A DNA stretch of 64,000 nucleotides, taken from the NCBI RefSeq assembly GCF_022655595.1, contig NZ_CP093379.1:1484501-1548500 (forward strand). Direction: 5' to 3'. The stretch is from Ignatzschineria rhizosphaerae (GTDB lineage: Bacteria; Pseudomonadota; Gammaproteobacteria; Cardiobacteriales; Wohlfahrtiimonadaceae). Under the pieces are notes generated by a model. It worked only from the letters and a program-made list of their open reading frames with translations, made no database searches and was not told where the DNA came from. Positions 1 to 64,000 of the stretch are shown piece by piece; position 1 is the stretch's first letter; each line of letters starts with the position of its first letter. Position numbers and translations under genes: made by a program.

Positions 1-1861
1 CTGATGCTTTCCTGTCATCTAGATGCAAAATATTAAATGGATCTATCAAAAATAAATCTCTATTTGGAGCTTTTACTTTGCCATTTATTAGATCTATAGC
101 AATACTATCGATTGCTATATCTTTTATTAACAATGTATTCAAATCAGCTGATTCTATGACACTGTACCAATTAGGATTATTTACAGAAAAATCAAAGTCT
201 ACCAATAACTTGGAATATTTGAAATAAGGGCTTCTAACAATCGCTTTTGATCCACTATATTTAAAAGATAACAACATTCCCAAGAGATTTTTCTGATAAT
301 TATAAATTGTATCTTGTGTTAGATAAGTGTAAGAAATATCTACGTTAGTATTGATATATTGCTCAAGAACAAATTCAGACAAATTAACGATCTTAACTAT
401 TTCATTATCAATAATTAAATCTAGCTTGCTAGACTTAACAATTATAATTTCTACTACCTTCACACCTTCTTGATTCAAAAGAGTATCAATATAACTATCT
501 ATATTTTGATAACCATGATATTTAGCTATGACCCTAATACTTTCAACTTTTCTAGCATGCCCAGCTTGATCATTAATTACGCTTTTCATACTCGCCCATC
601 TATCTTCATAAGTATGGTTAGCTAAAACCTCTCTAATTCCTAAAACTGATTGTTTATGCCAAAAATATGAGTCAGTAAGTAATTTATTTACTGCTAATTT
701 AGCTTCTTCTTCAGTTCGTACCGTTAAAACTATTCCTGGAAACTGTTCCGTAACTGCTTTTGATGGCGTAGATACAATTGGAGTACCGCTTGCTAGCAGT
801 TCATAAACTCTCCTAGACATCATAGTTGTAGACTGAGTAATTGTATTAACATTCAAGAAAACCTGAAAATTTTTATAAAGCTCGGTCATTTTTTCAAAAT
901 TCACACTATCCCTGATAATATTTTTATATTTATCTGGATAAGCATACCTACCACTAGTATCTTTTGAAGCTCTATCATAAATAACTCCTTCACTCTCCAG
1001 TAAAGCCGGAAGTAGCATATCCATTTGCTTTTTACGATCCGGATGATTTTCAGAGTAATAAGTACCAGCAAAACAAACTGTTTCCTTCGGTAATGAAAAT
1101 CTATTAATAGGATTAGTTTTCTTTATTGGAGCAGCAAAGGGCAACGCCCATACTTTATCTGTATTTAATTCATTTTTATATCTTCCTATTATTTGCTCAT
1201 CTGTAGTAAAAACATAATCTGCCAATGCGGCTATTGGCTTAAACATCTCATAATGCATAGGATCTTCTTTATTCCAAAAAATAATAGGTATCCCTTTTTT
1301 CTTCAATAAACTTATAGCATCTAATAGCGCTTGTGCATTAGAATGCTGTAGCTTTGGTGAGGTAAATGCATAAATCCAACTACCTTTATTTGCATTCCAT
1401 GCACTTTCAAAAAAAGCAAATTGGCTTTTTGTAGTTGAAATTTGTTTCTGATAATCTTTACGTACTAAAGCAAAACCATTAAAAGCATCTTTCCAGCAAA
1501 TTTCTGATATCGGATCAAATAAAGTAAGCCCTTGAAAAAGACCATCAGAATCCACATTGCTTGTCTTAATATTCCCTTCAAAAGTTATCGGTTTAGGCTG
1601 AGCTAATAATTCTTTATTTTTTCGCCTTTTACTTTCTTGATACAACAAAAATAAGTTCTTAGGCATAAAAATAAAACCTGACAGACTACCAAAGCTATCA
1701 ATAATTATCTTTCCTAATTGGAAAGATATTGTGTTTTCTTCATTTATTGCATTCTCTGACTTTTTAACACTTTTCTCTAACTGCAATATTTGGTTCTGCA
1801 TTAATCTATTAGTTTCCTGCAGTGCTAATAGTTGCTGTTCTATTTTTTTATTTTTTTTCAT
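1..1861 (-). CDS. Large CgeB-like glycosyltransferase, 3' end outside window
   Basis: The minus strand is open from an ATG at 1861 to the left edge, about 620 codons with no stop, so the gene is partial at its C-terminus. The N-terminus is a short Lys/Gln-rich, coiled-coil-like stretch (KIEQQLLALQETNRLMQNQ). The middle part contains the segments CFAGTYYSENHPDRKKQMD and RVYELLASGTPIVSTPS, which resemble the C-terminal Rossmann domain of CgeB/YkvP-type and family-1 glycosyltransferases. The start lies 5 bp after the wecC stop, so it is the next gene of the capsule operon and probably adds or links a sugar of the repeat unit. Acceptor and sugar cannot be told from the sequence. The region after about residue 400 is not recognised. 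Confidence 0.75.
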   Translation of the reverse strand, partial: MKKNKKIEQQLLALQETNRLMQNQILQLEKSVKKSENAINEENTISFQLGKIIIDSFGSLSGFIFMPKNLFLLYQESKRRKNKELLAQPKPITFEGNIKTSNVDSDGLFQGLTLFDPISEICWKDAFNGFALVRKDYQKQISTTKSQFAFFESAWNANKGSWIYAFTSPKLQHSNAQALLDAISLLKKKGIPIIFWNKEDPMHYEMFKPIAALADYVFTTDEQIIGRYKNELNTDKVWALPFAAPIKKTNPINRFSLPKETVCFAGTYYSENHPDRKKQMDMLLPALLESEGVIYDRASKDTSGRYAYPDKYKNIIRDSVNFEKMTELYKNFQVFLNVNTITQSTTMMSRRVYELLASGTPIVSTPSKAVTEQFPGIVLTVRTEEEAKLAVNKLLTDSYFWHKQSVLGIREVLANHTYEDRWASMKSVINDQAGHARKVESIRVIAKYHGYQNIDSYIDTLLNQEGVKVVEIIIVKSSKLDLIIDNEIVKIVNLSEFVLEQYINTNVDISYTYLTQDTIYNYQKNLLGMLLSFKYSGSKAIVRSPYFKYSKLLVDFDFSVNNPNWYSVIESADLNTLLIKDIAIDSIAIDLINGKVKAPNRDLFLIDPFNILHLDDRKAS

Positions 1862-1866
1862 AATAT

Positions 1867-3099
1867 TTACTTCACAAAACTAATTAAGTATTCATTAGTG
1901 GCGATTTCTGAAAATTCCTTGTGCCCCACCAACATTACTCCAATGTCCATAGATTTAATCCCCCTCTCTAAGTCTATAAGATTAAATGAAAGATCATTAC
2001 GCTGTAGTGTATTAATATTTGGCTCTACAGCATCGACTTGATTAGGATAAAGTTTAGCAAGTTTTTCAGTAATCAAAAGAGCAGGACTTTCACGAAGATC
2101 GTCAATATTTGGTTTAAATGCAAGACCATAACAAACAATTTTCACATCTGATTTTGATTTTCCTGATTTCACTACAAATGCATCTACTGCTTCATTAACC
2201 TTATTAATCACCCACTCAGGCTTACCTTCGTTCACTTCGCGCGCTAGACGAGTAATTTTTGCAAGCTCTGGGGTTTTATCGACGATAAACCAAGGATCAA
2301 CTGCAATACAATGCCCACCTACACCAGGGCCTGGCTGAAGGATGTTCACGCGAGGATGGCGGTTTGCAAGCGAAATGAGCTCCCAAACGTTAATATCGAG
2401 CTGATCTGAAATTAGTGATAACTCATTCGCAAAAGCGATATTGACATCACGGAAAGCATTTTCTGTTAACTTACTCATCTCTGCTGTACGAGCATTGGTT
2501 TTAATGAGGTCTGCTTTTACAAAGATACGATAAACCTCAATTGCTTTATCTGCACAATCTTCGGTAATGCCGCCAATAATACGGTCATTCTCTACAAGTT
2601 CCTTGACGACTTGCCCAGGTAATACTCGCTCTGGGCAGTATGCTACATAAATATCATGGCCTTCTTGCCCTTCATGCGGGAATTTAAGATCAGGTCTTGC
2701 AGCTTCTAACCAACCAATCATCGCTTCTGTCGTGCCTACTGGTGAGGTTGATTCTAAGATAATTGTATTTCCCTTTTCTAATACTGGGGCAATACTTTTT
2801 GCAACAGCTTCAATATAACTTGTATCTGGTACGTGATCCCCTTTGAAAGGGGTTGGCACAGCAATCACAAATGCATCTGCCTTTTCCGGCGTATTTGTTG
2901 CACGAAGTGTCCCTTTTGTGACAGCACCACGAACAATTTCTTCTAAAAAAGGCTCAACAATATGGATTTTACCTTGATTGATCGTATCAATCGCGTGCTG
3001 ATTAACATCCACACCAATGACATTTGCGCCATTTGCCGCAAACATTGCTGCCGCTGGTAACCCAATATAACCAAGTCCTAATACCGAAACTGTTTTCAT
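1867..3099 (-). CDS. wecC: UDP-N-acetyl-D-mannosamine dehydrogenase
   Basis: The 410-residue protein oxidises UDP-ManNAc to UDP-ManNAcA with NAD, a cytosolic sugar-nucleotide step. It starts with a Rossmann motif GLGYIGLP at residues 8-15. It has the central helix of the UDP-glucose/UDP-ManNAc dehydrogenase family (TAEMSKLTENAFRDVN, about 205-220) and the catalytic cysteine in GPGVGGHCIAVDPW (Cys264). Length is normal for WecC. It follows wecB after a 159-bp gap that contains a 7-bp-stem hairpin. The wecB-wecC pair inside a capsule export operon suggests that the capsule contains ManNAcA. Wider UDP-hexose dehydrogenase specificities are possible but less likely given wecB next door. Confidence 0.9.
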   Translation of the reverse strand: MKTVSVLGLGYIGLPAAAMFAANGANVIGVDVNQHAIDTINQGKIHIVEPFLEEIVRGAVTKGTLRATNTPEKADAFVIAVPTPFKGDHVPDTSYIEAVAKSIAPVLEKGNTIILESTSPVGTTEAMIGWLEAARPDLKFPHEGQEGHDIYVAYCPERVLPGQVVKELVENDRIIGGITEDCADKAIEVYRIFVKADLIKTNARTAEMSKLTENAFRDVNIAFANELSLISDQLDINVWELISLANRHPRVNILQPGPGVGGHCIAVDPWFIVDKTPELAKITRLAREVNEGKPEWVINKVNEAVDAFVVKSGKSKSDVKIVCYGLAFKPNIDDLRESPALLITEKLAKLYPNQVDAVEPNINTLQRNDLSFNLIDLERGIKSMDIGVMLVGHKEFSEIATNEYLISFVK

Positions 3100-3158
3100 T
3101 CTTTTATCCTTAAATTTGAAGGTCGTTACCCTGAATACTTTAACTATATTTTACTTTA

Positions 3159-3177
3159 GTCTACTAACGCAGTAGAC
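3159..3177 (-). other. Intra-operon hairpin between wecB and wecC
   Basis: GTCTACT and AGTAGAC form a perfect 7-bp stem around a 5-base loop in the 159-bp gap between the two genes. There is no following T-run, so it is not a standard terminator. It could be a processing or attenuation site. The function is inferred only from position. Confidence 0.3.
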
Positions 3178-3258
3178 CATAAGCAGTTCAGACTATTTAT
3201 AAATAATATTTTTTTAAATACACCTTATAAATAAACTAAACTGCCTATTTTAACTAAC

Positions 3259-4380
3259 TTAAATTACTGCCGTTAACAACCGAGCGACTATTTTTTGTGA
3301 GGCAGTCCCATCCCCATAGGGGTTTTTCGCACCAGCCATAGTGGCGTAATAAGCCTCATCATCAAGAAGCTTAATACATTCTGCAAGGATATTATCCTTA
3401 CATGATCCTACTAATTTAACCGTTCCTGCGGCTACCGCTTCTGGTCTCTCCGTTGTATCACGCATGACTAATACCGGCTTCCCAAGTGATGGAGCCTCTT
3501 CTTGAATACCGCCAGAATCACTTAAGATAATACGTGCATGCTTCATTAGATAGACAAATGGGAGATAATCCTGTGGCTCAATTAAGTTCACATTCGGCAC
3601 ATCCCCTAAGATCTCCATAATTGGTAAACGTACCTTAGGATTCATATGCATGGGTAATACAAAATTAAGATGCGGATATCTCTCTGCTAGTGCTTTAACA
3701 GCATTAGAGATATTGATGATACCTTCCCCGTGATTTTCTCGTCTGTGTGCTGTTACGAGTACAGACGATCCTTCCTCTTTTAAAAATGGAAAGCGGGCCT
3801 GCATCTCTTTTGCTAATTCAGCTTCTTCCAGTTTTTTAACAACAGAGAGAAGTGCATCAATTACCGTATTTCCTGTAACTTCGATTTTATGATCGTGAAT
3901 TGATTCTTTAAGAAGATTTTGTCTTGCTTCTTCTGTTGGAGAAAAGTGTAGCCCTGTTAATACGCCTGTTAAACAGCGGTTACCCTCTTCCGGCCATGGA
4001 GAATATAGATTATAAGTTCGAAGCCCTGCTTCCACATGCCCAATTTTAATCTGCTGATAAAAAGCCGCCAAACTTGCCGCAAAAGTCGTTGAAGTATCCC
4101 CATGAACCAGAATATAATCAGGCTTAAACTCTTTAAGAATTGGCGTCAAATTCATTAAAATATCAGTTGTGATGCCTTCTAAAGTTTGCCCTTGCTTCAT
4201 GATATTGAGATCATAATGTGGAGTAATCTCAAATAACGCTAAAACCTGATCTAACATTTCACGATGCTGCGCAGTTACACAAACTCGTGACTCAATCGCA
4301 GGATGCTTCTCTAGCTCCTTCACCAGTGGAGCCATTTTTATTGCTTCTGGCCGCGTTCCAAATATGGTTAATACTCTCAC
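3259..4380 (-). CDS. wecB: UDP-N-acetylglucosamine 2-epimerase (non-hydrolysing)
   Basis: The 373-residue enzyme interconverts UDP-GlcNAc and UDP-ManNAc in the cytosol, supplying wecC. The N-terminal [12 protein letters not shown] (8-19) is the family signature. The catalytic residues known in E. coli WecB are present at the same numbers: Asp95 in VHGDTST, Glu117 in HVEAGLRT and Glu131 in PWPEEGNR, with a histidine in AHRREN near 212. It lies 61 bp after kpsT on the same strand. The full length and intact motifs argue for an active enzyme. Confidence 0.93.
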
Positions 4381-4441
4381 TATTTCTTCCTTTTCAACTT
4401 CAATAACCCATCTAATAAATCATTTTTGCATCTATTTATAA

Positions 4442-5101
4442 TTATAAATTTTGATAAATTTTAATGCCTTCTTCCACATCATCATAAATAGTTGCTTTCC
4501 CTTTATCCAATACAATGACCAAATCACACATTGTACGTACCTGTGTCATTCCATGTGTAACCAAAATAATATTCGCCTTACCTACTTTAGCTTCAAAAGC
4601 ATCGCTCGCCTTCTTTTTAAAATGAGCATCTCCAACAGACATTGCTTCATCAACAATGTAGTAATCAAAATCAAAGGCAAGACTTAAGCCAAAGGCAACT
4701 CGCCCTCTCATCCCTGAAGAATATGTTTTAACAGGCAAATCAAAATAATCATCAATCTCCGCAAACTCTTCTACATATTTTACTTTTTCAAGCATGGAAG
4801 AGCCCCGAAACCCCTGTGTTCGAGCTATAAATTTGACATTTTCACGAGCCGATAAGGACCCTTGAAAACCACCAGATAGACCAACTGGCCAAGAAATAGA
4901 TTGCTCTGTTATTATATGCCCACTATCAGGACTATCCACTTTTGCAAGCAGATTCATGAGCGTTGATTTACCAGCACCATTTTTACCAATAATGGCTACA
5001 TTTTGTCCTGACGGGATCTCAAATGAAAGATCCTTAAAGACGTATTTACGCCCTGCTTTATGGTGGAGATATGACTTAGTGAGATTTTCGATCTTAATCA
5101 T
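4442..5101 (-). CDS. kpsT: Capsule polysaccharide ABC exporter, ATPase subunit
   Basis: The 219-residue ABC ATPase energises capsule polymer export across the inner membrane. Walker A GKNGAGKST lies at 39-47, the signature YSSGM at 127-131 and Walker B with DEA at 151-153. The short length without a C-terminal carbohydrate-binding domain is typical of KpsT/BexA/CtrD of group-2 capsule systems. Its start overlaps the kpsM stop by 4 bp, indicating translational coupling with its permease partner. Confidence 0.92.
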   Translation of the reverse strand: MIKIENLTKSYLHHKAGRKYVFKDLSFEIPSGQNVAIIGKNGAGKSTLMNLLAKVDSPDSGHIITEQSISWPVGLSGGFQGSLSARENVKFIARTQGFRGSSMLEKVKYVEEFAEIDDYFDLPVKTYSSGMRGRVAFGLSLAFDFDYYIVDEAMSVGDAHFKKKASDAFEAKVGKANIILVTHGMTQVRTMCDLVIVLDKGKATIYDDVEEGIKIYQNL

Positions 5102-5892
5102 TTAACTAATAGCCTCTCACGACGAAGTCGATAAAGCCCTAAAGCAACACATAAAGTAATAATTGTAATAATAAAAGGGTACTCCCAACTAACACCATTA
5201 ATACCTGGGTAATGAGAAAATACACCCTCCCTAATATTACTAATAAGATGTGCAAAAGGATTCCATAAGAGCCATGGCAAATATTTATCTGGCACAATCC
5301 AAAGAGGGAACACAATACCCGACATCAGATAAAGGGGTAAAAATAGAATTCGAATAATCGACTTCAGATTAGGCATCATCAATGTAATTATTGAAAAAAT
5401 AACCCCTAAACTGAAGGCAAACAATATTCCTACCAACAGAGCTATTAACCATTCAATGGGATATGACACTAAACTATCATAACCAAACCAAAATCCAAAA
5501 ATAAAGCTAAAAACTAAATATACTATTGATGAGATGGATATTTCAACTAAGACTCTAGCTAAATAGGTGTCAAAAACTTTAATATTAGGATAAGAAAATA
5601 GCGCCTGATTCGCCCCTATTGAATCCATTAGCTTAAAAATAATATTACGCATTAAGAAAAAAGGAATCATGCCTGTGAGAAGGAACATTGGCATCTCTAT
5701 ACCTGGCATTGAACGAGCACGAAGAACTGTAAAAATAAACATCATAAAGGCAATATTTGCCATAGGCTCAAATATTTCCCAAAAAGCGCCCATTCGACGA
5801 CTTCCAAACCTAGTCAAATACTCACGCAAAACAAGCGCAAAAAGCACATCTTGCATGATTCTAAATGGGGTTCTTTTCGTATTTACGTCCAT
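5098..5892 (-). CDS. kpsM: Capsule polysaccharide ABC exporter, permease subunit
   Basis: The 264-residue protein is an ABC-2 type permease of the KpsM/BexB/CtrC family. It has a charged cytosolic N-terminus containing FALVLREYLTRFGSRRMG, six predicted hydrophobic segments and a basic C-terminus. It pairs with KpsT through a 4-bp gene overlap. It is separated from the bexD-like gene upstream by 168 bp that contain a strong hairpin, so the export genes may be made at different levels. Confidence 0.92.
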   Translation of the reverse strand: MDVNTKRTPFRIMQDVLFALVLREYLTRFGSRRMGAFWEIFEPMANIAFMMFIFTVLRARSMPGIEMPMFLLTGMIPFFLMRNIIFKLMDSIGANQALFSYPNIKVFDTYLARVLVEISISSIVYLVFSFIFGFWFGYDSLVSYPIEWLIALLVGILFAFSLGVIFSIITLMMPNLKSIIRILFLPLYLMSGIVFPLWIVPDKYLPWLLWNPFAHLISNIREGVFSHYPGINGVSWEYPFIITIITLCVALGLYRLRRERLLVK

Positions 5893-6011
5893 GTATATTT
5901 TAAACTCTAATATTTTCCTATAAATTATATCTGCAAATTAATTAGATCAGATTTTACAAGCCAGATTTATTAAAACAACTGCATTTATAATAATTTACCC
6001 ATTAATATAAA

Positions 6012-6050
6012 ATAACTACTAACAACAGACTCCTGATTATTAGTAGTTAT
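6012..6050 (-). terminator. Hairpin between bexD-like gene and kpsM, possible attenuator
   Basis: ATAACTACTAA and TTAGTAGTTAT make a perfect 11-bp stem with a 17-base loop. It starts 10 bases after the bexD-like stop and is followed on the minus strand by TTTTATATT. It looks like a weak Rho-independent terminator inside the capsule operon, and partial readthrough into kpsM is the likely outcome. Confidence 0.5.
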
Positions 6051-6060
6051 CTAGCAATTA

Positions 6061-7227
6061 TTACTTATCTATTGTATTACCCAATACTAATACCTGAACA
6101 ATTGGGGCAATTAACTTTTGGAACTCATACGTTGCGGCATTTGTGACGTAAACCGCATCATCTGGATGCATTAAAAACTGTCTTGCAACAAACATCGATG
6201 TTGGATCTTTAAGGTTTAATTGAAACACAACAGGTTTCTCTTTAGAGGTAATTGTATTAGACACTGCATCATACTCAATCCCATCTGATAATCTAAAGAC
6301 AAATACACCACTGGCATTTGCTTTTGATTCACTTAATCCCCCAATCGTGCCTAGCACATCTAAAAGAGAAGCATTTTTAGCAGGGAAATCATGGAGTCCA
6401 GGATTTTGGACTGCACCCATCGCTACAAAACGTTGCTTCGCACGCTCTACCACAACCTCTGTATTTGCCGGGATCGGATGGTTCATCCCATTAAGAAGAT
6501 CTTCATAGTTATACTTTGTGACACTTGAACCATTACGTACGACAACGTCTACTAAATATGGCTCTAATTTTGGACCACCGGCAAGGTTTACTGCATCAAG
6601 AAGGGTCAATGGACCTTCTAATGTAGAAAAGCGTCCTGGTTTATTCACATCACCAGCTACTAATACTGATCCACCTAAGTCTCCGACAATATTAATCACA
6701 ACTTGTGGGTCAGTTACATATCTTTTAAGTTGTTCGCGGACTTTTTGCTCAGCCTCAATCGTCGTTAATCCACGAAGATTTATCACCCCAGCATAAGGCA
6801 ATGAAATTTCACCACGACTATTTAAACGGACCTTTTCAAACACCGTACCGCCTGTCGCGAGTGGGGCAAAGAGTGCGCCATCTTCAGCGCTATCGGCAAC
6901 CATAATAGAGATGACATCCCCAGAGATCATACGAAGTTCTGGCATTGATGGCTTACTCACCGAGGAGTTAAGCTTTGTCGTCTTAGGACGCATATAATCT
7001 TTAATAGTACTTGGCGATAATTCAACAAACTGGTAACCATTTACTAACGTTGCTTCACCACTATTTGTTTTATTTTGTTGATTCACGATGGATGCTTTAC
7101 CAGGCCCAGCAGCAGATATAATGCCAGAGCAAGCAGAAACGGCAAAGGGTAAAGCAATAATTAATGAATACTTCGCTATATTTTTAATAGATACAAATGA
7201 ATGCTTTTTCATATAATTCCTATTCAC
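6061..7227 (-). CDS. bexD: Outer-membrane capsule export lipoprotein (BexD/CtrA/KpsD type)
   Basis: The 388-residue protein has a lipoprotein signal peptide ending in FAVSAC, with Cys33 as the probable lipidated residue. A polysaccharide export domain follows at roughly 90-180 (PELRMISGDVISIMVADS onward), then SLBB-like repeats (GSVLVAGDVNKPGRFS and MGAVQNPGLHDFPAKN). The size fits BexD/CtrA/VexA rather than the larger E. coli KpsD. It should form the outer-membrane exit channel of the capsule exporter, working with the periplasmic adaptor encoded 12 bp upstream. An alternative start at Met6 is possible. Confidence 0.9.
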   Translation of the reverse strand: MNRNYMKKHSFVSIKNIAKYSLIIALPFAVSACSGIISAAGPGKASIVNQQNKTNSGEATLVNGYQFVELSPSTIKDYMRPKTTKLNSSVSKPSMPELRMISGDVISIMVADSAEDGALFAPLATGGTVFEKVRLNSRGEISLPYAGVINLRGLTTIEAEQKVREQLKRYVTDPQVVINIVGDLGGSVLVAGDVNKPGRFSTLEGPLTLLDAVNLAGGPKLEPYLVDVVVRNGSSVTKYNYEDLLNGMNHPIPANTEVVVERAKQRFVAMGAVQNPGLHDFPAKNASLLDVLGTIGGLSESKANASGVFVFRLSDGIEYDAVSNTITSKEKPVVFQLNLKDPTSMFVARQFLMHPDDAVYVTNAATYEFQKLIAPIVQVLVLGNTIDK

Positions 7228-7239
7228 CTTTAAAACGAA

Positions 7240-8364
7240 CTATTCACGATGATCGCGGATAGAAGCAAGTAAAAATTGAGTAATACCGTATAGTAACAAT
7301 AAAACAATAAAGATGGTTATTAAGTTATAGATCGTCCGTGGATAAGATGCTTTTTCTGGCAAATTAGGCTGTACCACAGCAATAAGGCTACGTATATTTT
7401 TAATCGTTTCAAGCTTTGCATTTTCCACAATAGCTAAGCTAGTTTTATAAAATTCTTCGGCAACTAATAAATCTACCTGTAAACGGCGATATTCAAATGC
7501 AATGGTATTTAAGTTTAAGATATCTTCAGCCGCCTTAAAATCGCCCGAAGTAATTTTACGTTGCTCAGCCTCAAGTTGCTTGATTAGAGCATTAATCTTA
7601 TTTTCCTGAGAGCGTATTTGCGGTGCATTATCAGCAAGTCTTGTTTTAAGCGCATTTAATCTTGCCTTTTCTTTTACAATCTCCGCCTCTAGATTTGACA
7701 CAATTTGTGACATCGACTCTGCGGTTACTTCCGCATTAAAGAGATTATGCTCATTTTGAAACGCCAGTAGCTCTGCTTGTTTTTCTTCATACCTTTCAGT
7801 GGACGCTAAAAGCTCTCGTCTTGCAAAAGCAAGCTGCTCATCTGCCATAGAACGGGTGATATTATTTACGAAGATCTCACTTTGCACTAAGATTTCTTTT
7901 AATACTGCCTGCGCATACTCACTTGAAAAGGCTTGAACATCAACTTGTAAAAGTCCTGTTGTCTCATCATAGTTAGTCGTCACCATACGCTGATAAAACT
8001 TTAATTTTTCTTCACTCGGCGCACTACTAGAAAGATAAAAAAGAGGATCGTTCCACTTCCCTGAGTAATTATCTGTCCAATTAAGCTTTTTTTCTAAGAC
8101 TTGGAGCATATCGTGAGAAACAATATACTCTTTAAGGTAGAGGGTATCTTCGCGTGAAACAGGGTCAACAGCGCCCATTAAAAGCGCAAGCCCCGGCATA
8201 CCTGCTTGTTGCCCACTCTCCTGCTGCCTGACGACGACTTGCGAGGAGCTAACATAACGATTTGACGCAAAAACAAAGAGATAAATAGCAGCGATCACGA
8301 AAGGGATAATCACAATTCCCAAAATATATCGGTTTTTGAATAAAGATCTTATTTTATGATTCAT
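7240..8364 (-). CDS. kpsE: Capsule export inner-membrane/periplasmic adaptor (KpsE/BexC/CtrB)
   Basis: The 374-residue polysaccharide co-polymerase-like adaptor has an N-terminal membrane helix (about 12-32), a long periplasmic coiled-coil region (about 165-290, rich in Glu, Lys and Ala) and a C-terminal helix (about 345-368). The motif PNLPEKASYPRTIYN before the last helix is the proline-rich signature of this family. It bridges KpsMT and the outer-membrane lipoprotein. The 249-bp gap between it and kpsS shows only a small TGGCTT/AAGCCA hairpin near 8457-8472. Confidence 0.9.
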   Translation of the reverse strand: MNHKIRSLFKNRYILGIVIIPFVIAAIYLFVFASNRYVSSSQVVVRQQESGQQAGMPGLALLMGAVDPVSREDTLYLKEYIVSHDMLQVLEKKLNWTDNYSGKWNDPLFYLSSSAPSEEKLKFYQRMVTTNYDETTGLLQVDVQAFSSEYAQAVLKEILVQSEIFVNNITRSMADEQLAFARRELLASTERYEEKQAELLAFQNEHNLFNAEVTAESMSQIVSNLEAEIVKEKARLNALKTRLADNAPQIRSQENKINALIKQLEAEQRKITSGDFKAAEDILNLNTIAFEYRRLQVDLLVAEEFYKTSLAIVENAKLETIKNIRSLIAVVQPNLPEKASYPRTIYNLITIFIVLLLLYGITQFLLASIRDHRE

Positions 8365-8613
8365 ATATGCCTATTTACCGCCACTCTAAGAGTATTAAAA
8401 ACACCCTAACCACAATTTTTTTACCATTACTGACGATATATAAATCATTAGATAATGGCTTATTAAAGCCAGAGTAAATCTTAACAGAAAAATGTTATCG
8501 CTAACATAATTGCTGAAAGATAATATCAGCATCAAAGAGTATTGTAAAATAACCAACAGACTCAAAAAACTACAATAAATCTCTAACCTTCAAAATTTTA
8601 AATTAAAAATTAG

Positions 8614-9885
8614 CTATTTAAACTCTTTTACACGCAACTGGTCTAAATAATAAAATGAGCCATTCAATTGTGTTTTATAGCGAAGCAGTGATAAATAACA
8701 ATTCACATTAGCAATACTTGGCGCCTCTGCCTTTTGCCAAAACTCTCTTAATGATAAAGAACTTGTTAATCCGGGAATATCATAATGTGCATTACCAATC
8801 ACCTTCACCGGTAAATGATGAATTAAAGCAGAGATTCCACTGGTGCTATTAACCACTACCATTCCCTCTGCCGAGCGAAGTAGATCCGGCATTGAGATCT
8901 CATGCATGTAAAAGATCCTGTCTTGCACCCCCTTACGAGTTGCAAGCCTTGTAATGAGTTTTTGATAATTGCTAAATCCCCGATCCATCGGATGATGCTT
9001 TATGACCAACTTACAATCCTGAGGAGCATAGAGCGCAAAAGAGTGAACAACCTTTCGAATATAAGCAGACATCGACAACCCACGCCCATGACGAATGATC
9101 TGATTATCATTATGCACCTGCAAAGGAAAAATAAAAAACTTACCAAAGGTATTACTTCGAATCTTATTGGCAATATGACGATCTTTATATTGGTAATATT
9201 TTTTTAAAATCGCAGCCTTAATCCAAGCACCCGCATAAATACGCAGCCGACGCTCACGGTGATGAATATAGTCAGGAAAAGTACATTTTTTACGAGCCAT
9301 TTGCCAATAGTAGCGCATTGCCATTTTTGCTCGCGAAAAAAAATTAGCAGCTAAAGGCAAAATATCTTCATGCTTGGCTCTTTGTGCTTTACGAACTAAA
9401 TCACAATAGAGCTCAGCTTCGTAGCGCTCTTTTTCCCTACAAAGAGAGCTATTATAATTTACGCCCCATTTTTCAAATGTAATGTAGTGCGGTCTTAAGT
9501 ACCCTTCTTCAAAAGCCCAAAATGTCATCCCATCATTTTTTAAACAAAATGATTTTGCGAGCTTATGATAAATACGCCCATCACCAAAACAGACAATCGT
9601 ATCAATTTTATGAATCGCCACAAATTGCGCTAAATACTCAGGAAAGCCACCCACATCACCTGTATAATTAAAAACTTGCGAAGATAATGGCGCATAAAAC
9701 TCATCACCACCATTAAAATTAATTTTAAAGACTGTTTTTTGATGCCGATCAATAAGATAATCTTGTAGATGAGTAAAAAATGGGCCAATAGGTCCCTGCA
9801 ATAGCAAAATTCTCTGGCTATTTTTTAAAAACTCATCCCAGAAACTTTCCATTCGGGGCTTCTCTCCTACACTATAAAACGACAT
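8614..9885 (-). CDS. kpsS: Capsule lipid-linker Kdo transferase
   Basis: The 423-residue protein matches KpsS/LipB over its length, with landmarks ILLLQGPIGPFF (27-38), FNGGDEFY, CFGDGRIYHKLAK, FEEGYLRPHYIT, VIKHHPMDRGF and NSTSGISALIHH. KpsS adds the first beta-Kdo to lyso-phosphatidylglycerol, starting the poly-Kdo linker of group-2 capsules, in the cytosol at the membrane. It is the first gene of the minus-strand capsule operon. The longest start (9885) has a poor ribosome site. Met12 has GGAGAG about 10 bases upstream and is a real alternative. The partner kpsC is not in the window. Confidence 0.9.
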   Translation of the reverse strand: MSFYSVGEKPRMESFWDEFLKNSQRILLLQGPIGPFFTHLQDYLIDRHQKTVFKINFNGGDEFYAPLSSQVFNYTGDVGGFPEYLAQFVAIHKIDTIVCFGDGRIYHKLAKSFCLKNDGMTFWAFEEGYLRPHYITFEKWGVNYNSSLCREKERYEAELYCDLVRKAQRAKHEDILPLAANFFSRAKMAMRYYWQMARKKCTFPDYIHHRERRLRIYAGAWIKAAILKKYYQYKDRHIANKIRSNTFGKFFIFPLQVHNDNQIIRHGRGLSMSAYIRKVVHSFALYAPQDCKLVIKHHPMDRGFSNYQKLITRLATRKGVQDRIFYMHEISMPDLLRSAEGMVVVNSTSGISALIHHLPVKVIGNAHYDIPGLTSSLSLREFWQKAEAPSIANVNCYLSLLRYKTQLNGSFYYLDQLRVKEFK

Positions 9886-10308
9886 ATCATCATCTTATAA
9901 TGAAGGATATATCTAGATTCTGCACTCATTAAAAATTATTGTAAATAACCATAACCGCCCTAAAGAGGGAGGTAATTATCTCATATTATTTACTTTTTTG
10001 GCTTTTAAATTCTACCTGATCAGCAAAAAAACTAATACCTTGCCATCAAAATAGCTATAAACCTCTTATTATTAAGTAATGAATCATATATAAAAAAAAC
10101 TTTATTTACAATACAGTTACACATTTTATTATTTTATATCTTAAATTTAAATTAAATTATCCTAACTTGTACTATGAGAAATTGGATTATGATTTACCAA
10201 AATTTCATGTTGTACCTGCATTCCCCCTTCCCCTTTTATGGTATCATTCCCCTCTTCACTAAGACTTCTTTCCCTCTAACTTCTAAGCAGATTATTAATT
10301 ACTGATTT
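9886..10308 (+). other. Divergent AT-rich intergenic region, capsule operon and dnaE
   Basis: This 423-bp gap separates the divergent kpsS and dnaE genes and must hold promoters for both. It is very A/T-rich (9990-10190), with a pyrimidine-rich tract at 10215-10290 just ahead of dnaE. No confident -35/-10 pair or known operator was found. An ops-like GGCGGT lies on the minus strand at 9954-9959 and is listed separately. Confidence 0.6.
9948..9959 (-). promoter_or_regulatory. Possible ops-like (RfaH) element in the capsule leader
   Basis: On the minus strand about 70 bases before kpsS the sequence reads GGCGGTTATGGT. The first six bases match the ops element GGCGGTAGCGTG, with 7 of 12 matches overall. 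It is preceded by a small CCTCTTTAGG hairpin. Long surface-polysaccharide operons often use ops/RfaH antitermination, but the match is partial and no JUMPStart context is clear. Confidence 0.25.
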
Positions 10309-13300
10309 ATGACTTTTACACACTTTAATCTTCATACTGAATTCTCCCTTGTGGATGGGATTATTCGCATTAAGCCTCTCTTTGCTAAACTAAAAGAGAT
10401 GGGAATGAACGCTATTGCTTTAACAGATTTAGGTAATGAATTTGGCGCAATTAAATTTTACGAGACAGCAATAAAATCAGGCATCAAGCCAATATTTGGT
10501 GCCGACTGCTTAGTGATTAATGAAGAGGAAGAAGTTGGCAGAATTACTTTAATTGCCCAAAATTATGCAGGGTACCTTAATCTTTCTGAGCTCTTAAGCT
10601 ATGGTTATCGCTACCATCAGGTTCGCGGTATTCCTTATATTACACATGAGAAACTTCTAGAATACTCCGAAGGTTTAATAGTCATACTCTCCAAAGAGAG
10701 TCATTTTGGGCAAACACTCCTTAGCCAAGGAAGTGATAAGGCTATAGAGGTTCTACGAACCTTTTACACACCTTTTCTAGAAGATAGGCTCTATATTGGT
10801 ATCAAAAGAGTGGGCCAAGAAAATGATGAGCGTTTTATTCAAGAGAGCCTCCCAATTGCAGAATTACTCAATTTACCGCTTATTGCGCATAATGATGTTC
10901 GCTTTACAGAAGAAGCAGAGTTTGAAGCGCATGAGGTGAGAACCTGCATTCAATCTGGGCATACAATGCTTGACCCAAATCGCCCTAAAAACTACTCTCC
11001 ACAACAATATCTTCGCTCGCCACAAGAGATGGTAGAGCTTTTCAAAGATCTTCCTGAAGCAATTGAAAATAGTAAAGAGCTAGCAAAGCGTTGTACCGTC
11101 ACATTAACGCTCCATAAACCACAATTGCCGGCCTTCCCAATTCCTGAAGGCATGACGATTGAAGAATTCTTTAAATCAGAATCTTATAAAGGGCTTGAAG
11201 ATAGAATCGGGAAGCGAACCCCCGAAAATGATCATCCCACCTATTGGGATCGCCTTGAAACAGAGCTTAATGTTATTAATAACATGGGCTTTCCCGGCTA
11301 CTTCCTAATTGTTGCGGACTTTATTCAATGGGCAAAAGATAATGGGATTCCGGTAGGACCTGGCCGAGGTTCTGGTGCTGGCTCTCTTGTGGCTTGGGCA
11401 CTTAAAATCACCGATCTAGATCCACTACCTTACGATCTACTCTTTGAACGCTTCTTAAACCCTGAACGTGTATCAATGCCGGACTTCGATGTTGACTTCT
11501 GCATGGAAGGACGAGATCGCGTTATTGAATATGTTGCCAATACTTACGGGCGTGAAGCAGTATCACAAATTGCAACCCATGGTACCATGGCGGCAAAAGC
11601 GGTTATTCGAGATGTAGGCCGTGCGCTTGGTCATCCTTATGGATTTGTCGATCGCATTGCAAAACTCATCCCCATGGATTTAGGAATCACGCTGGAAAAA
11701 GCGATGATGCAAGAACCTGAGCTCCATGACCTTTATCATCAAGATGAAGAGGTCAAAATCCTCATGGATTATGCCCTACAGCTTGAAGGACTCTCTAAAT
11801 CAGTCGGACGGCATGCCGGCGGCGTTGTCATTGCCCCAACAAAACTGACAGATTTTTCCCCGCTTTATTGTGAGGAAGGCTCTAGCGCGCTTGTTACCCA
11901 ATATGATAAAGACGATATTGAAGCCGCTGGCCTTGTAAAGTTTGACTTCTTAGGCTTAAGAACACTCACGATCATTGATTGGGCACTTAAAAATATCGCT
12001 TATAATCGTGATTTAACGATCGATATTCAGAGCTTACCACTTGATGATAAGCCTACCTTTGATCTTCTAAAAGCCTGCCAAACAACTTCTGTTTTCCAGC
12101 TAGAATCACGCGGGATGAAAGATCTTCTTCGCCGCATGCAGCCTGATAACTTTGAAGATATTGTCGCGCTTGTGGCACTCTTTAGACCTGGGCCGCTTGA
12201 GTCTGGCATGGTTGAGGACTTTATCAACCGTAAACACGGACGTGAAGAAGTGATCTACCCATTTGATGAGCTAGAACCTGTTCTTAAACCCACTTATGGG
12301 GTTATTGTTTATCAAGAACAAGTTATGCAGATCTCCCAGATCATTGGGAATTATAGCCTTGGTGGCGCTGACTTACTGCGCCGAGCAATGGGTAAAAAGC
12401 TCCCCGAAGAGATGGAAAAGCAGCGTGGCCTCTTTATGGCAGGAGCTGAAACATTAGGCTTTGACTCTGAAAAAGCAGGTAACCTTTTTGACCTTATGGA
12501 GAAGTTTGCAGGCTATGGATTTAACAAATCTCACTCGGCAGCTTATGCCCTTCTCTCTTATCAAACCGCCTATTTAAAGCATCATTATCCACCAGAATTT
12601 ATGGCTGCAGTACTCTCTGCTGATCTTGATCACACTGATAAAATTATCATTATCATTGATGAAGTCAAAGAGATGAAGATTCCTATTATTCGCCCGAGTA
12701 TCAATGAATCTTTCTATAAGTTTACTGTTAACCGAGATGGCGCGATTATCTATGGCTTAGGAGCGCTAAAAGGTTATGGGCAAGCAGCGGCAATGCAGCT
12801 TATTGATGAGCGAGAGGCAAATGGTCCTTATCTTGACCTCTTTGATTTCTGCCGCAGAATTGATTTATCTAAAACCTCAAAACGTGCGATTGATATCCTC
12901 ATTCGTGCCGGCGCTTTAGACTGCTTAGATGATAGCATACAAACGGTTGCAGAGCGTGCTCATTATCGTGCAAAACTTCTTGCGACAATGACAGAAGCCA
13001 TTCGTTTAGCAGATCAGCACCATAAAAATGAAACTTCTGGTCAAGGCGATATTTTTGGTCTTTTTGATGATACACCGCAAGATGAGCCGCAATATACCTT
13101 ACAAGACTCACTGCCAATGACAGAAAATGAGTTACTGCATGCAGAAAAAGCGATGCTTGGCTTCTTCTTTACGGCGCACCCTGTCGATCAGTATCGTAAA
13201 GAGATTGAATCAGTTGTCACAACTTCTCTGACCACTTTAAAAGAGATGCCAGAGCCTCAATATCATTCACGAGGACATGATGATAGCGTTTTAATTGGTG

Positions 13301-13797
13301 GCTTAGTCACCTCCTTTTATACTCGCATCAGTAAAGCTGGTAACAAAATGTACTTTGTTGTTATTGATGATGGCAGATCACGCGCAGAACTTCGTCTTTT
13401 TGAAGATACGATAGAAGCCTTTGGTCAGCAGATTGAAACAGATACAATTCTCTTTATCCGTGGTGGCTATAACTGGGATTCCTTTAATAATAGTATGACC
13501 TTGCGTGTTAGCTCACTTCATTCACTTGAAGAGATTCGAGAAACTCATGCAAAATATATCTACCTTGAAAACCATCAATCTATTACCAAAAAGATAGTGC
13601 AAGATATCTTCAATAAGATGAAAAAGCACCAAAGCTCTGAGAAAGGACTACAGATTATCTTTAAATATAATGGAGAGAAAAGCTCTGGCGTAATGCAGAT
13701 GGAAAATCTTCGTATTATTCCTGATGAAGTGCTGTTAACTGCCTTAAAACAGCAATATCATGATTATATTCAAATCGGTGTCGGATATAATCAATAA
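10309..13797 (+). CDS. dnaE: DNA polymerase III alpha subunit
   Basis: The 1162-residue protein is the replicative polymerase of the C family. The PHP domain begins HFNLHTEFSLVDG (5-17). The palm carries the catalytic pair in PDFDVDF at 391-397 (Asp392 and Asp394), after GPGRGSGAGSLVAWAL. The fingers and helix-hairpin-helix region follow, and the C-terminus has an OB-fold (VLIGGLVTSFYTRISKAGNKM) and a tau-binding region. Length is normal for DnaE. The start ATG has little Shine-Dalgarno sequence, but the protein begins exactly where the family does. sfsA follows after 65 bp on the same strand, and no other replication gene is adjacent. Confidence 0.96.
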   Translation: MTFTHFNLHTEFSLVDGIIRIKPLFAKLKEMGMNAIALTDLGNEFGAIKFYETAIKSGIKPIFGADCLVINEEEEVGRITLIAQNYAGYLNLSELLSYGYRYHQVRGIPYITHEKLLEYSEGLIVILSKESHFGQTLLSQGSDKAIEVLRTFYTPFLEDRLYIGIKRVGQENDERFIQESLPIAELLNLPLIAHNDVRFTEEAEFEAHEVRTCIQSGHTMLDPNRPKNYSPQQYLRSPQEMVELFKDLPEAIENSKELAKRCTVTLTLHKPQLPAFPIPEGMTIEEFFKSESYKGLEDRIGKRTPENDHPTYWDRLETELNVINNMGFPGYFLIVADFIQWAKDNGIPVGPGRGSGAGSLVAWALKITDLDPLPYDLLFERFLNPERVSMPDFDVDFCMEGRDRVIEYVANTYGREAVSQIATHGTMAAKAVIRDVGRALGHPYGFVDRIAKLIPMDLGITLEKAMMQEPELHDLYHQDEEVKILMDYALQLEGLSKSVGRHAGGVVIAPTKLTDFSPLYCEEGSSALVTQYDKDDIEAAGLVKFDFLGLRTLTIIDWALKNIAYNRDLTIDIQSLPLDDKPTFDLLKACQTTSVFQLESRGMKDLLRRMQPDNFEDIVALVALFRPGPLESGMVEDFINRKHGREEVIYPFDELEPVLKPTYGVIVYQEQVMQISQIIGNYSLGGADLLRRAMGKKLPEEMEKQRGLFMAGAETLGFDSEKAGNLFDLMEKFAGYGFNKSHSAAYALLSYQTAYLKHHYPPEFMAAVLSADLDHTDKIIIIIDEVKEMKIPIIRPSINESFYKFTVNRDGAIIYGLGALKGYGQAAAMQLIDEREANGPYLDLFDFCRRIDLSKTSKRAIDILIRAGALDCLDDSIQTVAERAHYRAKLLATMTEAIRLADQHHKNETSGQGDIFGLFDDTPQDEPQYTLQDSLPMTENELLHAEKAMLGFFFTAHPVDQYRKEIESVVTTSLTTLKEMPEPQYHSRGHDDSVLIGGLVTSFYTRISKAGNKMYFVVIDDGRSRAELRLFEDTIEAFGQQIETDTILFIRGGYNWDSFNNSMTLRVSSLHSLEEIRETHAKYIYLENHQSITKKIVQDIFNKMKKHQSSEKGLQIIFKYNGEKSSGVMQMENLRIIPDEVLLTALKQQYHDYIQIGVGYNQ

Positions 13798-13862
13798 TTT
13801 TTTATAGGCTTAAGGTACCCATTAAAGTAATCTTAAGCCACTTTTTCAAAGGTCATTCCTTT

Positions 13863-14582
13863 ATGAAATTTAATCCCCCTTTGCAGCAAGGTAAGCTCAT
13901 TAAGCGTTATCGCCGGTTTCTCACCGATATTGAAACAACAACGGGGGAGACAATGACCATTCATTGCCCGAATACGGGTTCGATGCTAAATTGCCTACTC
14001 CCAGAGAGTGATCTTTGGTATGAAGCCTCACAATATCCTCATCGAAAAACAAAAGGAACTTGGGTAATTGCAACTACACCTTTTGTGCGCCTTGCAAATG
14101 TGAATACACATTTAGCTAATCGCCTTATTGAAGAAGCGCTTGAAAATGGAACGATCAATCTAGGCTTGCCTTATAACAAACTACAAAGAGAAGTAAAATA
14201 TGGTAATGAAAATTCCCGTATTGATATCCGTCTTACCCATTTAACACCCGATAGTGAAAGCTTTACTTATATTGAAGTGAAAAGCGTCACACTCGGATTT
14301 AAAGATTCCGATATTGCAGCTTTTCCAGATGCTGTCACGACTCGCGGCACAAAACATCTTCGAGAGCTTACAGAGCTTGCTAAAAATGGTACTAACGCCG
14401 TTCTTATTTACTGCGTTAACCTTGAAGGAATTACAGGCGTTCGTCCTGCTGATGAAATTGATGCTGAATATGGCAAGGCCCTAAGAGTCGCTGCAAAAAA
14501 TGGTGTCAAAATCCTAGCTTTTGCAACATCCATTACGCCGAATGAAATTAAAATCACCCACGAAATTCCGGTACTTTTATAA
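13863..14582 (+). CDS. sfsA: SfsA-family DNA/RNA-binding nuclease-fold protein
   Basis: The 239-residue protein matches SfsA across its length: FNPPLQQGKLIKRYRRFL at the N-terminus, HCPNTGSMLNCL, the nuclease-like TYIEVKSVTLG and FPDAVTTRGTKHLREL. In E. coli SfsA was linked to maltose gene expression and binds DNA. The fold is that of a restriction-endonuclease-like domain, but the role is poorly settled. It lies 65 bp after dnaE and is closed by the hairpin at 14596-14630, which is shared with the oppositely directed sRNA. Confidence 0.92.
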   Translation: MKFNPPLQQGKLIKRYRRFLTDIETTTGETMTIHCPNTGSMLNCLLPESDLWYEASQYPHRKTKGTWVIATTPFVRLANVNTHLANRLIEEALENGTINLGLPYNKLQREVKYGNENSRIDIRLTHLTPDSESFTYIEVKSVTLGFKDSDIAAFPDAVTTRGTKHLRELTELAKNGTNAVLIYCVNLEGITGVRPADEIDAEYGKALRVAAKNGVKILAFATSITPNEIKITHEIPVLL

Positions 14583-14594
14583 ATTTTAGACACA

Positions 14595-14775
14595 AAAAAG
14601 CCAGCATCGCTCCATACTTTGCTGGCTTTTCCACGATAATCCCTTATCGTTTTTGGTCTTCATGCCCGAGCTTCCCTATCTTCGAGTATCCTACTCTTTC
14701 CTGTAAAGGCGTTCCCTTCCTAACCTCCTGTACAAGATTTCCTTGCTATGTGTATCCCTACTACATCCATGTGAA
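14595..14775 (-). ncRNA. CsrB/RsmY-type CsrA-sequestering small RNA (candidate)
   Basis: On the minus strand between tusA and sfsA there are 12 GGA triplets in about 160 bases (seen as TCC at 14611, 14630, 14640, 14673, 14689, 14699, 14713, 14718, 14726, 14740, 14755 and 14766). Several sit in exact hairpin loops: ACGATAA-GGGA-TTATCGT, GAGTA-GGA-TACTC and GTA-GGGA-TAC. One site, ACATGGATGT, is nearly the CsrA consensus ACARGGAUGU. The RNA ends in a strong terminator with six T. A -10-like TATTTA at 14781-14786 puts the 5' end near 14775, giving about 180 nt. GGA-loop arrays with a terminator are the hallmark of RNAs that titrate CsrA/RsmA. There is no plausible coding frame. The exact 5' end is inferred. 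Confidence 0.82.
14596..14630. terminator. Bidirectional Rho-independent terminator, sfsA and sRNA
   Basis: AAAAGCCAGCA and TGCTGGCTTTT form an 11-bp stem around a 13-base loop. On the plus strand four T follow, closing sfsA. On the minus strand a run of six T follows the stem, making it the better terminator for the GGA-rich RNA. Confidence 0.85.
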
Positions 14776-14851
14776 TCTGTTAAATAATAGCTCGTTCTAT
14801 AAAACAAAGGTGAAGAATATAAGATCTCTATAAGTTAGCTGTCTTCTCACT

Positions 14852-14869
14852 ATAAACTATAGTTTATAA
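14852..14869. promoter_or_regulatory. 18-bp perfect palindrome upstream of the sRNA
   Basis: TATAAACTATAGTTTATA is a perfect palindrome about 77-94 bases upstream of the inferred sRNA start. Its architecture (6-bp half-sites around a 6-bp centre with AT in the middle) matches the GacA/UvrY box form TGTAAG-N6-CTTACA, with 8 of 12 half-site bases equal. It could instead serve tusA. The function is inferred. Confidence 0.45.
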
Positions 14870-14938
14870 AAACAATAGCTTAAACAATCATTAATAGAGA
14901 AAATATTTCAAATATATTTAAAACATATTTAGAGTATA

Positions 14939-15166
14939 TTAATTTTTTACGATCGTGATCGCCCATGCAGCGTCCCCAATCTGCTCATAATTTGTAACTT
15001 CATGCCCAGCCTCTGCGGCCCATCTTGGGATTGCCTCTGTTCCTTGTGTGCAATCAAACTCTATCTTTAAAGCATCACCTACTTCTAAAGTTGCCATCTT
15101 CTCTTTTGCTTCAATAAGCGGGAAAGGACAAACTAACCCCAAAGACTTTAATTCATAAACTGCCAT
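14939..15166 (-). CDS. tusA: TusA-family sulfurtransferase
   Basis: The 75-residue protein has the TusA/SirA fold signature GLVCPFPLIEAK, with the persulfide-carrying Cys13 followed by Pro-Phe-Pro. It would accept and pass on sulfane sulfur in the cytosol. It lies downstream of a YeeE/YedE transporter on the same strand. That pairing is common and points to uptake of thiosulfate-type sulfur and relay to TusA, rather than to the tRNA-thiolation TusA of E. coli. It could therefore be the YeeD-like paralogue. Confidence 0.85.
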   Translation of the reverse strand: MAVYELKSLGLVCPFPLIEAKEKMATLEVGDALKIEFDCTQGTEAIPRWAAEAGHEVTNYEQIGDAAWAITIVKN

Positions 15167-15276
15167 ATTTCATTCCCTTCTTTTACAAAGATTATTTAAT
15201 TTTTAATAATGTCGTTAACTAAAACGCCCCATTCATTGGTTCTTGATGTTTGATGTTTGATTTAGTCATCATGCTT

Positions 15277-15366
15277 TATAGTGAATTCGGTTTAATAAAG
15301 ACGCCTGTATTTCTCATAACCGATGCGCCGGCAATTAGATTCAGCCACTTTTAAACTAACTTAACT
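15277..15366. repeat. Short copy of the MITE-like intergenic repeat
   Basis: It begins TATAGTGAATTCGGTTTAA and ends with a worn TTAAACTAACTTAACTA. Inside it carries the family block CATAACCGATGCGCCGGCAA. At 90 bp it is an internally deleted copy, lying between the YeeE/YedE gene and tusA. Confidence 0.65.
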
Positions 15367-15446
15367 AGAAATTCTCTTCTCACTCTTTAATAGTCAAAAG
15401 AGAATCCCCTTAAAACTAAGCCATAAAGCTAAATCACAAAGCTAAA

Positions 15447-16496
15447 TCACAACGAGGCAACAGCTACTGATGTTTTAGTAACTCGGCGAGGTCTTACATA
15501 GATAAAGTAAGAAGCGATCCAAACTCCTATAATTGTAAATGAGAGCCCAATCCAACCTTTCCAAGCCATAATGGAAGTATTCGTTAAGCCATTTCCAATC
15601 GTACAACCACCTGCTAAACTTGCGCCAACCCCCATAATTACGCCACCAATCACGCTTGAAATAATAATATTATGACTTGGTACACGCCATTTGAACTCCC
15701 TACTACCTTTTGCCGCAATAAAAGAGCCAATAAAGATTCCAAGCACTAAAAAGACGCCCCAATCAATCAGCCCTAAATCCCCTGTGGCTAAAAACTGAAT
15801 AATATTTGCGGAAGGCGTTGTAATACCTAGTCCACTATTTCTACCTGTCATCGAGCTTAAAGGCCAAGCGGCTAATGCAATAACGCCAATCACCGCACCT
15901 GCAACAAAAGGATGCCAACGCTTTTCAAATAAAAGATGCAAAATGCCGGTACGCTTTGCAGGCAATGAAGGAATTACCACTTTAGGTTTACGAAGATGCT
16001 TCCATACTAAAAATGCCGTAATAATCACTAACAAAAGCACTAAGATACCTTGCTCAACTCCTAAAGTTTGCGCCATAGAATCATTAATAACACCTATTTG
16101 AGCCACCTCATTTTGCAGCCCTGATAACGCCCCATATTTTGTAACGGCTGCAAAAATCATATAAAAAATTAAGGCAATCCAACTACCGATTAATCCTTCC
16201 GCTGCGCGGTACCATGTTCCAGTTGCGCATCCTCCCGCTAATACGATGCCAATACCGAATAAAAGACTGCCGCCAATAGATCCTAATAAAGAGATTGATC
16301 CTGTTGAGATTGTTAAATAATCGCCTTTTACTAATAAAAATACGCCAACAGCCTGCACTGATATAGCAATCAAAAAGGCATAAAGCATCGTAAAGCTCTT
16401 AGCAAGGTAAATATCCCGAAAACCGCCGGTCATACAAAATCTTGCACGTTGCAAAATAAACCCCAGTAAAGCCCCTACCAACAATCCTGTAATCAT
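15447..16496 (-). CDS. YeeE/YedE-family thiosulfate-type sulfur transporter
   Basis: The 349-residue membrane protein has about nine or more hydrophobic segments. It carries the repeated glycine/cysteine motifs of the family: RARFCMTGGFRD near residue 17, GGCATGTWYRAAEG in the middle and SLAGGCTIGNGL near the C-terminus. In TsuA-type members these cysteines line the path for thiosulfate. It is followed on the same strand by tusA after about 280 bp holding a repeat copy, so the two genes may not share a transcript, but they very likely share a pathway. Confidence 0.88.
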   Translation of the reverse strand: MITGLLVGALLGFILQRARFCMTGGFRDIYLAKSFTMLYAFLIAISVQAVGVFLLVKGDYLTISTGSISLLGSIGGSLLFGIGIVLAGGCATGTWYRAAEGLIGSWIALIFYMIFAAVTKYGALSGLQNEVAQIGVINDSMAQTLGVEQGILVLLLVIITAFLVWKHLRKPKVVIPSLPAKRTGILHLLFEKRWHPFVAGAVIGVIALAAWPLSSMTGRNSGLGITTPSANIIQFLATGDLGLIDWGVFLVLGIFIGSFIAAKGSREFKWRVPSHNIIISSVIGGVIMGVGASLAGGCTIGNGLTNTSIMAWKGWIGLSFTIIGVWIASYFIYVRPRRVTKTSVAVASL

Positions 16497-16876
16497 CTTA
16501 TCCCTGCCATTTCCTTATAAAGAACGACCTATATATCTAGAGGTCTCTAGATTTCCCCACCTATTTTTTACACTTAAAACATACTTAAATTATATGTCTA
16601 ATATAATTTGTATCTCTATTATTAACATAGTCTCTCAAAAAGGCAACCAAATTTGCCATGAGGTTCTTTCAATCAAAAATTAATCAATAGCTTAAAAAAT
16701 ATTTACACATATCCCAAAAGCCCAGATTACTTAGCTTTATTAAAAACTTACGAGGGTAATTTTTTAAAATGTAATTTTAAAGCAACAAAAAAAGGAGCTA
16801 ATAAGCTCCTTTTATAAAATCCTTTTTCAAGATCAATAACTATTCCATAGAAGAGTCTACGCTTTATCTGTTTATC
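16497..16876 (-). other. Intergenic region between apt and the sulfur transporter
   Basis: The 380-bp AT-rich gap lies upstream of the YeeE/YedE gene and downstream of apt. The apt terminator is at 16790-16813. The remainder should hold the transporter promoter, but no clear box was seen. Confidence 0.5.
16790..16813 (-). terminator. Rho-independent terminator of apt
   Basis: AAAAGGAGCT and AGCTCCTTTT form a 10-bp stem around an AATA loop, with further A on one flank and T on the other. It is symmetrical enough to act both ways and lies about 65 bases after the apt stop. Confidence 0.85.
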
Positions 16877-17395
16877 TTAATCCTCATACGTTAATAAGGA
16901 TTCTACTTTATACTGATCTAACACTTGAGGCTCATGCAGATAAAGAAGATCTGCTAAGAAACAGATACCTTCGACACTTGCATTCTCTTTTTCTACCATC
17001 TGAATAATAGCTTTAATAGTGCCCCCCGTTGCTAAAACATCATCAAGGATTACAACCTTATCATCGGGATGTACATCGCCTTTATGCATCTCTTGGAAGT
17101 TATTACCATACTCTAATGAGTAAGCTACTTTATGACACTCACGAGGGAGCTTTCCTGGTTTACGGACTAACACTAAACGGATCCCTGTATTAAAAGCAAC
17201 CGGCGCTGCAAAAATAAAGCCACGAGCTTCAGGCGCGACAATCACGGTTGCTCCGCAAGATTTTACAAATTCACTCATCTTCTCAATGGTATAGCGATAA
17301 GCTGCAACATCATTGAGTAGGGGCGTGACATCTTTAAAATCAACACCTTCTGCCGGAAAATCTTTAATACGTGCAATATAATCTTTTAAATCCAT
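16877..17395 (-). CDS. apt: Adenine phosphoribosyltransferase
   Basis: The 172-residue purine-salvage enzyme makes AMP from adenine and PRPP. It has the type-I PRTase PRPP loop VVILDDVLATGGT at about 114-126, and the family segments VAPEARGFIF and RKPGKLP. I chose the Met at 17395 (MDLKDYIARI) because AGGA sits six bases upstream. An in-frame ATG seven codons earlier (17416) has no ribosome site. It is a monocistronic unit closed by a strong terminator. Confidence 0.93.
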   Translation of the reverse strand: MDLKDYIARIKDFPAEGVDFKDVTPLLNDVAAYRYTIEKMSEFVKSCGATVIVAPEARGFIFAAPVAFNTGIRLVLVRKPGKLPRECHKVAYSLEYGNNFQEMHKGDVHPDDKVVILDDVLATGGTIKAIIQMVEKENASVEGICFLADLLYLHEPQVLDQYKVESLLTYED

Positions 17396-17650
17396 GTCAG
17401 TTCCTAACGAATTCATTAAAACGAAAATTATACCACTCTTCCCTCATTTCGTCCTTTCTTCCTTATTTTCTCCATTTAAAAATTAAAGCGCTTTTTCCTA
17501 CCTTTACCCTCATTTCTGCTCTACACTTTTAGCTTAAAGTCGAAATCAACTTCACTTTTCAAAGAGTAAAATCTCCATCACCTCCTATAATCTGTTTTAA
17601 TAAGGGAGATTATTGTTCGGGCTAATTTCAGGAAAAGGATCAAAATAACA

Positions 17651-18568
17651 ATGAAGAAAAGACATCAAATCCTCTGCTTTGGTGAAATCTTGTGGGATAT
17701 CTTTCATGAAAAGGATCAGACATGGCAAGTTTTAGGCGGTGCACCTAGCAATCTTTGTTATTTTTTCAATGCACTAGGGGAATCTGCGCAGCTGATCTCA
17801 CAAGTGGGAAATGATGAATTAGGAGATAAAGCACTAATGCAACTTGAGAAACTCAATATCCCCTATCATATTATTCAAAGTGATCTGCCTACCGGCAAGG
17901 TTGATATCACGATAGAAAATCAAGAACCACAGTATCAATTTAATGAACCGGCTGCTTGGGATTCTATTCCCTATACTGAAAATACAAGCCATATTGGGAA
18001 ATCTGCAGATATTATTGCCTTTGGCTCATTAGCACAGCGTTATGAAGGCAATAATAGTAGTTTTGCGACTTTAAAGCAGATTTTAGCAAGTAATACTGAT
18101 GCAATACGCTTTCTTGATTTAAATCTTAGAGCACCCCATTTTACGGAGAAACGTATTTTAGAACTTCTCTCGCTTGCGGACATTCTTAAAATCAATGAAG
18201 AGGAGTTTAAATATCTCAAACAACTCTTTTCGCTAGAAAAGCTCTCAACTCGCGATGCGCTTTATCAACTTATCATCATGCTTAAGCTCAATTTTATCAT
18301 TCTCACATTAGGAGCGAATGGCAGTATCGTCATGAGCGAAACAGATTATTCGGCAAAAAGTATTCAAAAAGCAGAAATCAAAGATACTGTTGGTGCCGGG
18401 GATAGCTTCTCTGCAGCATTTTTAACAGCGCTCAATCATGGCGCTAATTTTGCCACATCGCACCATTTTGCCAATCAATTTAGTAGTTATATCTGTACGC
18501 AAAAAGGGGCTTTTGTTCCCATCCCAAGTAAATTTAAAGCACAGCTGACAACATTTTCTGCCTGGTAA
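17651..18568 (+). CDS. PfkB-family sugar kinase, probably fructokinase
   Basis: The 305-residue ribokinase-fold protein has an N-terminal LCFGEILWDIF, the substrate/lid motif LGGAPSNLCYFFNALG and the C-terminal PfkB signature DTVGAGDSFSAAFL with catalytic Asp251. The GEILWD start is common in bacterial fructokinases, but closely related kinases use other sugars, so the substrate is an inference. A GGAAAAGGAT ribosome site precedes the ATG. No sugar transporter is adjacent. Confidence 0.82.
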   Translation: MKKRHQILCFGEILWDIFHEKDQTWQVLGGAPSNLCYFFNALGESAQLISQVGNDELGDKALMQLEKLNIPYHIIQSDLPTGKVDITIENQEPQYQFNEPAAWDSIPYTENTSHIGKSADIIAFGSLAQRYEGNNSSFATLKQILASNTDAIRFLDLNLRAPHFTEKRILELLSLADILKINEEEFKYLKQLFSLEKLSTRDALYQLIIMLKLNFIILTLGANGSIVMSETDYSAKSIQKAEIKDTVGAGDSFSAAFLTALNHGANFATSHHFANQFSSYICTQKGAFVPIPSKFKAQLTTFSAW

Positions 18569-18596
18569 CTAATGATCTTGTTAAATAACTGATGGG

Positions 18597-18803
18597 CTAA
18601 ACTAACTCAATATACTTTAGCTCATCTGCCGTTAAACTCTCATACCAATCATCACCAAATAATTCAGCAGGATGTTGGGAACGCTCAGAACCATTACCGC
18701 ACATCATCTTATTCCACGCACAAAGACGATCACAACCCCAACAGATTCTCTCTGGGTGCTTAGGATTTTTAGGAATTCGCTGCTTTTTTGTTAAATCACG
18801 CAT
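18597..18803 (-). CDS. DUF3079 family small cysteine-rich protein
   Basis: The 68-residue protein (from Met at 18803) carries the conserved DUF3079 core IPKNPKHPERICWGCDRLC followed by CGNGSERSQHPAELFGDDW. Cysteines at 21, 24, 28 and 35 could bind a metal. The role is unknown. I prefer this start over one five codons upstream because GGAGGT sits seven bases before it. It is convergent with the sugar kinase gene. Confidence 0.85.
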   Translation of the reverse strand: MRDLTKKQRIPKNPKHPERICWGCDRLCAWNKMMCGNGSERSQHPAELFGDDWYESLTADELKYIELV

Positions 18804-18915
18804 AAACAACACCTCCATTTGATTTTAAGCGTTAATCATTCTAGCCTTTCATCATGCCATAATTTACCGTCTCTAAAAGTTTTGAATAGAGAGAAAATGA
18901 TGTTTATCAAGATTT

Positions 18916-18993
18916 CTAGGCGATTTCGTTTAAGAAGTCCTGTTTTAAAAGTACAGTATCAAACCTGCTTGCACGATGCCAGATAGAACGACT
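18916..18993. repeat. Half copy of the MITE-like repeat
   Basis: It matches the reverse-oriented left half of the family: GCGATTTCGTTTAAGAAGTC, then TTTTAAAAGTACAGTATC and TGATGCCnGATAGAAC-like sequence. The right half is missing. It lies between the DUF3079 gene and lipA. Confidence 0.55.
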
Positions 18994-19192
18994 TTTATGG
19001 TGAATGATGCGATGACAATGACAGATATTCCAACCTATATTGAAGCTTATAAGTTGCATTTAAGTAGGGCTACCTCCCTAAAAGATCGGCTTAAAACTCC
19101 AATTTTTATTTACTATCAATATTCTACATCAACATTGCTACCCTATTTAAATTTTCTGTATAAAAAGCGAACGCTGATCTAAGGATCTTCTC

Positions 19193-19220
19193 TTAACATG
19201 TGGGCGTTCCCTGTTATACT
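19193..19220 (+). promoter_or_regulatory. Sigma-70 type promoter of lipA
   Basis: TTAACA at 19193-19198 and TATACT at 19215-19220 are separated by 16 bases. The expected start lies about 40 bases before the lipA ATG. This is the clearest promoter pair next to lipA. Confidence 0.6.
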
Positions 19221-19266
19221 GTCTATTCTATAAAAATTTAACCATTCCAGATTTTGAGTAGTAATT

Positions 19267-20211
19267 ATGACAGCAAGAGTAGAACAAGGTGAAAAGCTTC
19301 GTGGTGCGGCTAAAACTGCGCGCATTCCCATTAAAGTTGTCGCGGTTCCCAAGGAAGAGCGAATCCCAAAACCGGATTGGATTCGCGCAAAAATCCCTAC
19401 AGGAAAACGCTTCAATGAGATTACAACGATCTTAAGAGAGAACAAACTGCACTCTGTTTGTGAGGAAGCGGCGTGCCCCAATATTGGTGAATGTTTTAAC
19501 CAAGGCACGGCAACATTTATGATTATGGGAGACATCTGTACCCGCCGTTGCCCATTTTGTGATGTTGCCCACGGTCGCCCAAATGAGCTTGATAGCGAAG
19601 AACCTAAACGCTTAGCAGAAACAGTAAAACTTCTTGGCCTTGATTATGTTGTGATTACATCTGTGGATCGTGATGATCTTCGTGATGGTGGAGCGCAGCA
19701 TTTTGCTGACTGTATTACGGAAATCCGTAAAGTCTCTCCACATACTAAAATTGAGATTCTCGTGCCTGATTTTAGAGGTCGAATGGATATTGCCGTAGAT
19801 ATCCTCACACAAACACCGCCTGATGTCCTAAATCATAATATGGAAACCGTACCAAGACTCTATAAGCAAGTCCGCCCTGGCGCTGATTACCATCACTCTT
19901 TAATGTTATTGAAAAACTTTAAAGCTAAAAATCCAGATGTCCCAACAAAATCAGGATTAATGGTAGGTATTGGTGAATCTGATGATGAGATGATGGAAGT
20001 GATGAAAATTATGCGTGATCATGACATTGAAATGATTACAATTGGTCAATACTTACAACCTTCAGGCGGGCACTTAGCTGTTGACCGTTATGTAACGCCA
20101 CAAACCTTTAAAGATTATGAAAAAGAAGCTTATCGTTTAGGTTTTAAACTCGCGCATATCGGCCCTATGGTTCGTTCAAGCTACCATGCAGGGGATAATA
20201 CCTTAGCGTAA
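19267..20211 (+). CDS. lipA: Lipoyl synthase (radical SAM)
   Basis: The 314-residue enzyme inserts two sulfurs into protein-bound octanoyl groups to make lipoyl cofactors. The auxiliary 4Fe-4S cluster cysteines are at 65, 70 and 76 ([12 protein letters not shown]). The radical-SAM cluster CTRRCPFC has cysteines at 91, 95 and 98. The C-terminal RSSYHAG motif is present. Length is usual. lipB is not next to it. A lone promoter and a downstream stem-loop suggest a single-gene transcript. Confidence 0.95.
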
Positions 20212-20232
20212 AACCTATCAACTGAAGATTTA

Positions 20233-20276
20233 AAGCCTGATTTTCCTTTTTTAGGAATATATACGAAATCAGGCTT
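20233..20276 (+). terminator. Stem-loop after lipA
   Basis: AAGCCTGATTT and AAATCAGGCTT form an 11-bp perfect stem with a 22-base loop, starting about 20 bases after the lipA stop. No T-run follows, so termination may be weak, or the stem may stabilise the 3' end. Confidence 0.5.
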
Positions 20277-20296
20277 ATCAGCTTCAATCTACTAAC

Positions 20297-20462
20297 TATA
20301 GTAAAATCGGTTCAATTGCCTCTAAGCCAGATTGCCGGCGCATCAGTTATGAAAAGCGCAAGAATCGTTCTATCCGGCATCATACAAGCTATTTTGATAC
20401 GCATACTGTACTTTTAAAATAGGGCTTCTTAAACCAGAGCTTCTTAAACCAAATCAACAATA
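20297..20462. repeat. MITE-like repeat copy overlapping the 3' end of the phosphodiesterase gene
   Basis: Left end TATAGTAAAATCGGTTCAA and right end TTCTTAAACCAAATCAACAA, with the family core GATTGCCGGCGCATCAGTTA and CGTTCTATCCGGCATCAT. The right end runs over the last codons and TGA stop (20454-20456) of the minus-strand phosphodiesterase gene. Confidence 0.7.
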
Positions 20463-21320
20463 ACCTAATACGTTTAATGCTCGCATATTATCTGTAATCA
20501 CGCTATCAACACCTAGATTTAATAATTGATTAATCTTATCTAAATCATTAACGGTATAGACCATTACAAATCGCTCTGCTTCATGGCAGCATTTTAAAAA
20601 TTCCGGCGTTAAAATCTGATAATTGATAATAATCCCTTGGCATTCTAAAAGCTCTAGCTGCTGCCAAATCAGATCCTCTCCTTTCGAGAAATCATCTATC
20701 AGTAGCGCTCTTGGAATCTTTGAAACAGTGTCCTTCGCCCCTCTTAATGCTTCTGGTTCAAAGGAAGAGATTAAAAACTGATTCTGCAAACAATAGGGTT
20801 CTAGCTGATCTAAAAGTGCATCATGTAACTTTGTAAAAAAATTGACCGGTTCATGAGTAAAAAAGTATTCGACATATTGATCAATTTTTTGTCTCATACG
20901 CTGCTGTAAAAATCGTGCTACCGCAGCGCCCGTTTCATAAGCTTGCCCTTCATTTGGCTTAACTTCAACATCTAAGCGAAAATGATTTTTAATTATAAAA
21001 TCTACTAAATCTGTAAATTTTAAGAGCTTTTCTCCCTTATATTGCTTTGAATGCCACGCGCCAGCATCCGCCATTATTAATTCGTGCCAATCATATACTT
21101 TTGCTAATCCTTGAAGATTGGTCGTTCTATCTAATGTAGCATCATGTAAGAGAAATAATTCCTGATCTTTTGATAACTTCACATCACATTCAAACATGTT
21201 ACAACCACTATCAGCACCTAACTGAAAAGCAGCTAAAGTATTTTCTGGCGCATCTTTCCCAGCACCACGATGCGCAATAAGTTTTGGGTAATTCCATTTA
21301 CCCTTTAAAAATGATGACAT
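20454..21320 (-). CDS. Cytoplasmic glycerophosphodiester phosphodiesterase (UgpQ-like)
   Basis: The 288-residue GDPD-family enzyme cleaves glycerophosphodiesters to glycerol-3-phosphate and an alcohol. Signature segments are LIAHRGAGKDAPENTLAAF, FECDVKLSKDQELFLLHDATLDRT (the HD metal site) and LDVEVKPNEG. There is no signal peptide from the chosen start MSSFLKGKW at 21320, which has AGGAAGG just upstream. A longer in-frame start at 21353 is less likely. A decayed ugpC C-terminus lies upstream on the same strand, supporting a former ugpC-ugpQ arrangement. glpD elsewhere in the window could use its product. Confidence 0.88.
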   Translation of the reverse strand: MSSFLKGKWNYPKLIAHRGAGKDAPENTLAAFQLGADSGCNMFECDVKLSKDQELFLLHDATLDRTTNLQGLAKVYDWHELIMADAGAWHSKQYKGEKLLKFTDLVDFIIKNHFRLDVEVKPNEGQAYETGAAVARFLQQRMRQKIDQYVEYFFTHEPVNFFTKLHDALLDQLEPYCLQNQFLISSFEPEALRGAKDTVSKIPRALLIDDFSKGEDLIWQQLELLECQGIIINYQILTPEFLKCCHEAERFVMVYTVNDLDKINQLLNLGVDSVITDNMRALNVLGYC

Positions 21321-21920
21321 ACCCTTCCTAATAACTATTAGAGATAATAGCAACCTTTAAATTAACATTGAAATATAATATAAACATAAAATTAAAAAAT
21401 AAAATCTTTACCTTACCCATTAATATTACTACTTTAAAATATTAATAAAGATAATATTTTTTAATATATTTTTACTCTAGCATCAACTATTAACTATCAA
21501 ATTACCTTAAGCTTTTTTACACAGCTCGCCTTTGAGTCTCAATATCAAACCAATGTAACCTATTTAAATCAAAAGAGAGATTAACGGATTGTAAAGAATG
21601 TTGCCCATCTACCTCTCCTATATCTGCAGTTTTTATGATGACTGATCACTTAGTTTCACAATAATATAAGTACGAAAAAACTAATGTTTCAACCAATAAT
21701 GAAGAAGAGAGTCAAAAACTCTCCCCCCCCTCAATAGGATCACGCATCTTAATCATAATTGCTCACGCCTACCCCTTAAAACCAAAGCTTTCTAGCCTTA
21801 CTACGAGATATAATCTGACGGTAAAATCTCTATACTTTTTTTAATTCGTCATTAAATTGTCATAAAAAGGGATTAAAATTCATCTTAGCTATAGAGGATT
21901 TATAGCTAAGTCACGATCAG
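21321..21920 (-). other. Long intergenic region with a gene remnant
   Basis: The roughly 600-bp AT-rich stretch holds no intact gene. It includes the ugpC-like remnant (21517-21645), a run of nine C (21723-21731) and presumably the promoter of the downstream phosphatase gene. The rest is not recognised. Confidence 0.6.
21517..21645 (-). pseudogene. C-terminal remnant of an ABC sugar/glycerol-phosphate ATPase (ugpC-like)
   Basis: The minus strand reads about 42 codons ending in LSFDLNRLHWFDIETQRRAV and a stop. This resembles the tail of UgpC/MalK-type ATPases, where the TOBE domain ends with a hydrophobic segment, H-(L/W)-FD and ETG. In-frame stops occur directly upstream, so no gene remains. 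In E. coli ugpC directly precedes ugpQ, as here. The match is short, so this is a supported guess. Confidence 0.5.
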
Positions 21921-21953
21921 ATGCAGCTATTCTCTACTTCAAAAGAGGTGTTG

Positions 21954-22748
21954 ATGATGAAAGTAATTTTAATAATTTTAGATGGATTAAATTATCAAGT
22001 TGCAGAGAAAACGATGGGATATCTTTTAGCACAATGTAAAGCACAAAAAGGTCATCTTAGAGCTATCGAATCTGTTCCTCCTGCCCTTTCTAGACCGCTG
22101 TATGAAACAATCCTCACCGGAAAAACCGCAAAAGAGAGTGGGATTATCAGTAATGAAACCACTCAACGATCTAAAGAACAGAGTATCTTCCACTACACAA
22201 AATCTCTTGGAAAAATAGGCGCAGCGGCAGCATCCCATTGGTTTTCAGAACTCTATAATCACACACCTTTTGAACCTATTGATTGGAGATTTGTTGCTAA
22301 CCCAAATCTCACAATTCCCTATGGAATCTTCTATTTTGATTGGCACTATCCCGATTCTCATACCTTTTCTGATGCCGAGTATTTAAGAGTTAATTACAAT
22401 CCTGATTTTCTGCTGATCCACCCTATGGGAATAGATTATTCTGGGAATCTTTATGGGGGGAATTCCATTGAATATCACAATAGCACTCGCTTAATTGACG
22501 AAGTCTTTGCCCACTATCTCCCTATTTGGCTTGAGGAAGAGTACCAAATTTTTATTACCTCAGATCACGGAATAAACAACAAAAACCAGCGATATTCACA
22601 TACTAAAGAGATTGAGATCCAAACAAAGATCCCTCTTTTTATCTTTGGTTCTACTCACAAACAATTACAACCTAAAATGATAGAACAGACTGATCTTTGT
22701 TCTACCATTTGCCAATTATTGGAGAATAACTATGATTGCAATCTTTGA
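21954..22748 (+). CDS. Alkaline-phosphatase-superfamily phosphodiesterase/pyrophosphatase-like protein
   Basis: The protein is about 264 residues from the first ATG of MMKVILIILDGLN. It shows the metal-binding layout of type I phosphodiesterases: an N-terminal ILDGLN, the nucleophile-region segment SRPLYETILTGKTAKESG, LIHPMGIDYSGN and ITSDHGINN near the C-terminus. The substrate is unknown. GAGG five bases upstream decides the start, not the earlier in-frame ATG at 21921. The gene overlaps the next one by 17 bp, so the two are translationally coupled and likely act together on a phosphorylated compound. Confidence 0.75.
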   Translation: MMKVILIILDGLNYQVAEKTMGYLLAQCKAQKGHLRAIESVPPALSRPLYETILTGKTAKESGIISNETTQRSKEQSIFHYTKSLGKIGAAAASHWFSELYNHTPFEPIDWRFVANPNLTIPYGIFYFDWHYPDSHTFSDAEYLRVNYNPDFLLIHPMGIDYSGNLYGGNSIEYHNSTRLIDEVFAHYLPIWLEEEYQIFITSDHGINNKNQRYSHTKEIEIQTKIPLFIFGSTHKQLQPKMIEQTDLCSTICQLLENNYDCNL

Positions 22749-23436
22749 TCTAGATGAAACCCTTATCCATGGAGATTGTACTGCTCTTTGGGGGCAATGG
22801 CTCTGTGAACAAGGATATGTCACGGATATCCCTACTTTTATTCATCAAAGCAACGCCTTAACAAAAGCCTATGAAGCGCAGATTCTAGATCAACAAGCTT
22901 GTATAGATCTGATGTTTTCCCCAATTAAGCACCTTCAAGCAGATGAAATTGCACTTTTAACAAAACAGTTCGTCAGCGAAAAGATCATGCCCATTGTCTA
23001 CCGTGAAGGTTTAAAAAAGATCGAACATTACAAACAAAAAGGGATCGAAACCATCATCATCTCTGCCTCACCAAATCTACTGGTCAAACCCATTGCCGAG
23101 CTCTGCTTTAATGTATCTGCAGCTTTTGGGATTGAAGTGGAGATAATCAATGGTTTTTATACCGGTAAAATCCTCGGAACCATTCCCTATCAAGCAGGAA
23201 AAATCACGGTTTATGAGCAATATATCACACAAAAACTGCAAAAAATGGGCGCTGAAAGCCACCGCGCGGCCATTGATGCGATTCTTGCTACTACCTATTT
23301 TTATAGTGATTCTATCAATGATCTGCCGCTGCTCTCAAAAGTGCGCTATCCCAATACCGTCAATCCCGATCATTCGCTATATCACATAGCTACAACTAAA
23401 GAGTGGCCTATTTACCGCTTTGCCAAAGTCGCTTAA
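22732..23436 (+). CDS. HAD-IB family phosphatase
   Basis: The 234-residue haloacid-dehalogenase hydrolase has the nucleophile motif FDLDETLIHGD (Asp6, Asp8), motif II in TIIISASPNLLVKPI and the late acidic motif YSDSINDLPLL. It resembles SerB-like subfamily IB phosphatases. The substrate is not evident. It is coupled to the upstream phosphodiesterase-like gene by a 17-bp overlap and followed by a terminator, so the two form a bicistronic unit. Confidence 0.82.
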   Translation: MIAIFDLDETLIHGDCTALWGQWLCEQGYVTDIPTFIHQSNALTKAYEAQILDQQACIDLMFSPIKHLQADEIALLTKQFVSEKIMPIVYREGLKKIEHYKQKGIETIIISASPNLLVKPIAELCFNVSAAFGIEVEIINGFYTGKILGTIPYQAGKITVYEQYITQKLQKMGAESHRAAIDAILATTYFYSDSINDLPLLSKVRYPNTVNPDHSLYHIATTKEWPIYRFAKVA

Positions 23437-23506
23437 TCATTAAGTGCTATTTTCAACAATTGAGCATTGACGTTTTATCATCACTTTATTGCTTACCAAA
23501 CCCTCC

Positions 23507-23542
23507 AAGCTTCGATTCAAAGTAATATTTGAAGCTTTTTTT
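23507..23542 (+). terminator. Rho-independent terminator after the HAD gene
   Basis: AAGCTTC and GAAGCTT pair, with an alternative inner TTCAAA/TTTGAA stem, followed by a seven-T run. It lies about 70 bases after the stop. Confidence 0.7.
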
Positions 23543-24164
23543 ACCCCTATTTTTTATCACTAATATTAACGCTTCCCGCTTAAAAAAATGCCTTATTGAC
23601 AAAAACTATCTCTTATTTAAATAAGATCTAAAAAAAACATCAAGATCAATATCTCTCATAACAGGCTTTCATATTGGGCCGACAATCTTTAAAAACCCTC
23701 CATTTATGAGCTTTATCAAAGATAAAGTATACAATGCATCAGTTTTACTAATAGATAAAATTAATATTTATTATTTGCTTAAAAAAGTATCATCCTCTAG
23801 TTTGAAGTAACGTGCATTTATTCAACTAAAGTGCGATAACACTATAATAAATAACATAATAAACTAACCAAAAATGAGGAAATCTATGACTACTTTGCAA
23901 CTTTTAAAAAGGATATTACCTATCTCTTTTTAATCACGATGCTCACTATTTCAAGTTCATCTTAAATTAAACTTTTCTCACATATTTTAAGCTCCACAAA
24001 ATGATTTTAAGGGTGAGAGATAAGCTTTTTAAAATAATGATTATTGAAGATCAATCAGGAATAAAGATGGTTTTGTATTAAAAATGCCATCTCATTTAAC
24101 ACATCTTAATAAAAATAATAAACAGATGTGATATCCAATAAATTAATACCCATGGAGGGGACAT
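23543..24164 (+). other. Long intergenic region before the YkvI transporter gene
   Basis: The AT-rich 620 bp hold no full gene. A TATAAT box near 23841-23846 precedes a 15-codon ORF at 23886 (MTTLQLLKRILPISF) with GAGGA upstream. One base added in the T-run would extend it into a signal-peptide-like sequence of about 26 residues. It may be the start of a lost secreted-protein gene. Nothing else was recognised. Confidence 0.4.
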
Positions 24165-25286
24165 ATGGAACATCAATCACCTGCAATATTTAGAGTTTTA
24201 GCTTATGCCGGCGTTTATGTCGGCGCTGTTATTGGCGCAGGATATGCAAGCGGCCAAGAGATCTTACAATTTTTTGCCGGTTATGGATTTATCGGTATTG
24301 CAGGCGCTATTATCACCACTATTTTACTAGCTTGGTATGGCGCTGTATTTATGGAGTTAGGCTATCGCTTAAAAACCAATAGCCATAAAGTGGTCTGCCG
24401 TTATCTCTGTGGCAATCTACTAGGCGGCCTTGCTGATTATGTCTTACTATTTTTTATGTTTGGCATGATCACCATTATGATCTCAGGGGGCGGCGCGGCG
24501 ATGGAGCAATATTATGGCTGGAATCCGATGATCGGAAAACTCATTATTGCCTTTGTCACTTTTATCACCGTCTTTTTAGGTTTTTCCTCTGCCATTAGAA
24601 CGCTTGGGTTTGTCACACCTGTCATGGTGATTGGCGTGCTGATTATCTCGATGATCACCATTGGTCAAAATTATGGAAGACTCACAAATCTTGATGAAGC
24701 TCTAGCCATTGTTCAACCGGCAACGGCTTCTAAATTCTGGTGGTTTGCAGCCATTATTTATGTCTCTTATAATGTGGTTCCTGGCGTCTCTACATTTGCA
24801 TCATTAGGCAATGCGGAAAAAAATGTAAAAGTTGCAAGAACAGCGGGGATTGTCGGTGGACTGACTTTAGGAATCTGTATCCTCTTTATTACTGTCGCAA
24901 TTTTCTCAAACCTTGAAGCCATTGCCAGTTATCAAATTCCCTTCTTAGAAGTCGCAAAACAGATTAACTATACCTCAGGGCTACTCTTTAGCATTTTACT
25001 ACTAGCTGCTGTTTATACCACGGCTGTTTCTAATCTCTATGGTATGGGAATTCGCTTTTTTAATGCTGGAAGCACGAAATTTCGTTTAATGATTTTCATT
25101 GTCATTATTGCAGCAATATTTGCTTCTATGTTTCCTTTCAGTCAGTTAGTTGGAACGGTCTATCCCGCATTAGGAATTTTAGGGTTAGTGGTGATGGTAT
25201 GCGCACTTTACAAAACACTTACAGGGGAAGTTTTTAGTGATAAAGTGGAAAAGAAACGCTTAGCATCTCTCGCTAACAAACCATAA
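24165..25286 (+). CDS. YkvI-family LeuT-fold membrane transporter
   Basis: The 373-residue protein has about ten membrane helices and begins with the unwound-helix-type motif GAVIGAGYASGQEILQFF (residues 20-37), typical of the YkvI/APC-like families. A very good ribosome site (GGAGGGG) precedes the ATG. It is followed on the same strand by an amino-acid oxidoreductase and a RidA gene, so import of an amino acid or related amine is inferred. The substrate is not known. Confidence 0.8.
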   Translation: MEHQSPAIFRVLAYAGVYVGAVIGAGYASGQEILQFFAGYGFIGIAGAIITTILLAWYGAVFMELGYRLKTNSHKVVCRYLCGNLLGGLADYVLLFFMFGMITIMISGGGAAMEQYYGWNPMIGKLIIAFVTFITVFLGFSSAIRTLGFVTPVMVIGVLIISMITIGQNYGRLTNLDEALAIVQPATASKFWWFAAIIYVSYNVVPGVSTFASLGNAEKNVKVARTAGIVGGLTLGICILFITVAIFSNLEAIASYQIPFLEVAKQINYTSGLLFSILLLAAVYTTAVSNLYGMGIRFFNAGSTKFRLMIFIVIIAAIFASMFPFSQLVGTVYPALGILGLVVMVCALYKTLTGEVFSDKVEKKRLASLANKP

Positions 25287-25311
25287 ATGACAATATTAAT
25301 CATTAAACGAT

Positions 25312-25336
25312 GAGGATCGACTAGATCCTCTCTTTT
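25312..25336 (+). terminator. Hairpin between transporter and dehydrogenase genes
   Basis: GAGGATC and GATCCTC form a 7-bp stem with a five-base loop, followed by TCTTTT. It may partly terminate transcription after the transporter gene. Confidence 0.5.
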
Positions 25337-25360
25337 CAATACATCATCTTCGAGAATAAT

Positions 25361-26605
25361 ATGAAACAAGAAGCTATCGTCATTGGTGCCGGCATGGTTG
25401 GAATCTCCATCGCTTGGCATCTACAACAAAAAAACTTTCAAGTCACCGTATTAGACCGTAAAGCGCCTGGAGAAGAGACATCTTATGGTAATGCCGGTCT
25501 TATCCAACGTGAAGCTATTTACCCACATCCCTTTCCAAGAGAGATAAAAGAAATGCTTCGGGTTTTGCCGAATACTAGCCTTGATATCCGTTTTCGCCCA
25601 AAAGCCTTAATGCATTATGCAAAACCACTGTGGCAATACTTTCAATTTTCTGCCAAACAACCTTATGATAAAATTGTCGAAGAGTGGGCAACCTTAATTG
25701 AGCATGCGACAAAAGAGCATGAGGTGATGTTTACCGCAAGTGATGCTGAATACTTAGTGCGTCAAAAAGGTTGGTTACAACTTCACCGTGATCAAAAAAG
25801 CCTAGATGCCATTATTGCTAAATCTACAAAACTCACCGCTCACGGTGTTGAGTTTAAAATATTAACGCCTAAAGAGATCGCTCTACTTGAGCCTGATCTT
25901 GATGTTAGCCACTTTGTCGGCGGTATTCATTGGTTAAATGCTTGGCAAGTAACAAGCCCAGGTGATCTGACGAAAGCCTATGCAGAAAACTTTAAAAAAT
26001 TAGGCGGTATTATTAAAGAAACTACAGTCACCAATCTTCATGAGCTATCAGATGGTTCATGGGATATCACAACAACAAAAGAACAACTAAAAACACAAAA
26101 TCTCATTATCGCAACAGGCCCTTGGTCTCATGAAATCTTAAAACTCCTTGGCTATAACTTCCCTCTTTTCCCGATGCGCGGCTATCATACTCATTATCAA
26201 GCTGCCGAAGGCAAGATGCTTAATCACAGCATTGTTGATGAAGATAATGGTTATGTTCTAAGCCCACAAAAACTGGGAATTCGACTAACAACTGGCGCTG
26301 AATTTACCTTTATCGATGCACCCATTAAAGATGAGCAGCTGCAAGCTGATATTAAAGTGGCTCGCGAGCTATTTCCGCTTGAATCCCCCGTAGAAAAAAC
26401 ACCATGGTTTGGTCATCGCCCTTGTCTTCCGGATATGAAACCCATTATTGATAAAGCCCCTAAACATCAAAACCTCTGGCTTGCATTTGGGCATGCGCAT
26501 CAAGGCTTTACACTTGGGCCTGCAACGGGAAGATTAATGAGCGAAATGATCAGTGGTGAAACCCCTTACATTGATCCTGCGCCCTTTAAGGCAACCCGAT
26601 TTTAA
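25361..26605 (+). CDS. FAD-dependent D-amino-acid dehydrogenase-like oxidoreductase
   Basis: The 414-residue protein of the DAO/DadA superfamily opens with the FAD dinucleotide motif VIGAGMVGISIAWHL (7-21). It has the DadA-like segments ETSYGNAGLIQ and, near the C-terminus, WFGHRPCLPDMKPIID and AFGHAHQGFTLGPATGRLM. Such enzymes oxidise D-amino acids to imines and pass electrons to the membrane quinone pool. The gene sits between a transporter and RidA, which clears reactive imines, so a small catabolic pathway is likely. The substrate could also be a proline derivative or sarcosine-like amine. Confidence 0.85.
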   Translation: MKQEAIVIGAGMVGISIAWHLQQKNFQVTVLDRKAPGEETSYGNAGLIQREAIYPHPFPREIKEMLRVLPNTSLDIRFRPKALMHYAKPLWQYFQFSAKQPYDKIVEEWATLIEHATKEHEVMFTASDAEYLVRQKGWLQLHRDQKSLDAIIAKSTKLTAHGVEFKILTPKEIALLEPDLDVSHFVGGIHWLNAWQVTSPGDLTKAYAENFKKLGGIIKETTVTNLHELSDGSWDITTTKEQLKTQNLIIATGPWSHEILKLLGYNFPLFPMRGYHTHYQAAEGKMLNHSIVDEDNGYVLSPQKLGIRLTTGAEFTFIDAPIKDEQLQADIKVARELFPLESPVEKTPWFGHRPCLPDMKPIIDKAPKHQNLWLAFGHAHQGFTLGPATGRLMSEMISGETPYIDPAPFKATRF

Positions 26606-26696
26606 TTCCAACATTTAACAAAGCGGCCATGCTATTAACAAGTTCATTAATACTTGGCAAGCTAATACCCCTTCCCCCAATATTAGGAGATCATTT

Positions 26697-27044
26697 ATGA
26701 GCATTATCAAAAAACAAACAGGTCCAAGAATGAGCCAAATCGTGATTCATGGAGATACGGTTTATCTCTCAGGTCAAGTCGGTGATGTTAATACAGATAT
26801 CACAACACAGACAAAAACGGTTCTTACTAAAATTGAGAACTTACTACAAGAAGCAGGGAGTAGCAAAGAACATCTCTTATCTGCAACCATTTGGCTTAAA
26901 GATATGAATGATTTTGCTGCGATGAATAGCGTTTGGGATGATTGGGTGAAAGATATTATCCCGCCGGCTCGCGCTTGTGGTGAATCAAAACTCGCTCACG
27001 AATCACTCTTAGTTGAGATCACAATTACTGCGGCGATTGCTTAA
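26697..27044 (+). CDS. ridA: RidA-family enamine/imine deaminase
   Basis: The 115-residue protein of the RidA/YjgF fold has VYLSGQVGD, LLQEAGSSKEHLLSATIWLKD and PPARACGESKLAHESLLVEI, the last carrying the arginine that binds the carboxylate of 2-imino acids. It hydrolyses enamine/imine intermediates to keto acids and ammonia. TAGGAG precedes the ATG. Its position next to a D-amino-acid dehydrogenase-like gene suggests a pathway-specific RidA rather than the housekeeping copy, so another subfamily name may be more exact. Confidence 0.9.
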   Translation: MSIIKKQTGPRMSQIVIHGDTVYLSGQVGDVNTDITTQTKTVLTKIENLLQEAGSSKEHLLSATIWLKDMNDFAAMNSVWDDWVKDIIPPARACGESKLAHESLLVEITITAAIA

Positions 27045-27130
27045 TACAGCTAAATATCGTTACAAAGTAAGCCTTCTAAAACGTAAATGGCGATTCATTT
27101 ATCGATTTATATCTTGATAATCGTCCTTTT

Positions 27131-27151
27131 AAGCCTCCTTATTGGAGGCTT
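27131..27151. terminator. Bidirectional terminator between ridA and the small gene
   Basis: AAGCCTCC and GGAGGCTT form an 8-bp stem with a five-base loop, flanked by TTTT on one side and TTCCTTT on the other. It serves convergent ridA and the 46-residue gene. Confidence 0.75.
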
Positions 27152-27167
27152 TCCTTTAATCAAAAAA

Positions 27168-27308
27168 TCATGGTTGCTCTTTATTACGACGTCTTTGACG
27201 ACGGTTTTGCTCCACAGCGGCAAAATTGGTTTTCATCTGAAACTTTGCCATCAATCCACGAAGCGCTTCCTGCATTAAACGATCTTCACGTAAACCTTCA
27301 ATTCTCAT
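27168..27308 (-). CDS. Small basic protein of unknown function, 46 residues
   Basis: The minus-strand ORF starts with an ATG at 27308 behind a near-perfect AAGGAG ribosome site six bases upstream. It encodes an acidic/amphipathic N-terminal part (MRIEGLREDRLMQEALRGLM) and a strongly basic tail (EQNRRQRRRNKEQP). Most arginine codons are CGT, as in well expressed genes. It ends at a shared terminator. I do not recognise the family. The basic tail suggests binding to nucleic acid or ribosomes, but this is only inferred from charge. It is too short for many automated gene callers. Confidence 0.7.
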   Translation of the reverse strand: MRIEGLREDRLMQEALRGLMAKFQMKTNFAAVEQNRRQRRRNKEQP

Positions 27309-27401
27309 GTTTTTCTCCTTATTTCATAGATAGCACTTATTATGAATCGCTAACATGAAGAGAAAATGTATCCATTGTGTTTTTTATGTGAAGTTTAAAT
27401 T

Positions 27402-27598
27402 TATAGTAAATTCGGTTTAAGAAAAACTGCTGGCATGCAATTTCAAAAAATCATGCAAGCATTCGACCCAGCCGCTCATCAGCCTATTTTATGAGGATGA
27501 TCAATAAATAAATTTTGACCTCTGATTTTATTTGAAAATCACTATAATGCCGATGTGCCTGCATTTAAATTAGCTTATTTTGAACCGATTTCACTATA
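27402..27598. repeat. Full-length MITE-like repeat, about 197 bp
   Basis: The ends are TATAGTAAATTCGGTTTAA and TTGAACCGATTTCACTATA, an inverted pair of about 19 bp. The interior differs from the common core, with ATGCAAGCATTCGACCCAGC near 27450. It lies just downstream of creC. Confidence 0.75.
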
Positions 27599-27607
27599 AT
27601 ATTCAGG

Positions 27608-29062
27608 TTAATGAGGCTTTATAGAAGAATCCCCTAAAGGAATCTCAATAGTGACATTTACGCCTTTCATTCTATTTTCAATTCGCATTTTTCCATGATG
27701 AAGGGCAATAACCTCTTTGACAAAATTTAGCCCTAATCCGGTGCTTTTTTCCCCAGAGTCAGGCCTTGGTAATGAATAAAACCGCTCATAAAGACGAGAT
27801 AACGCATAATCTGGAATTTGAGGTCCTTCATTATTAATCTGTAAAATAATCGCATTATCAATCACTTCAGCAGTAATAGAGAGTAAGCCATTTGCCGGCA
27901 TAAAATCAACAGCATTATGAATCACATTAGAGAGCGCTTGCGTCATTAAAAAATGATCTCCTAAAAAGCGCAAATCAGGCGCAATATCGATCTCTACTTG
28001 CAGCGATTTCTGCGTAATAATTACAGAGTAACTACTTAACACTTCATCAATAAGCTTACTGAGATGCAAGGGTTCCCTAACTTCTAACGTCTGTTTCTTT
28101 TCCACCATACTTAAGTGTAAGACTCGATCAATCAGATTTTGTAATCTTGCGCCTTCGCGATCAATATTGTGTAAAAATCGCTGCGCTGTCTTTGGATCGA
28201 GATCATTTTGTAATAATTCACTAGCGCCACGAATTGCCGCAAGCGGGCTTTTTAGCTCATGGGTTAAGGTATTAATATAATTTTCGATATATTCCTTACC
28301 ATCTAACTCTGCCCTTAAATTAGAGAGCGTAGAGGTGAGAACATTGAGATCTTTCCCATAAAACTTCGGCGGCACTTCTCGCTCCCCTTTCCCTAATTTA
28401 CTCGCGTAATCAATGAGTTTTCGATAAGAAACGCCAAGCCACCAAGATAAAATCGCCCCTAATAATAAGCTTGTGCCCAATAATATAATGGCAAAAAAGG
28501 TTAATTCTGCTTTTGCACTTGCGATATAAGCATCTGTCGTATGACTAGGCTTTGAAACCGTTAAAACGCCGATAATTTCCCCATTTTGATAAATCGGTGC
28601 GCCCACATACATCGTCGATGACATAACAGTAGGATCACTACTTAACGCTTCTGTGGTACTTCTTGCCCCATATTGCCCTCTTAATGTGAGATAAACATCG
28701 CGCCATTTAGAATAATCTTTACCAACCGCTTGGTTACGAGAATCAAAGACAACAATCCCCTCGCTATCTGTAATATAGATATGAAGGCTCACATCATTTT
28801 TCTCAATCCCCCAGATATTCGCCCGAGGATCCCGCGCCTGATAAGATTCCATACGTTTTTGTAGATATTCAGGCGTTATTTTGTCATCTTGAAGATCAAA
28901 CGACACAACTTCCGCCAAGAAGTTTGCAGTATCTACCAAAGTCTCTTCGGTTGTTTGCCGAACACTTGGATACACCTGTTCTGAAAAGAGATGCACCATA
29001 AAATAGCCACAAAGTGCGACAAAGAAAAAATAGAAAATAAAGATTCGTTTTGAGAGCGCCAT
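27608..29062 (-). CDS. creC: Sensor histidine kinase, CreC type
   Basis: The 484-residue kinase has an N-terminal membrane helix (about 7-25) and a periplasmic sensor domain (about 26-185). A second helix (about 186-208) leads to a HAMP-like linker. The phosphoacceptor His268 lies in THELKSPLAAIRG, and the ATPase domain carries N-, G1- and G2-box motifs (VIHNAVDF, STGLGLNFVKEV). The periplasmic part resembles CreC (DSRNQAVGKDYSKWRDVY, TMYVGAPI). The gene starts 4 bp after creB. creA and creD are not in the window. Confidence 0.9.
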   Translation of the reverse strand: MALSKRIFIFYFFFVALCGYFMVHLFSEQVYPSVRQTTEETLVDTANFLAEVVSFDLQDDKITPEYLQKRMESYQARDPRANIWGIEKNDVSLHIYITDSEGIVVFDSRNQAVGKDYSKWRDVYLTLRGQYGARSTTEALSSDPTVMSSTMYVGAPIYQNGEIIGVLTVSKPSHTTDAYIASAKAELTFFAIILLGTSLLLGAILSWWLGVSYRKLIDYASKLGKGEREVPPKFYGKDLNVLTSTLSNLRAELDGKEYIENYINTLTHELKSPLAAIRGASELLQNDLDPKTAQRFLHNIDREGARLQNLIDRVLHLSMVEKKQTLEVREPLHLSKLIDEVLSSYSVIITQKSLQVEIDIAPDLRFLGDHFLMTQALSNVIHNAVDFMPANGLLSITAEVIDNAIILQINNEGPQIPDYALSRLYERFYSLPRPDSGEKSTGLGLNFVKEVIALHHGKMRIENRMKGVNVTIEIPLGDSSIKPH

Positions 29063-29066
29063 AAAA

Positions 29067-29765
29067 TTATTGTGATTCCTCTAAATCAAAGCTATATCCA
29101 AAGCCGCGATGGGTTTTAATCACATCTAAATCAGCGCTTATCTCTCGTAACTTTGCCCGAATCGACTTAATATGAGTATCAATTGTGCGATCATATCCGG
29201 CATCAGCTGATACGCCAACGGCATTGAGTAACTGATCTCGGCTTAGAATCTGCTTTGGATGCGTTAAAAGATGGGCAAAGATTTGATATTCATGGCGCGT
29301 AAAAGGAAGGCGCTCTCCGGCATAAAAGATCGATGCATTCTCCGCTTCCCACATAAATGCACCAATTTCAGCGTCGCTATTATCTAAAGTCTCCTCTCTA
29401 TAGGATTGGGTTCTTTTTAAAATAGCTTTCACTCTTGCCACTAATTCTCTTGGGCTAAAAGGCTTTCCGACATAATCATCAGCGCCTATTTCAAGCCCGA
29501 CAATTCGATCAATTTCACTATCTCTAGCGGTTAGAAAGATCACGGGAATTTCTGAAAATTTTCGTAACTGCTTACAGATCTCAAAACCATTTAAATCAGG
29601 TAAGCCTACATCTAAAATCCATAAATCATAGCCCATTTGTTGCTGATCAATTAATGCATCGCTGCCTAATGTCACCCAATCACACTGAAAGCCTTCTTGG
29701 CTTAAGGCAAATAGAACGGTCTCTGCGATACTTTTCTCATCTTCCACAACTAAAATTTTGGTCAT
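29067..29765 (-). CDS. creB: Response regulator, CreB type
   Basis: The OmpR-family regulator of about 232 residues has receiver phosphoacceptor Asp52 in LWILDVGLPD, the conserved FLTAR and GKPFSPRELVARV segments, and a C-terminal winged helix (LPFTRHEYQIFAHLLTHPKQILSRDQLL). It is the partner of the adjacent kinase gene. I chose MTKILVVEDE (29765), which aligns with family N-termini. An upstream ATG at 29783 has its ribosome site too close. Target genes cannot be assigned here. Confidence 0.9.
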   Translation of the reverse strand: MTKILVVEDEKSIAETVLFALSQEGFQCDWVTLGSDALIDQQQMGYDLWILDVGLPDLNGFEICKQLRKFSEIPVIFLTARDSEIDRIVGLEIGADDYVGKPFSPRELVARVKAILKRTQSYREETLDNSDAEIGAFMWEAENASIFYAGERLPFTRHEYQIFAHLLTHPKQILSRDQLLNAVGVSADAGYDRTIDTHIKSIRAKLREISADLDVIKTHRGFGYSFDLEESQ

Positions 29766-29996
29766 AATGATCTCTTCATCCACCTTGAGAATTTGATAAA
29801 TTGGGTATATTACTCGAAAAGCTCTATAATAATCCCATTTATATATACATTAATGCGATGATTATAAGCCTATTGATCCCCATCATTTGCAAATCATGGC
29901 GCTAAATTTTCTATAAAAGAGTGCTAAAGGCCATCAATCTTTAGCACACTTTATGAGTAATTCGATAGCTATCTAACAAAAAAGAGAGACAACCTT

Positions 29997-31115
29997 ATGA
30001 ATGATGATAAAGCATTACAACCCTTTGATCCATCTGAGATTGCTGTGTTTGATCAAGGTAATGAGCCTTTAGAAACGGAAGATGATCTCGTGCGTATCGA
30101 TGAAATTAGTAAAACAATTAATATTCATCAACCGGCTGAGGTTTTAGCTTATGGCGTCAAACCGATGTCTGAAATTGCAAAGTTTTCAGATACCTTATTA
30201 CAAGGGGTGAAGGGTAAAGATTCTGGGGTTGTCGGAGATCAACTCTCATCACTGATTATGAAAATTCGGGAATATGACCCACTCTCAGCTGAAGAAAAAA
30301 GTGGTAATTTCCTCTCAAACCTCCCCTTAGTTGGCGGATTATTTAAAAAAGGGGTTGAGAAAAAAATTGATCATATGACGCTAACTTCACAAGTCGATAC
30401 CATCGCGAGCCATTTAGATAACTCAATGGTTAATTTACTTCGTGATAATGAGCGCCTTGAACAATTATATCTTAAAAACTTTGAGTATTATAAAGAGGTG
30501 AATCTTTTTGTAGAAGCAGGCAAAAGAAAGTTAATCGAGATTAGATCAGCAGAATTACCGGCATTACAAGCACATGCAGAAGAGACAAAAGATCTCCTTG
30601 ATGCTCAAAAAGTAAAAGATCTCATGGAAAATCTTAACCGCTTTGAGCGCCGTATTCATGATCTTGAACTCTCTAAAACCATCTCTATGCAGACAGCGCC
30701 GCAGATTCGTATTATTCAAAATAATAATCAGCAACTGGCAGAAAAGATCCAAGGATCGATTCTCTCAACACTTCCTGTTTGGAAGAGCCAAATTGTACTT
30801 TCTCTCTCATTAGATGAGCAAGGAAAAGCGGCAAAACTACAAAAAGATGTCTCAGATACCACCAATGAGTTACTGCGTAAAAATGCCGAGATATTACAGC
30901 AAAATAGTATTGCAACAGCAGAAGAAGTTGAGCGCTCCATCGTGGATATTGAAACGGTACGAGAAGTACAAACACGCCTTGTTGATACCATTGAAGAGAC
31001 CATGCGTATTGCCACAGAAGCTCGCCATCGCCGTGCTGAAGTAGAAAAAGAGCTAGGAGAGATGGAAGATAATCTTCGCGAACGCATTACCTCTGTGGTT
31101 GAAAAGTATCAATAA
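29997..31115 (+). CDS. telA: TelA/KlaA-family toxic anion resistance protein
   Basis: The 372-residue, largely helical cytosolic protein of the TelA family (Pfam toxic anion resistance) has landmarks FSDTLLQGVKGKDSGVVGDQLSSL, NFLSNLPLVGGLF and QTAPQIRIIQNNNQQLAEKI. Members are linked to tellurite or envelope-stress resistance, but their biochemical role is unsettled. It is followed by an XpaC-like gene, an association also seen for xpaC-yaaN in Bacillus, which suggests that the two proteins work together. Confidence 0.85.
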   Translation: MNDDKALQPFDPSEIAVFDQGNEPLETEDDLVRIDEISKTINIHQPAEVLAYGVKPMSEIAKFSDTLLQGVKGKDSGVVGDQLSSLIMKIREYDPLSAEEKSGNFLSNLPLVGGLFKKGVEKKIDHMTLTSQVDTIASHLDNSMVNLLRDNERLEQLYLKNFEYYKEVNLFVEAGKRKLIEIRSAELPALQAHAEETKDLLDAQKVKDLMENLNRFERRIHDLELSKTISMQTAPQIRIIQNNNQQLAEKIQGSILSTLPVWKSQIVLSLSLDEQGKAAKLQKDVSDTTNELLRKNAEILQQNSIATAEEVERSIVDIETVREVQTRLVDTIEETMRIATEARHRRAEVEKELGEMEDNLRERITSVVEKYQ

Positions 31116-31133
31116 TTATTTTACCTCCACTCT

Positions 31134-31177
31134 AAAGCCTAAGCCTTAACATGATTTGTAGGTTAGACTTAGGCTTT
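31134..31177 (+). terminator. Stem-loop after telA
   Basis: AAAGCCTAAG and CTTAGGCTTT make a 10-bp stem with a 24-base loop about 20 bases after the telA stop. There is no long T-run, so readthrough to the next gene is possible. Confidence 0.5.
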
Positions 31178-31263
31178 AGATGCGTTTAACTTGTCAATAT
31201 TGTAGCGATTTCCTAAAGCGCCTTATCGTTATATTTATATCGTATTTGATTAGAGATTTTTAG

Positions 31264-32439
31264 ATGAACAGATCAACACAAGACCCTAAACTTCCTTTTG
31301 AAGCTCAAAGAGAGAGAAAAGCTCATCATCAAGAGCAAGAGGAAACCTCTAATAATCAATCACTAGCATCGAAACCCTATCAAAGCCGTTATATTGAAGA
31401 TGAGATTTTTATCAATTTAAGTGGTGCATTTAGTCGCGGCGTTGCCGGCGTTAAAGCGACTTTTGATCGTATGGTGGATCATGCTAAAGCCTTTTTGACA
31501 GGCGTTGGTACACAAATTGCCACATTCTTTATCCCTTCCAAAATTGATCTCACTTTAGGTTTTACCTTCTTAACAACTTATCTAGGGATGATTATGCTCT
31601 TTCCTTCTCGGCCTAATCGCTTTGCATTAGGCGTTGGAATTATTGCCGGCATATTAATGATTGTAAGTGGTTTATGGCCCTTAGCACCGATTATCGGCGG
31701 CTTAGTTGCGGCAATTACAGGGATTCGAGATCGCCATATTGATAATAGAACATTTTGGTTCACAATCCCTTTTTCGCTTCTCCTAATAGTCGGAAGTGTT
31801 GCTACTCAATCTGAAACGATTTGGGGAATTATTCCGCTTATCACCTTAATCGGATTAGCCCTTACAACACTATTTGGAATTTTTGCCCCTAATAATATTC
31901 GCCGTAAATTTAGTTATTACTTTATGAGTGAAGCTGAGAAAAAAGCCTACCTTAAAGAGGAGAAAGAAATTCAAGAAGCCCTGAGAGCTCTTGAAGAAGC
32001 TAACCGCTTAAAAGCAGAAAAAGCACAGAAATATGCCCTATTTGGCCGTCATATTGAGATTCTTGAAACCATTGAGCTTCAAGTGACAAAACTCCCGACC
32101 GATCTCTCGGAGCAAGTGACAGAAATTGGAATCATCTCTATTAAAATTATTAAAGCGATGGAACGAGATCCTCGTGATGTGCTTGTGGGGGGGCGCTTTT
32201 TAAATCGTTACCTTCCACTCATTCAAGAAAATCTTACGAAATATATTACGGTTCAAGAGTATGCACCAGATCATAAAATTCAAGAACTGCATCAGGACGT
32301 CTTAAAGTCTATGACAACCTTACAGCAAGCATTCACGCAGCTTTCTCTAGAGCTTGTGGAAAATGAATTACATGACTTAAAGATCGATATGAATGTCATC
32401 GATACCCTTATTAAAAGCCAAGGTTTTGAGATTCGTTAA
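31264..32439 (+). CDS. XpaC-like (5-bromo-4-chloroindolyl phosphate hydrolysis family) membrane protein
   Basis: The 391-residue protein has a hydrophilic N-terminus, four or five membrane segments (about 85-205) and a long helical cytosolic C-terminus with Glu/Lys-rich coiled coil (about 215-260). The C-terminal region (LPTDLSEQVTEIGIISIKIIKAMERDPRDV and GGRFLNRYLPLIQENL) matches the XpaC family. The name comes from an old plate phenotype and does not define an activity. It is paired with telA upstream, so a membrane anchor or partner role for TelA is plausible. Confidence 0.75.
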   Translation: MNRSTQDPKLPFEAQRERKAHHQEQEETSNNQSLASKPYQSRYIEDEIFINLSGAFSRGVAGVKATFDRMVDHAKAFLTGVGTQIATFFIPSKIDLTLGFTFLTTYLGMIMLFPSRPNRFALGVGIIAGILMIVSGLWPLAPIIGGLVAAITGIRDRHIDNRTFWFTIPFSLLLIVGSVATQSETIWGIIPLITLIGLALTTLFGIFAPNNIRRKFSYYFMSEAEKKAYLKEEKEIQEALRALEEANRLKAEKAQKYALFGRHIEILETIELQVTKLPTDLSEQVTEIGIISIKIIKAMERDPRDVLVGGRFLNRYLPLIQENLTKYITVQEYAPDHKIQELHQDVLKSMTTLQQAFTQLSLELVENELHDLKIDMNVIDTLIKSQGFEIR

Positions 32440-32672
32440 AAGCTAACGCTTACATATAGTGATGATCTCTTTTTAATGCTAAAACTTCATCATGAAATAT
32501 TTCCTTCGACCTTTAAGGAGTAATATCATGATTTAACAAGAAAGAAGTCAGATTAAAGGTTTCTATATTTTGAGGATTAAGGCATAATCTCTCATATTTA
32601 GATATTAGATAATAAATATCATTTTTTAATGGGCATTAATCTAAAAAAACCACCTTCAATTTAGGGCACTTT

Positions 32673-33551
32673 ATGAGAATCTTCACTTTTGGCAATATTC
32701 TGATATTGCTGATTATTACCTTTTTATACATGGGTTTTCTCTATTTCCAAGGGAAACAAAATAATACTGATTATTTCTCATTAGGAGAGATCAATGAGTA
32801 TTATAGTCTCTCTAGTAAAGGTGTCTCTTATGAAGGAAAATTGATTCCAAGAGCTGATAAAAGTAGTTTTGAAGCACTCAATATCCCCTATTATGGTAAA
32901 GATAAAGATCACGTATTTTGGAGCGCGACAGAAATTTATCATGCAGATCCTAAATCATTTGTGATGATCAACTATCTCTATTCTAAAGATCATGATCGTG
33001 TCTTTTTTAGAGGAAAACCACTCCTTCAAGCAGATCCCAACACCTTTTCCATCATTGAGCATCAATATCAATTTACAGATGGTGACTATAGTAAAGACCA
33101 ATCACGTGTCTACCTTGATCACTATATAATTCCTCATGCAGATCCTGAAACCTTTGAGCTATTTAATTGGGATTGGGCGAAAGATAAAAATTATGTCTAT
33201 TATAAAGGGCGTCTGCTTCCTGAGATCGATAGTCAATCTTTTGTCCCCATTCACTATATGGCAAAAGATAAAGATCACCCTTATAACAAGGGAGACTTTA
33301 TTGCCGGCATTGATGGATCAACCTTTGAAAAGCTCCCTTCAGGGCGCTACTATCGTGATAAAAACTATGTCTATGTCTCTGGGTCTGTTGATACCATTTT
33401 TTATGGTGAAAACGAGATGCCAATCGCCCCAAAAGACTTCATCTATGTTGAAAATTATGATGAAGAGACAGGCCGAGATTACAGTTATTACAAGGCCCCT
33501 GGCGATTTCTGCTTTGATGAATCAAATGGCATGAGAATTAGATGTGAATAG
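32673..33551 (+). CDS. DKNYY-repeat membrane-anchored protein
   Basis: The 292-residue protein has an N-terminal hydrophobic anchor (about 7-25) and an exported part built from repeats of about 30-35 residues. The repeats follow the pattern (S/A)KD-(K/H)-x-(Y/R)-V-(Y/F)-(Y/F)-x-G...ADP-(K/E)-(S/T)-F: KDKDHVFWSATEIYHADP, KDHDRVFFRGKPLLQADP and KDKNYVYYKGRLLPEID. This is the DKNYY module, of unknown function. It overlaps or abuts a second DKNYY gene and a membrane protein gene, forming a three-gene unit. Confidence 0.75.
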   Translation: MRIFTFGNILILLIITFLYMGFLYFQGKQNNTDYFSLGEINEYYSLSSKGVSYEGKLIPRADKSSFEALNIPYYGKDKDHVFWSATEIYHADPKSFVMINYLYSKDHDRVFFRGKPLLQADPNTFSIIEHQYQFTDGDYSKDQSRVYLDHYIIPHADPETFELFNWDWAKDKNYVYYKGRLLPEIDSQSFVPIHYMAKDKDHPYNKGDFIAGIDGSTFEKLPSGRYYRDKNYVYVSGSVDTIFYGENEMPIAPKDFIYVENYDEETGRDYSYYKAPGDFCFDESNGMRIRCE

Positions 33552-33561
33552 GAGCGAACCC

Positions 33562-34800
33562 ATGAAATATAACAGAACAAAAAAAACAAAATCCCTATTC
33601 AATCGCTATACCCCTTTTTTAGTGATTGCACTATTAACGCTCCTTTACGCGCATTATCATTTTCAATATCAGCCTCTCATTGAGAAGCACTACCCGCAAA
33701 TCATACAGCAACAAAAAATGGATTCAGCGGAGTCTAAAGATCTATACCTTGCAGAAAAAGCATATATCGAAAACTTCGAGCTAGACAATGTGTTACCAGA
33801 AAATCTGACACTTTTAAGTGAAGGGCATGCAAAAGATCAAGATAATAATGTCTATTTTACCAATATTATTTTAGAAGAAGCAGATCCTGATACTTTCGCG
33901 CAGTTTCTTGCCCCAGGGCTCCCCTATGATAGCTCGCTTGGTATTGATAAAAACCATCTCTATTTCCGAGAAAATATTGTAGAACATGCAGATCCCCATT
34001 CTTTTGTCTATTTAGGCGCTAAAAAAATTGCCTTCTTTGAAGTCAATACGCAAATGAGAAGCACGGGACAAGAGTATCAAGATGGGCTTTATGCGCTCGA
34101 TAAAAACTATGTCTACTTCGATTTTGAACCGATTATCGATGCTGATCCTGCTTCTTTTGAATTGCTTGATACCTATTATGATCGAGATAAAAACTTTATC
34201 TTCTACAAGGGTAAAAAACTTGAAGGAAGTGATGCCGATAGCTTTATTTTTTATCCACTCTCTCATCAAACTTACACAAGATATGAGGATTACTTACCAG
34301 GATATGCGATAGATAATAATCAGGCCTATTATAACTTTGAACCCATCGATAATGTAGATATCAAAAGCTTTAAAATCGTCAAAGGCTATTATGCGCTTGA
34401 TAAAAACCATGTCTATTTCCAAGGGGCTATTGTGCCATTTATGGATGCTGCTTCATTTCATTATGTGAATCAACCGGTGTTTGATCATGATCCTACTTTT
34501 CCTAAAGGGGCTAAAATACAAGGTTATATGATGAATAATATGAATAATCGGACACATACCTACCCAAAGGAGTATCAACATGGCTACTTCCGCGATCAAA
34601 ATGCCTGCTATAACTATCATAGTACGCAGCAAGTAATTAATAAAACTTGGAACTGCGAAGAGATAATCCAAGAAGAAACGATGCCCACTTCCGAAATAGC
34701 ATCTGAGCTTGAAGCTGCGATAGAGCCAGAAGTGACTAAAGAGATGATCATCTTAAATGAGTCTATGGACGCAAATCCTGTAGATCAAATGGAGCAATAA
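33562..34800 (+). CDS. Second DKNYY-repeat membrane-anchored protein
   Basis: The protein is about 412 residues from the ATG at 33562, which has AGGAG seven bases upstream. A GTG six codons earlier is possible. It has an N-terminal anchor (FLVIALLTLLYAHYHF) and at least five DKNYY modules, such as IDKNHLYFRENIVEHADP, LDKNYVYFDFEPIIDADP and LDKNHVYFQGAIVPFMDA. The C-terminal tail is Glu/Pro-rich and low in complexity. It is longer than its neighbour and probably arose by duplication. It lies 10 bp after the first DKNYY gene and directly abuts the next gene. Confidence 0.75.
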   Translation: MKYNRTKKTKSLFNRYTPFLVIALLTLLYAHYHFQYQPLIEKHYPQIIQQQKMDSAESKDLYLAEKAYIENFELDNVLPENLTLLSEGHAKDQDNNVYFTNIILEEADPDTFAQFLAPGLPYDSSLGIDKNHLYFRENIVEHADPHSFVYLGAKKIAFFEVNTQMRSTGQEYQDGLYALDKNYVYFDFEPIIDADPASFELLDTYYDRDKNFIFYKGKKLEGSDADSFIFYPLSHQTYTRYEDYLPGYAIDNNQAYYNFEPIDNVDIKSFKIVKGYYALDKNHVYFQGAIVPFMDAASFHYVNQPVFDHDPTFPKGAKIQGYMMNNMNNRTHTYPKEYQHGYFRDQNACYNYHSTQQVINKTWNCEEIIQEETMPTSEIASELEAAIEPEVTKEMIILNESMDANPVDQMEQ

Positions 34801-35577
34801 ATGATGACGCAATATTATTTATCAACAAAATCACATAGCGCCAAAAGCACCATTGGTATGAAACTTGAGAATATTATTATTCTCTTTATAACGGCAACTT
34901 TACTCTTTCTACTACTGATCAATAGCTATTTAAGACTTGCTGCATTTACCAATGCCACGCTGATCACCACACAATACATCTATCTTATTTTACTTGCATC
35001 ATCGCTTATTATGCTCGTTCAACTCTATTATATGAAGGATCGAGATCAAGATAAAATCGCTAGCTTTGTGATCATATTACTTCTCATCATTGTTGTTGCA
35101 AGCATGATGCTCAACTATTACTGGAATCTCTTTACAAATCCCGGCAAAGGCGCACCAACTGTAGGGATTACATTAGTGACATTAGCTTCATCTATCTTTG
35201 GAATCATTCCCTTTGTTGTACTTTACCCTCAGAAAATCGCCATGATTCACAAATTTGTCCTCTCCTTTATTCTAATTCCAAGTGCGGTTGTCTGCTTAAG
35301 TGCGCTCACATTTAATCATATCGATAGCTTACTACCTGTTTTTGATTTTAATATTGAGAAGTTCCCCCATCAAATGAGGTTAGCGCTACTTCTTGCAGCG
35401 CTCAGTATTATTGCCGGCACTTTACTCATAATTATTTATTGTTTTCTTCTTAGCACGATTGGTATCATGCGATTTTTACTACCGATTCTCTCAGCAGCGC
35501 TGCTTGCCACAATTATTGGGTATAGCGTGGTGAAATCTATCGATATCCAATTACTTGTTGCGTTTTCTTTATGGTAA
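34801..35577 (+). CDS. Multi-pass membrane protein of unknown function
   Basis: The 258-residue protein has about seven hydrophobic segments and short loops. I do not recognise a family. Its ATG directly follows the stop of the second DKNYY gene, so it is translated from the same message and may form a membrane platform for the two repeat proteins. No catalytic motif is visible. Confidence 0.7.
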   Translation: MMTQYYLSTKSHSAKSTIGMKLENIIILFITATLLFLLLINSYLRLAAFTNATLITTQYIYLILLASSLIMLVQLYYMKDRDQDKIASFVIILLLIIVVASMMLNYYWNLFTNPGKGAPTVGITLVTLASSIFGIIPFVVLYPQKIAMIHKFVLSFILIPSAVVCLSALTFNHIDSLLPVFDFNIEKFPHQMRLALLLAALSIIAGTLLIIIYCFLLSTIGIMRFLLPILSAALLATIIGYSVVKSIDIQLLVAFSLW

Positions 35578-35641
35578 TGGGGGAGATAAAATCTATTAAA
35601 GCCTAATCACTTTCAATAAATGAAGGGCTGTATCTTCAACT

Positions 35642-35824
35642 TATAGTCGATTCGGTTTAATAAATGCTGTTTTAAAAGGAAAATAGGACTGTCAGTAAAT
35701 CAAATTAGCTTGCACGACGCTAAATAGAACAACTCTTGAGAACGCCTCTTGAGAACAATTCTGCGCTACTCATAACCGATGCGCTGGCAATCAGATTCAG
35801 TCACTTTTAAACCGATCTCACTAT
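35642..35824. repeat. MITE-like repeat copy, about 183 bp
   Basis: The left end is TATAGTCGATTCGGTTTAA and the right end TTAAACCGATCTCACTATC. The interior holds GCTTGCACGACGCTAAATAG and CATAACCGATGCGCTGGCAA. It lies in a convergent gap. Confidence 0.75.
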
Positions 35825-35837
35825 CAATACTTCATAA

Positions 35838-35860
35838 AAAAGGGCGCATTACTCCCTTTT
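35838..35860. terminator. Bidirectional terminator in convergent gap
   Basis: AAAAGGG and CCCTTTT form the stem, with a nine-base loop, A-rich on one side and T-rich on the other. It serves the minus-strand DUF3592-like gene, and possibly the plus-strand DKNYY operon. Confidence 0.65.
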
Positions 35861-35882
35861 CATCATTTAAATTTTAAAGCGA

Positions 35883-36740
35883 TTAATCCTCAAAGCGAAC
35901 TAATCGCACTAGATCTTCAGTATAAAAGAGATAAATAGAAGGATCACTTGGCAGGATCTTCACCTTTGCCGAAGCGCCCACGAGTTTGTTTAAATCAACA
36001 TCCTCCACGGCAATTCTCCCTGAAACATAGTAATAAATAGCATTCGATAATACCGGATGATACTCAGCTTCCGCCAAAAGATAATCCCCTTGATTGATAA
36101 GCCGCGTCACTTTAACTGTTATCAGCCTTCCTTCTTTTTCCAGCCGAGCTTCCCCTCTTTCCCGTCTATATCCCTGATAAACTCTCACAATAAAAAATAT
36201 CGCAAATGACGATACCGCTAATCCATAGAAATAGAGAAAGGCGATCACGCCGTAAGCACCCTTATTATTTAATGTCGCACTCTTAACAGGATTCTCTGAC
36301 TGATAATAGACAGGAAGCGCTTCCCCAATATCAAAATGGGTGCCATTATAATTCGCCCGATATAAAAACTCGTGCATAAGTCCTTCTTGATCCTCAAATC
36401 TCACCAATGCTTCAGACATATTCTTACTATTATCTGCATCAATAATTTTTCCTGTGACTTTAATGCTCGTACTCTGCCAAGAGATCTGATCAATTAAATA
36501 ATCTGTTCCTTTATAGAGCGTATAAAACCCTGAAGAAAAGCCCACAAGTAATCCTAGACAGTAAATTAATGCAAAACCTGAACCGATGATCGTTTTAATA
36601 ATCGTTAATGTTTTAGGAATGATATTAAATGTATAGCGATTAATGAACTCTATAAGCGTCACATTATCGCCAACAACTTTACGCCAAAGCCATAAAATCA
36701 AAAGGGAAAGGGCAACAATCCCCAACATTTTCAGTACCAT
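35883..36740 (-). CDS. DUF3592-like membrane protein
   Basis: The 285-residue protein has an N-terminal helix (about 3-20), a second hydrophobic stretch (about 45-75), an extracytoplasmic beta domain (VTGKIIDADNSKNMSEALVRFEDQEG...LPVYYQSENP) and a further helix (about 160-185). The domain with VxGxI, VRFEDxxG and V.Y..ENP is typical of DUF3592. The function is unknown. It lies upstream of no clear partner, with ttcA about 80 bp away on the same strand. Confidence 0.65.
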   Translation of the reverse strand: MVLKMLGIVALSLLILWLWRKVVGDNVTLIEFINRYTFNIIPKTLTIIKTIIGSGFALIYCLGLLVGFSSGFYTLYKGTDYLIDQISWQSTSIKVTGKIIDADNSKNMSEALVRFEDQEGLMHEFLYRANYNGTHFDIGEALPVYYQSENPVKSATLNNKGAYGVIAFLYFYGLAVSSFAIFFIVRVYQGYRRERGEARLEKEGRLITVKVTRLINQGDYLLAEAEYHPVLSNAIYYYVSGRIAVEDVDLNKLVGASAKVKILPSDPSIYLFYTEDLVRLVRFED

Positions 36741-36821
36741 TATTTATCCCATCACAAAGAGTTCATCTTCAGTTTCATAACAAGCTAATAGCTCGTTACC
36801 CTTTCCCGTTATCAAACAATC

Positions 36822-37697
36822 TTAACCTTGCAACCAATTTTTCTCTGGCGTAAGATCTGCCAAATTATTACCACTACTTAGAGCAGCTTCCTTACCGCCT
36901 TTGACTTCAAAACGATTAAAGTCAAACAGTGAAGTATCGGCTAATTGCGAGGGCTTTACATTACGCATTGCTCTAAAGATTGAATCCATTCTACCGGGAT
37001 ATTTAGCTTCCCACTCAGCGAGCATTGATTTAGTGGTTTGTCTTTGCAAACCATCTTGAGAGCCACAAAGATTACAAGGAATAATCGGAAACTCCCGCAT
37101 TTCTGCATACTTAATAAGATCCTTCTCTTCACAATAAGCAAGAGGACGGATGAGAATATTATCCCCATCATCACTGCGTAATTTCGGCGGCATTGCTTTC
37201 ATCGTGCCACCAAAAAACATATTCATAAAAAGCGTCTCTACCATATCATCACGATGATGCCCAAGCGCAATCTTATTAAATCCATGATCTTTCGCATATT
37301 GGTATAAAACTCCTCGGCGAAGGCGCGAGCAGAGACTACAAGTTGTTTTTCCCTCAGGAATGACCCTTTTTACAACGGAGTAAGTATCTTGTTCAATAAT
37401 CTCAAAAGGAACACCAATAGATGTTAAATAATTTGGTAAGATCTCTTCTGGAAATCCTGGTTGCTTTTGATCTAAATTAACGGCAAAAACTTCAAAATTA
37501 ACAGGCGCCTTTTCTTGTAGCTTTAAAAGAAGATCTAAAAGTGCATAAGAGTCCTTTCCACCAGAAAGGCAGACCATTACCCGATCGCCCTCTTCGATCA
37601 TCTCATAATCCATGATCGCACACCCTACTTGCCGGCGTAGTCGTTTTTCTAGTTTTTTTTCAGAAACGGATAATGCCACTTTTGACTCCTCAATCAA
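36822..37697 (-). CDS. ttcA: tRNA 2-thiocytidine synthetase
   Basis: The 291-residue ATP pyrophosphatase thiolates cytidine 32 of some tRNAs. The PP-loop SGGKDS lies at 45-50. The Fe-S cluster cysteines are CSLC (120, 123) and CNLC (208, 211). All key residues are present and the length is close to normal. tusA in this window is a possible but unproven sulfur source. Confidence 0.94.
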
Positions 37698-37823
37698 GCA
37701 TTCTTAAAGTGTGCGTATTGTACCATTCTTCTTCTTAATCATAGATCTCAAATATTTTTTCTCCTTTAAAATATTTAAGACTATGCTTCTTTCAAAAGAG
37801 GTGTTTTTTAATAGAGCAACATT

Positions 37824-37868
37824 AAAAAAGCCTCATCAAAGCAGACCTTTTAGCGCTTTAATGAGGCT
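37824..37868 (-). terminator. Rho-independent terminator downstream of the MHS transporter gene
   Basis: AGCCTCAT and ATGAGGCT form the stem around a 24-base loop, followed on the minus strand by six T. It separates the transporter gene and repeat from ttcA. Confidence 0.65.
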
Positions 37869-37911
37869 ATTATTTTAATAAAGTAATTATATTTAACACT
37901 ATTACTTACAT

Positions 37912-37967
37912 GTTATTGCTTATACGTTATTGCTTATACGTTATTGCTTATACGTTATTGCTTATAC
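37912..37967. repeat. 14-bp tandem repeat, four copies
   Basis: The unit GTTATTGCTTATAC is repeated four times exactly (37912, 37926, 37940, 37954) and followed by a worn copy at 37968. It directly abuts a MITE-like element. It may be prone to copy-number change. Confidence 0.9.
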
Positions 37968-37976
37968 GTTATTACT

Positions 37977-38133
37977 CATAGTGAAATCGGTTTAAAAGTG
38001 ACTGCGCTAGATTGCTACACATCGGTTATGGGCAGCGTAAGATTTGTTCTATCTGGCTACGTGCAAGCTGATTTGACTCCTACACTGTACTGTTTTGCTT
38101 TTAAATGACGTTTCTTAAACCAAATTGAGAGAT
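37977..38133. repeat. MITE-like repeat copy, about 157 bp
   Basis: The left end is CATAGTGAAATCGGTTTAA and the right end TTCTTAAACCAAATTGAGA, with the core TGACTGCGCTAGATTGCTAC and GTTCTATCTGGCTACGTGCA. It lies just after the transporter stop. Confidence 0.7.
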
Positions 38134-38169
38134 ATTCTATAACTTAAATCTTTTCCTTAAACACCGTGT

Positions 38170-39459
38170 TTAACGCATATTCAAGATAACCCGAGCCGCA
38201 ACTGTTGAAATCACACTGACAAAGGCACCGGCAATCACGTAAAAAGTCACCGCGAGATTATTGCCGGTAACATCAATCAGCCAAGTGATTGTAACGCCGG
38301 CAAATCCCCCAAAGATCATCACAGCGATATTATAACTTAATGACATCCCTGTTCCCCTAACTTGTACTGGGAAAATCTCTGAGATTAATGCCGGCATTGA
38401 TGCAAAATAAACTGTCATTAATAGACCCACAAAACCTTGTATCACCAGTAATTTTAAGAAACCAGGACCAATTGAGAGCCATGCAAATAAAGGATAGGTA
38501 CAAAGTACGAAAAGTACACTACTGACAAACATAAAAGGAATTCTGCCATATTTATCTGAGTAGTGACCAATTATGGGTGAGAGCAATAACATTATGCCGC
38601 CAGATAAAATAGTCGCCACAAAAGAAGTGGTAGAGCTCATGCCTAACTGTCTTACCGCATAGGTTGGCATATAAACAACTAAATAAACGGAAACTGTGGC
38701 CATCACCACACAGCCAGTACCAATAACTAATGCCATTTTATGATGCATCATTAAATCACGAAAGGGGTGCTTACTTGGCAGTACTTCAGCAAATTCTGGT
38801 GATTCATCTAAAGTGCGGCGAATATAGTAACCAATTGGCCCAATTAAAAGTCCAAAGATAAAAGGTAAACGCCAGCCCCAAGAGTAGAGCTGCTCTTCTG
38901 TTAAAAAGGCATAGATAGAAGCCCCTGCAATAGCCGCTAACGCAATACTTAAACCTTGACTTGCCACCTGCCAACTTGAGAAAAATCCTCGACGATGCGG
39001 CGCATGCTCTACTAAAAATGTCGTAGAACTTCCAAACTCTCCACCGGCAGAAAAACCTTGAATCAATCTTGCTAAGACGATTCCAACAGATGCCCAAATA
39101 CCAATTTGCGAATAAGTTGGCATAATCGCTATTAAAAGCGTCCCGATCATCATCAAAAAGATCGAAAGTGTTAATGCAGCCTTACGCCCAACCTTATCTG
39201 AATAGATTCCAATAACAATAGCGCCTAGAGGGCGCATAAAAAATGAGACCCCAAAAGTGGCAAAAGTAATTAGTAAGGAGAGGGTTTGATTTTCAACCGG
39301 AAAGAAGAGCTTCGCAATAATCACCGCCATTGTGCCGTAAATCAGTACGTCATACCATTCAAGCGCATTACCAATCGAGGAAGATATCACCGCTTTCCAT
39401 GTTTGGGGATGTTGTTCATATTTTCCCTGAGCCTCTAAATTTGTCGCATGATGCGCCAT
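38170..39459 (-). CDS. MFS transporter, metabolite:H+ symporter family
   Basis: The 429-residue protein has about twelve membrane helices. The motif GNALEWYDVLIYG near residue 29, DKVGRKAALTLSI between helices 2 and 3 and GEFGSSTTFLVEHAPHRRGFFSSWQ in the centre are the marks of the MHS family (ProP, KgtP, ShiA, CitA). The substrate is a small organic acid or betaine-like solute, but it cannot be fixed from sequence. No catabolic gene is adjacent. Confidence 0.86.
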   Translation of the reverse strand: MAHHATNLEAQGKYEQHPQTWKAVISSSIGNALEWYDVLIYGTMAVIIAKLFFPVENQTLSLLITFATFGVSFFMRPLGAIVIGIYSDKVGRKAALTLSIFLMMIGTLLIAIMPTYSQIGIWASVGIVLARLIQGFSAGGEFGSSTTFLVEHAPHRRGFFSSWQVASQGLSIALAAIAGASIYAFLTEEQLYSWGWRLPFIFGLLIGPIGYYIRRTLDESPEFAEVLPSKHPFRDLMMHHKMALVIGTGCVVMATVSVYLVVYMPTYAVRQLGMSSTTSFVATILSGGIMLLLSPIIGHYSDKYGRIPFMFVSSVLFVLCTYPLFAWLSIGPGFLKLLVIQGFVGLLMTVYFASMPALISEIFPVQVRGTGMSLSYNIAVMIFGGFAGVTITWLIDVTGNNLAVTFYVIAGAFVSVISTVAARVILNMR

Positions 39460-39681
39460 ATAATCTCCTTTAATATCGTTATTATTATTGTGGCTACGAA
39501 ATGATGACAGATACTTCCATCATTATTAATGATGCTATCTATCACTCCATTTTGTATAATGAAGGATTAACGATACGCTGTCAATTTGCTGATTTAGAAA
39601 TAAAAATTAAAAAAAACAACAATTACGAGAAGAGAGGATTCATCGCTTTAATACGGATAGTGCTACTTAATTAGCCCCTTA

Positions 39682-40560
39682 TCACTCTCTTCTTTCTAAT
39701 GATTCCCCACAATGCTTACAAAAATAACGCGCCTTTCTCGCCTGCACACGATTATGCCGAATCGCGGTTAGTTCATGTGATTGGCATAAACAGTAATAAG
39801 TAAAACGCTCATATTGACGAACTTGGCTATTTTTTGTATTAAATCGGTGCGTTCTTTCTGCTGGCAACTTCATTATCTGTGTCATCATCATCTGCCACTC
39901 TTTACCATGTGGTTGAACTCGCCCATAAAGGGCAAATGTTAACAGATGCGCATATTCATACGGAATCACTTCATTGATAAATACATCACTATTTTCTGCC
40001 AGCAAAATCGGATTTAAACGGATTTCCCAACGCTCAAGATAAGCACTACCTGCTGTTTTCCCTCGCTGTTTAAAGCTTAATGTTGGGTAAAAATCATGGG
40101 AAAGATGCGCTTTTGAGGCTTGAATCCCCAAAAAAGCCTTTGCTCGAGAAAAAAGAGAAGGCTTTAAATAATGGGGAGAATGATCTAAAGATTCCCCCAC
40201 ATTCCTCAGCTCAGGATTCTGACCTGATTGAAAAGAGACAGGTTGTGAATGATCGTCCCCTTCCTTCTGATCCGCTGTAAACAATGGATCAGAAGGAGGC
40301 TGACTTTGATGAATTGGCAAACTTGCAGATACTAACTCTTCTTTTAGATAATATTTCGCGGCATTTTCTTTCAAAATTAAAATGCGCTCTTGTAGGCTTT
40401 GCATCGTTTCTATGGGGAGCTTTTCTGCTAAACGCGCCATCGCCTTGGCTTCAACATCCATGATCTTTTCAATCACCCGATATAAAAGCGCCTCTTTCAT
40501 AGAAGAGGCTTTTTTTAATTGATCTATGGCGATGATATCAATGGCTTTCATCCCAAGCAA
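39682..40560 (-). CDS. SprT-like protein with altered zinc motif
   Basis: The C-terminal 130 residues match SprT: LNPILLAENSDVFINEVIPYEYAHLLTFALYGRVQPHGKEW, then a zinc-ribbon-like YYCLC...YFCKHC. The catalytic HELAH of SprT is YEYAH (201-205) here, so the first zinc-binding histidine is a tyrosine, although Glu202, His205 and His218 remain. There is also a long N-terminal part of about 155 residues that the 165-residue E. coli protein lacks. It may be a non-proteolytic relative. It lies 11 bp downstream of the ABC ATPase gene, probably in the same operon. Confidence 0.8.
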   Translation of the reverse strand: MLGMKAIDIIAIDQLKKASSMKEALLYRVIEKIMDVEAKAMARLAEKLPIETMQSLQERILILKENAAKYYLKEELVSASLPIHQSQPPSDPLFTADQKEGDDHSQPVSFQSGQNPELRNVGESLDHSPHYLKPSLFSRAKAFLGIQASKAHLSHDFYPTLSFKQRGKTAGSAYLERWEIRLNPILLAENSDVFINEVIPYEYAHLLTFALYGRVQPHGKEWQMMMTQIMKLPAERTHRFNTKNSQVRQYERFTYYCLCQSHELTAIRHNRVQARKARYFCKHCGESLERRE

Positions 40561-40571
40561 AATCCTTTCAT

Positions 40572-41339
40572 TTAAGCATCTGTAAACTCTTTTGTAAGAT
40601 CAAAAACGGTTAAAGATGCCTTTTCTTCTCTGCTATAGGATTTTCTAAATTGCCCATCTTTTAAGACAATCGTGCGATCCCCATAACGAATAGCATGCTC
40701 CATATTGTGCGTGATCATTACACAAGTCAGTTTCTGTTCTCGCACAAGCTTATCAGCTAATGCCATCACATGCTCTGCAATTTTAGGATCAAGGGCTGCG
40801 GTAATCTCATCAAGGAGTAAGATTTTGGACTCTGCAATAATCGACATCACAAGGCTCAAGGCCTGACGCTGCCCACCTGAAAGGTTTGTTACCATCTCAT
40901 TTAAACGATTTTCTAACCCCATTTCTAAGAGAGAAATTTTCTCTTTAAAAAGTGATCTACGTCCTTCATTATTAAAGAGTCTAAAACCACGCTTTTGTCC
41001 ACGCTTAAAAGAAAATGCCATATTTTCTAAAATGGTCATATTCTCCATCGTCCCAACTCGTGGGTCTTGCATCACAATAGAGACGAGCTTTGCCCGCTCT
41101 TGCTGAGATTTTTTAGTAACATCGACCCCATCAATAATCACTCGACCATTTTCGGGCTTCATAAATCCAGAAATTGTATTAAAAACGGTAGATTTACCCG
41201 CACCATTACCACCGATAATGACTAAAAACTCTCCCTTTTCAACCTCAAGGTTAAGACCCTCTAGGATAGTTCTCTCTAATTGCGTGCCTTTACCAACAAC
41301 AAGCTTAATATCTTCTAATTTTAACATAGGGTTTAGCAT
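40572..41339 (-). CDS. TrpXYZ-type ABC importer, ATPase subunit
   Basis: The 255-residue ABC ATPase has Walker A GGNGAGKST at 43-51, the signature NLSGGQRQALSLVM and Walker B ILLLDEITAALDP. It belongs to the group that pairs with the PF04392-type binding protein encoded upstream. It overlaps the permease gene by 7 bp. A GGGGAG ribosome site supports the first ATG. Members import tryptophan, tyrosine or other hydrophobic compounds. Confidence 0.88.
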   Translation of the reverse strand: MLNPMLKLEDIKLVVGKGTQLERTILEGLNLEVEKGEFLVIIGGNGAGKSTVFNTISGFMKPENGRVIIDGVDVTKKSQQERAKLVSIVMQDPRVGTMENMTILENMAFSFKRGQKRGFRLFNNEGRRSLFKEKISLLEMGLENRLNEMVTNLSGGQRQALSLVMSIIAESKILLLDEITAALDPKIAEHVMALADKLVREQKLTCVMITHNMEHAIRYGDRTIVLKDGQFRKSYSREEKASLTVFDLTKEFTDA

Positions 41340-42178
41340 TTACGTCTCCCCCCTGGCATCGCCATTATGATGATAATTAAGAGACCGGCAATTAAGTTAA
41401 AATCATAACTCTTTAAATTTAAAAACTCTGCATGTAGCGCTAAACTTGTCACAATACGGTAGATAATGGAACCGACAATACAGCTCAGTAACTTAATCCA
41501 GATAGATCTAAAGGGAAGCACTCTCTCACCAATAATCACGGCGGCAAACCCCGCGATAATGGTACCAATACCTGCTGAGATATCTGTAAATCCTTGTTGC
41601 TGACTAAAGAGTGCACCGCCCATTGCGATAAGCGCATTCCCCATCGCAACTCCTAAAATCACCATCCATTTAACATTCACACCACCATTCATGCAAAGAC
41701 GCTTATTTTGCCCAACAGCGCGAATTGAGAGTCCGATATCTGTATTGAGTAAAAAACTAAATGCCGCAATCAAAATCACAGTAATCGCGCCTAACACTAT
41801 AAGGTTATTAGTCACAAAAATAGTAGGTGACATTAAAAGAGAGATATTAGGAGTTCCTTGCATCACATGCAGGTTAATGGAGTAGAGCATAAAAGCCACT
41901 AAAATGCCGGCTAAAAGATCTGTCACTTTAAAAAAGCTATTTAAAATCCCTGTTAATGCACCGGCAAGCGCTCCCCCAATAAGCGCGAAGATCAGCGATA
42001 AAAAAGGATCTACGCCAGCTTTGATTAAAATAGAAGAGATGGCAGCCCCTAAAACGAAGCTGCCATCACAGGTTAAATCTGGAAAGTCGATAATTCTAAA
42101 TGTGAGGTAGATCCCCATACCAACAATTCCATAAATGAGCCCGAGTTCCAGGCTCATTACTAATTCACTTAAACTCAT
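41333..42178 (-). CDS. TrpXYZ-type ABC importer, permease subunit
   Basis: The 281-residue permease of the branched-chain amino-acid/sugar permease fold has about eight hydrophobic segments and the conserved DFPDLTCDGSFVLGAAISS near residue 31. It starts 8 bp after the binding-protein gene. Its stop overlaps the ATPase start, as expected for a co-translated importer. Confidence 0.88.
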   Translation of the reverse strand: MSLSELVMSLELGLIYGIVGMGIYLTFRIIDFPDLTCDGSFVLGAAISSILIKAGVDPFLSLIFALIGGALAGALTGILNSFFKVTDLLAGILVAFMLYSINLHVMQGTPNISLLMSPTIFVTNNLIVLGAITVILIAAFSFLLNTDIGLSIRAVGQNKRLCMNGGVNVKWMVILGVAMGNALIAMGGALFSQQQGFTDISAGIGTIIAGFAAVIIGERVLPFRSIWIKLLSCIVGSIIYRIVTSLALHAEFLNLKSYDFNLIAGLLIIIIMAMPGGRRKC

Positions 42179-42186
42179 CCTAACCC

Positions 42187-43179
42187 TTAATCTTTCTGAA
42201 CCGCTTCTGCCTTACCATCCTTAATAAAGACAGCAGCTTCCTCGATCACCTCATTTGGAAGGGTTAATCCGAGTTTATTGGCGGTATCCATGTTAATAAC
42301 GAGCTCCATTTTATCAGGAAAACCAACAGGGATCGCGTTAATATCTTCACCGTTCAAAATACGTGCAATCATCTCTGCCGTATCAATGCCTAATTGATAT
42401 TGATTAGGGCCTAACGCTGCAAGCGGACCAAACTCTACCGCATCGGTATCTGCGACAAATACTGGTTTTTTCTCTTTTGTAGCAGCCGTTACAATACTCT
42501 CTAATGCTGCAAGGGCTGTATTATCACCATAGATAAAAATTGCATCTGTTTGGTTTGCAAGGCGTGTTGCTGCTTGTGGTACGTCAGCTGTGCGATTAAC
42601 GGATTGAGTCACAACTTCTAAACCAAAGTTTGGCGCAGCTTTTTCTAGATCTTTAAGTTGAGTGATAGAGTTTGCATCACCGGGGTTATAGATAAAGCCA
42701 ATTTTCTTAAGCTCTGGTAAAACCTTTTTGAACATCTCAAGCTGCGGCGAAACATCTACATAGTTCGACATTCCTGTCACGTTCGTATTCGAACCTTCAA
42801 GAGATTTTACTAAGCTTGCGCCCATAGGATCTGTGATAGAACTAAAGACCATCTTTGTTTTGCCTTCCATCGCCGCTTTCACTAAGCTTTGCGCTGAAGG
42901 TGTACCAATACCAACGGTAACATCGGCATTTTGTGCCACAAATTTTGTGGAAATTTGCGCGGCTAATGCGACGTTAGCTTGTGCTGATTCCACCACAAAA
43001 TCAAGGTTCTCCCCTTCTACAAATCCGCGATCTTTAAGCCCATCACGAATCCCTTTTGCAGTCATATCAAGTGCCGGGTGCTCTACGATCTGATTGATAT
43101 AAACTTTTTTAACATCTGCCGCGAGCGATACGCTACTTGCAAGCGCTGCACTTAATACTACTGCTAATAACTTTTTCAT
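42187..43179 (-). CDS. TrpXYZ-type ABC importer, periplasmic binding protein
   Basis: The 330-residue protein has a Sec signal peptide (MKKLLAVVLSAALASSVSLA, cleavage near 20) and a PF04392/TrpX-type binding domain: VYINQIVEHPALD, DTVGIGTPSAQ-like VTVGIGTPSAQSLVKA and YNPGDANS. It is the first gene of the importer operon, with AGGAG five bases before its ATG, and a near-palindromic operator overlaps its promoter. A TrpR-superfamily gene lies nearby, so an aromatic amino acid such as tryptophan is the likely ligand. Confidence 0.87.
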   Translation of the reverse strand: MKKLLAVVLSAALASSVSLAADVKKVYINQIVEHPALDMTAKGIRDGLKDRGFVEGENLDFVVESAQANVALAAQISTKFVAQNADVTVGIGTPSAQSLVKAAMEGKTKMVFSSITDPMGASLVKSLEGSNTNVTGMSNYVDVSPQLEMFKKVLPELKKIGFIYNPGDANSITQLKDLEKAAPNFGLEVVTQSVNRTADVPQAATRLANQTDAIFIYGDNTALAALESIVTAATKEKKPVFVADTDAVEFGPLAALGPNQYQLGIDTAEMIARILNGEDINAIPVGFPDKMELVINMDTANKLGLTLPNEVIEEAAVFIKDGKAEAVQKD

Positions 43180-43250
43180 GAATGCTCCTAAAGAATTTAG
43201 TAGTGATTTGTTTTAAATTGATAGGTACAGTTTTATATTTACATCAATCT

Positions 43251-43276
43251 GTACTACTGTGGTGATACAGTATTAC
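43251..43276 (-). promoter_or_regulatory. Palindromic operator over the importer promoter
   Basis: GTACTACTGT and ACAGTATTAC are inverted copies (9 of 10 matching) with a six-base spacer. On the minus strand the -35 box is TTGACA (43290-43295). After 17 bases the weak -10 TACTGT lies inside the palindrome, a layout expected of a repressor site. The half-site GTACT also occurs in TrpR operators, but the spacing differs. Confidence 0.6.
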
Positions 43277-43333
43277 ACTCCTACATTCTTGTCAACATTC
43301 ATTGGGTAAATTTCTTTATGCCCAATTATTAAA

Positions 43334-43646
43334 TATCGTGAAATAGATTTAAGAAAAGCCTTTAATTTAAATTGCGAGCGTGAGGTCAGCAAGAAGAATG
43401 CAAGCATTCCCGCCGCAAAACAGGCATTAGTAAATGATATCGTCGATTCAGTTTAAGAAAAGCTAGCCTTAAACAGCTGGCACGGGATTTTAAAAAGAAC
43501 ACAAAACATTCCCAAAATCCCTGCATAAATCTATAAAGATCCGTATTAAACAGTGCTTGCAAACTGCCGGATAGAACATATTGCTTATTGTTAATAGCTG
43601 ATACGCCGGCATTTAAATCACTCTGTCTTGAACCTACTTCACTACA
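43334..43646. repeat. Composite of two MITE-like repeat copies
   Basis: One left end (TCGTGAAATAGATTTAAGAA) starts near 43334, a second (TATCGTCGATTCAGTTTAAG) near 43437, and a right end (TTGAACCTACTTCACTACA) lies at about 43628-43646. The core TGCCGGATAGAACATATTGC is also present. The 589-bp gap upstream of the importer operon is mostly this. Confidence 0.6.
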
Positions 43647-43690
43647 ATGCTTATTTCTTCTTAAATAGAAATATCTTCAAAAAATAAAAA

Positions 43691-43709
43691 AGCCCGCTAA
43701 AAGCGAGCT
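43691..43709 (-). terminator. Terminator after the YccJ-like gene
   Basis: AGCCCGCT and AGCGAGCT pair with one mismatch around a short A-loop. On the minus strand a run of six T follows. It lies about 60 bases after the stop. Confidence 0.7.
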
Positions 43710-43768
43710 ATTTAAAAACTTAGGGGATTTAACGAATTGACTATTTTGTTCAATGAGCATTGATCTAT

Positions 43769-43999
43769 TTAAACATTTTTACGATCAATTTTTTGTTCTC
43801 CCCAAAAAAGATGATCTGCATCTGTTTTAGCAAAGGCCAATGGTAACACCTCATCTGGCGCTTCTTCCCATATCTTATCTGCTAAAACCTCATCCCCTTT
43901 TGCCAACTCAAAAATGGCTAATGCAATTTCTAAAGAGGTTGATTCGCGAGCGGCAGCCCAGGATTTAATTTCATGAATCTCTTTTTTATGTGCATTCAT
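43769..43999 (-). CDS. YccJ-family small protein
   Basis: The 76-residue protein aligns along its length with E. coli Ycc[43 protein letters not shown] and [13 protein letters not shown] at the C-terminus. The function is unknown. In E. coli yccJ lies with the flavoprotein gene wrbA and is stress-linked. Here it follows a gene for an amphipathic stress-type protein by about 30 bp, so the two probably share an operon. Confidence 0.85.
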
Positions 44000-44029
44000 T
44001 TTTTATCTCCTTCCTTATTAATATGTGCG

Positions 44030-44266
44030 CTATGAATCTTGGATTTTATCGTTGATTTTCTGAGAGATCTCTTTTGCCTTATCTTTAGTTTTTTGCAAAA
44101 TCTCCCCTGTTTTGTGAGCAACCTTCTGAGCATCTTCATTAAGCTCATGCTTTAAATGATCTTTTGTTTCTTTTGATCTGTCGATTACTGAGTCAGTAAT
44201 TTTTCCTGCTTTATCAGCCCCTGTCGTCAGCGTATCTCTTACTTTATCTCCGGTACTTTTTGTCAT
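44030..44266 (-). CDS. Amphipathic Lys/Asp-rich helical protein (stress-type), unknown family
   Basis: The 78-residue protein has no cysteine and no hydrophobic stretch. Its repeats of about 11 residues, such as KVAHKTGEILQKTKDKAKEISQKIND, look like LEA or apolipoprotein-type amphipathic helices. Such proteins often protect membranes or enzymes during stress. The role is inferred from composition alone. It precedes the YccJ-like gene on the same strand. Confidence 0.65.
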   Translation of the reverse strand: MTKSTGDKVRDTLTTGADKAGKITDSVIDRSKETKDHLKHELNEDAQKVAHKTGEILQKTKDKAKEISQKINDKIQDS

Positions 44267-44515
44267 AAGCGGTCACTCCAATATCATTGATATGTATATG
44301 AATAATCACTATATATCCATCTATAAACACTGTAAATTAAAAAATATATTAAGAACATTAAAATCTATTTTAAATAATAAATAGCGAGAATCCCATGCGG
44401 CACCACTTAAAGGGTGCCAAATTTTATATCAGGGAATATCTCTCTTCCCCATATCAAGTAATATGAGGAAGATTTATAGTGATATTGATGACTACAAGAA
44501 GAAAGGCTGGTGAGA

Positions 44516-44851
44516 TTAGATCTTCTCTTTAGGGTCCATTCGATCAAGCACTAAGCGGTAACCGTGATTTTGCTCTTCATTAATAAAACGAGAAACTCGA
44601 CCAATCGTTGTTAAACTTGCAGAAGTTAAGGCGTGAATCTCCCGATAAGAGAGATCTCCACGTTCTAATAACTGACAAACTTTCCAGCGTTCTACCATTG
44701 AACTTAACTCTTTAGGTGTTAAAAGATCCTTTAAAAAGAGAATCATCTCTTTCTCATTTTCGATCTTCAAAAATGCATTACAGAGTGATTTTTCAAAATC
44801 AATCTGCTCTAATCGTTCTTCTAAAGCTGAAAGATGCTCTTTATTACTCAT
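44516..44851 (-). CDS. TrpR-superfamily (YerC/YecD-type) transcriptional regulator
   Basis: The 111-residue helical protein has the TrpR-type helix-turn-helix LLTPKELSSMVERWKVCQLLERGDLSYREIHALTSASLTTIGRVSRFI at about 43-90, ending with GYRLVLDRM as in YerC/YecD proteins. TrpR itself lacks this ending, so it is a relative and not the classical repressor. It is preceded by a terminator and is probably transcribed alone. A palindrome over the importer promoter 1.2 kb away is a candidate target. Confidence 0.82.
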   Translation of the reverse strand: MSNKEHLSALEERLEQIDFEKSLCNAFLKIENEKEMILFLKDLLTPKELSSMVERWKVCQLLERGDLSYREIHALTSASLTTIGRVSRFINEEQNHGYRLVLDRMDPKEKI

Positions 44852-44907
44852 TGTTATCCTTCTCTTCTCGCTAAATTAATTTACTTAATATAAAAGCATA
44901 TTTCGAG

Positions 44908-44937
44908 AAAAAAAGCGCTCAAATCTTATTGAACGCT
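44908..44937 (-). terminator. Terminator after glpD
   Basis: AGCGCTCAA and TTGAACGCT pair at eight of nine positions with a six-base loop. On the minus strand a T-run follows. It separates glpD from the TrpR-like gene. Confidence 0.7.
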
Positions 44938-45015
44938 CTCTTTTCACTATTAAATCATTGATTAAGGAATATCTCCTACACCTAAATCAGCTGATACCAC
45001 CTGACTTTACAAGGC

Positions 45016-46740
45016 TTACAATACCTCATTGTTCTTAGAAGGCGCCTCTATCAAAGCTTCTGTTTTTTGGGTTAATTTTACCACTCTCTCATCTTCAACA
45101 GCATGCGTTGCATGGTAGAGCGCTTGTTCAAGAGCAGTATTATATTGTTTGACCTGATCGACCGTCCAGCTGAAATATCGCGCCATAAATCTTACTACAG
45201 CCACTTGGTGCGCTTTTACCCATTGAATATTGAAATAGAGTGCGCTGGTGCGTCTTACAAAAAAATCTGAAGGAGTCATCACGCTTTCATACAATAAACC
45301 ATACATTAAGCGGACATACACCATTAATGGTAACCCTAACATCTCATCCGGGCTTGCCTTAGCGGCGATCTCAAAAAGAAGATCTACGTTAGAGCCATAA
45401 ATACGGGCTAACTCTCTTGCTTCTTCGGGCGCTAAATTAGCTGCAACGCCTCTTTCAATTGAGGCCTCAATAAAAGATTCAAAAGCTTCGCTGCCTCCCA
45501 CATCTCCCCCAGAAAATGGGAGCATCATCGTCTGACATTGTGCAAATTCTTGATTTTTCTTAGTCTTTAAATGACTAGCAATCTCATCGACTACCGCTTG
45601 TGCTAACTCCCTGTATCCCGTTAGTTTACCTGTTGTTACAGAGATTAAACCATTTTTAGCAGTTTCTAAGAGTGGCTTTTTAGCTTTTGAGGAGGACTTA
45701 TCCTTCACAACAGGCGATATCCCTGCCCAAGAAGATTCAATCATCTCAGCTGTAATATTAAGCTTTGGAAACATCTCATTAATGGCAGAAATTAGATAAT
45801 GCTGATCGGTGATTGAAACAGTGGGATAAATGGGATCTCCCTCATACACCGCGCTACTAACGCCCACATAAGTCTTACCATCACGCGGTACTGCAAATAC
45901 CATTTTTTTATCTTCACCCGTATCAAAATAGAGGGCATCTTGAAGAGGAAACTGCGCTTGATCAAAGACTAAATGTGCGCCCTTAATCAACATCAATGAG
46001 TGACCATCTGTCTCTTGCGCTAAATCACTTACCTCAAAACGCCAACCGCCTGCTGCATTTAAAATCACAGTGCCTTCAACAATATGCATATTATTAGTGG
46101 CACTATCTCTAATCACAGCAGCCTCTACAAAGCCTTGATTATCCTGATTAAATCCTATTACTTCACTATAATTGAGACAATCTGCACCTAACTCTACCGC
46201 TTTTTTAATCATCTCTAATGTCATTCTGGCATCATCAGCGCGATATTCAACATATTCCCCTGCGCCTCGAAGCCCCTCTTTTTTTAAAGCCGGCACTTTA
46301 GCTAAGGTCTCTTTAACACTTAACATCTTCCGGCGCTCATCACTCTTTACATCTGCAAGATAATCATAAAACTTAAGGCCAATTGAGGTTGTAAAGCGCC
46401 CTAATGAACCTCCTTTATGAATAGGCAGTATCATCCTTTCACGATGAATAACGTGAGGCGCATTCTCATAAACCATAGCTCGCTCTTTACCGGTTCGAGT
46501 CACATTTTTGAGCTGAAATTTCTGCAAATAGCGCAGACCACCATGAATCATCTTTGTAGAACGGCTACTTGCGCCAAAGGCAAAATCACGCTTTTCTAAC
46601 AGTGCAACCTTCATTCCACGGCTCACAGCATCTAATGCAATCCCAGCGCCTGTAATACCGCCCCCGATAATCACTAAATCATAATGATTTTTTTTAAAAG
46701 ATTGAAAAATTTCTCGGCGATACAATGATGCAAGACTCAT
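45016..46740 (-). CDS. glpD: Glycerol-3-phosphate dehydrogenase, FAD-dependent
   Basis: The 574-residue enzyme oxidises glycerol-3-phosphate to dihydroxyacetone phosphate at the membrane surface. The FAD motif DLVIIGGGITGAGIALDA lies at 21-38. The segment FGASSRSTKMIHGGLRYLQ and the C-terminal helical domain are typical of GlpD/GlpO. The length is nearer to the Gram-positive-type enzyme (about 550-600) than to the 501-residue E. coli GlpD. No glpF, glpK or glpR is adjacent. The substrate may come from the UgpQ-like enzyme in this window. Confidence 0.92.
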   Translation of the reverse strand: MSLASLYRREIFQSFKKNHYDLVIIGGGITGAGIALDAVSRGMKVALLEKRDFAFGASSRSTKMIHGGLRYLQKFQLKNVTRTGKERAMVYENAPHVIHRERMILPIHKGGSLGRFTTSIGLKFYDYLADVKSDERRKMLSVKETLAKVPALKKEGLRGAGEYVEYRADDARMTLEMIKKAVELGADCLNYSEVIGFNQDNQGFVEAAVIRDSATNNMHIVEGTVILNAAGGWRFEVSDLAQETDGHSLMLIKGAHLVFDQAQFPLQDALYFDTGEDKKMVFAVPRDGKTYVGVSSAVYEGDPIYPTVSITDQHYLISAINEMFPKLNITAEMIESSWAGISPVVKDKSSSKAKKPLLETAKNGLISVTTGKLTGYRELAQAVVDEIASHLKTKKNQEFAQCQTMMLPFSGGDVGGSEAFESFIEASIERGVAANLAPEEARELARIYGSNVDLLFEIAAKASPDEMLGLPLMVYVRLMYGLLYESVMTPSDFFVRRTSALYFNIQWVKAHQVAVVRFMARYFSWTVDQVKQYNTALEQALYHATHAVEDERVVKLTQKTEALIEAPSKNNEVL

Positions 46741-46915
46741 CTGTGACTCCTTAGATACTATCTAGTATGAGATTTCAGGTTTGATAATCGCCACTATTTT
46801 AGAAGATTGAATCCTATCTGTCCTGTACCGATATCAAGTCTTAGGGATATTTCCTAAAATTTAGTCAATAAAACAGTCCTATTGATCAATTATCACTAAG
46901 ACTTACTAAAGATGT

Positions 46916-47401
46916 TTAAGATTTATCAGCCATATAAGCAACAAAATCTCCAGTAAAACTAGTTGTCACTTCACTACCCACAACCACTTCTGTTTGAATT
47001 TCTAGGCGACCTTTACCAAATTTATTAAACATCTTTTCAAATTTTACCCAAGCTTTTTCATCCACACCGCGGCAAATTGCGATTCCATCTTCCTTCATCG
47101 GTTTAGGATATTGGATATTTGCTTGTTGAATCACTATATGAAGATTCTTCTCATGACCAAGTGCTTTTAGCTGAAGATGCAACCAGCTCCAACCCACTAA
47201 AAGTGCTGAAGTATAAAGGCTTCCTCCAAATCCTGTGTACATATGATTACGATTATTTTCAAGAGGAACATGGAGCTTTAATGTCTTCTCTTTCCATTCA
47301 ATAGGGATGACACCTAAAGATGCGCTAATAGGGATCTCTCTTGGTAACCACTGACTTAAGTATTCACATACCGCGCTTGAATCCTGATGATTAAGTTCCA
47401 T
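46916..47401 (-). CDS. Hotdog-fold thioesterase, YiiD C-terminal domain type
   Basis: The 161-residue protein corresponds to the thioesterase domain found at the C-terminus of YiiD (FabY/TesA-like putative acyl thioesterases). It shows the pattern ISASLGVIPIEWKEKTLKLHVPLENNRNHMYTGFGGSLYTSALLVGWSWL. It lacks the acetyltransferase half of YiiD. The substrate is an acyl thioester, with no closer evidence. It is a single gene divergent from the ahpD-like gene. Confidence 0.8.
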   Translation of the reverse strand: MELNHQDSSAVCEYLSQWLPREIPISASLGVIPIEWKEKTLKLHVPLENNRNHMYTGFGGSLYTSALLVGWSWLHLQLKALGHEKNLHIVIQQANIQYPKPMKEDGIAICRGVDEKAWVKFEKMFNKFGKGRLEIQTEVVVGSEVTTSFTGDFVAYMADKS

Positions 47402-47862
47402 CTCTTCTCCTCTTTATGATGTAAAACCTCTGGGTTATTTTATGGCTCATTGATCGCTAGGATGGGTTACCCCTAAGCAATCATTCCATCTTATAGATAG
47501 AGATGGAATATGGGTTTCCCACCACGAATCTTCAAGGGATAATAGAGCTTTATAAAAGCTTTTAATAAAGACCTTTTTAGCTTTACTTATCACTCTTATT
47601 AATAAATACCATAAGATTTATCGCCTCAACTGTGGTTAAATTAACTCATCGAAAGTCCGCAAAGAAACGAAAGGCATACGCTTAGAACTTTGCGATATGA
47701 CTTTCTCATAGTATTCAAAATATGCAACAATTCACCCATTGCCTGATTATGATACAGTCTAATTTCATTGATCATGCAGTTTGGTAATTTAAAATTTAAA
47801 TTCAAAATCATACTTGCCGCGAACCTCTCGTTCAAGGCAGATATCAGTAAGGAGATATTATA
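47402..47862 (+). other. Divergent intergenic region, thioesterase and ahpD-like genes
   Basis: The 461 bp contain an inverted repeat ATTCCATCT/AGATGGAAT (about 47485-47510) and an AGCTTT/AAAGCT stem near 47550, but no identified small RNA or known operator. No OxyR-type site was recognised. An open frame on the minus strand here is judged spurious. Confidence 0.4.
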
Positions 47863-48387
47863 ATGGCTATTGATACAATCAAAGATATGTTACCGGCTTA
47901 TGCAAAAGATATGCGTCTTAACTTCTCAACAGTATTAACGGAAGCAGGCGCGCCGGGCCTTACAGAGAAACAAATTGCAGCAATTGCTGTATCTGTTGCA
48001 CTTAGCACAAAATGCAAAGTACTCGTTGAGCAGATGGAAAAATTTGCACAAGACTTCTTAACAGAAGAAGAGTATCAAGGTGCTCAAATTGCAACGAGCA
48101 TCATGAGCATGAATAACATCTACTATCGTTTTACACACTTAGTATCTAACGATGAATATACAAAATTACCAGCACGCCTTCGTATGAACCAAATGGCAAA
48201 TCCTGGGATTGATAAAGTAACTTTCGAACTTGCTTCAATCGCTGTATCTGCTGTTAACGGTTGTGGTATGTGTGTTGACTCACATGAGAAGAACCTTCGT
48301 GAACTAGGAGTTTCTTCACAAGGCATTCAATCAGCTGTACGTATTGCGGCGGTACTCTTCTCAGTAAGTGTTTCTTTAGCAAACTAA
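47863..48387 (+). CDS. AhpD-like alkylhydroperoxidase/carboxymuconolactone decarboxylase family protein
   Basis: The 174-residue protein has the AhpD catalytic motif CGMCVDSHE (Cys134, Cys137, His141), at the same position as Mycobacterium AhpD within a few residues. It should reduce hydroperoxides using a thiol partner. An ideal AAGGAG ribosome site precedes the ATG. No ahpC is adjacent, so it may act with a distant peroxiredoxin. Tandem terminators close the gene, and the single-gene unit with strong signals suggests high expression. Confidence 0.88.
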   Translation: MAIDTIKDMLPAYAKDMRLNFSTVLTEAGAPGLTEKQIAAIAVSVALSTKCKVLVEQMEKFAQDFLTEEEYQGAQIATSIMSMNNIYYRFTHLVSNDEYTKLPARLRMNQMANPGIDKVTFELASIAVSAVNGCGMCVDSHEKNLRELGVSSQGIQSAVRIAAVLFSVSVSLAN

Positions 48388-48485
48388 TGTAGGTGCATTA
48401 CCTATTTAACAGCTCCATCTACTTAAAGAGTGTAATGCGCAAACTATTGAAATTATGATGATTTCATAACTGTGTCCTTAAGCAC

Positions 48486-48515
48486 TAGAAACTCTTTCCC
48501 CTTTATGAGTTTCTA
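48486..48515 (+). terminator. First terminator after the ahpD-like gene
   Basis: TAGAAACTC and GAGTTTCTA make a 9-bp stem with a 12-base loop, followed after AGTAC by six T. Confidence 0.55.
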
Positions 48516-48526
48516 AGTACTTTTTT

Positions 48527-48563
48527 ACTCCCTTAAGAAATTAATTCTTAAGGGAGTTTTTTT
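48527..48563. terminator. Second, strong bidirectional terminator
   Basis: ACTCCCTTAAGAA and TTCTTAAGGGAGT form a 13-bp perfect stem with a five-base loop, preceded by a T-run and followed by seven T. Confidence 0.85.
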
Positions 48564-49026
48564 ATGAGCAATAGTTATCGAGCTAAAACTTCCCTATCCA
48601 ATACTCTATTACTTAAACAATATTGCTTAAATACTATTTCCTTGACTCTCTCTATTTCTATCTATTTCTTTAAATCTAATTTAGAGATTTAATTTAGAGG
48701 ACTCGTTTTAAAGTATCCTTCATTAAGCATCCTTGAGATAATTCCAATGCGTCCCATTAAAATCTCAGGGAGAAACCACGTCACAATATTCTTTCTTCTT
48801 TTATCACTAAGAGATATGAGCCTCTTTTAAGCTTTAGAAAATAAATACAAAGTAATATTTTAGGACCTTGAAGATTTCTGAATAAAGCCCCTAAATTCGC
48901 TATACTGACCATCTATAAAGACGCAATAAATCTCCATTTAGGATTCAAATAAAATTAGCCTTCACCGCACCGCTAAATTGACCTAAATTTAACAAGGAGA
49001 TCAATAAAATATGAAGAGGATTGAAG
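48564..49026 (+). promoter_or_regulatory. Intergenic region upstream of proA with probable promoter
   Basis: The 460-bp AT-rich gap has a good -10 box TATACT at 48901-48906 about 120 bases before proA. The -35 is weak (TGAATA-like, 17 bases upstream). No other structure was recognised. Confidence 0.35.
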
Positions 49027-50289
49027 ATGTTAAATTATTGGCAAACTGTCGGAGAGAATGCACGTTGTGCCTCTGAGAAATTACGCCTTGCTGATTCTGG
49101 GAAGAAAAACGCACTCCTTGAAGCGCTCTATCAAGAAATTTTAGATCATCGAGATGCTATTAAAACAGAAAATACTAAAGATCTTGAAAATGCGAAATCT
49201 AAAAACTTTGATGCGGCATTTATTGACCGCTTAACTCTCAATGATGCTCGCATTACAGATATGGCAAATGGCGTCAAAGAGATGGTTTTACTCCCCGACC
49301 CTATCGGTGAAATCACCGATCTTAAAACCCGCCCTTCAGGCATTCAAGTCGGAAAAATGCGCGTACCGCTTGGGGTTATTGCCATTATTTATGAATCACG
49401 CCCTAATGTCACGATTGATGCCGCAGCGCTCTGCTTAAAATCTGGAAATGCCGCCGTTTTACGAGGCGGAAGTGAAGCTTTTTATACCAATCAATATTTA
49501 GCAACACTACTTGCTAATGCGCTAAAAAAAGTGGATCTGCCGGCAGAAGCTGTCCAAATTATTAATACGACAGATCGTGAGATTGTTGATCTCATGGTGA
49601 CATCACCACAATATATCGATGTGGTCATTCCTCGTGGTGGGAAATCTCTTGTGGAGAGAATTAATAATCAGGCAACTGTGCCCGTCATTAAACATCTCGA
49701 TGGCGTTTGTCACACTTATGTGGATATTGATGCCGATCTTACCAAAGCATATCATGTTGTAGATAATGCCAAAACACAGCGTTACGCACCTTGTAACACT
49801 ATGGAAACATTACTTCTTAATGAGAAGATTCTTAAAAAATTCCTACCTGAAATGGCAACTATTTTAGTAGAAAAAGGGGTTGAGATTCGGGCTTGTGAGA
49901 AATCCTTAGCGATTTTAAAAACTGAAAATATCCCCGCGATTATTGCCACAGAAGAAGATTGGCATGCAGAATATTTAGCACCAATATTAGCGGTTAAAGC
50001 CGTGAAAGATATGGATGAAGCAATCAATCATATCAATCACTACGGATCGCATCATACCGATGTGATTTTAACGGAGAACTATTCTAAAGCCATGCATTTC
50101 TTAAGAGCTGTTGACTCAGCTTGTGTCATGATCAATGCTTCATCGCGTTTTTGTGATGGCTTTGAATTTGGCTTAGGGGCAGAGATTGGCATCTCAACAG
50201 ATAAGATCCATGTTCGGGGGCCTGTTGGGCTTGAAGGATTAACTTCACAAAAATATATCGTTCTTGGCCATGGAGAAGGACGACAATAA
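49027..50289 (+). CDS. proA: Gamma-glutamyl phosphate reductase
   Basis: The enzyme of about 420 residues reduces gamma-glutamyl phosphate in proline synthesis, in the cytosol. Landmarks are [36 protein letters not shown] and the catalytic-cysteine segment [17 protein letters not shown], with [26 protein letters not shown] at the C-terminus. The ATG at 49027 with GAGG seven bases upstream is preferred to a TTG six bases earlier. proB is not adjacent, unlike in many relatives. Confidence 0.94.
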
Positions 50290-50442
50290 ATTTTGAACAG
50301 CGTCGCAAAAAGAGCGTATTACTACTCTATAATAGAGCGATCAGAGAAACATTACGGCATGTTGCCATTTTTATGGGTATAATATGCCACTTTTTTAAAT
50401 AACTGATAAAATAGCATGGTATTTTGACTAGGAGTGAATAAC

Positions 50443-50775
50443 ATGACAGAAAAAGCAACACTTGAGAAGATCCATAGCCAAGTAACCGAGAATCCTGTAG
50501 TAATTTACATGAAAGGAAGCCCACAATTTCCTATGTGTGGATTCTCAAGCAGAGCTGCTCAAGCGCTTGCCGATACAGGCCTACCTTTCTCATTTGTAAA
50601 CGTGATGGATGATTCTCAAATTTTTGAACATCTTCCAAAATATGCAGATTGGCCAACATTCCCACAAATCTACATCGGTGGGGAATTAATCGGCGGCTGT
50701 GACATTGTTTTAGAATTAGCAGAGCGCAATAGCCTAAAACAGATGATGAATGATGCAATTGAAAACCAAGCATAA
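50443..50775 (+). CDS. grxD: Monothiol glutaredoxin, Grx4/GrxD type
   Basis: The 110-residue protein has the monothiol CGFS motif with Cys32, preceded by KGSPQFPM, and WPTFPQIYIGGELIGGCDI for glutathione binding. It carries and delivers Fe-S clusters. AGGAG eight bases before the ATG at 50443 decides the start over a GTG three codons earlier. It is a single gene closed by a terminator. Confidence 0.94.
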   Translation: MTEKATLEKIHSQVTENPVVIYMKGSPQFPMCGFSSRAAQALADTGLPFSFVNVMDDSQIFEHLPKYADWPTFPQIYIGGELIGGCDIVLELAERNSLKQMMNDAIENQA

Positions 50776-50808
50776 TCTGCCATAAAACCTTCATTTATCA
50801 TTCATTAC

Positions 50809-50835
50809 AAAAGGCCCATTCACTATGGGTCTTTT
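50809..50835 (+). terminator. Terminator after grxD
   Basis: AAAAGGCCCAT and ATGGGTCTTTT form an 11-bp stem with one G-T pair and a five-base loop. Its distal arm lies about 20 bases before the upp start codon. Confidence 0.7.
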
Positions 50836-50854
50836 GCTAACAAGGAGTCTAATT

Positions 50855-51490
50855 ATGAATGTCTTTGAGATAAAACACCCACTCGTTGCCCATAAAATCG
50901 GTAAAATGAGAAAAGCTGAAATCTCAACAAAAGATTTTAGAGAGCTTGCATCTGAGCTTGCACAACTACTTGCTTATGAAGCAACTAAAGATCTAGAAAC
51001 TGAAACACGAACCATTCAAGGATGGGCGGGCGATGTTGAAGTAGAACAGATTAAAGGTAAAAAAGTCACGATCGTCCCTATTTTAAGAGCCGGTATCGGT
51101 ATGCAACAAGGGGTTTTAGAGTTAATCCCTGGTGCTCGTGTTTCTGTCGTGGGTTTTGAAAGAGATCCTGAGACTTTAGAAGCAGTACCTTACTATCAAA
51201 AACTCACAACTCACATGGAAGATCGCACCGCATTAATTATCGATCCCATGCTTGCAACTGGTGGCACAGCAATTGCAGCAATCGATCTTTTAAAACAAGC
51301 GGGCTGTAAAAAAATTAAAGCCCTCTTTTTAGTGGCTGCGCCAGAAGGGATTGCAAAATTACATGCAAAACACCCTGATGTTGATATCTACACTGCCTCC
51401 GTTGATAACTGCCTAAATGAAGATGCTTATATTCTTCCAGGCCTTGGCGATGCCGGCGATAAAATTTTTGGAACTGTTGAAGAAGCATAA
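50855..51490 (+). CDS. upp: Uracil phosphoribosyltransferase
   Basis: The protein of about 211 residues makes UMP from uracil and PRPP. It shows [16 protein letters not shown] at the N-terminus, [22 protein letters not shown], the PRPP loop [10 protein letters not shown] and [12 protein letters not shown] at the C-terminus. The start MNVFEIKHP (50855), with AAGGAG seven bases upstream, fits the family. An in-frame ATG at 50825 lies inside the preceding terminator. No uraA permease gene follows. Confidence 0.95.
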
Positions 51491-51517
51491 TGTAACTTCA
51501 TCATCATAATTGACATT

Positions 51518-51570
51518 GAGCTCCTTGCAATGATTTTTTATTAAAATCATTTCTAGGGCTCTTTTGTTTT
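51518..51570 (+). terminator. Terminator after upp
   Basis: An outer GAGCtCc/GgGCTC stem encloses a perfect AATGATTTT/AAAATCATT stem, followed by TTTTGTTTTT. The rest of the 368-bp gap up to slt is AT-rich with nothing recognised. Confidence 0.7.
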
Positions 51571-51858
51571 TACACTTTTAAGAAATTTTTAATGATTTAT
51601 TGCAAAAAGTGTACAGAAACAACTCATTTTATAGATTAGTATTTCAATAGAGATTTAGCGCATTACCATTCATCAAGTGAAAAAAAATGACTAAAAAATC
51701 TTTAGGATTGTGACTATATCTTTCCAATTTAATCTATTTAAAAGATAATAGATTATCAATAAATATGATACGGTATTTATAATTAAGTACCTATATTTAA
51801 AAACAAGTTATTACAATAAACTTCTACTTTCAGATTTGCATTGTAAAGAGACCCTATT

Positions 51859-53790
51859 ATGATTCTTTTTTTGAATAAAATGCCTCTAAAGCCCCTTTCG
51901 ATACTATTGGGCACACTTCTTACACTATCGCAGATAACGATTGCGTCTGAAGCCAATGAACAACAATGGTTTCAAATCGGAAAACAAGCAATTATCAAAA
52001 AAGATTGGGAAACCTATCAATCTTCACGAGAAAAACTCCTTGATTCAAGCCTTCTACCCTACCTTGAGTTTTACTACTATCAAGAACGTATTGAAGAGAG
52101 TGATCCACAAGAGGTTTTAGAGTTTGCTGATAAATATGCCAATGAGCCCTTTGCCAACACCTTAAAGATTGTACTTTTTAAAGATCGAGAGCGTAAAAAG
52201 AATTTTCAATTCATCCTTGATAATGCTCAGTTTGCCAACACCCTTGGCTTAAAATGTTATCTCTATAATGCTCAATATCAACAATCAACGCTCGATCTTG
52301 CTGAATTTCAAAAATCTTGGGAAAATAACCTACAACTCCCTTCAGGTTGCAGCACTGTGGAAGAGTTTTGGCTAGCTAATAATAAAGATCTCTCCTTAAT
52401 TATTAAAAAGATTGATGAACTACTACTGATAGGTAGAACCGCAAGAGCCAAGCAATTAATAACCTCTTTGCCGCAAGAGCAACAAACCTATTATAACTAC
52501 TTTATCGACCTACTGAATAACCCTAGCAATTTGTTAGAAGTGTCGACCTTTTATCCAGAAGGCAAAGCACTTTATGCAAAAGTATTGCAAAAATGGTCAA
52601 GCCAAAACTCTTTACAAGCCGGCAAAGGCCTTAATTTTGCAAAGCAGAAAGATCTTTTAACAAAAGAAGATTACATCACACTTCGAAATCGTATTGCCGT
52701 TTTTCAAGCAGGGAGAAATGATGTTGTTGCACCGCTTGAAAAAATCCTCGCCATTCCTGCTGATGAAAGAGATGATCAAGTCATTCAATGGGGCTTTAGG
52801 CTTGCGGCAAAACGGGGAGATTATCCTGTTGCGCTAGCGCTTTTATCGGGACTCTCAGAAAGTGCATTACAAGAAGATGTCTGGCGTTATTGGTTAGGCA
52901 GAACTTATGCAGAAGTAGGCGATCAGGAGCAAGCTAAACACTATTATGAGCTTATTCAAAATGAGCCCTCTTTTTACGGCTTCTTAGCCGCTGATGCGCT
53001 GCAACACAATTACGATGGCATCACCAATATTGCCAATGAACAGGGAAATTTATTTACCAATGGCCTTAATGCTAGATTCTCCATGGGATTATTATTAGCA
53101 AAAGTCAATGAAGAGTACTTTAGCCGCGTTAAATGGCGTGAAGCACTCAACAATAGTAGTAAAGCCGATCAGGAGGCTGGGAGTATCGCCGCATTTGATG
53201 AAGGCTTTTATAACTTAAGCTTACAAGCAGCCGCAAGAGCAAGAGCGGCGGGTGGCTTACCTTACCGTTACCCTAGTGCATACGTTCCTATCATCGAGCA
53301 ATATAGCGATGATTTCATTACAAAACCGATTGTTTTAGGCTTAATTCGCCAAGAGAGCCTATTTCATGAAAAAGCTAAATCTCCTGCTAGCGCCCATGGT
53401 TTAATGCAATTACTGATTCCCACTGCTGAAAAAATGTCCTCAACCCTCAATGAGAGTGAGCGAGAATCGCTTTATGAGCCAGATGCCAATATTCGCTATG
53501 GCGTCACTTATCTTCGTTATTTACAAGAGAGTGTTGGCAGCTGTATTCCTTATATTTTAGCAAGCTATAATGCCGGTCCTCACAATGTGAAGAAATGGCT
53601 TCCTAGCGAAGCTGATAGTGATATTGATATTGCGCTTTGGATCGAAACAATTCCCTTTTATGAAACTCGAGGCTATGTCAAAAATGTGCTTAGTAATGCG
53701 GTGATCTATCACACATTAAATAAAGAGCCTAAACGCTTATCAGAGTACCTCAATTGTAGAGTGCCTCAAGATAATATTGCTCAGCAATAA
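51859..53790 (+). CDS. slt: Soluble lytic murein transglycosylase
   Basis: The 643-residue periplasmic enzyme matches the length of E. coli Slt70. It has a signal peptide (about 1-30), a long superhelical alpha domain and a C-terminal SLT domain. The catalytic Glu499 lies in LIRQESLFHEKAKSPASAHG, followed by LMQLLIPTA and ILASYNAGPHNVKKW. It cleaves peptidoglycan to 1,6-anhydromuropeptides. It is monocistronic with its own terminator. Confidence 0.93.
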   Translation: MILFLNKMPLKPLSILLGTLLTLSQITIASEANEQQWFQIGKQAIIKKDWETYQSSREKLLDSSLLPYLEFYYYQERIEESDPQEVLEFADKYANEPFANTLKIVLFKDRERKKNFQFILDNAQFANTLGLKCYLYNAQYQQSTLDLAEFQKSWENNLQLPSGCSTVEEFWLANNKDLSLIIKKIDELLLIGRTARAKQLITSLPQEQQTYYNYFIDLLNNPSNLLEVSTFYPEGKALYAKVLQKWSSQNSLQAGKGLNFAKQKDLLTKEDYITLRNRIAVFQAGRNDVVAPLEKILAIPADERDDQVIQWGFRLAAKRGDYPVALALLSGLSESALQEDVWRYWLGRTYAEVGDQEQAKHYYELIQNEPSFYGFLAADALQHNYDGITNIANEQGNLFTNGLNARFSMGLLLAKVNEEYFSRVKWREALNNSSKADQEAGSIAAFDEGFYNLSLQAAARARAAGGLPYRYPSAYVPIIEQYSDDFITKPIVLGLIRQESLFHEKAKSPASAHGLMQLLIPTAEKMSSTLNESERESLYEPDANIRYGVTYLRYLQESVGSCIPYILASYNAGPHNVKKWLPSEADSDIDIALWIETIPFYETRGYVKNVLSNAVIYHTLNKEPKRLSEYLNCRVPQDNIAQQ

Positions 53791-53837
53791 AAGCCTCTAT
53801 CTTCACGCTATAGATAATAGATAACGCTTAAATCTGT

Positions 53838-53871
53838 CATCGTATTAATGATATAATGCGATGACTTTTTT
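53838..53871 (+). terminator. Terminator after slt
   Basis: CATCGTATTA and TAATGCGATG pair with one mismatch around a six-base loop, followed by ACTTTTTT. Confidence 0.7.
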
Positions 53872-53908
53872 ATGAAAGTATTATCCATTACTACTTTCCA
53901 ACATAGAT

Positions 53909-53933
53909 CATCAAAGAGCTTCCCTCTTTGATG
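53909..53933 (+). other. Leader hairpin before the DUF2726 gene
   Basis: CATCAAAGAG and CTCTTTGATG form a perfect 10-bp stem with loop CTTCC. It ends about 20 bases before the ATG, touching the only GAGG ribosome-site candidate. It could limit translation or protect the 5' end. Confidence 0.45.
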
Positions 53934-53952
53934 AGGAACTTGAGCTTATACT

Positions 53953-54498
53953 ATGCTTTTTAAACTGCTTTTTATTGTCCTTATTTTTTTAGGTTTTTTT
54001 CTCTTCCTTCGTTGGAAATTTATGCCTAAAAAAACCATTATTGAAGATAGGCCAACGCCGGCTTCTTGGTATCAATCTGTATCAGGGCTCTTTACTCCAG
54101 CCGAACAGTTATTTCTCTCAAGCTTAGAGATTGCACTTGATGGCGTACCTGTAAAGATCTATGGAAAAGTGCGCATTGCCGATATTATTAAAGTAAGACC
54201 GGGGCTTGAAAGAGGCGATTATTCCGGCGCTTTTAGTAAAATCCGCTCTAAACATGTGGATTTTGTCCTTGCTCATCCTTTAACAACCGCCCCCCTTTTA
54301 GTGATTGAGCTTGATGATAGCACCCATGATCAACATGAACGAAAAGTTCGTGATGCCTTTGTCGATGAAGCAATGTACCAAGCGAAAATTCCCATTTTGC
54401 ATGTTCCCCTTCGTAAACGCTATCATGAACAAAATCTTCGAGCGCAGATTGTCGATATCTTAAGAGAGAATCATGATTATCGCTTCCAAGATATGTAA
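53953..54498 (+). CDS. DUF2726 protein with N-terminal membrane anchor
   Basis: The 181-residue protein has one membrane helix (about 2-20) and a cytosolic domain of the DUF2726 type, a restriction-endonuclease-like fold. The segment SKHVDFVLAHPLTTAPLLVIELDDSTHD gives the typical D...ELD-type acidic pair, followed by RDAFVDEAMYQAKIPILHVPL. A nuclease role is possible but not shown. The next gene encodes a GIY-YIG nuclease domain 11 bp away, so the two are probably co-transcribed. Confidence 0.8.
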   Translation: MLFKLLFIVLIFLGFFLFLRWKFMPKKTIIEDRPTPASWYQSVSGLFTPAEQLFLSSLEIALDGVPVKIYGKVRIADIIKVRPGLERGDYSGAFSKIRSKHVDFVLAHPLTTAPLLVIELDDSTHDQHERKVRDAFVDEAMYQAKIPILHVPLRKRYHEQNLRAQIVDILRENHDYRFQDM

Positions 54499-54509
54499 TC
54501 TTATTCTTA

Positions 54510-54788
54510 ATGACTGATCTAACTGCTGAAAAACACTTTTTCTATGTCCTTCAATGCCAAGATAATACCTTTTATGCAGGTTATACCATTGATCTTGAAA
54601 GAAGACTTCTAGAGCATAATGAAGGCAATGGCGCTAAATACACAAAGCCTCAAAAACGCCGTCCTGTTATCATGATTCATACAGAATCTTTTGTGACAAG
54701 AAGTGAAGCAATGAAGCAAGAGTATGCTTTTAAACAACTCACACGAAAACAAAAAGAGCAATATTTACAAGATCACTCTATTCCTTAG
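54510..54788 (+). CDS. GIY-YIG nuclease superfamily protein
   Basis: The 92-residue protein is a single UvrC-N-like GIY-YIG domain of the YhbQ type. It carries FFYVLQCQDNTFYAGYTID (the GIY and YIG strands appear as YVL and YAG), then LERRLLEHNEGNGAKYTK with the catalytic arginine region, and SEAMKQEYAFKQLTRKQKEQYL. YhbQ-like proteins have been linked to DNA cleavage, but their role is open. It follows the DUF2726 gene closely. Confidence 0.87.
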   Translation: MTDLTAEKHFFYVLQCQDNTFYAGYTIDLERRLLEHNEGNGAKYTKPQKRRPVIMIHTESFVTRSEAMKQEYAFKQLTRKQKEQYLQDHSIP

Positions 54789-54837
54789 TCTATTTTCCCC
54801 TTTTCCATTCCCTGCTTTCCATTTCTTGAGCTTATAA

Positions 54838-54864
54838 AAAACACGAGGGATATCTCGTGCTTTT
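54838..54864. terminator. Bidirectional terminator in convergent gap
   Basis: AAAACACGAG and CTCGTGCTTTT form the stem with a six-base loop. It separates the GIY-YIG gene from the convergent saccharopine-dehydrogenase-like gene. Confidence 0.75.
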
Positions 54865-54937
54865 GTAATATAACTCATACTTGTAATCACCTAAAGTCCG
54901 GTACTCATCACACAACAATAAGACTTTAAAACCAAAA

Positions 54938-56095
54938 CTAAATAATCTGCGCTTCTATCTTTTCTGTAAAATAGACTCGATTTCCCACCGCAGATAATAC
55001 TTCCCTTGCCACTCTTTCTGCTTGGTTAATGGCAATCTCTGGTGGAATTAAGCCTTTTGCCGTAATCTTCCCATTTAATGCTTCACTAATTGCAGCAGCC
55101 GCTGCATAAGGTGTTGGGTCTCCGGCATCATTAGTACCATGATATTCAATAATCACCGTACAGGATTGTCCTAACTTCTCTCCTTTAGCAATTACTTGAA
55201 ACATCGTCTTATTACTCATCGCTTCATCTTGCAAAGAGAGCGATGCGATTCCAATATTGCTTCCCATAAATCGCGCTAAATATTGTCGTGGCGCTAAAGG
55301 AAGAGACTCTGAAACTTCAAAAGCGCTCAAACCTAAGCGGTTGAATGATTGCCAAATCTCATTCCCCTCATCTTGTCGCCAGCGAAAACGGATTGAGGCA
55401 TTCTTCACATCTTCTAAAAAAATGCCTAAAGTCACTCCTTCAGGATGCCCCATATAACCAATCTGATAACGACCATTTTCTTCTTTAAAGGTAAACTCTT
55501 TCTGACCTGACCATGCAGGAAAATATTGCACCTTGCCTCCCACATATTGGGGTACATCACCAGACATTGAGTGAAGCATGTGATCATTAACGGTCATTCC
55601 CATTGTCGGCACATAAGCAATAACGCTCGCAATCTCAATATCATAGGTGGTATCTAGCAGATCATATGCCCATTTAGCAACTAAATTAGAGATTCCTGGC
55701 GAAAACCCCATGCCAAATAATGCAAAAACCTCTGCATCTTTAGCCGCTTGATTTAGCGCCATATCTTGTGCAAGCGAAACGGTCACATCATACTCATCAC
55801 AGACATCAATATAGTTGATCCCGCATTCTATCACCGTTTTTATGATCCTTAAGCCATAGCGATAAAAAGGACCTACCGCATTAAAGACTAAATCAGCCCC
55901 TTTGATCGCTGTTTTAATGCTCTCTTTATCACTAGCATCAAAAGCTATTGCGCTTCCCTTTAATGCATCTGCTACTATTTTTGCCCGCTCCAAATTAATA
56001 TCTGCAATAACGATCTTTATATCGGCAAACTTCGCCCTTACTAATTGCGCTGTTTCTGTTGCGATATTTCCCGCCCCTAAAATAACCAACTTCAT
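54938..56095 (-). CDS. Saccharopine dehydrogenase-like NAD(P)-dependent oxidoreductase
   Basis: The protein of about 385 residues begins with a Rossmann motif KLVILGAGNIATETAQLV. The conserved GADLVFNAVGPFYRYGLRI, ECGINYIDVCDEY and FGMGFSPGISNLVAKWA are typical of the saccharopine-dehydrogenase family. The start at 56095 (MKLVILGAG) has GGAGG in front. An ATG four codons earlier is also possible. Members act on amino-acid adducts. The actual substrate is unknown and no lysine or polyamine gene is adjacent. Confidence 0.82.
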   Translation of the reverse strand: MKLVILGAGNIATETAQLVRAKFADIKIVIADINLERAKIVADALKGSAIAFDASDKESIKTAIKGADLVFNAVGPFYRYGLRIIKTVIECGINYIDVCDEYDVTVSLAQDMALNQAAKDAEVFALFGMGFSPGISNLVAKWAYDLLDTTYDIEIASVIAYVPTMGMTVNDHMLHSMSGDVPQYVGGKVQYFPAWSGQKEFTFKEENGRYQIGYMGHPEGVTLGIFLEDVKNASIRFRWRQDEGNEIWQSFNRLGLSAFEVSESLPLAPRQYLARFMGSNIGIASLSLQDEAMSNKTMFQVIAKGEKLGQSCTVIIEYHGTNDAGDPTPYAAAAAISEALNGKITAKGLIPPEIAINQAERVAREVLSAVGNRVYFTEKIEAQII

Positions 56096-56517
56096 AACCC
56101 CTCCCATTAACCAGACAATTAAGCTACTGATTTAATAACAAAATAAGGAATAATCATCTATTACCCCTTATCTCATGCTCAAAGGATTAGCACAATGGCA
56201 AATCAAAAACCGCTTGATTTCCATCAAGATAATACGCTTAATACCGATCAATAGGCATCATAACCCCTGCTTTACTAATGAATTTAAATAAATAAAGCGA
56301 ATCTTAGAAACACCATTTAATCTATGCTATTTACTACAGTTTTTTCTTGCGTCAAATATTATTACAAGAACCTTCGTAGTAACTTTAAAGCACTCAAATA
56401 TCAAAAGATGAAGGAATCGATAAAGCAACGGGGCTGAATATCTGTAATTCAGAGAATCTTGTTGTAGAATAAATAAGGTTAAATATTCAATCTTCATATC
56501 ATAAAGAGGATTTCCAG
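56096..56517 (+). other. Divergent intergenic region before cinA
   Basis: The 420-bp AT-rich gap between divergent genes contains a TTGATTTCCATCAA inverted repeat near 56216-56230 and the ribosome site for cinA. No clear promoter was recognised. Confidence 0.4.
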
Positions 56518-57735
56518 ATGAAAGCAGAAATTATCGTCAGTGGCTCAGAGCTTCTTTTAGGACAATCAATTGATACCAATGGTCCTTGGATTGCTCGTAA
56601 ACTCAGTGAGATTGGGATTGATTGCCACTTTAAATCAACGGTCGGCGATAATCTCAACAACATGGCAGAGACCTTTTCAAAAGCGATGACCCGTGCCGAT
56701 ATTATCCTTTGCACCGGTGGACTTGGCCCAACACAAGATGATATTACCCGAGATGCGCTCGCTAAAGCGCTCAATCTTCCTCTTATTTACGATGAAGCGC
56801 TTGCCGAAAAGATCCGTGAAAAATTTAAAGCACGGAATCGTGCGATGTCAGATAATAATCTAAGACAAGCTTATTACCCTGAAAATGCCACTATCTTAGA
56901 TGCATTTCCCGGTACAGCGCCCGGTATTTACCTTCAGCATCAAGGAAAACATCTCTTTTTAATGCCGGGGGTTCCCTCTGAAATGAAGGTGATGATGGAG
57001 GAAGATATTATTCCGCTTCTTACCTCCCTACTGCCTAATATTGAGCGAATTTACACTAAAACGCTTCGCTGCTGGGGAAAAGGCGAATCAGATATCTCAG
57101 CACTTCTTGCGGAAATTAATGATGAACTGGATCATCTTCCTAACCCGAAACTCTCTTTTTTAGCTTCTGGAATTGAAGGTATTCAAGTACGTTTTTCTGC
57201 AAAAACAGCAACCGAATCAGAGGCAATGACGCTCATTGAGCCTTTTGCAACTCGGGCAAAAGCGCTACTTGGCAATCTCTTTTTTGGGGAAGATGATGTC
57301 AGTATGGAAGCTACCGTTGCAAAAATGCTCGATCAGAAAACGTTAACACTTGGACTTTATGAATCCTTTAGCGAAGGCATGATTGCAACGCGCCTGAATG
57401 AAAAGAGCCAAACCCAATACTTTTTTAAAGGTGCTTGGGTTGAAAGCCGGGAACGTGATCTCTCTGTTGAGGCTTATAAAACAAAGCTTTACTATATTCA
57501 AACACTAAGTCATGCAGATATTGTGACAACCGTTCATGGTGAAGAGATCTCAAAAAATAACCTTCAACTCACCCTTTTATTACAACACCACGATCAGCTT
57601 TATGAAAAATCAATGATTATTCCTTACTTTAATCATCAAGCTGCGGTAAGCTTCTCAGTGATTAATCTTCTAAATATGGTAAGACTCTATCTAGTTGGCG
57701 CTCTTGAATCTGACGACTCAACCATTTCCCCATAA
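56518..57735 (+). CDS. cinA: CinA-family protein with degenerate C-terminal deamidase domain
   Basis: The 405-residue protein has an N-terminal MoCF/COG1058 domain (about 1-170) with EIIVSGSELLLGQSIDTNGPWIARKL and CTGGLGPTQDDITRDA, followed by a C-terminal PncC-like domain. In active NMN deamidases this domain carries the motif ESCTGG. Here the matching stretch is ESFSEG (282-287) in a poorly conserved context, so the deamidase half may be inactive. The MoCF half can have ADP-ribose pyrophosphatase activity in relatives. An AGAGGA ribosome site precedes the ATG. Confidence 0.88.
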   Translation: MKAEIIVSGSELLLGQSIDTNGPWIARKLSEIGIDCHFKSTVGDNLNNMAETFSKAMTRADIILCTGGLGPTQDDITRDALAKALNLPLIYDEALAEKIREKFKARNRAMSDNNLRQAYYPENATILDAFPGTAPGIYLQHQGKHLFLMPGVPSEMKVMMEEDIIPLLTSLLPNIERIYTKTLRCWGKGESDISALLAEINDELDHLPNPKLSFLASGIEGIQVRFSAKTATESEAMTLIEPFATRAKALLGNLFFGEDDVSMEATVAKMLDQKTLTLGLYESFSEGMIATRLNEKSQTQYFFKGAWVESRERDLSVEAYKTKLYYIQTLSHADIVTTVHGEEISKNNLQLTLLLQHHDQLYEKSMIIPYFNHQAAVSFSVINLLNMVRLYLVGALESDDSTISP

Positions 57736-57759
57736 TAGATCCTCTTTACTAACGACAAT

Positions 57760-57916
57760 TATAGTGAAATTGGTTTAAAAGTGACTAAATCAGATTGCCG
57801 GCACATCGATTATGAGAAGCTCAAGAATCGTTCTATCCGGTAACATGCAAACTAATTTGACATACTCTGTACCTCAATACTTTTAAAATAATGTTTCTTA
57901 AACCGAATCTGCTATA
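57760..57916. repeat. MITE-like repeat copy, 157 bp
   Basis: The ends are TATAGTGAAATTGGTTTAA and TTAAACCGAATCTGCTATA. The core has GATTGCCGGCACATCGATTA and CGTTCTATCCGGTAACATGC. It is a well preserved copy, between cinA and the Nudix gene. Confidence 0.8.
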
Positions 57917-57979
57917 GCATCTCAATTACTATACTGAACCTATTACAAATAACTTTATAAAAAGATCAAAAGAATAAAC

Positions 57980-58387
57980 ATGACTCAAATACCTAAAAAA
58001 ATTCGTGTCGTTGCCGGCATTATTTGGAATGAAGACCAAACACAAATTCTGCTTAGCCAACGTAAATTAACGCAAGACTTTAGTGGCTTATGGGAGTTTC
58101 CTGGCGGTAAAGTTGAAGAGGGAGAAGATGATGCTTTAGCCCTTATTCGTGAACTGCAAGAAGAGCTTAATATTACAATCACAACACAAGAAAAAGCCCT
58201 CTCATTCCAATATGAATATCCGGCAAAAACTATTGATTTTGTAATTTTTGATGTCTTTAAATTTAAAGGAACCCCAAAAGGTGCTGAATCTCAAACCATC
58301 GCTTGGGTTGATAAAGATGAGATCAGAAAACTCAAATTCCCAGAAGCGAATTATAAGATGTTAGAATATATTACAAAGTTTTCATAA
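57980..58387 (+). CDS. Nudix hydrolase, MutT-like nucleotide pyrophosphohydrolase
   Basis: The 135-residue protein has a complete Nudix box GGKVEEGEDDALALIRELQEELNI (43-66), with GX5EX7REUXEE satisfied. The N-terminal VVAGIIWNEDQTQILLSQR and FSGLWEFPGGKVE resemble the MutT/CtP pyrophosphohydrolase group that cleans oxidised or odd (d)NTPs. The exact substrate is not decidable from the sequence. It stands alone. Confidence 0.88.
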   Translation: MTQIPKKIRVVAGIIWNEDQTQILLSQRKLTQDFSGLWEFPGGKVEEGEDDALALIRELQEELNITITTQEKALSFQYEYPAKTIDFVIFDVFKFKGTPKGAESQTIAWVDKDEIRKLKFPEANYKMLEYITKFS

Positions 58388-58458
58388 ATATCTTATTCAA
58401 TAGCACTAAAGGCCAGAAAAACAAGGATGTTGTCCTGATACTTTAATAGAGGTTTATC

Positions 58459-59172
58459 ATGATGTATCCCAATCATGCTTTTTTCACGAAAAAGCTGATA
58501 ACTATTTATCTCATCATCCTTATGGGATTTTGTCATAACATTATTTATGCAGAAACTATTGCGAATTACATCCCTAAAAACCACTATCTGCAAGATTTTA
58601 TCAAAACGGATCTTAACCAAGATGGGAAAACAGATTATCTCCTTCTCACTAAATCAATGTCTTTAGAGGCAATTGAAGAAAACCGATTTGAACAAGTGGT
58701 GGATCGAAATCGTCGTGGCATTATCGTCCTTTTAAAGCAAGACATTGGCTATCAGAAAATTGCCGAAAATCTCACCCTTTTCGATTCAGAATTTGAAGAT
58801 GGCGGCGTCTATTTCCCGCCAGATCTTTCGATTAATATCATCCAAGATAAAATTACCTTCCATTATGCGCATGGTCGCTATGGCTATTGGTTTTATACCT
58901 TTAGATTACAAGATAACGCCCTTAAACTCATTGGCTTTGAAGCGCATAGTAACCGTGGCCCTGACCCGATTTCTATCATCAGCGTCAATTACCTTACACA
59001 AAAAGTAAAATACGCAAGAAACATCACTGAAAGCCAATTTAACGAGAAATGGGTCGAAAAATGGAAAACTATCCCGAATCTCCCTTTATTAGATATTAAC
59101 GATATCCCTACCATCCATGATGATAAGTTGTTTGATATTACGCATGGGATTGATCTTGATTTTCTAGATTAA
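58459..59172 (+). CDS. Secreted protein of unknown function
   Basis: The 237-residue protein has a Sec signal peptide (about 1-31, KKLITIYLIILMGFCHNIIYA) and a periplasmic domain that starts with a VCBS/EF-hand-like acidic loop DLNQDGKTDYLLL, which could bind calcium. The remainder (YAHGRYGYWFYTFRLQDNALKLIGFEAHS) looks like a beta-rich domain. I do not recognise a named family. GAGG seven bases upstream supports the first ATG. A 12-bp-stem terminator follows. Confidence 0.7.
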   Translation: MMYPNHAFFTKKLITIYLIILMGFCHNIIYAETIANYIPKNHYLQDFIKTDLNQDGKTDYLLLTKSMSLEAIEENRFEQVVDRNRRGIIVLLKQDIGYQKIAENLTLFDSEFEDGGVYFPPDLSINIIQDKITFHYAHGRYGYWFYTFRLQDNALKLIGFEAHSNRGPDPISIISVNYLTQKVKYARNITESQFNEKWVEKWKTIPNLPLLDINDIPTIHDDKLFDITHGIDLDFLD

Positions 59173-59184
59173 ATTTACACAATA

Positions 59185-59219
59185 AAAATGCCGGTATCCT
59201 TAAAGATTACCGGCATTTT
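59185..59219. terminator. Strong bidirectional terminator built on a GCCGG arm
   Basis: AAAATGCCGGTA and TACCGGCATTTT form a perfect 12-bp stem with an 11-base loop. It ends the secreted-protein gene and the convergent ruvA operon. The arms carry the frequent CCGGCAT motif. Confidence 0.88.
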
Positions 59220-59243
59220 CAAATCTAGCTTATTCAATAATGT

Positions 59244-59852
59244 TTATAGTTTAAGCGCAAGCGGAATAATTGCTTCCAGTGTAAGCCCTGGTTTTGCGAC
59301 TTTATTAACACGTTTTTTCGCCTCTGCTTGGCTATAACCAAGACTTACTAATGCTTCGATCGCTTCTTCTACAATCACATCGCCATCACTTAAGAGAGAA
59401 CCTGTGCTTGAAGCTATTAAATCTTCTGTAATATCGAGTGGCGCTAAGGCTTTTATCTTATCTCTTAACTCTATAATTAAGCGCTCTGCAGTCTTTTTAC
59501 CAACGCCGGGGACCTTCATTAAGCTTGTTAAATCTTCCGTTTGAATCACGCGATAAAGCTCTTCTGCGGATAATCCTGAAAGAATAAGCACAGCACTTTT
59601 AGGACCAATGCCGGAAACCCGGATTAAAAGGCGAAATGCTTCACGCTCTTTAGGACTACAAAAACCATAAAGCAGGCTCGCATCTTCTCGTACCACATGA
59701 TGAATCGTGAGCTGAACGTTCTCCCCTTCACTTGGGAGCTTTGCAAAACTACTCATCGGTAATTCTACTTCATAACCTACGCCACCCACATCGACTAATG
59801 CCTGATTCGGTAAACGCTTCTCCGCTAAAACACCTGTTAAACGACCAATCAT
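59244..59852 (-). CDS. ruvA: Holliday junction branch migration protein RuvA
   Basis: The 202-residue protein has [12 protein letters not shown], an N-terminal OB-fold, two HhH motifs ([14 protein letters not shown] and [17 protein letters not shown]) and the C-terminal RuvB-binding helix bundle ([21 protein letters not shown]). Its start overlaps the ruvC stop by 4 bp. ruvB, usually next in line, is missing: a terminator and a convergent gene follow instead. Confidence 0.95.
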
Positions 59853-60331
59853 AATAATCCTTCTAATCTACAATGAAATGCGTGAGTTAATGCTGCTGCA
59901 AGCGCATCTGCGGCATCTGCTTGAGGCTTTTTATTAAGCTTTAAGAGCGATTGCACCATATGTTGCACTTGCTCTTTTTGCGCATGCCCTTGCCCTACAA
60001 TTGTCTGTTTAATACGAGTCGCCGCATATTCATGCACCACAAGGTTCGACATTGCGGCTGCGCACATCGCAACGCCTCTCGCTTGCCCAAGCTTTAAGGC
60101 TGATTGAGGGTTTTTATGTAAAAAGACCTCTTCAATAGAGAGGACTTTAGGGCGATAAAGCCCAATCAGTTGATCAACACCTTGAAAAATTGTTAACAAC
60201 CGATTCGCCATTGGTTCATCTGTCTTCATACGAATACAGCCTGAATCCACATATTGTGGCTTTCGACCACTGATATCGATCACACCATAACCGGTAATTC
60301 TCGAACCAGGGTCGATTCCTAAAATGATCAT
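59849..60331 (-). CDS. ruvC: Holliday junction resolvase RuvC
   Basis: The 160-residue protein has all four catalytic acids of the family: Asp7 in [12 protein letters not shown], Glu67 in LSIEEVF, and Asp139 and Asp142 in [10 protein letters not shown]. It resolves junctions with RuvAB. Both ends overlap neighbours by 4 bp (yebC upstream, ruvA downstream), indicating coupled translation. Confidence 0.95.
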
Positions 60332-61080
60332 TTAAAGAGTTGCTCTAAAATCTCATCTGAGATATCTGCGTTTGAATAGACTTTTTGTACATCATCTAAG
60401 TTTTCAAGTGCTTCAACCATCGCCATCACTTTTTCAGCAGCTTCTGCATCAATTGAGACATTATTATCCGCGTATTGTGTCACTTCTGAATCTTCTGGCT
60501 CAAATCCTGCCTCAACCATCGCATTATGGACTTCCACGTAGCTTTGCGGCATTGTTAAGACTTCGATTGAACCATCTTCATCAACGATCACATCTTCAGC
60601 ACCTGCCATAATCGCCGCTTCTGTAATACCATCTTCATCTGAGTTCTCTGGATAAGAGAGCACACCAAGTTCTCTAAATTGGAATGCAACAGAACCATCA
60701 GTCCCAAGGTTACCACCATATTTTGTAAAAGCATGACGCACTTCTCCAGCGGTACGGTTACGGTTATTAGATAAGCAATCCACCATAACAGCAACACCGC
60801 CAGCGCCATAACCTTCATAACGGATCTCTTCATCTGGAGGACCATCAGTAATTCCAAGACCACGATTGACCGCACGCTCAATCGTATCTTTTGGCATATT
60901 TGCCGCAATCGCGCGATCCACTGCTAGACGAAGACGAGGGTTGGTATCAGCATCCCCATTCCCGCTTGAACGAACAGCAATAGTGATCTCACGGATTAAT
61001 TTGGTAAAGATTTTACCGCGTTTTTTATCCTGCGCACCTTTACGGTGTTGGATATTTGCCCATTTACTATGACCTGCCAT
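60328..61080 (-). CDS. yebC: YebC/PmpR-family transcriptional or translation factor
   Basis: The 250-residue protein begins [29 protein letters not shown], the highly conserved YebC N-terminus, and contains [17 protein letters not shown] and [23 protein letters not shown]. The family was described as DNA-binding regulators, and recent work on relatives points to a ribosome-associated role in translating proline stretches. It is the first gene of the yebC-ruvC-ruvA operon. Confidence 0.95.
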
Positions 61081-61398
61081 ATGTATCTACCTTATTTTTG
61101 ACAAGATGATAAAAGAGAACATTTTAGCATAAAACTTCTAAAACAAATTGTGATTAATTATCCGACTCTTATTCAAGATTCTTGGCATGACTGATTTTGC
61201 TTTTTTTAATAGCAGTTCCTTAAAAAGGTTTTAAGAATATATCTTCTTAAAAATCCAGAAAACGCTCTCTTAGCCTACTATTATCTGGTAGACTATCTGT
61301 CGCTCATTTAACCCTTCAATAGTCGTTAAATATGGCACTATTCCATTGCTTTATAAATCATTACCCCTATCACTTTTCATTGGTAAAAATATCATTTT
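61081..61398 (+). other. Divergent intergenic region, yebC and lysO
   Basis: The 318-bp gap is AT-rich, with TTATCTGGTAGACTATCTG near 61280. No lysine riboswitch fold or clear promoter pair was recognised, although promoters for both genes must be here. Confidence 0.35.
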
Positions 61399-62301
61399 AT
61401 GCTCCAAACGCTGACTTGGGTTTTGCTACCACTTTTAATTGGTTTTGCAATTCCCCTTAAAAATAGAAGTTTGATTAAAACCGTCGATTATCTATTAATT
61501 GCGCTGATTTATATCATTCTCTTTATTATGGGGCTCAATCTCTCAGCTATTCCAGATCTTTGGTCTCAATTACAATCTATTTTTGGAAAGACGATTGTTT
61601 TTATCATTGCCATTTTAGGATTAAATATGGTTGCACTTCTCTTTCTAGATAAGCAGCTCCCCTTCCCGTTAAAACAATCATCCCTCAAACAAGAATCTAC
61701 CTGGCATGCATTACTTGGCTCTTTTAAACTTATTGGTAGTATTTTATTAGGGTTAATCGTTGGATTATTTGCACACGAATATTTCACAGTTCCAGAGCAT
61801 CTCACAGAAACAGCTCTTGTCTTTTTACTTGCCTGCGTTGGCTTGCAACTAAGAGCTGGCGGCATCAAGCTTAAAGCCGTTTTACTCAATCGTTATGGCT
61901 TGATTTTAAGTTTCTTCTTTATCATTTCATCATTTCTGGGCGGTATTATTGCGGCGCTCATTTTAAAGATGCCAATCACTCAAGGCTTAGCCATTAGCTC
62001 AGGCTTTGGCTGGTATTCACTCTCTACGATTATCTTGCAAGATGCTCATGGCCCAATCATCGGCTCTATTGCCTTTTTTAATGATCTTTTTAGAGAGTTT
62101 TTCGCCTTTATGGTTATCCCTCTTTTAATGGCAAAATATCCACTTTCAGCAGTAGGCTCTGGCGGCGCAACCTCTCTTGATTTCACCTTACCTGTCATTC
62201 AACGAACAGGCGGCGCACAAGTTGTGCCAATTGCTATTAGCTTTGGCTTTATCACCAATATCTTAGCGCCAATATTTTTAGTCTTTTTCGCAAACCTTTA
62301 A
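61399..62301 (+). CDS. lysO: Lysine exporter LysO family protein
   Basis: The 300-residue protein has about eight membrane helices and the two-repeat DUF340/LysO layout. It carries a mid-protein LVFLLACVGLQLRAGG and the signature SSGFGWYSLSTIILQD, then FNDLFREFFAFMVIPLL and GGATSLDFTLPVIQRTGG. E. coli LysO (YbjE) exports lysine and toxic thialysine. The ribosome site is weak and no regulator is adjacent. Confidence 0.9.
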   Translation: MLQTLTWVLLPLLIGFAIPLKNRSLIKTVDYLLIALIYIILFIMGLNLSAIPDLWSQLQSIFGKTIVFIIAILGLNMVALLFLDKQLPFPLKQSSLKQESTWHALLGSFKLIGSILLGLIVGLFAHEYFTVPEHLTETALVFLLACVGLQLRAGGIKLKAVLLNRYGLILSFFFIISSFLGGIIAALILKMPITQGLAISSGFGWYSLSTIILQDAHGPIIGSIAFFNDLFREFFAFMVIPLLMAKYPLSAVGSGGATSLDFTLPVIQRTGGAQVVPIAISFGFITNILAPIFLVFFANL

Positions 62302-62386
62302 ATATCTACCTGCGACTTCTTTAATGGCGAAACTTGGCCCCAAAAACCATTAATAAAATCATCTTATTTTCTAAATCAAGTATCTA

Positions 62387-63157
62387 CTATTTATTGAAAC
62401 TAAAACACATGCCGTCATATGAGATCACATAGTTATTCGGTAGTATTGCTTGATGACGGGGATTTTGTAACCATGCTTCTAATTCATGGCCAATATGAGT
62501 TAAGACAACTTGATTACAATTAAGTTTTTTCGTTGTTTCGATAAGGGTATTAATATCATTATGATTTCTAGGTGTTATTATTTGTGGTGGAAAATTGCAA
62601 TCAATAATAAGATTATCAATTTCATGATTTTGTAAAAAATCTATCGTTTCCTTTGGCAAACCTACAGTATCGGTTAAATAGGCTATTTTATGATGATTCC
62701 CTTCAATAAAATACCCCATTGTTAGCTTTGAATGATTGAGTTTTAATGCAGTAATTGCTAGCCCAATAATCTCTCGTTGCTCCCCATGTCGCCATGGTTT
62801 TTGAAAATCTAAAATGCCGGGATTTTTATAAAGATCCGCAAATCCTAATGGATCATCAGGACCATAAATAGGTATTTGCTGACTCTTGCCCCACCGTAAT
62901 GCTAATAACCCTTGGGCATGATCTGCATGATAATGCGTTTGCAAAATCCCCTTAATCTCATCACGCGAAAATCGGCGGTGAAGATCCGTTAAACCGGCAT
63001 CAATCAATAATATTTGATCTTGATAACGAATCATTGCCGAGCAAGGTTTTCGCTCTAAGTAAAGATCATTTCTAGCGGCAAGACAAACAGCACAATCACA
63101 GCCAAATACGGGAATTTCGGCAACATCACCTGTGCCTAATAATATCAGTTCAAACAT
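62387..63157 (-). CDS. phnP: Phosphoribosyl 1,2-cyclic phosphate phosphodiesterase
   Basis: The 256-residue metallo-beta-lactamase-fold enzyme opens the cyclic ribose phosphate made by C-P lyase. It has the dimanganese motif THYHADH (His75, His77, Asp79, His80) and the zinc-site cysteines in FGCDCAVC (20, 22, 25), as in E. coli PhnP. Other conserved parts are LIDAGLTDLHRRFS and LNHSKLTMGYF. It follows phnN after about 60 bp. Confidence 0.93.
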   Translation of the reverse strand: MFELILLGTGDVAEIPVFGCDCAVCLAARNDLYLERKPCSAMIRYQDQILLIDAGLTDLHRRFSRDEIKGILQTHYHADHAQGLLALRWGKSQQIPIYGPDDPLGFADLYKNPGILDFQKPWRHGEQREIIGLAITALKLNHSKLTMGYFIEGNHHKIAYLTDTVGLPKETIDFLQNHEIDNLIIDCNFPPQIITPRNHNDINTLIETTKKLNCNQVVLTHIGHELEAWLQNPRHQAILPNNYVISYDGMCFSFNK

Positions 63158-63218
63158 CGCTATCTCCGTATTTCTCTCATCATAATCTCACCTTTTATCT
63201 ACTTAAAGCATACGATTA

Positions 63219-63785
63219 TCAGATAACTAAAGGTCGATGTGATAAAAGTAATGCAATAAAATCATTAACAACCGATTCTAAAGGCTGATCAGCATTGATT
63301 TGCACAATCTCACGATCTTCGCCAATATGGCTTAATTGAGTGCTTCTCGCAATTCTCTTTTCAATCTGTTCATGAGTTTCCCTACCTCTTCCGATTAATC
63401 TTTCTGTTTGGCTTTCAGGACTTAACTCCAAATAGACAGGGCATAATTTCTCCCCATAACGCAATTTTGCCTCTGCCCAATAAGAGCGTGAACCATTAAG
63501 TAAAACGATTTTTCCCTCAGCGAGATCCTCAAGCCACTGCTTATCATAACCATAAAAAAAGCCATTCGCTTCCCAATAGAGAGAAAAACAGGACTTATCA
63601 GCAAACTCTTTAAAGGTTTCTGAACTCATAACATTATGTAGCTCGGCATCACTGCGTACAATTTTACGAGTAATGTAACGTGGCGGCCGACTAATCTCAG
63701 CTCCGAAATGCTCCGAAACTTCCTCAATAACACTATCTTTGCCAGCGCCAGATGGTCCCATAATGTAATACGCTCGTTGATTCAT
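63219..63785 (-). CDS. phnN: Ribose 1,5-bisphosphate phosphokinase
   Basis: The 188-residue P-loop kinase converts ribose 1,5-bisphosphate to PRPP in phosphonate breakdown. It has the P-loop GPSGAGKDS at 10-18, ISRPPRYITRK and VLLNGSRSYWAEAK. The start MNQRAYYIMGPSG (63785), with AAGGAA about eight bases upstream, matches the family length (E. coli 185). An upstream in-frame ATG (63857) would add an unrelated 24-residue leader. Confidence 0.9.
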   Translation of the reverse strand: MNQRAYYIMGPSGAGKDSVIEEVSEHFGAEISRPPRYITRKIVRSDAELHNVMSSETFKEFADKSCFSLYWEANGFFYGYDKQWLEDLAEGKIVLLNGSRSYWAEAKLRYGEKLCPVYLELSPESQTERLIGRGRETHEQIEKRIARSTQLSHIGEDREIVQINADQPLESVVNDFIALLLSHRPLVI

Positions 63786-63940
63786 TGGATCTATTCCTTT
63801 TTCCTTTATAGATAGAAGCCATTTATCCAGCTTTAGGATCTTATGATAATCTATCAATCGAATTCAATGCCGGCGATAATCTTTAAAGATTATCTTTAAA
63901 AATCATCTAATTCCTCAAGATTACCGCCAACACCTCTCTC

Positions 63941-64000
63941 TTAAATCACTCGCTTTCCGCTCTTCCAAACACTTTGTATGAGCGGTTGATTTCCATGAAG
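63941..64000 (-). CDS. phnM: C-terminal end of PhnM-like diphosphatase, truncated by window edge
   Basis: The last 19 codons and the stop on the minus strand read LHGNQPLIQSVWKSGKRVI. This agrees with the PhnM C-terminal pattern of a hydrophobic segment, V-W-(K/R)-x-G-x-x-V. phnN and phnP follow, as in the usual phn gene order. The call is based on these few residues and position. Confidence 0.55.
   Translation of the reverse strand, partial: LHGNQPLIQSVWKSGKRVI

Follow-up and report, generated by a model that had tools for sequence, protein, structure and literature searches.

Introduction

CsrB and CsrC of Escherichia coli are controlled by UvrY, and the consensus obtained for CsrA by SELEX is RUACARGGAUGU. 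For these two RNAs the available text of PMC11882849 gives 22 and 14 GGA motifs respectively, and it describes sequence conservation among Csr RNAs as usually absent. Single-stranded GGA is named as a strong predictor of RsmA-binding RNAs in the accessible portion of PMC5568370, which also predicts that RNAs derived from 3′ untranslated regions bind RsmA in Vibrio fischeri. Vibrio csrB copies appear, from the parts of PMC6262261 at hand, to have been duplicated and relocated, in one case with independence from VarA. In Pseudomonas aeruginosa, RsmV and RsmW are presented in the available sections of PMC7366521 as Gac-independent and seemingly specific to that species. According to the accessible text of PMC4950607, RsmW carries seven GGA motifs, three of them on outer stem loops, and lies behind the 224-bp PA4570; no terminator was predicted after PA4570 and GacA does not activate the RNA.

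Here we describe a candidate Csr/Rsm-type small RNA of Ignatzschineria rhizosphaerae, which lies between tusA and sfsA within a stretch of 64,000 nucleotides (the window). A literature search found no paper that pairs CsrB with Ignatzschineria. The closest described counterpart is RsmW, as far as the accessible account of that RNA goes. Both are GGA hairpin RNAs behind a small open reading frame with no terminator predicted between, both seemingly belong to a single species, and neither seems to be activated by GacA. They differ in that the candidate follows tusA rather than PA4570, has 12 GGA motifs rather than seven, and is known from sequence only. CsrB and CsrC of E. coli are similar to it as multi-GGA RNAs with the CsrA-sponge role proposed for the candidate, present more than once per genome in the text available, and differ from it in their control by UvrY and in that the candidate has no Rfam match at the gathering threshold.

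Results

Anatomy of the candidate RNA

The candidate occupies approximately 14594–14781 of the minus strand, where 12 GGA motifs are followed by a terminator. Both ends are approximate, the 5′ end having been inferred from a -10-like TATTAT at 14789–14784. All 12 of the GGA motifs within 181 nt of this strand are concentrated in about 160 nt. The top-scoring of them lies in the near-consensus CsrA site ACATGGATGT (14763–14772, minus strand), which agrees with six of the nine flanking positions of the SELEX consensus. In the minimum free energy (MFE) structure, a 5′ hairpin with a single bulge, TGTAGTAGGGATACACA (14749–14765, minus strand), places GGGA in its loop. Two further hairpins on this strand, recovered both in the MFE fold and in a count of hairpins, are GAGTA-GGA-TACTC (14684–14696), with GGA as its loop, and ACGATAA-GGGA-TTATCGT (14633–14650), with GGGA as its loop. 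The RNA ends in an intrinsic terminator (14594–14630, minus strand) identified by terminator search, which comprises an 11-bp stem, a 13-nt loop holding one GGA, and a T6 tract of which the first four T pair within the foot of the stem. With its 13-nt loop this terminator is overlooked by a standard scan, in which the loop limit is 8. Counting the terminator loop and the bulged 5′ hairpin, four hairpins of the candidate carry GGA in the loop. The MFE structure leaves six of the 12 GGA motifs fully unpaired and the other half at least partly paired. The 12 GGA motifs, the hairpin stems, the near-consensus site and the six-T terminator reported in the initial annotation are all in the sequence; the stems ACGATAA/TTATCGT, GAGTA/TACTC and GTA/TAC enclose GGGA, GGA and GGGA respectively.

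Upstream on the same strand lies tusA (14939–15166, minus strand; PF01206, E 4.5e-17), and the convergent neighbour is sfsA (13863–14582, plus strand; PF03749 and PF17746). As the RNA stops short of the end of sfsA, it is not antisense to that gene. The candidate interval holds no convincing coding frame, its frames being short or broken.

GGA density, hairpins and fold against chance

The 12 GGA motifs per 160 nt at the candidate are the maximum for the window, in which the runner-up has eight. They are also the highest value in a 464-kb genome sample consisting of the window and 20 stretches of 20 kb, every other place in the sample reaching at most nine. Two tandem Csr RNAs described below fall outside this sample and reach 11 per 160 nt. 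When the candidate was shuffled with its dinucleotides preserved, 12 of 2000 shuffles had at least 12 GGA motifs and the mean was 7.1, such that G/A-rich composition explains much of the density, and not all of it.

GGA-loop hairpins were counted where an unbroken stem of at least 5 encloses a loop of 3–7, a definition that excludes the bulged 5′ hairpin. Three are found in the candidate against a shuffle mean of 0.41, and 12 of 3000 shuffles had at least as many. Of these three hairpins, one is an alternative structure in competition with the terminator stem, and when the terminator part is left aside the remaining two were equalled in 65 of 3000. The same shuffle test on six accepted relatives gave between 0 and 859 of 3000; here, as in the alignment and upstream comparisons, the CsrB-type RNA of sister genome G002, which is 95% identical to that of G006, was omitted. 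Folded with its terminator, the candidate has a z-score of -4.1 and none of 200 shuffles is as stable. Without the terminator the z-score is -1.9, 10 of 200 shuffles are as stable, and the fold is only mildly unusual.

Other GGA-rich places were also inspected. One at 42055–42300 of the window was rejected, as by eye it reads as coding sequence of an ABC transporter. Three within another stretch of the same genome (L299) gave no Rfam match, and the one that was read looks like a repetitive open frame of some length; the open reading frame mask of the 464-kb scan required closed ends, and the 'noncoding' labels of this stretch are unreliable. Separately, a Vibrio penaeicida contig contains, near position 1978 on the minus strand, a 160-nt stretch with 11 GGA motifs.

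CsrA is present and GacA/UvrY is not recognised

The initial annotation had named a CsrA homologue in the genome as a check on its reading, and one is found. The single csrA match (G000:C1:1768876–1769025) scores 89.6 bits against a curated cut-off of 73, and its product can be aligned with solved CsrA/RsmA chains. With its anatomy and one CsrA gene in the genome, the candidate is a plausible Csr/Rsm-type RNA, and its earlier description as a CsrB/RsmY-type RNA is partly supported.

Control by GacA/UvrY, which had been proposed alongside, is unsupported. Four proteins with a LuxR-type helix-turn-helix (HTH) were found in the genome. NarL is the best-scoring assignment for three of them (222, 220 and 100 bits; cut-off 250) and TtrR for the fourth (216 bits; cut-off 290), and the best score of any of them as UvrY/GacA is 124 bits against a cut-off of 280. 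None of 21 genomes (this one, eight of the genus, four of the family and eight of the order) passes the UvrY/GacA cut-off of NF007018, which is passed by one of 14 control genomes, presumably E. coli. The best UvrY-like match within the order (G018:C14:41780–42430) reaches 197.7 bits, lies below the cut-off and is broken by a stop codon.

A tandem pair of CsrB-type RNAs at another locus

Two CsrB-type RNAs are encoded in tandem on the plus strand at G000:C1:435731–435962 and 436078–436320, with 11 and 14 GGA motifs, CAAGGATG/AGGATGA repeats and a strong terminator each. The route to them led through a CsrB-like RNA in a locus of sister genome G006, situated about 480 nt from a palindrome site and flanked by an upstream frame with a molybdopterin dinucleotide binding domain and by a convergent DUF498 gene, the latter of which was then tracked through the relatives. 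A covariance model of this RNA type, R1, recognises eight copies, with scores from 117 to 217 bits: two in this genome, two in G007, and a single one in each of G001, G002, G006 and G008. The model was built from six of the eight, and those of G002 and G008 are independent finds. RNAs of the tandem type are thereby present in this genome and, at the same locus, in five of eight sister genomes. In G008, only the upstream one of the two flanking genes is on the contig of the RNA; by eye, the sequence of that locus also suggests a short degenerate extra copy. R1 found nothing beyond noise in G003, G004 and G005 (best E 0.027 to 0.075). Repeats that contain GGCATC...GATGCC and motifs resembling GCGGGCATGCAG are found at the corresponding locus of these three genomes.

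Rfam models recognise these RNAs at scores below gathering or fail to recognise them. The CsrB model gives 24.9 and 23.8 bits on the two G007 copies (gathering 71) and 21.9 bits on the G006 copy, and PrrB_RsmZ gives 25.7 bits on the second copy of the tandem pair (gathering 44) and 18.7 on that of G008. At E up to 1, no model of the Csr clan matches the first copy of the pair or the G001 copy. An upstream element, GTAAGTYATTGAAAA, is common to both members of the pair, to one G007 copy and to the G008 copy, and is partial at the other G007 copy; none was seen upstream of the G001, G002 and G006 copies, nor in the window. At one G007 copy the first letters of GTAAGTYATTGAAAA form an inverted repeat with a downstream AATGACTTACA.

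Judged by sequence, the tandem CsrB-type RNAs are more canonical by far than the candidate, and together with the sister copies they suggest a working Csr RNA system in this organism. The designation of the candidate as the Csr RNA of the organism was consequently wrong, given two canonical CsrB-type RNAs in tandem elsewhere. The candidate resembles them in its GGA-loop hairpins, its terminator and its presumed partner CsrA. They differ from it in their CAAGGATG/AGGATGA repeats and shared locus and, in the pair of this genome, in CsrA-like flanks and the upstream element, all of which the candidate lacks.

This difference in the flanks is apparent when they are scored against the CsrA consensus. 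The flanks of the candidate's GGA motifs have a mean of 3.33 versus a window background of 3.19, and 2039 of 5000 random draws are as good; the tandem pair has means of 4.27 and 4.29, equalled by 30 and 5 of 5000 draws. Two accepted relatives, the G007 copies G007_T1 and G007_T2, are also at background (1385 and 772 of 5000), so the flank test is not decisive. An A at position -2 of GGA is somewhat more frequent in the candidate, at seven of its 12 sites, than across the window, at 439 of 1256 (one-sided P 0.08).

Homologues and conservation of the locus

No Rfam family matches the window at its gathering threshold, and at that level the initial statement that the RNA is not homologous in primary sequence to the named families holds. 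The sole sub-gathering match of the Csr clan to the candidate is RsmY (RF00195), at 19.2 bits versus a gathering value of 57. RsmY and the candidate are alike in size, in GGA hairpins and in a terminal hairpin, with a weak alignment over the full length; the differences are a score far below gathering and a genome in which no GacA is recognised. The RsmY score was rejected as evidence: at E up to 10 the model gives matches in 39 of 40 genomes and in 13 of 14 controls, none over the cut-off. Its best match in this genome, at 25.3 bits, is a terminator-like hairpin within a gene which we take to be pth-like. R1 gives the candidate 8.8 bits (E 0.39), the second of 15 noise-level matches in the window.

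A blastn search with 265 nt found no match in eight genomes of the genus or nine of the family. Matches in three of 56 other genomes (G038, G049 and G032; E 0.001 to 0.006) were rejected as homologues; that in G038 extends over 31 nt at 87% and overlaps the beginning of a frame that presumably encodes a homoserine dehydrogenase-like protein, and the other two measure 26 and 20 nt. A covariance model built from the single candidate sequence, R2, was run on 19 genomes. It recovered the candidate itself, a match in G008 (23.4 bits, with a rough E of 6e-4), one at 759 kb of the same genome (17.6 bits) and one in G007 (12.6 bits). Apart from the candidate these were judged spurious, being by eye mainly terminator-like hairpins with at most seven GGA motifs per 160 nt, and those in G008 and at 759 kb overlap open reading frames. 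Given its low E-value, rejection of the G008 match is a matter of judgement. No match to the candidate was obtained in plasmids, phages gave two 39-nt matches at E 0.07, and viral contigs contain no exact 36-nt match.

SfsA is present in 20 of the 56 other genomes. TusA is 88–91% identical in four genomes (G005, G007, G011 and G013) and 72–80% identical in six more of the family. Judged from coordinates, G005 is the only genome in which tusA and sfsA directly adjoin, some of the assemblies being in many contigs, and the gap between them there contains by eye a compact terminator-like hairpin without a GGA cluster. In G007 (contig C4), about 2 kb separate tusA from sfsA and hold an ABC-transporter-like gene set, presumably an amino-acid-type transporter consisting of a binding-protein remnant, a permease and an ATPase. 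The initial annotation had stated in advance that GGA loops missing from relatives would count against its reading, and at this locus the loops are not conserved. The candidate thus appears to be an orphan among the sequences searched. Lack of conservation removes the strongest kind of support for it. Species-specific sponges such as RsmV and RsmW exist, so non-conservation does not by itself refute function.

Promoter and transcription unit

The best sigma-70-like promoter match upstream of the candidate is AAGACA-18-TATATT (14816–14845, minus strand), which agrees at nine of 12 positions and is a consensus match only. Four such matches lie near the candidate against 2.2 expected from shuffles, and the TATTAT used to place the 5′ end is a weaker match to consensus. 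Terminator search detected none in the gap between tusA and the candidate, and the tusA transcript may thus extend to 14594 with the RNA as its 3′ end, whether cut or not. A perfect 18-bp palindrome, TATAAACTATAGTTTATA (14851–14868), is located upstream of the RNA, about 80 nt from its inferred start. Its arms and spacer are as long as those of a GacA box, and it has eight of the 12 arm letters of TGTAAGN6CTTACA; as a GacA-like box it is unremarkable, since 26 of 100 shuffled versions of the window contain the degenerate pattern. Genome-wide scanning of 19 genomes gave no clear excess of GacA-like palindromes, with 12 versus 8 for the reversed control in this genome, and none of 20 palindrome sites taken as 1-kb stretches is at a GGA cluster above seven per 160 nt. 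Promoter evidence for the candidate is weak.

Discussion

Our analysis leads us to lean towards an interpretation of the candidate as a divergent, species-specific and Gac-independent third Csr/Rsm sponge, for which transcription and CsrA binding are inferred. The minus strand downstream of tusA would yield an RNA some 185 nt long, which either starts at a promoter of its own or makes up the 3′ end of the transcript of tusA. Its GGA triplets, several of them in short hairpin loops, would bind CsrA dimers and draw them off mRNAs, and the RNA would in this way act as a third CsrA sponge alongside the two tandem CsrB-type RNAs. As no GacA/UvrY is recognised, the input to the candidate would be something else, possibly whatever drives tusA. 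From transcription through CsrA binding and titration to the input signal, these are steps that we infer.

The sponge interpretation has to be weighed against a simpler one, in which the candidate is merely the 3′ untranslated region of tusA with its terminator, a hairpin that would also serve sfsA on the opposite strand, its purine richness being accidental and without any role in the Csr system. This would agree with the absence of any terminator found from tusA to 14594, and with a G/A-rich composition that by itself yields seven GGA motifs on average. GGA flanks at background, a fold that is unremarkable once the terminator is removed and the lack of conservation point the same way. What it accounts for poorly is that both the number of GGA motifs and the number of GGA-loop hairpins exceed what shuffling at equal composition usually gives (as many in 12 of 2000 and in 12 of 3000), and that the tusA–sfsA gap of G005 reads by eye as a hairpin of terminator type in which GGA does not cluster. 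We regard the chance origin as a serious alternative, though less likely than the sponge.

Descent from the tandem CsrB-type RNAs, of which the candidate would be a decayed duplicate, appears improbable. Its GGA richness and terminator are as such a duplicate might retain, and csrB genes do duplicate and relocate in Vibrio, in the text available of PMC6262261. An alignment of 24 positions between the upstream regions of the candidate and the second tandem RNA is beaten by only one of 300 shuffles; this short, AT-rich match came out best among six comparisons, of which the other five are beaten by 12 to 215 of 300. The RNA bodies align barely above shuffles (24 of 300 for tandem RNA T1, 222 of 300 for T2, and 28 to 82 for four relatives), the R1 score is at noise level, and the window lacks the upstream element seen with the tandem RNAs. 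That the candidate instead encodes a short leader or a small protein is very improbable: the frame of about 25 codons available for this starts from an ATG within the RNA and runs into and through the terminator, thereby crossing the hairpin, and the remaining frames are broken.

Extended to the genus, a third-sponge interpretation of the candidate leads to a broader proposal that we consider unlikely on present evidence and put forward only tentatively. A genus without GacA/UvrY might operate a Gac-independent circuit of tandem RNAs, several of them behind GTAAGTYATTGAAAA, to which newborn species-specific sponges are added, with the candidate linking CsrA activity to the transcription of tusA.

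If the candidate does bind CsrA, it would be another sponge born beside an unrelated gene in one species, like RsmW, and in a lineage in which the usual switch, GacA/UvrY, is not recognised. The tandem CsrB-type RNAs weigh more than the candidate in this respect, as they make Csr RNA control without GacA directly testable.
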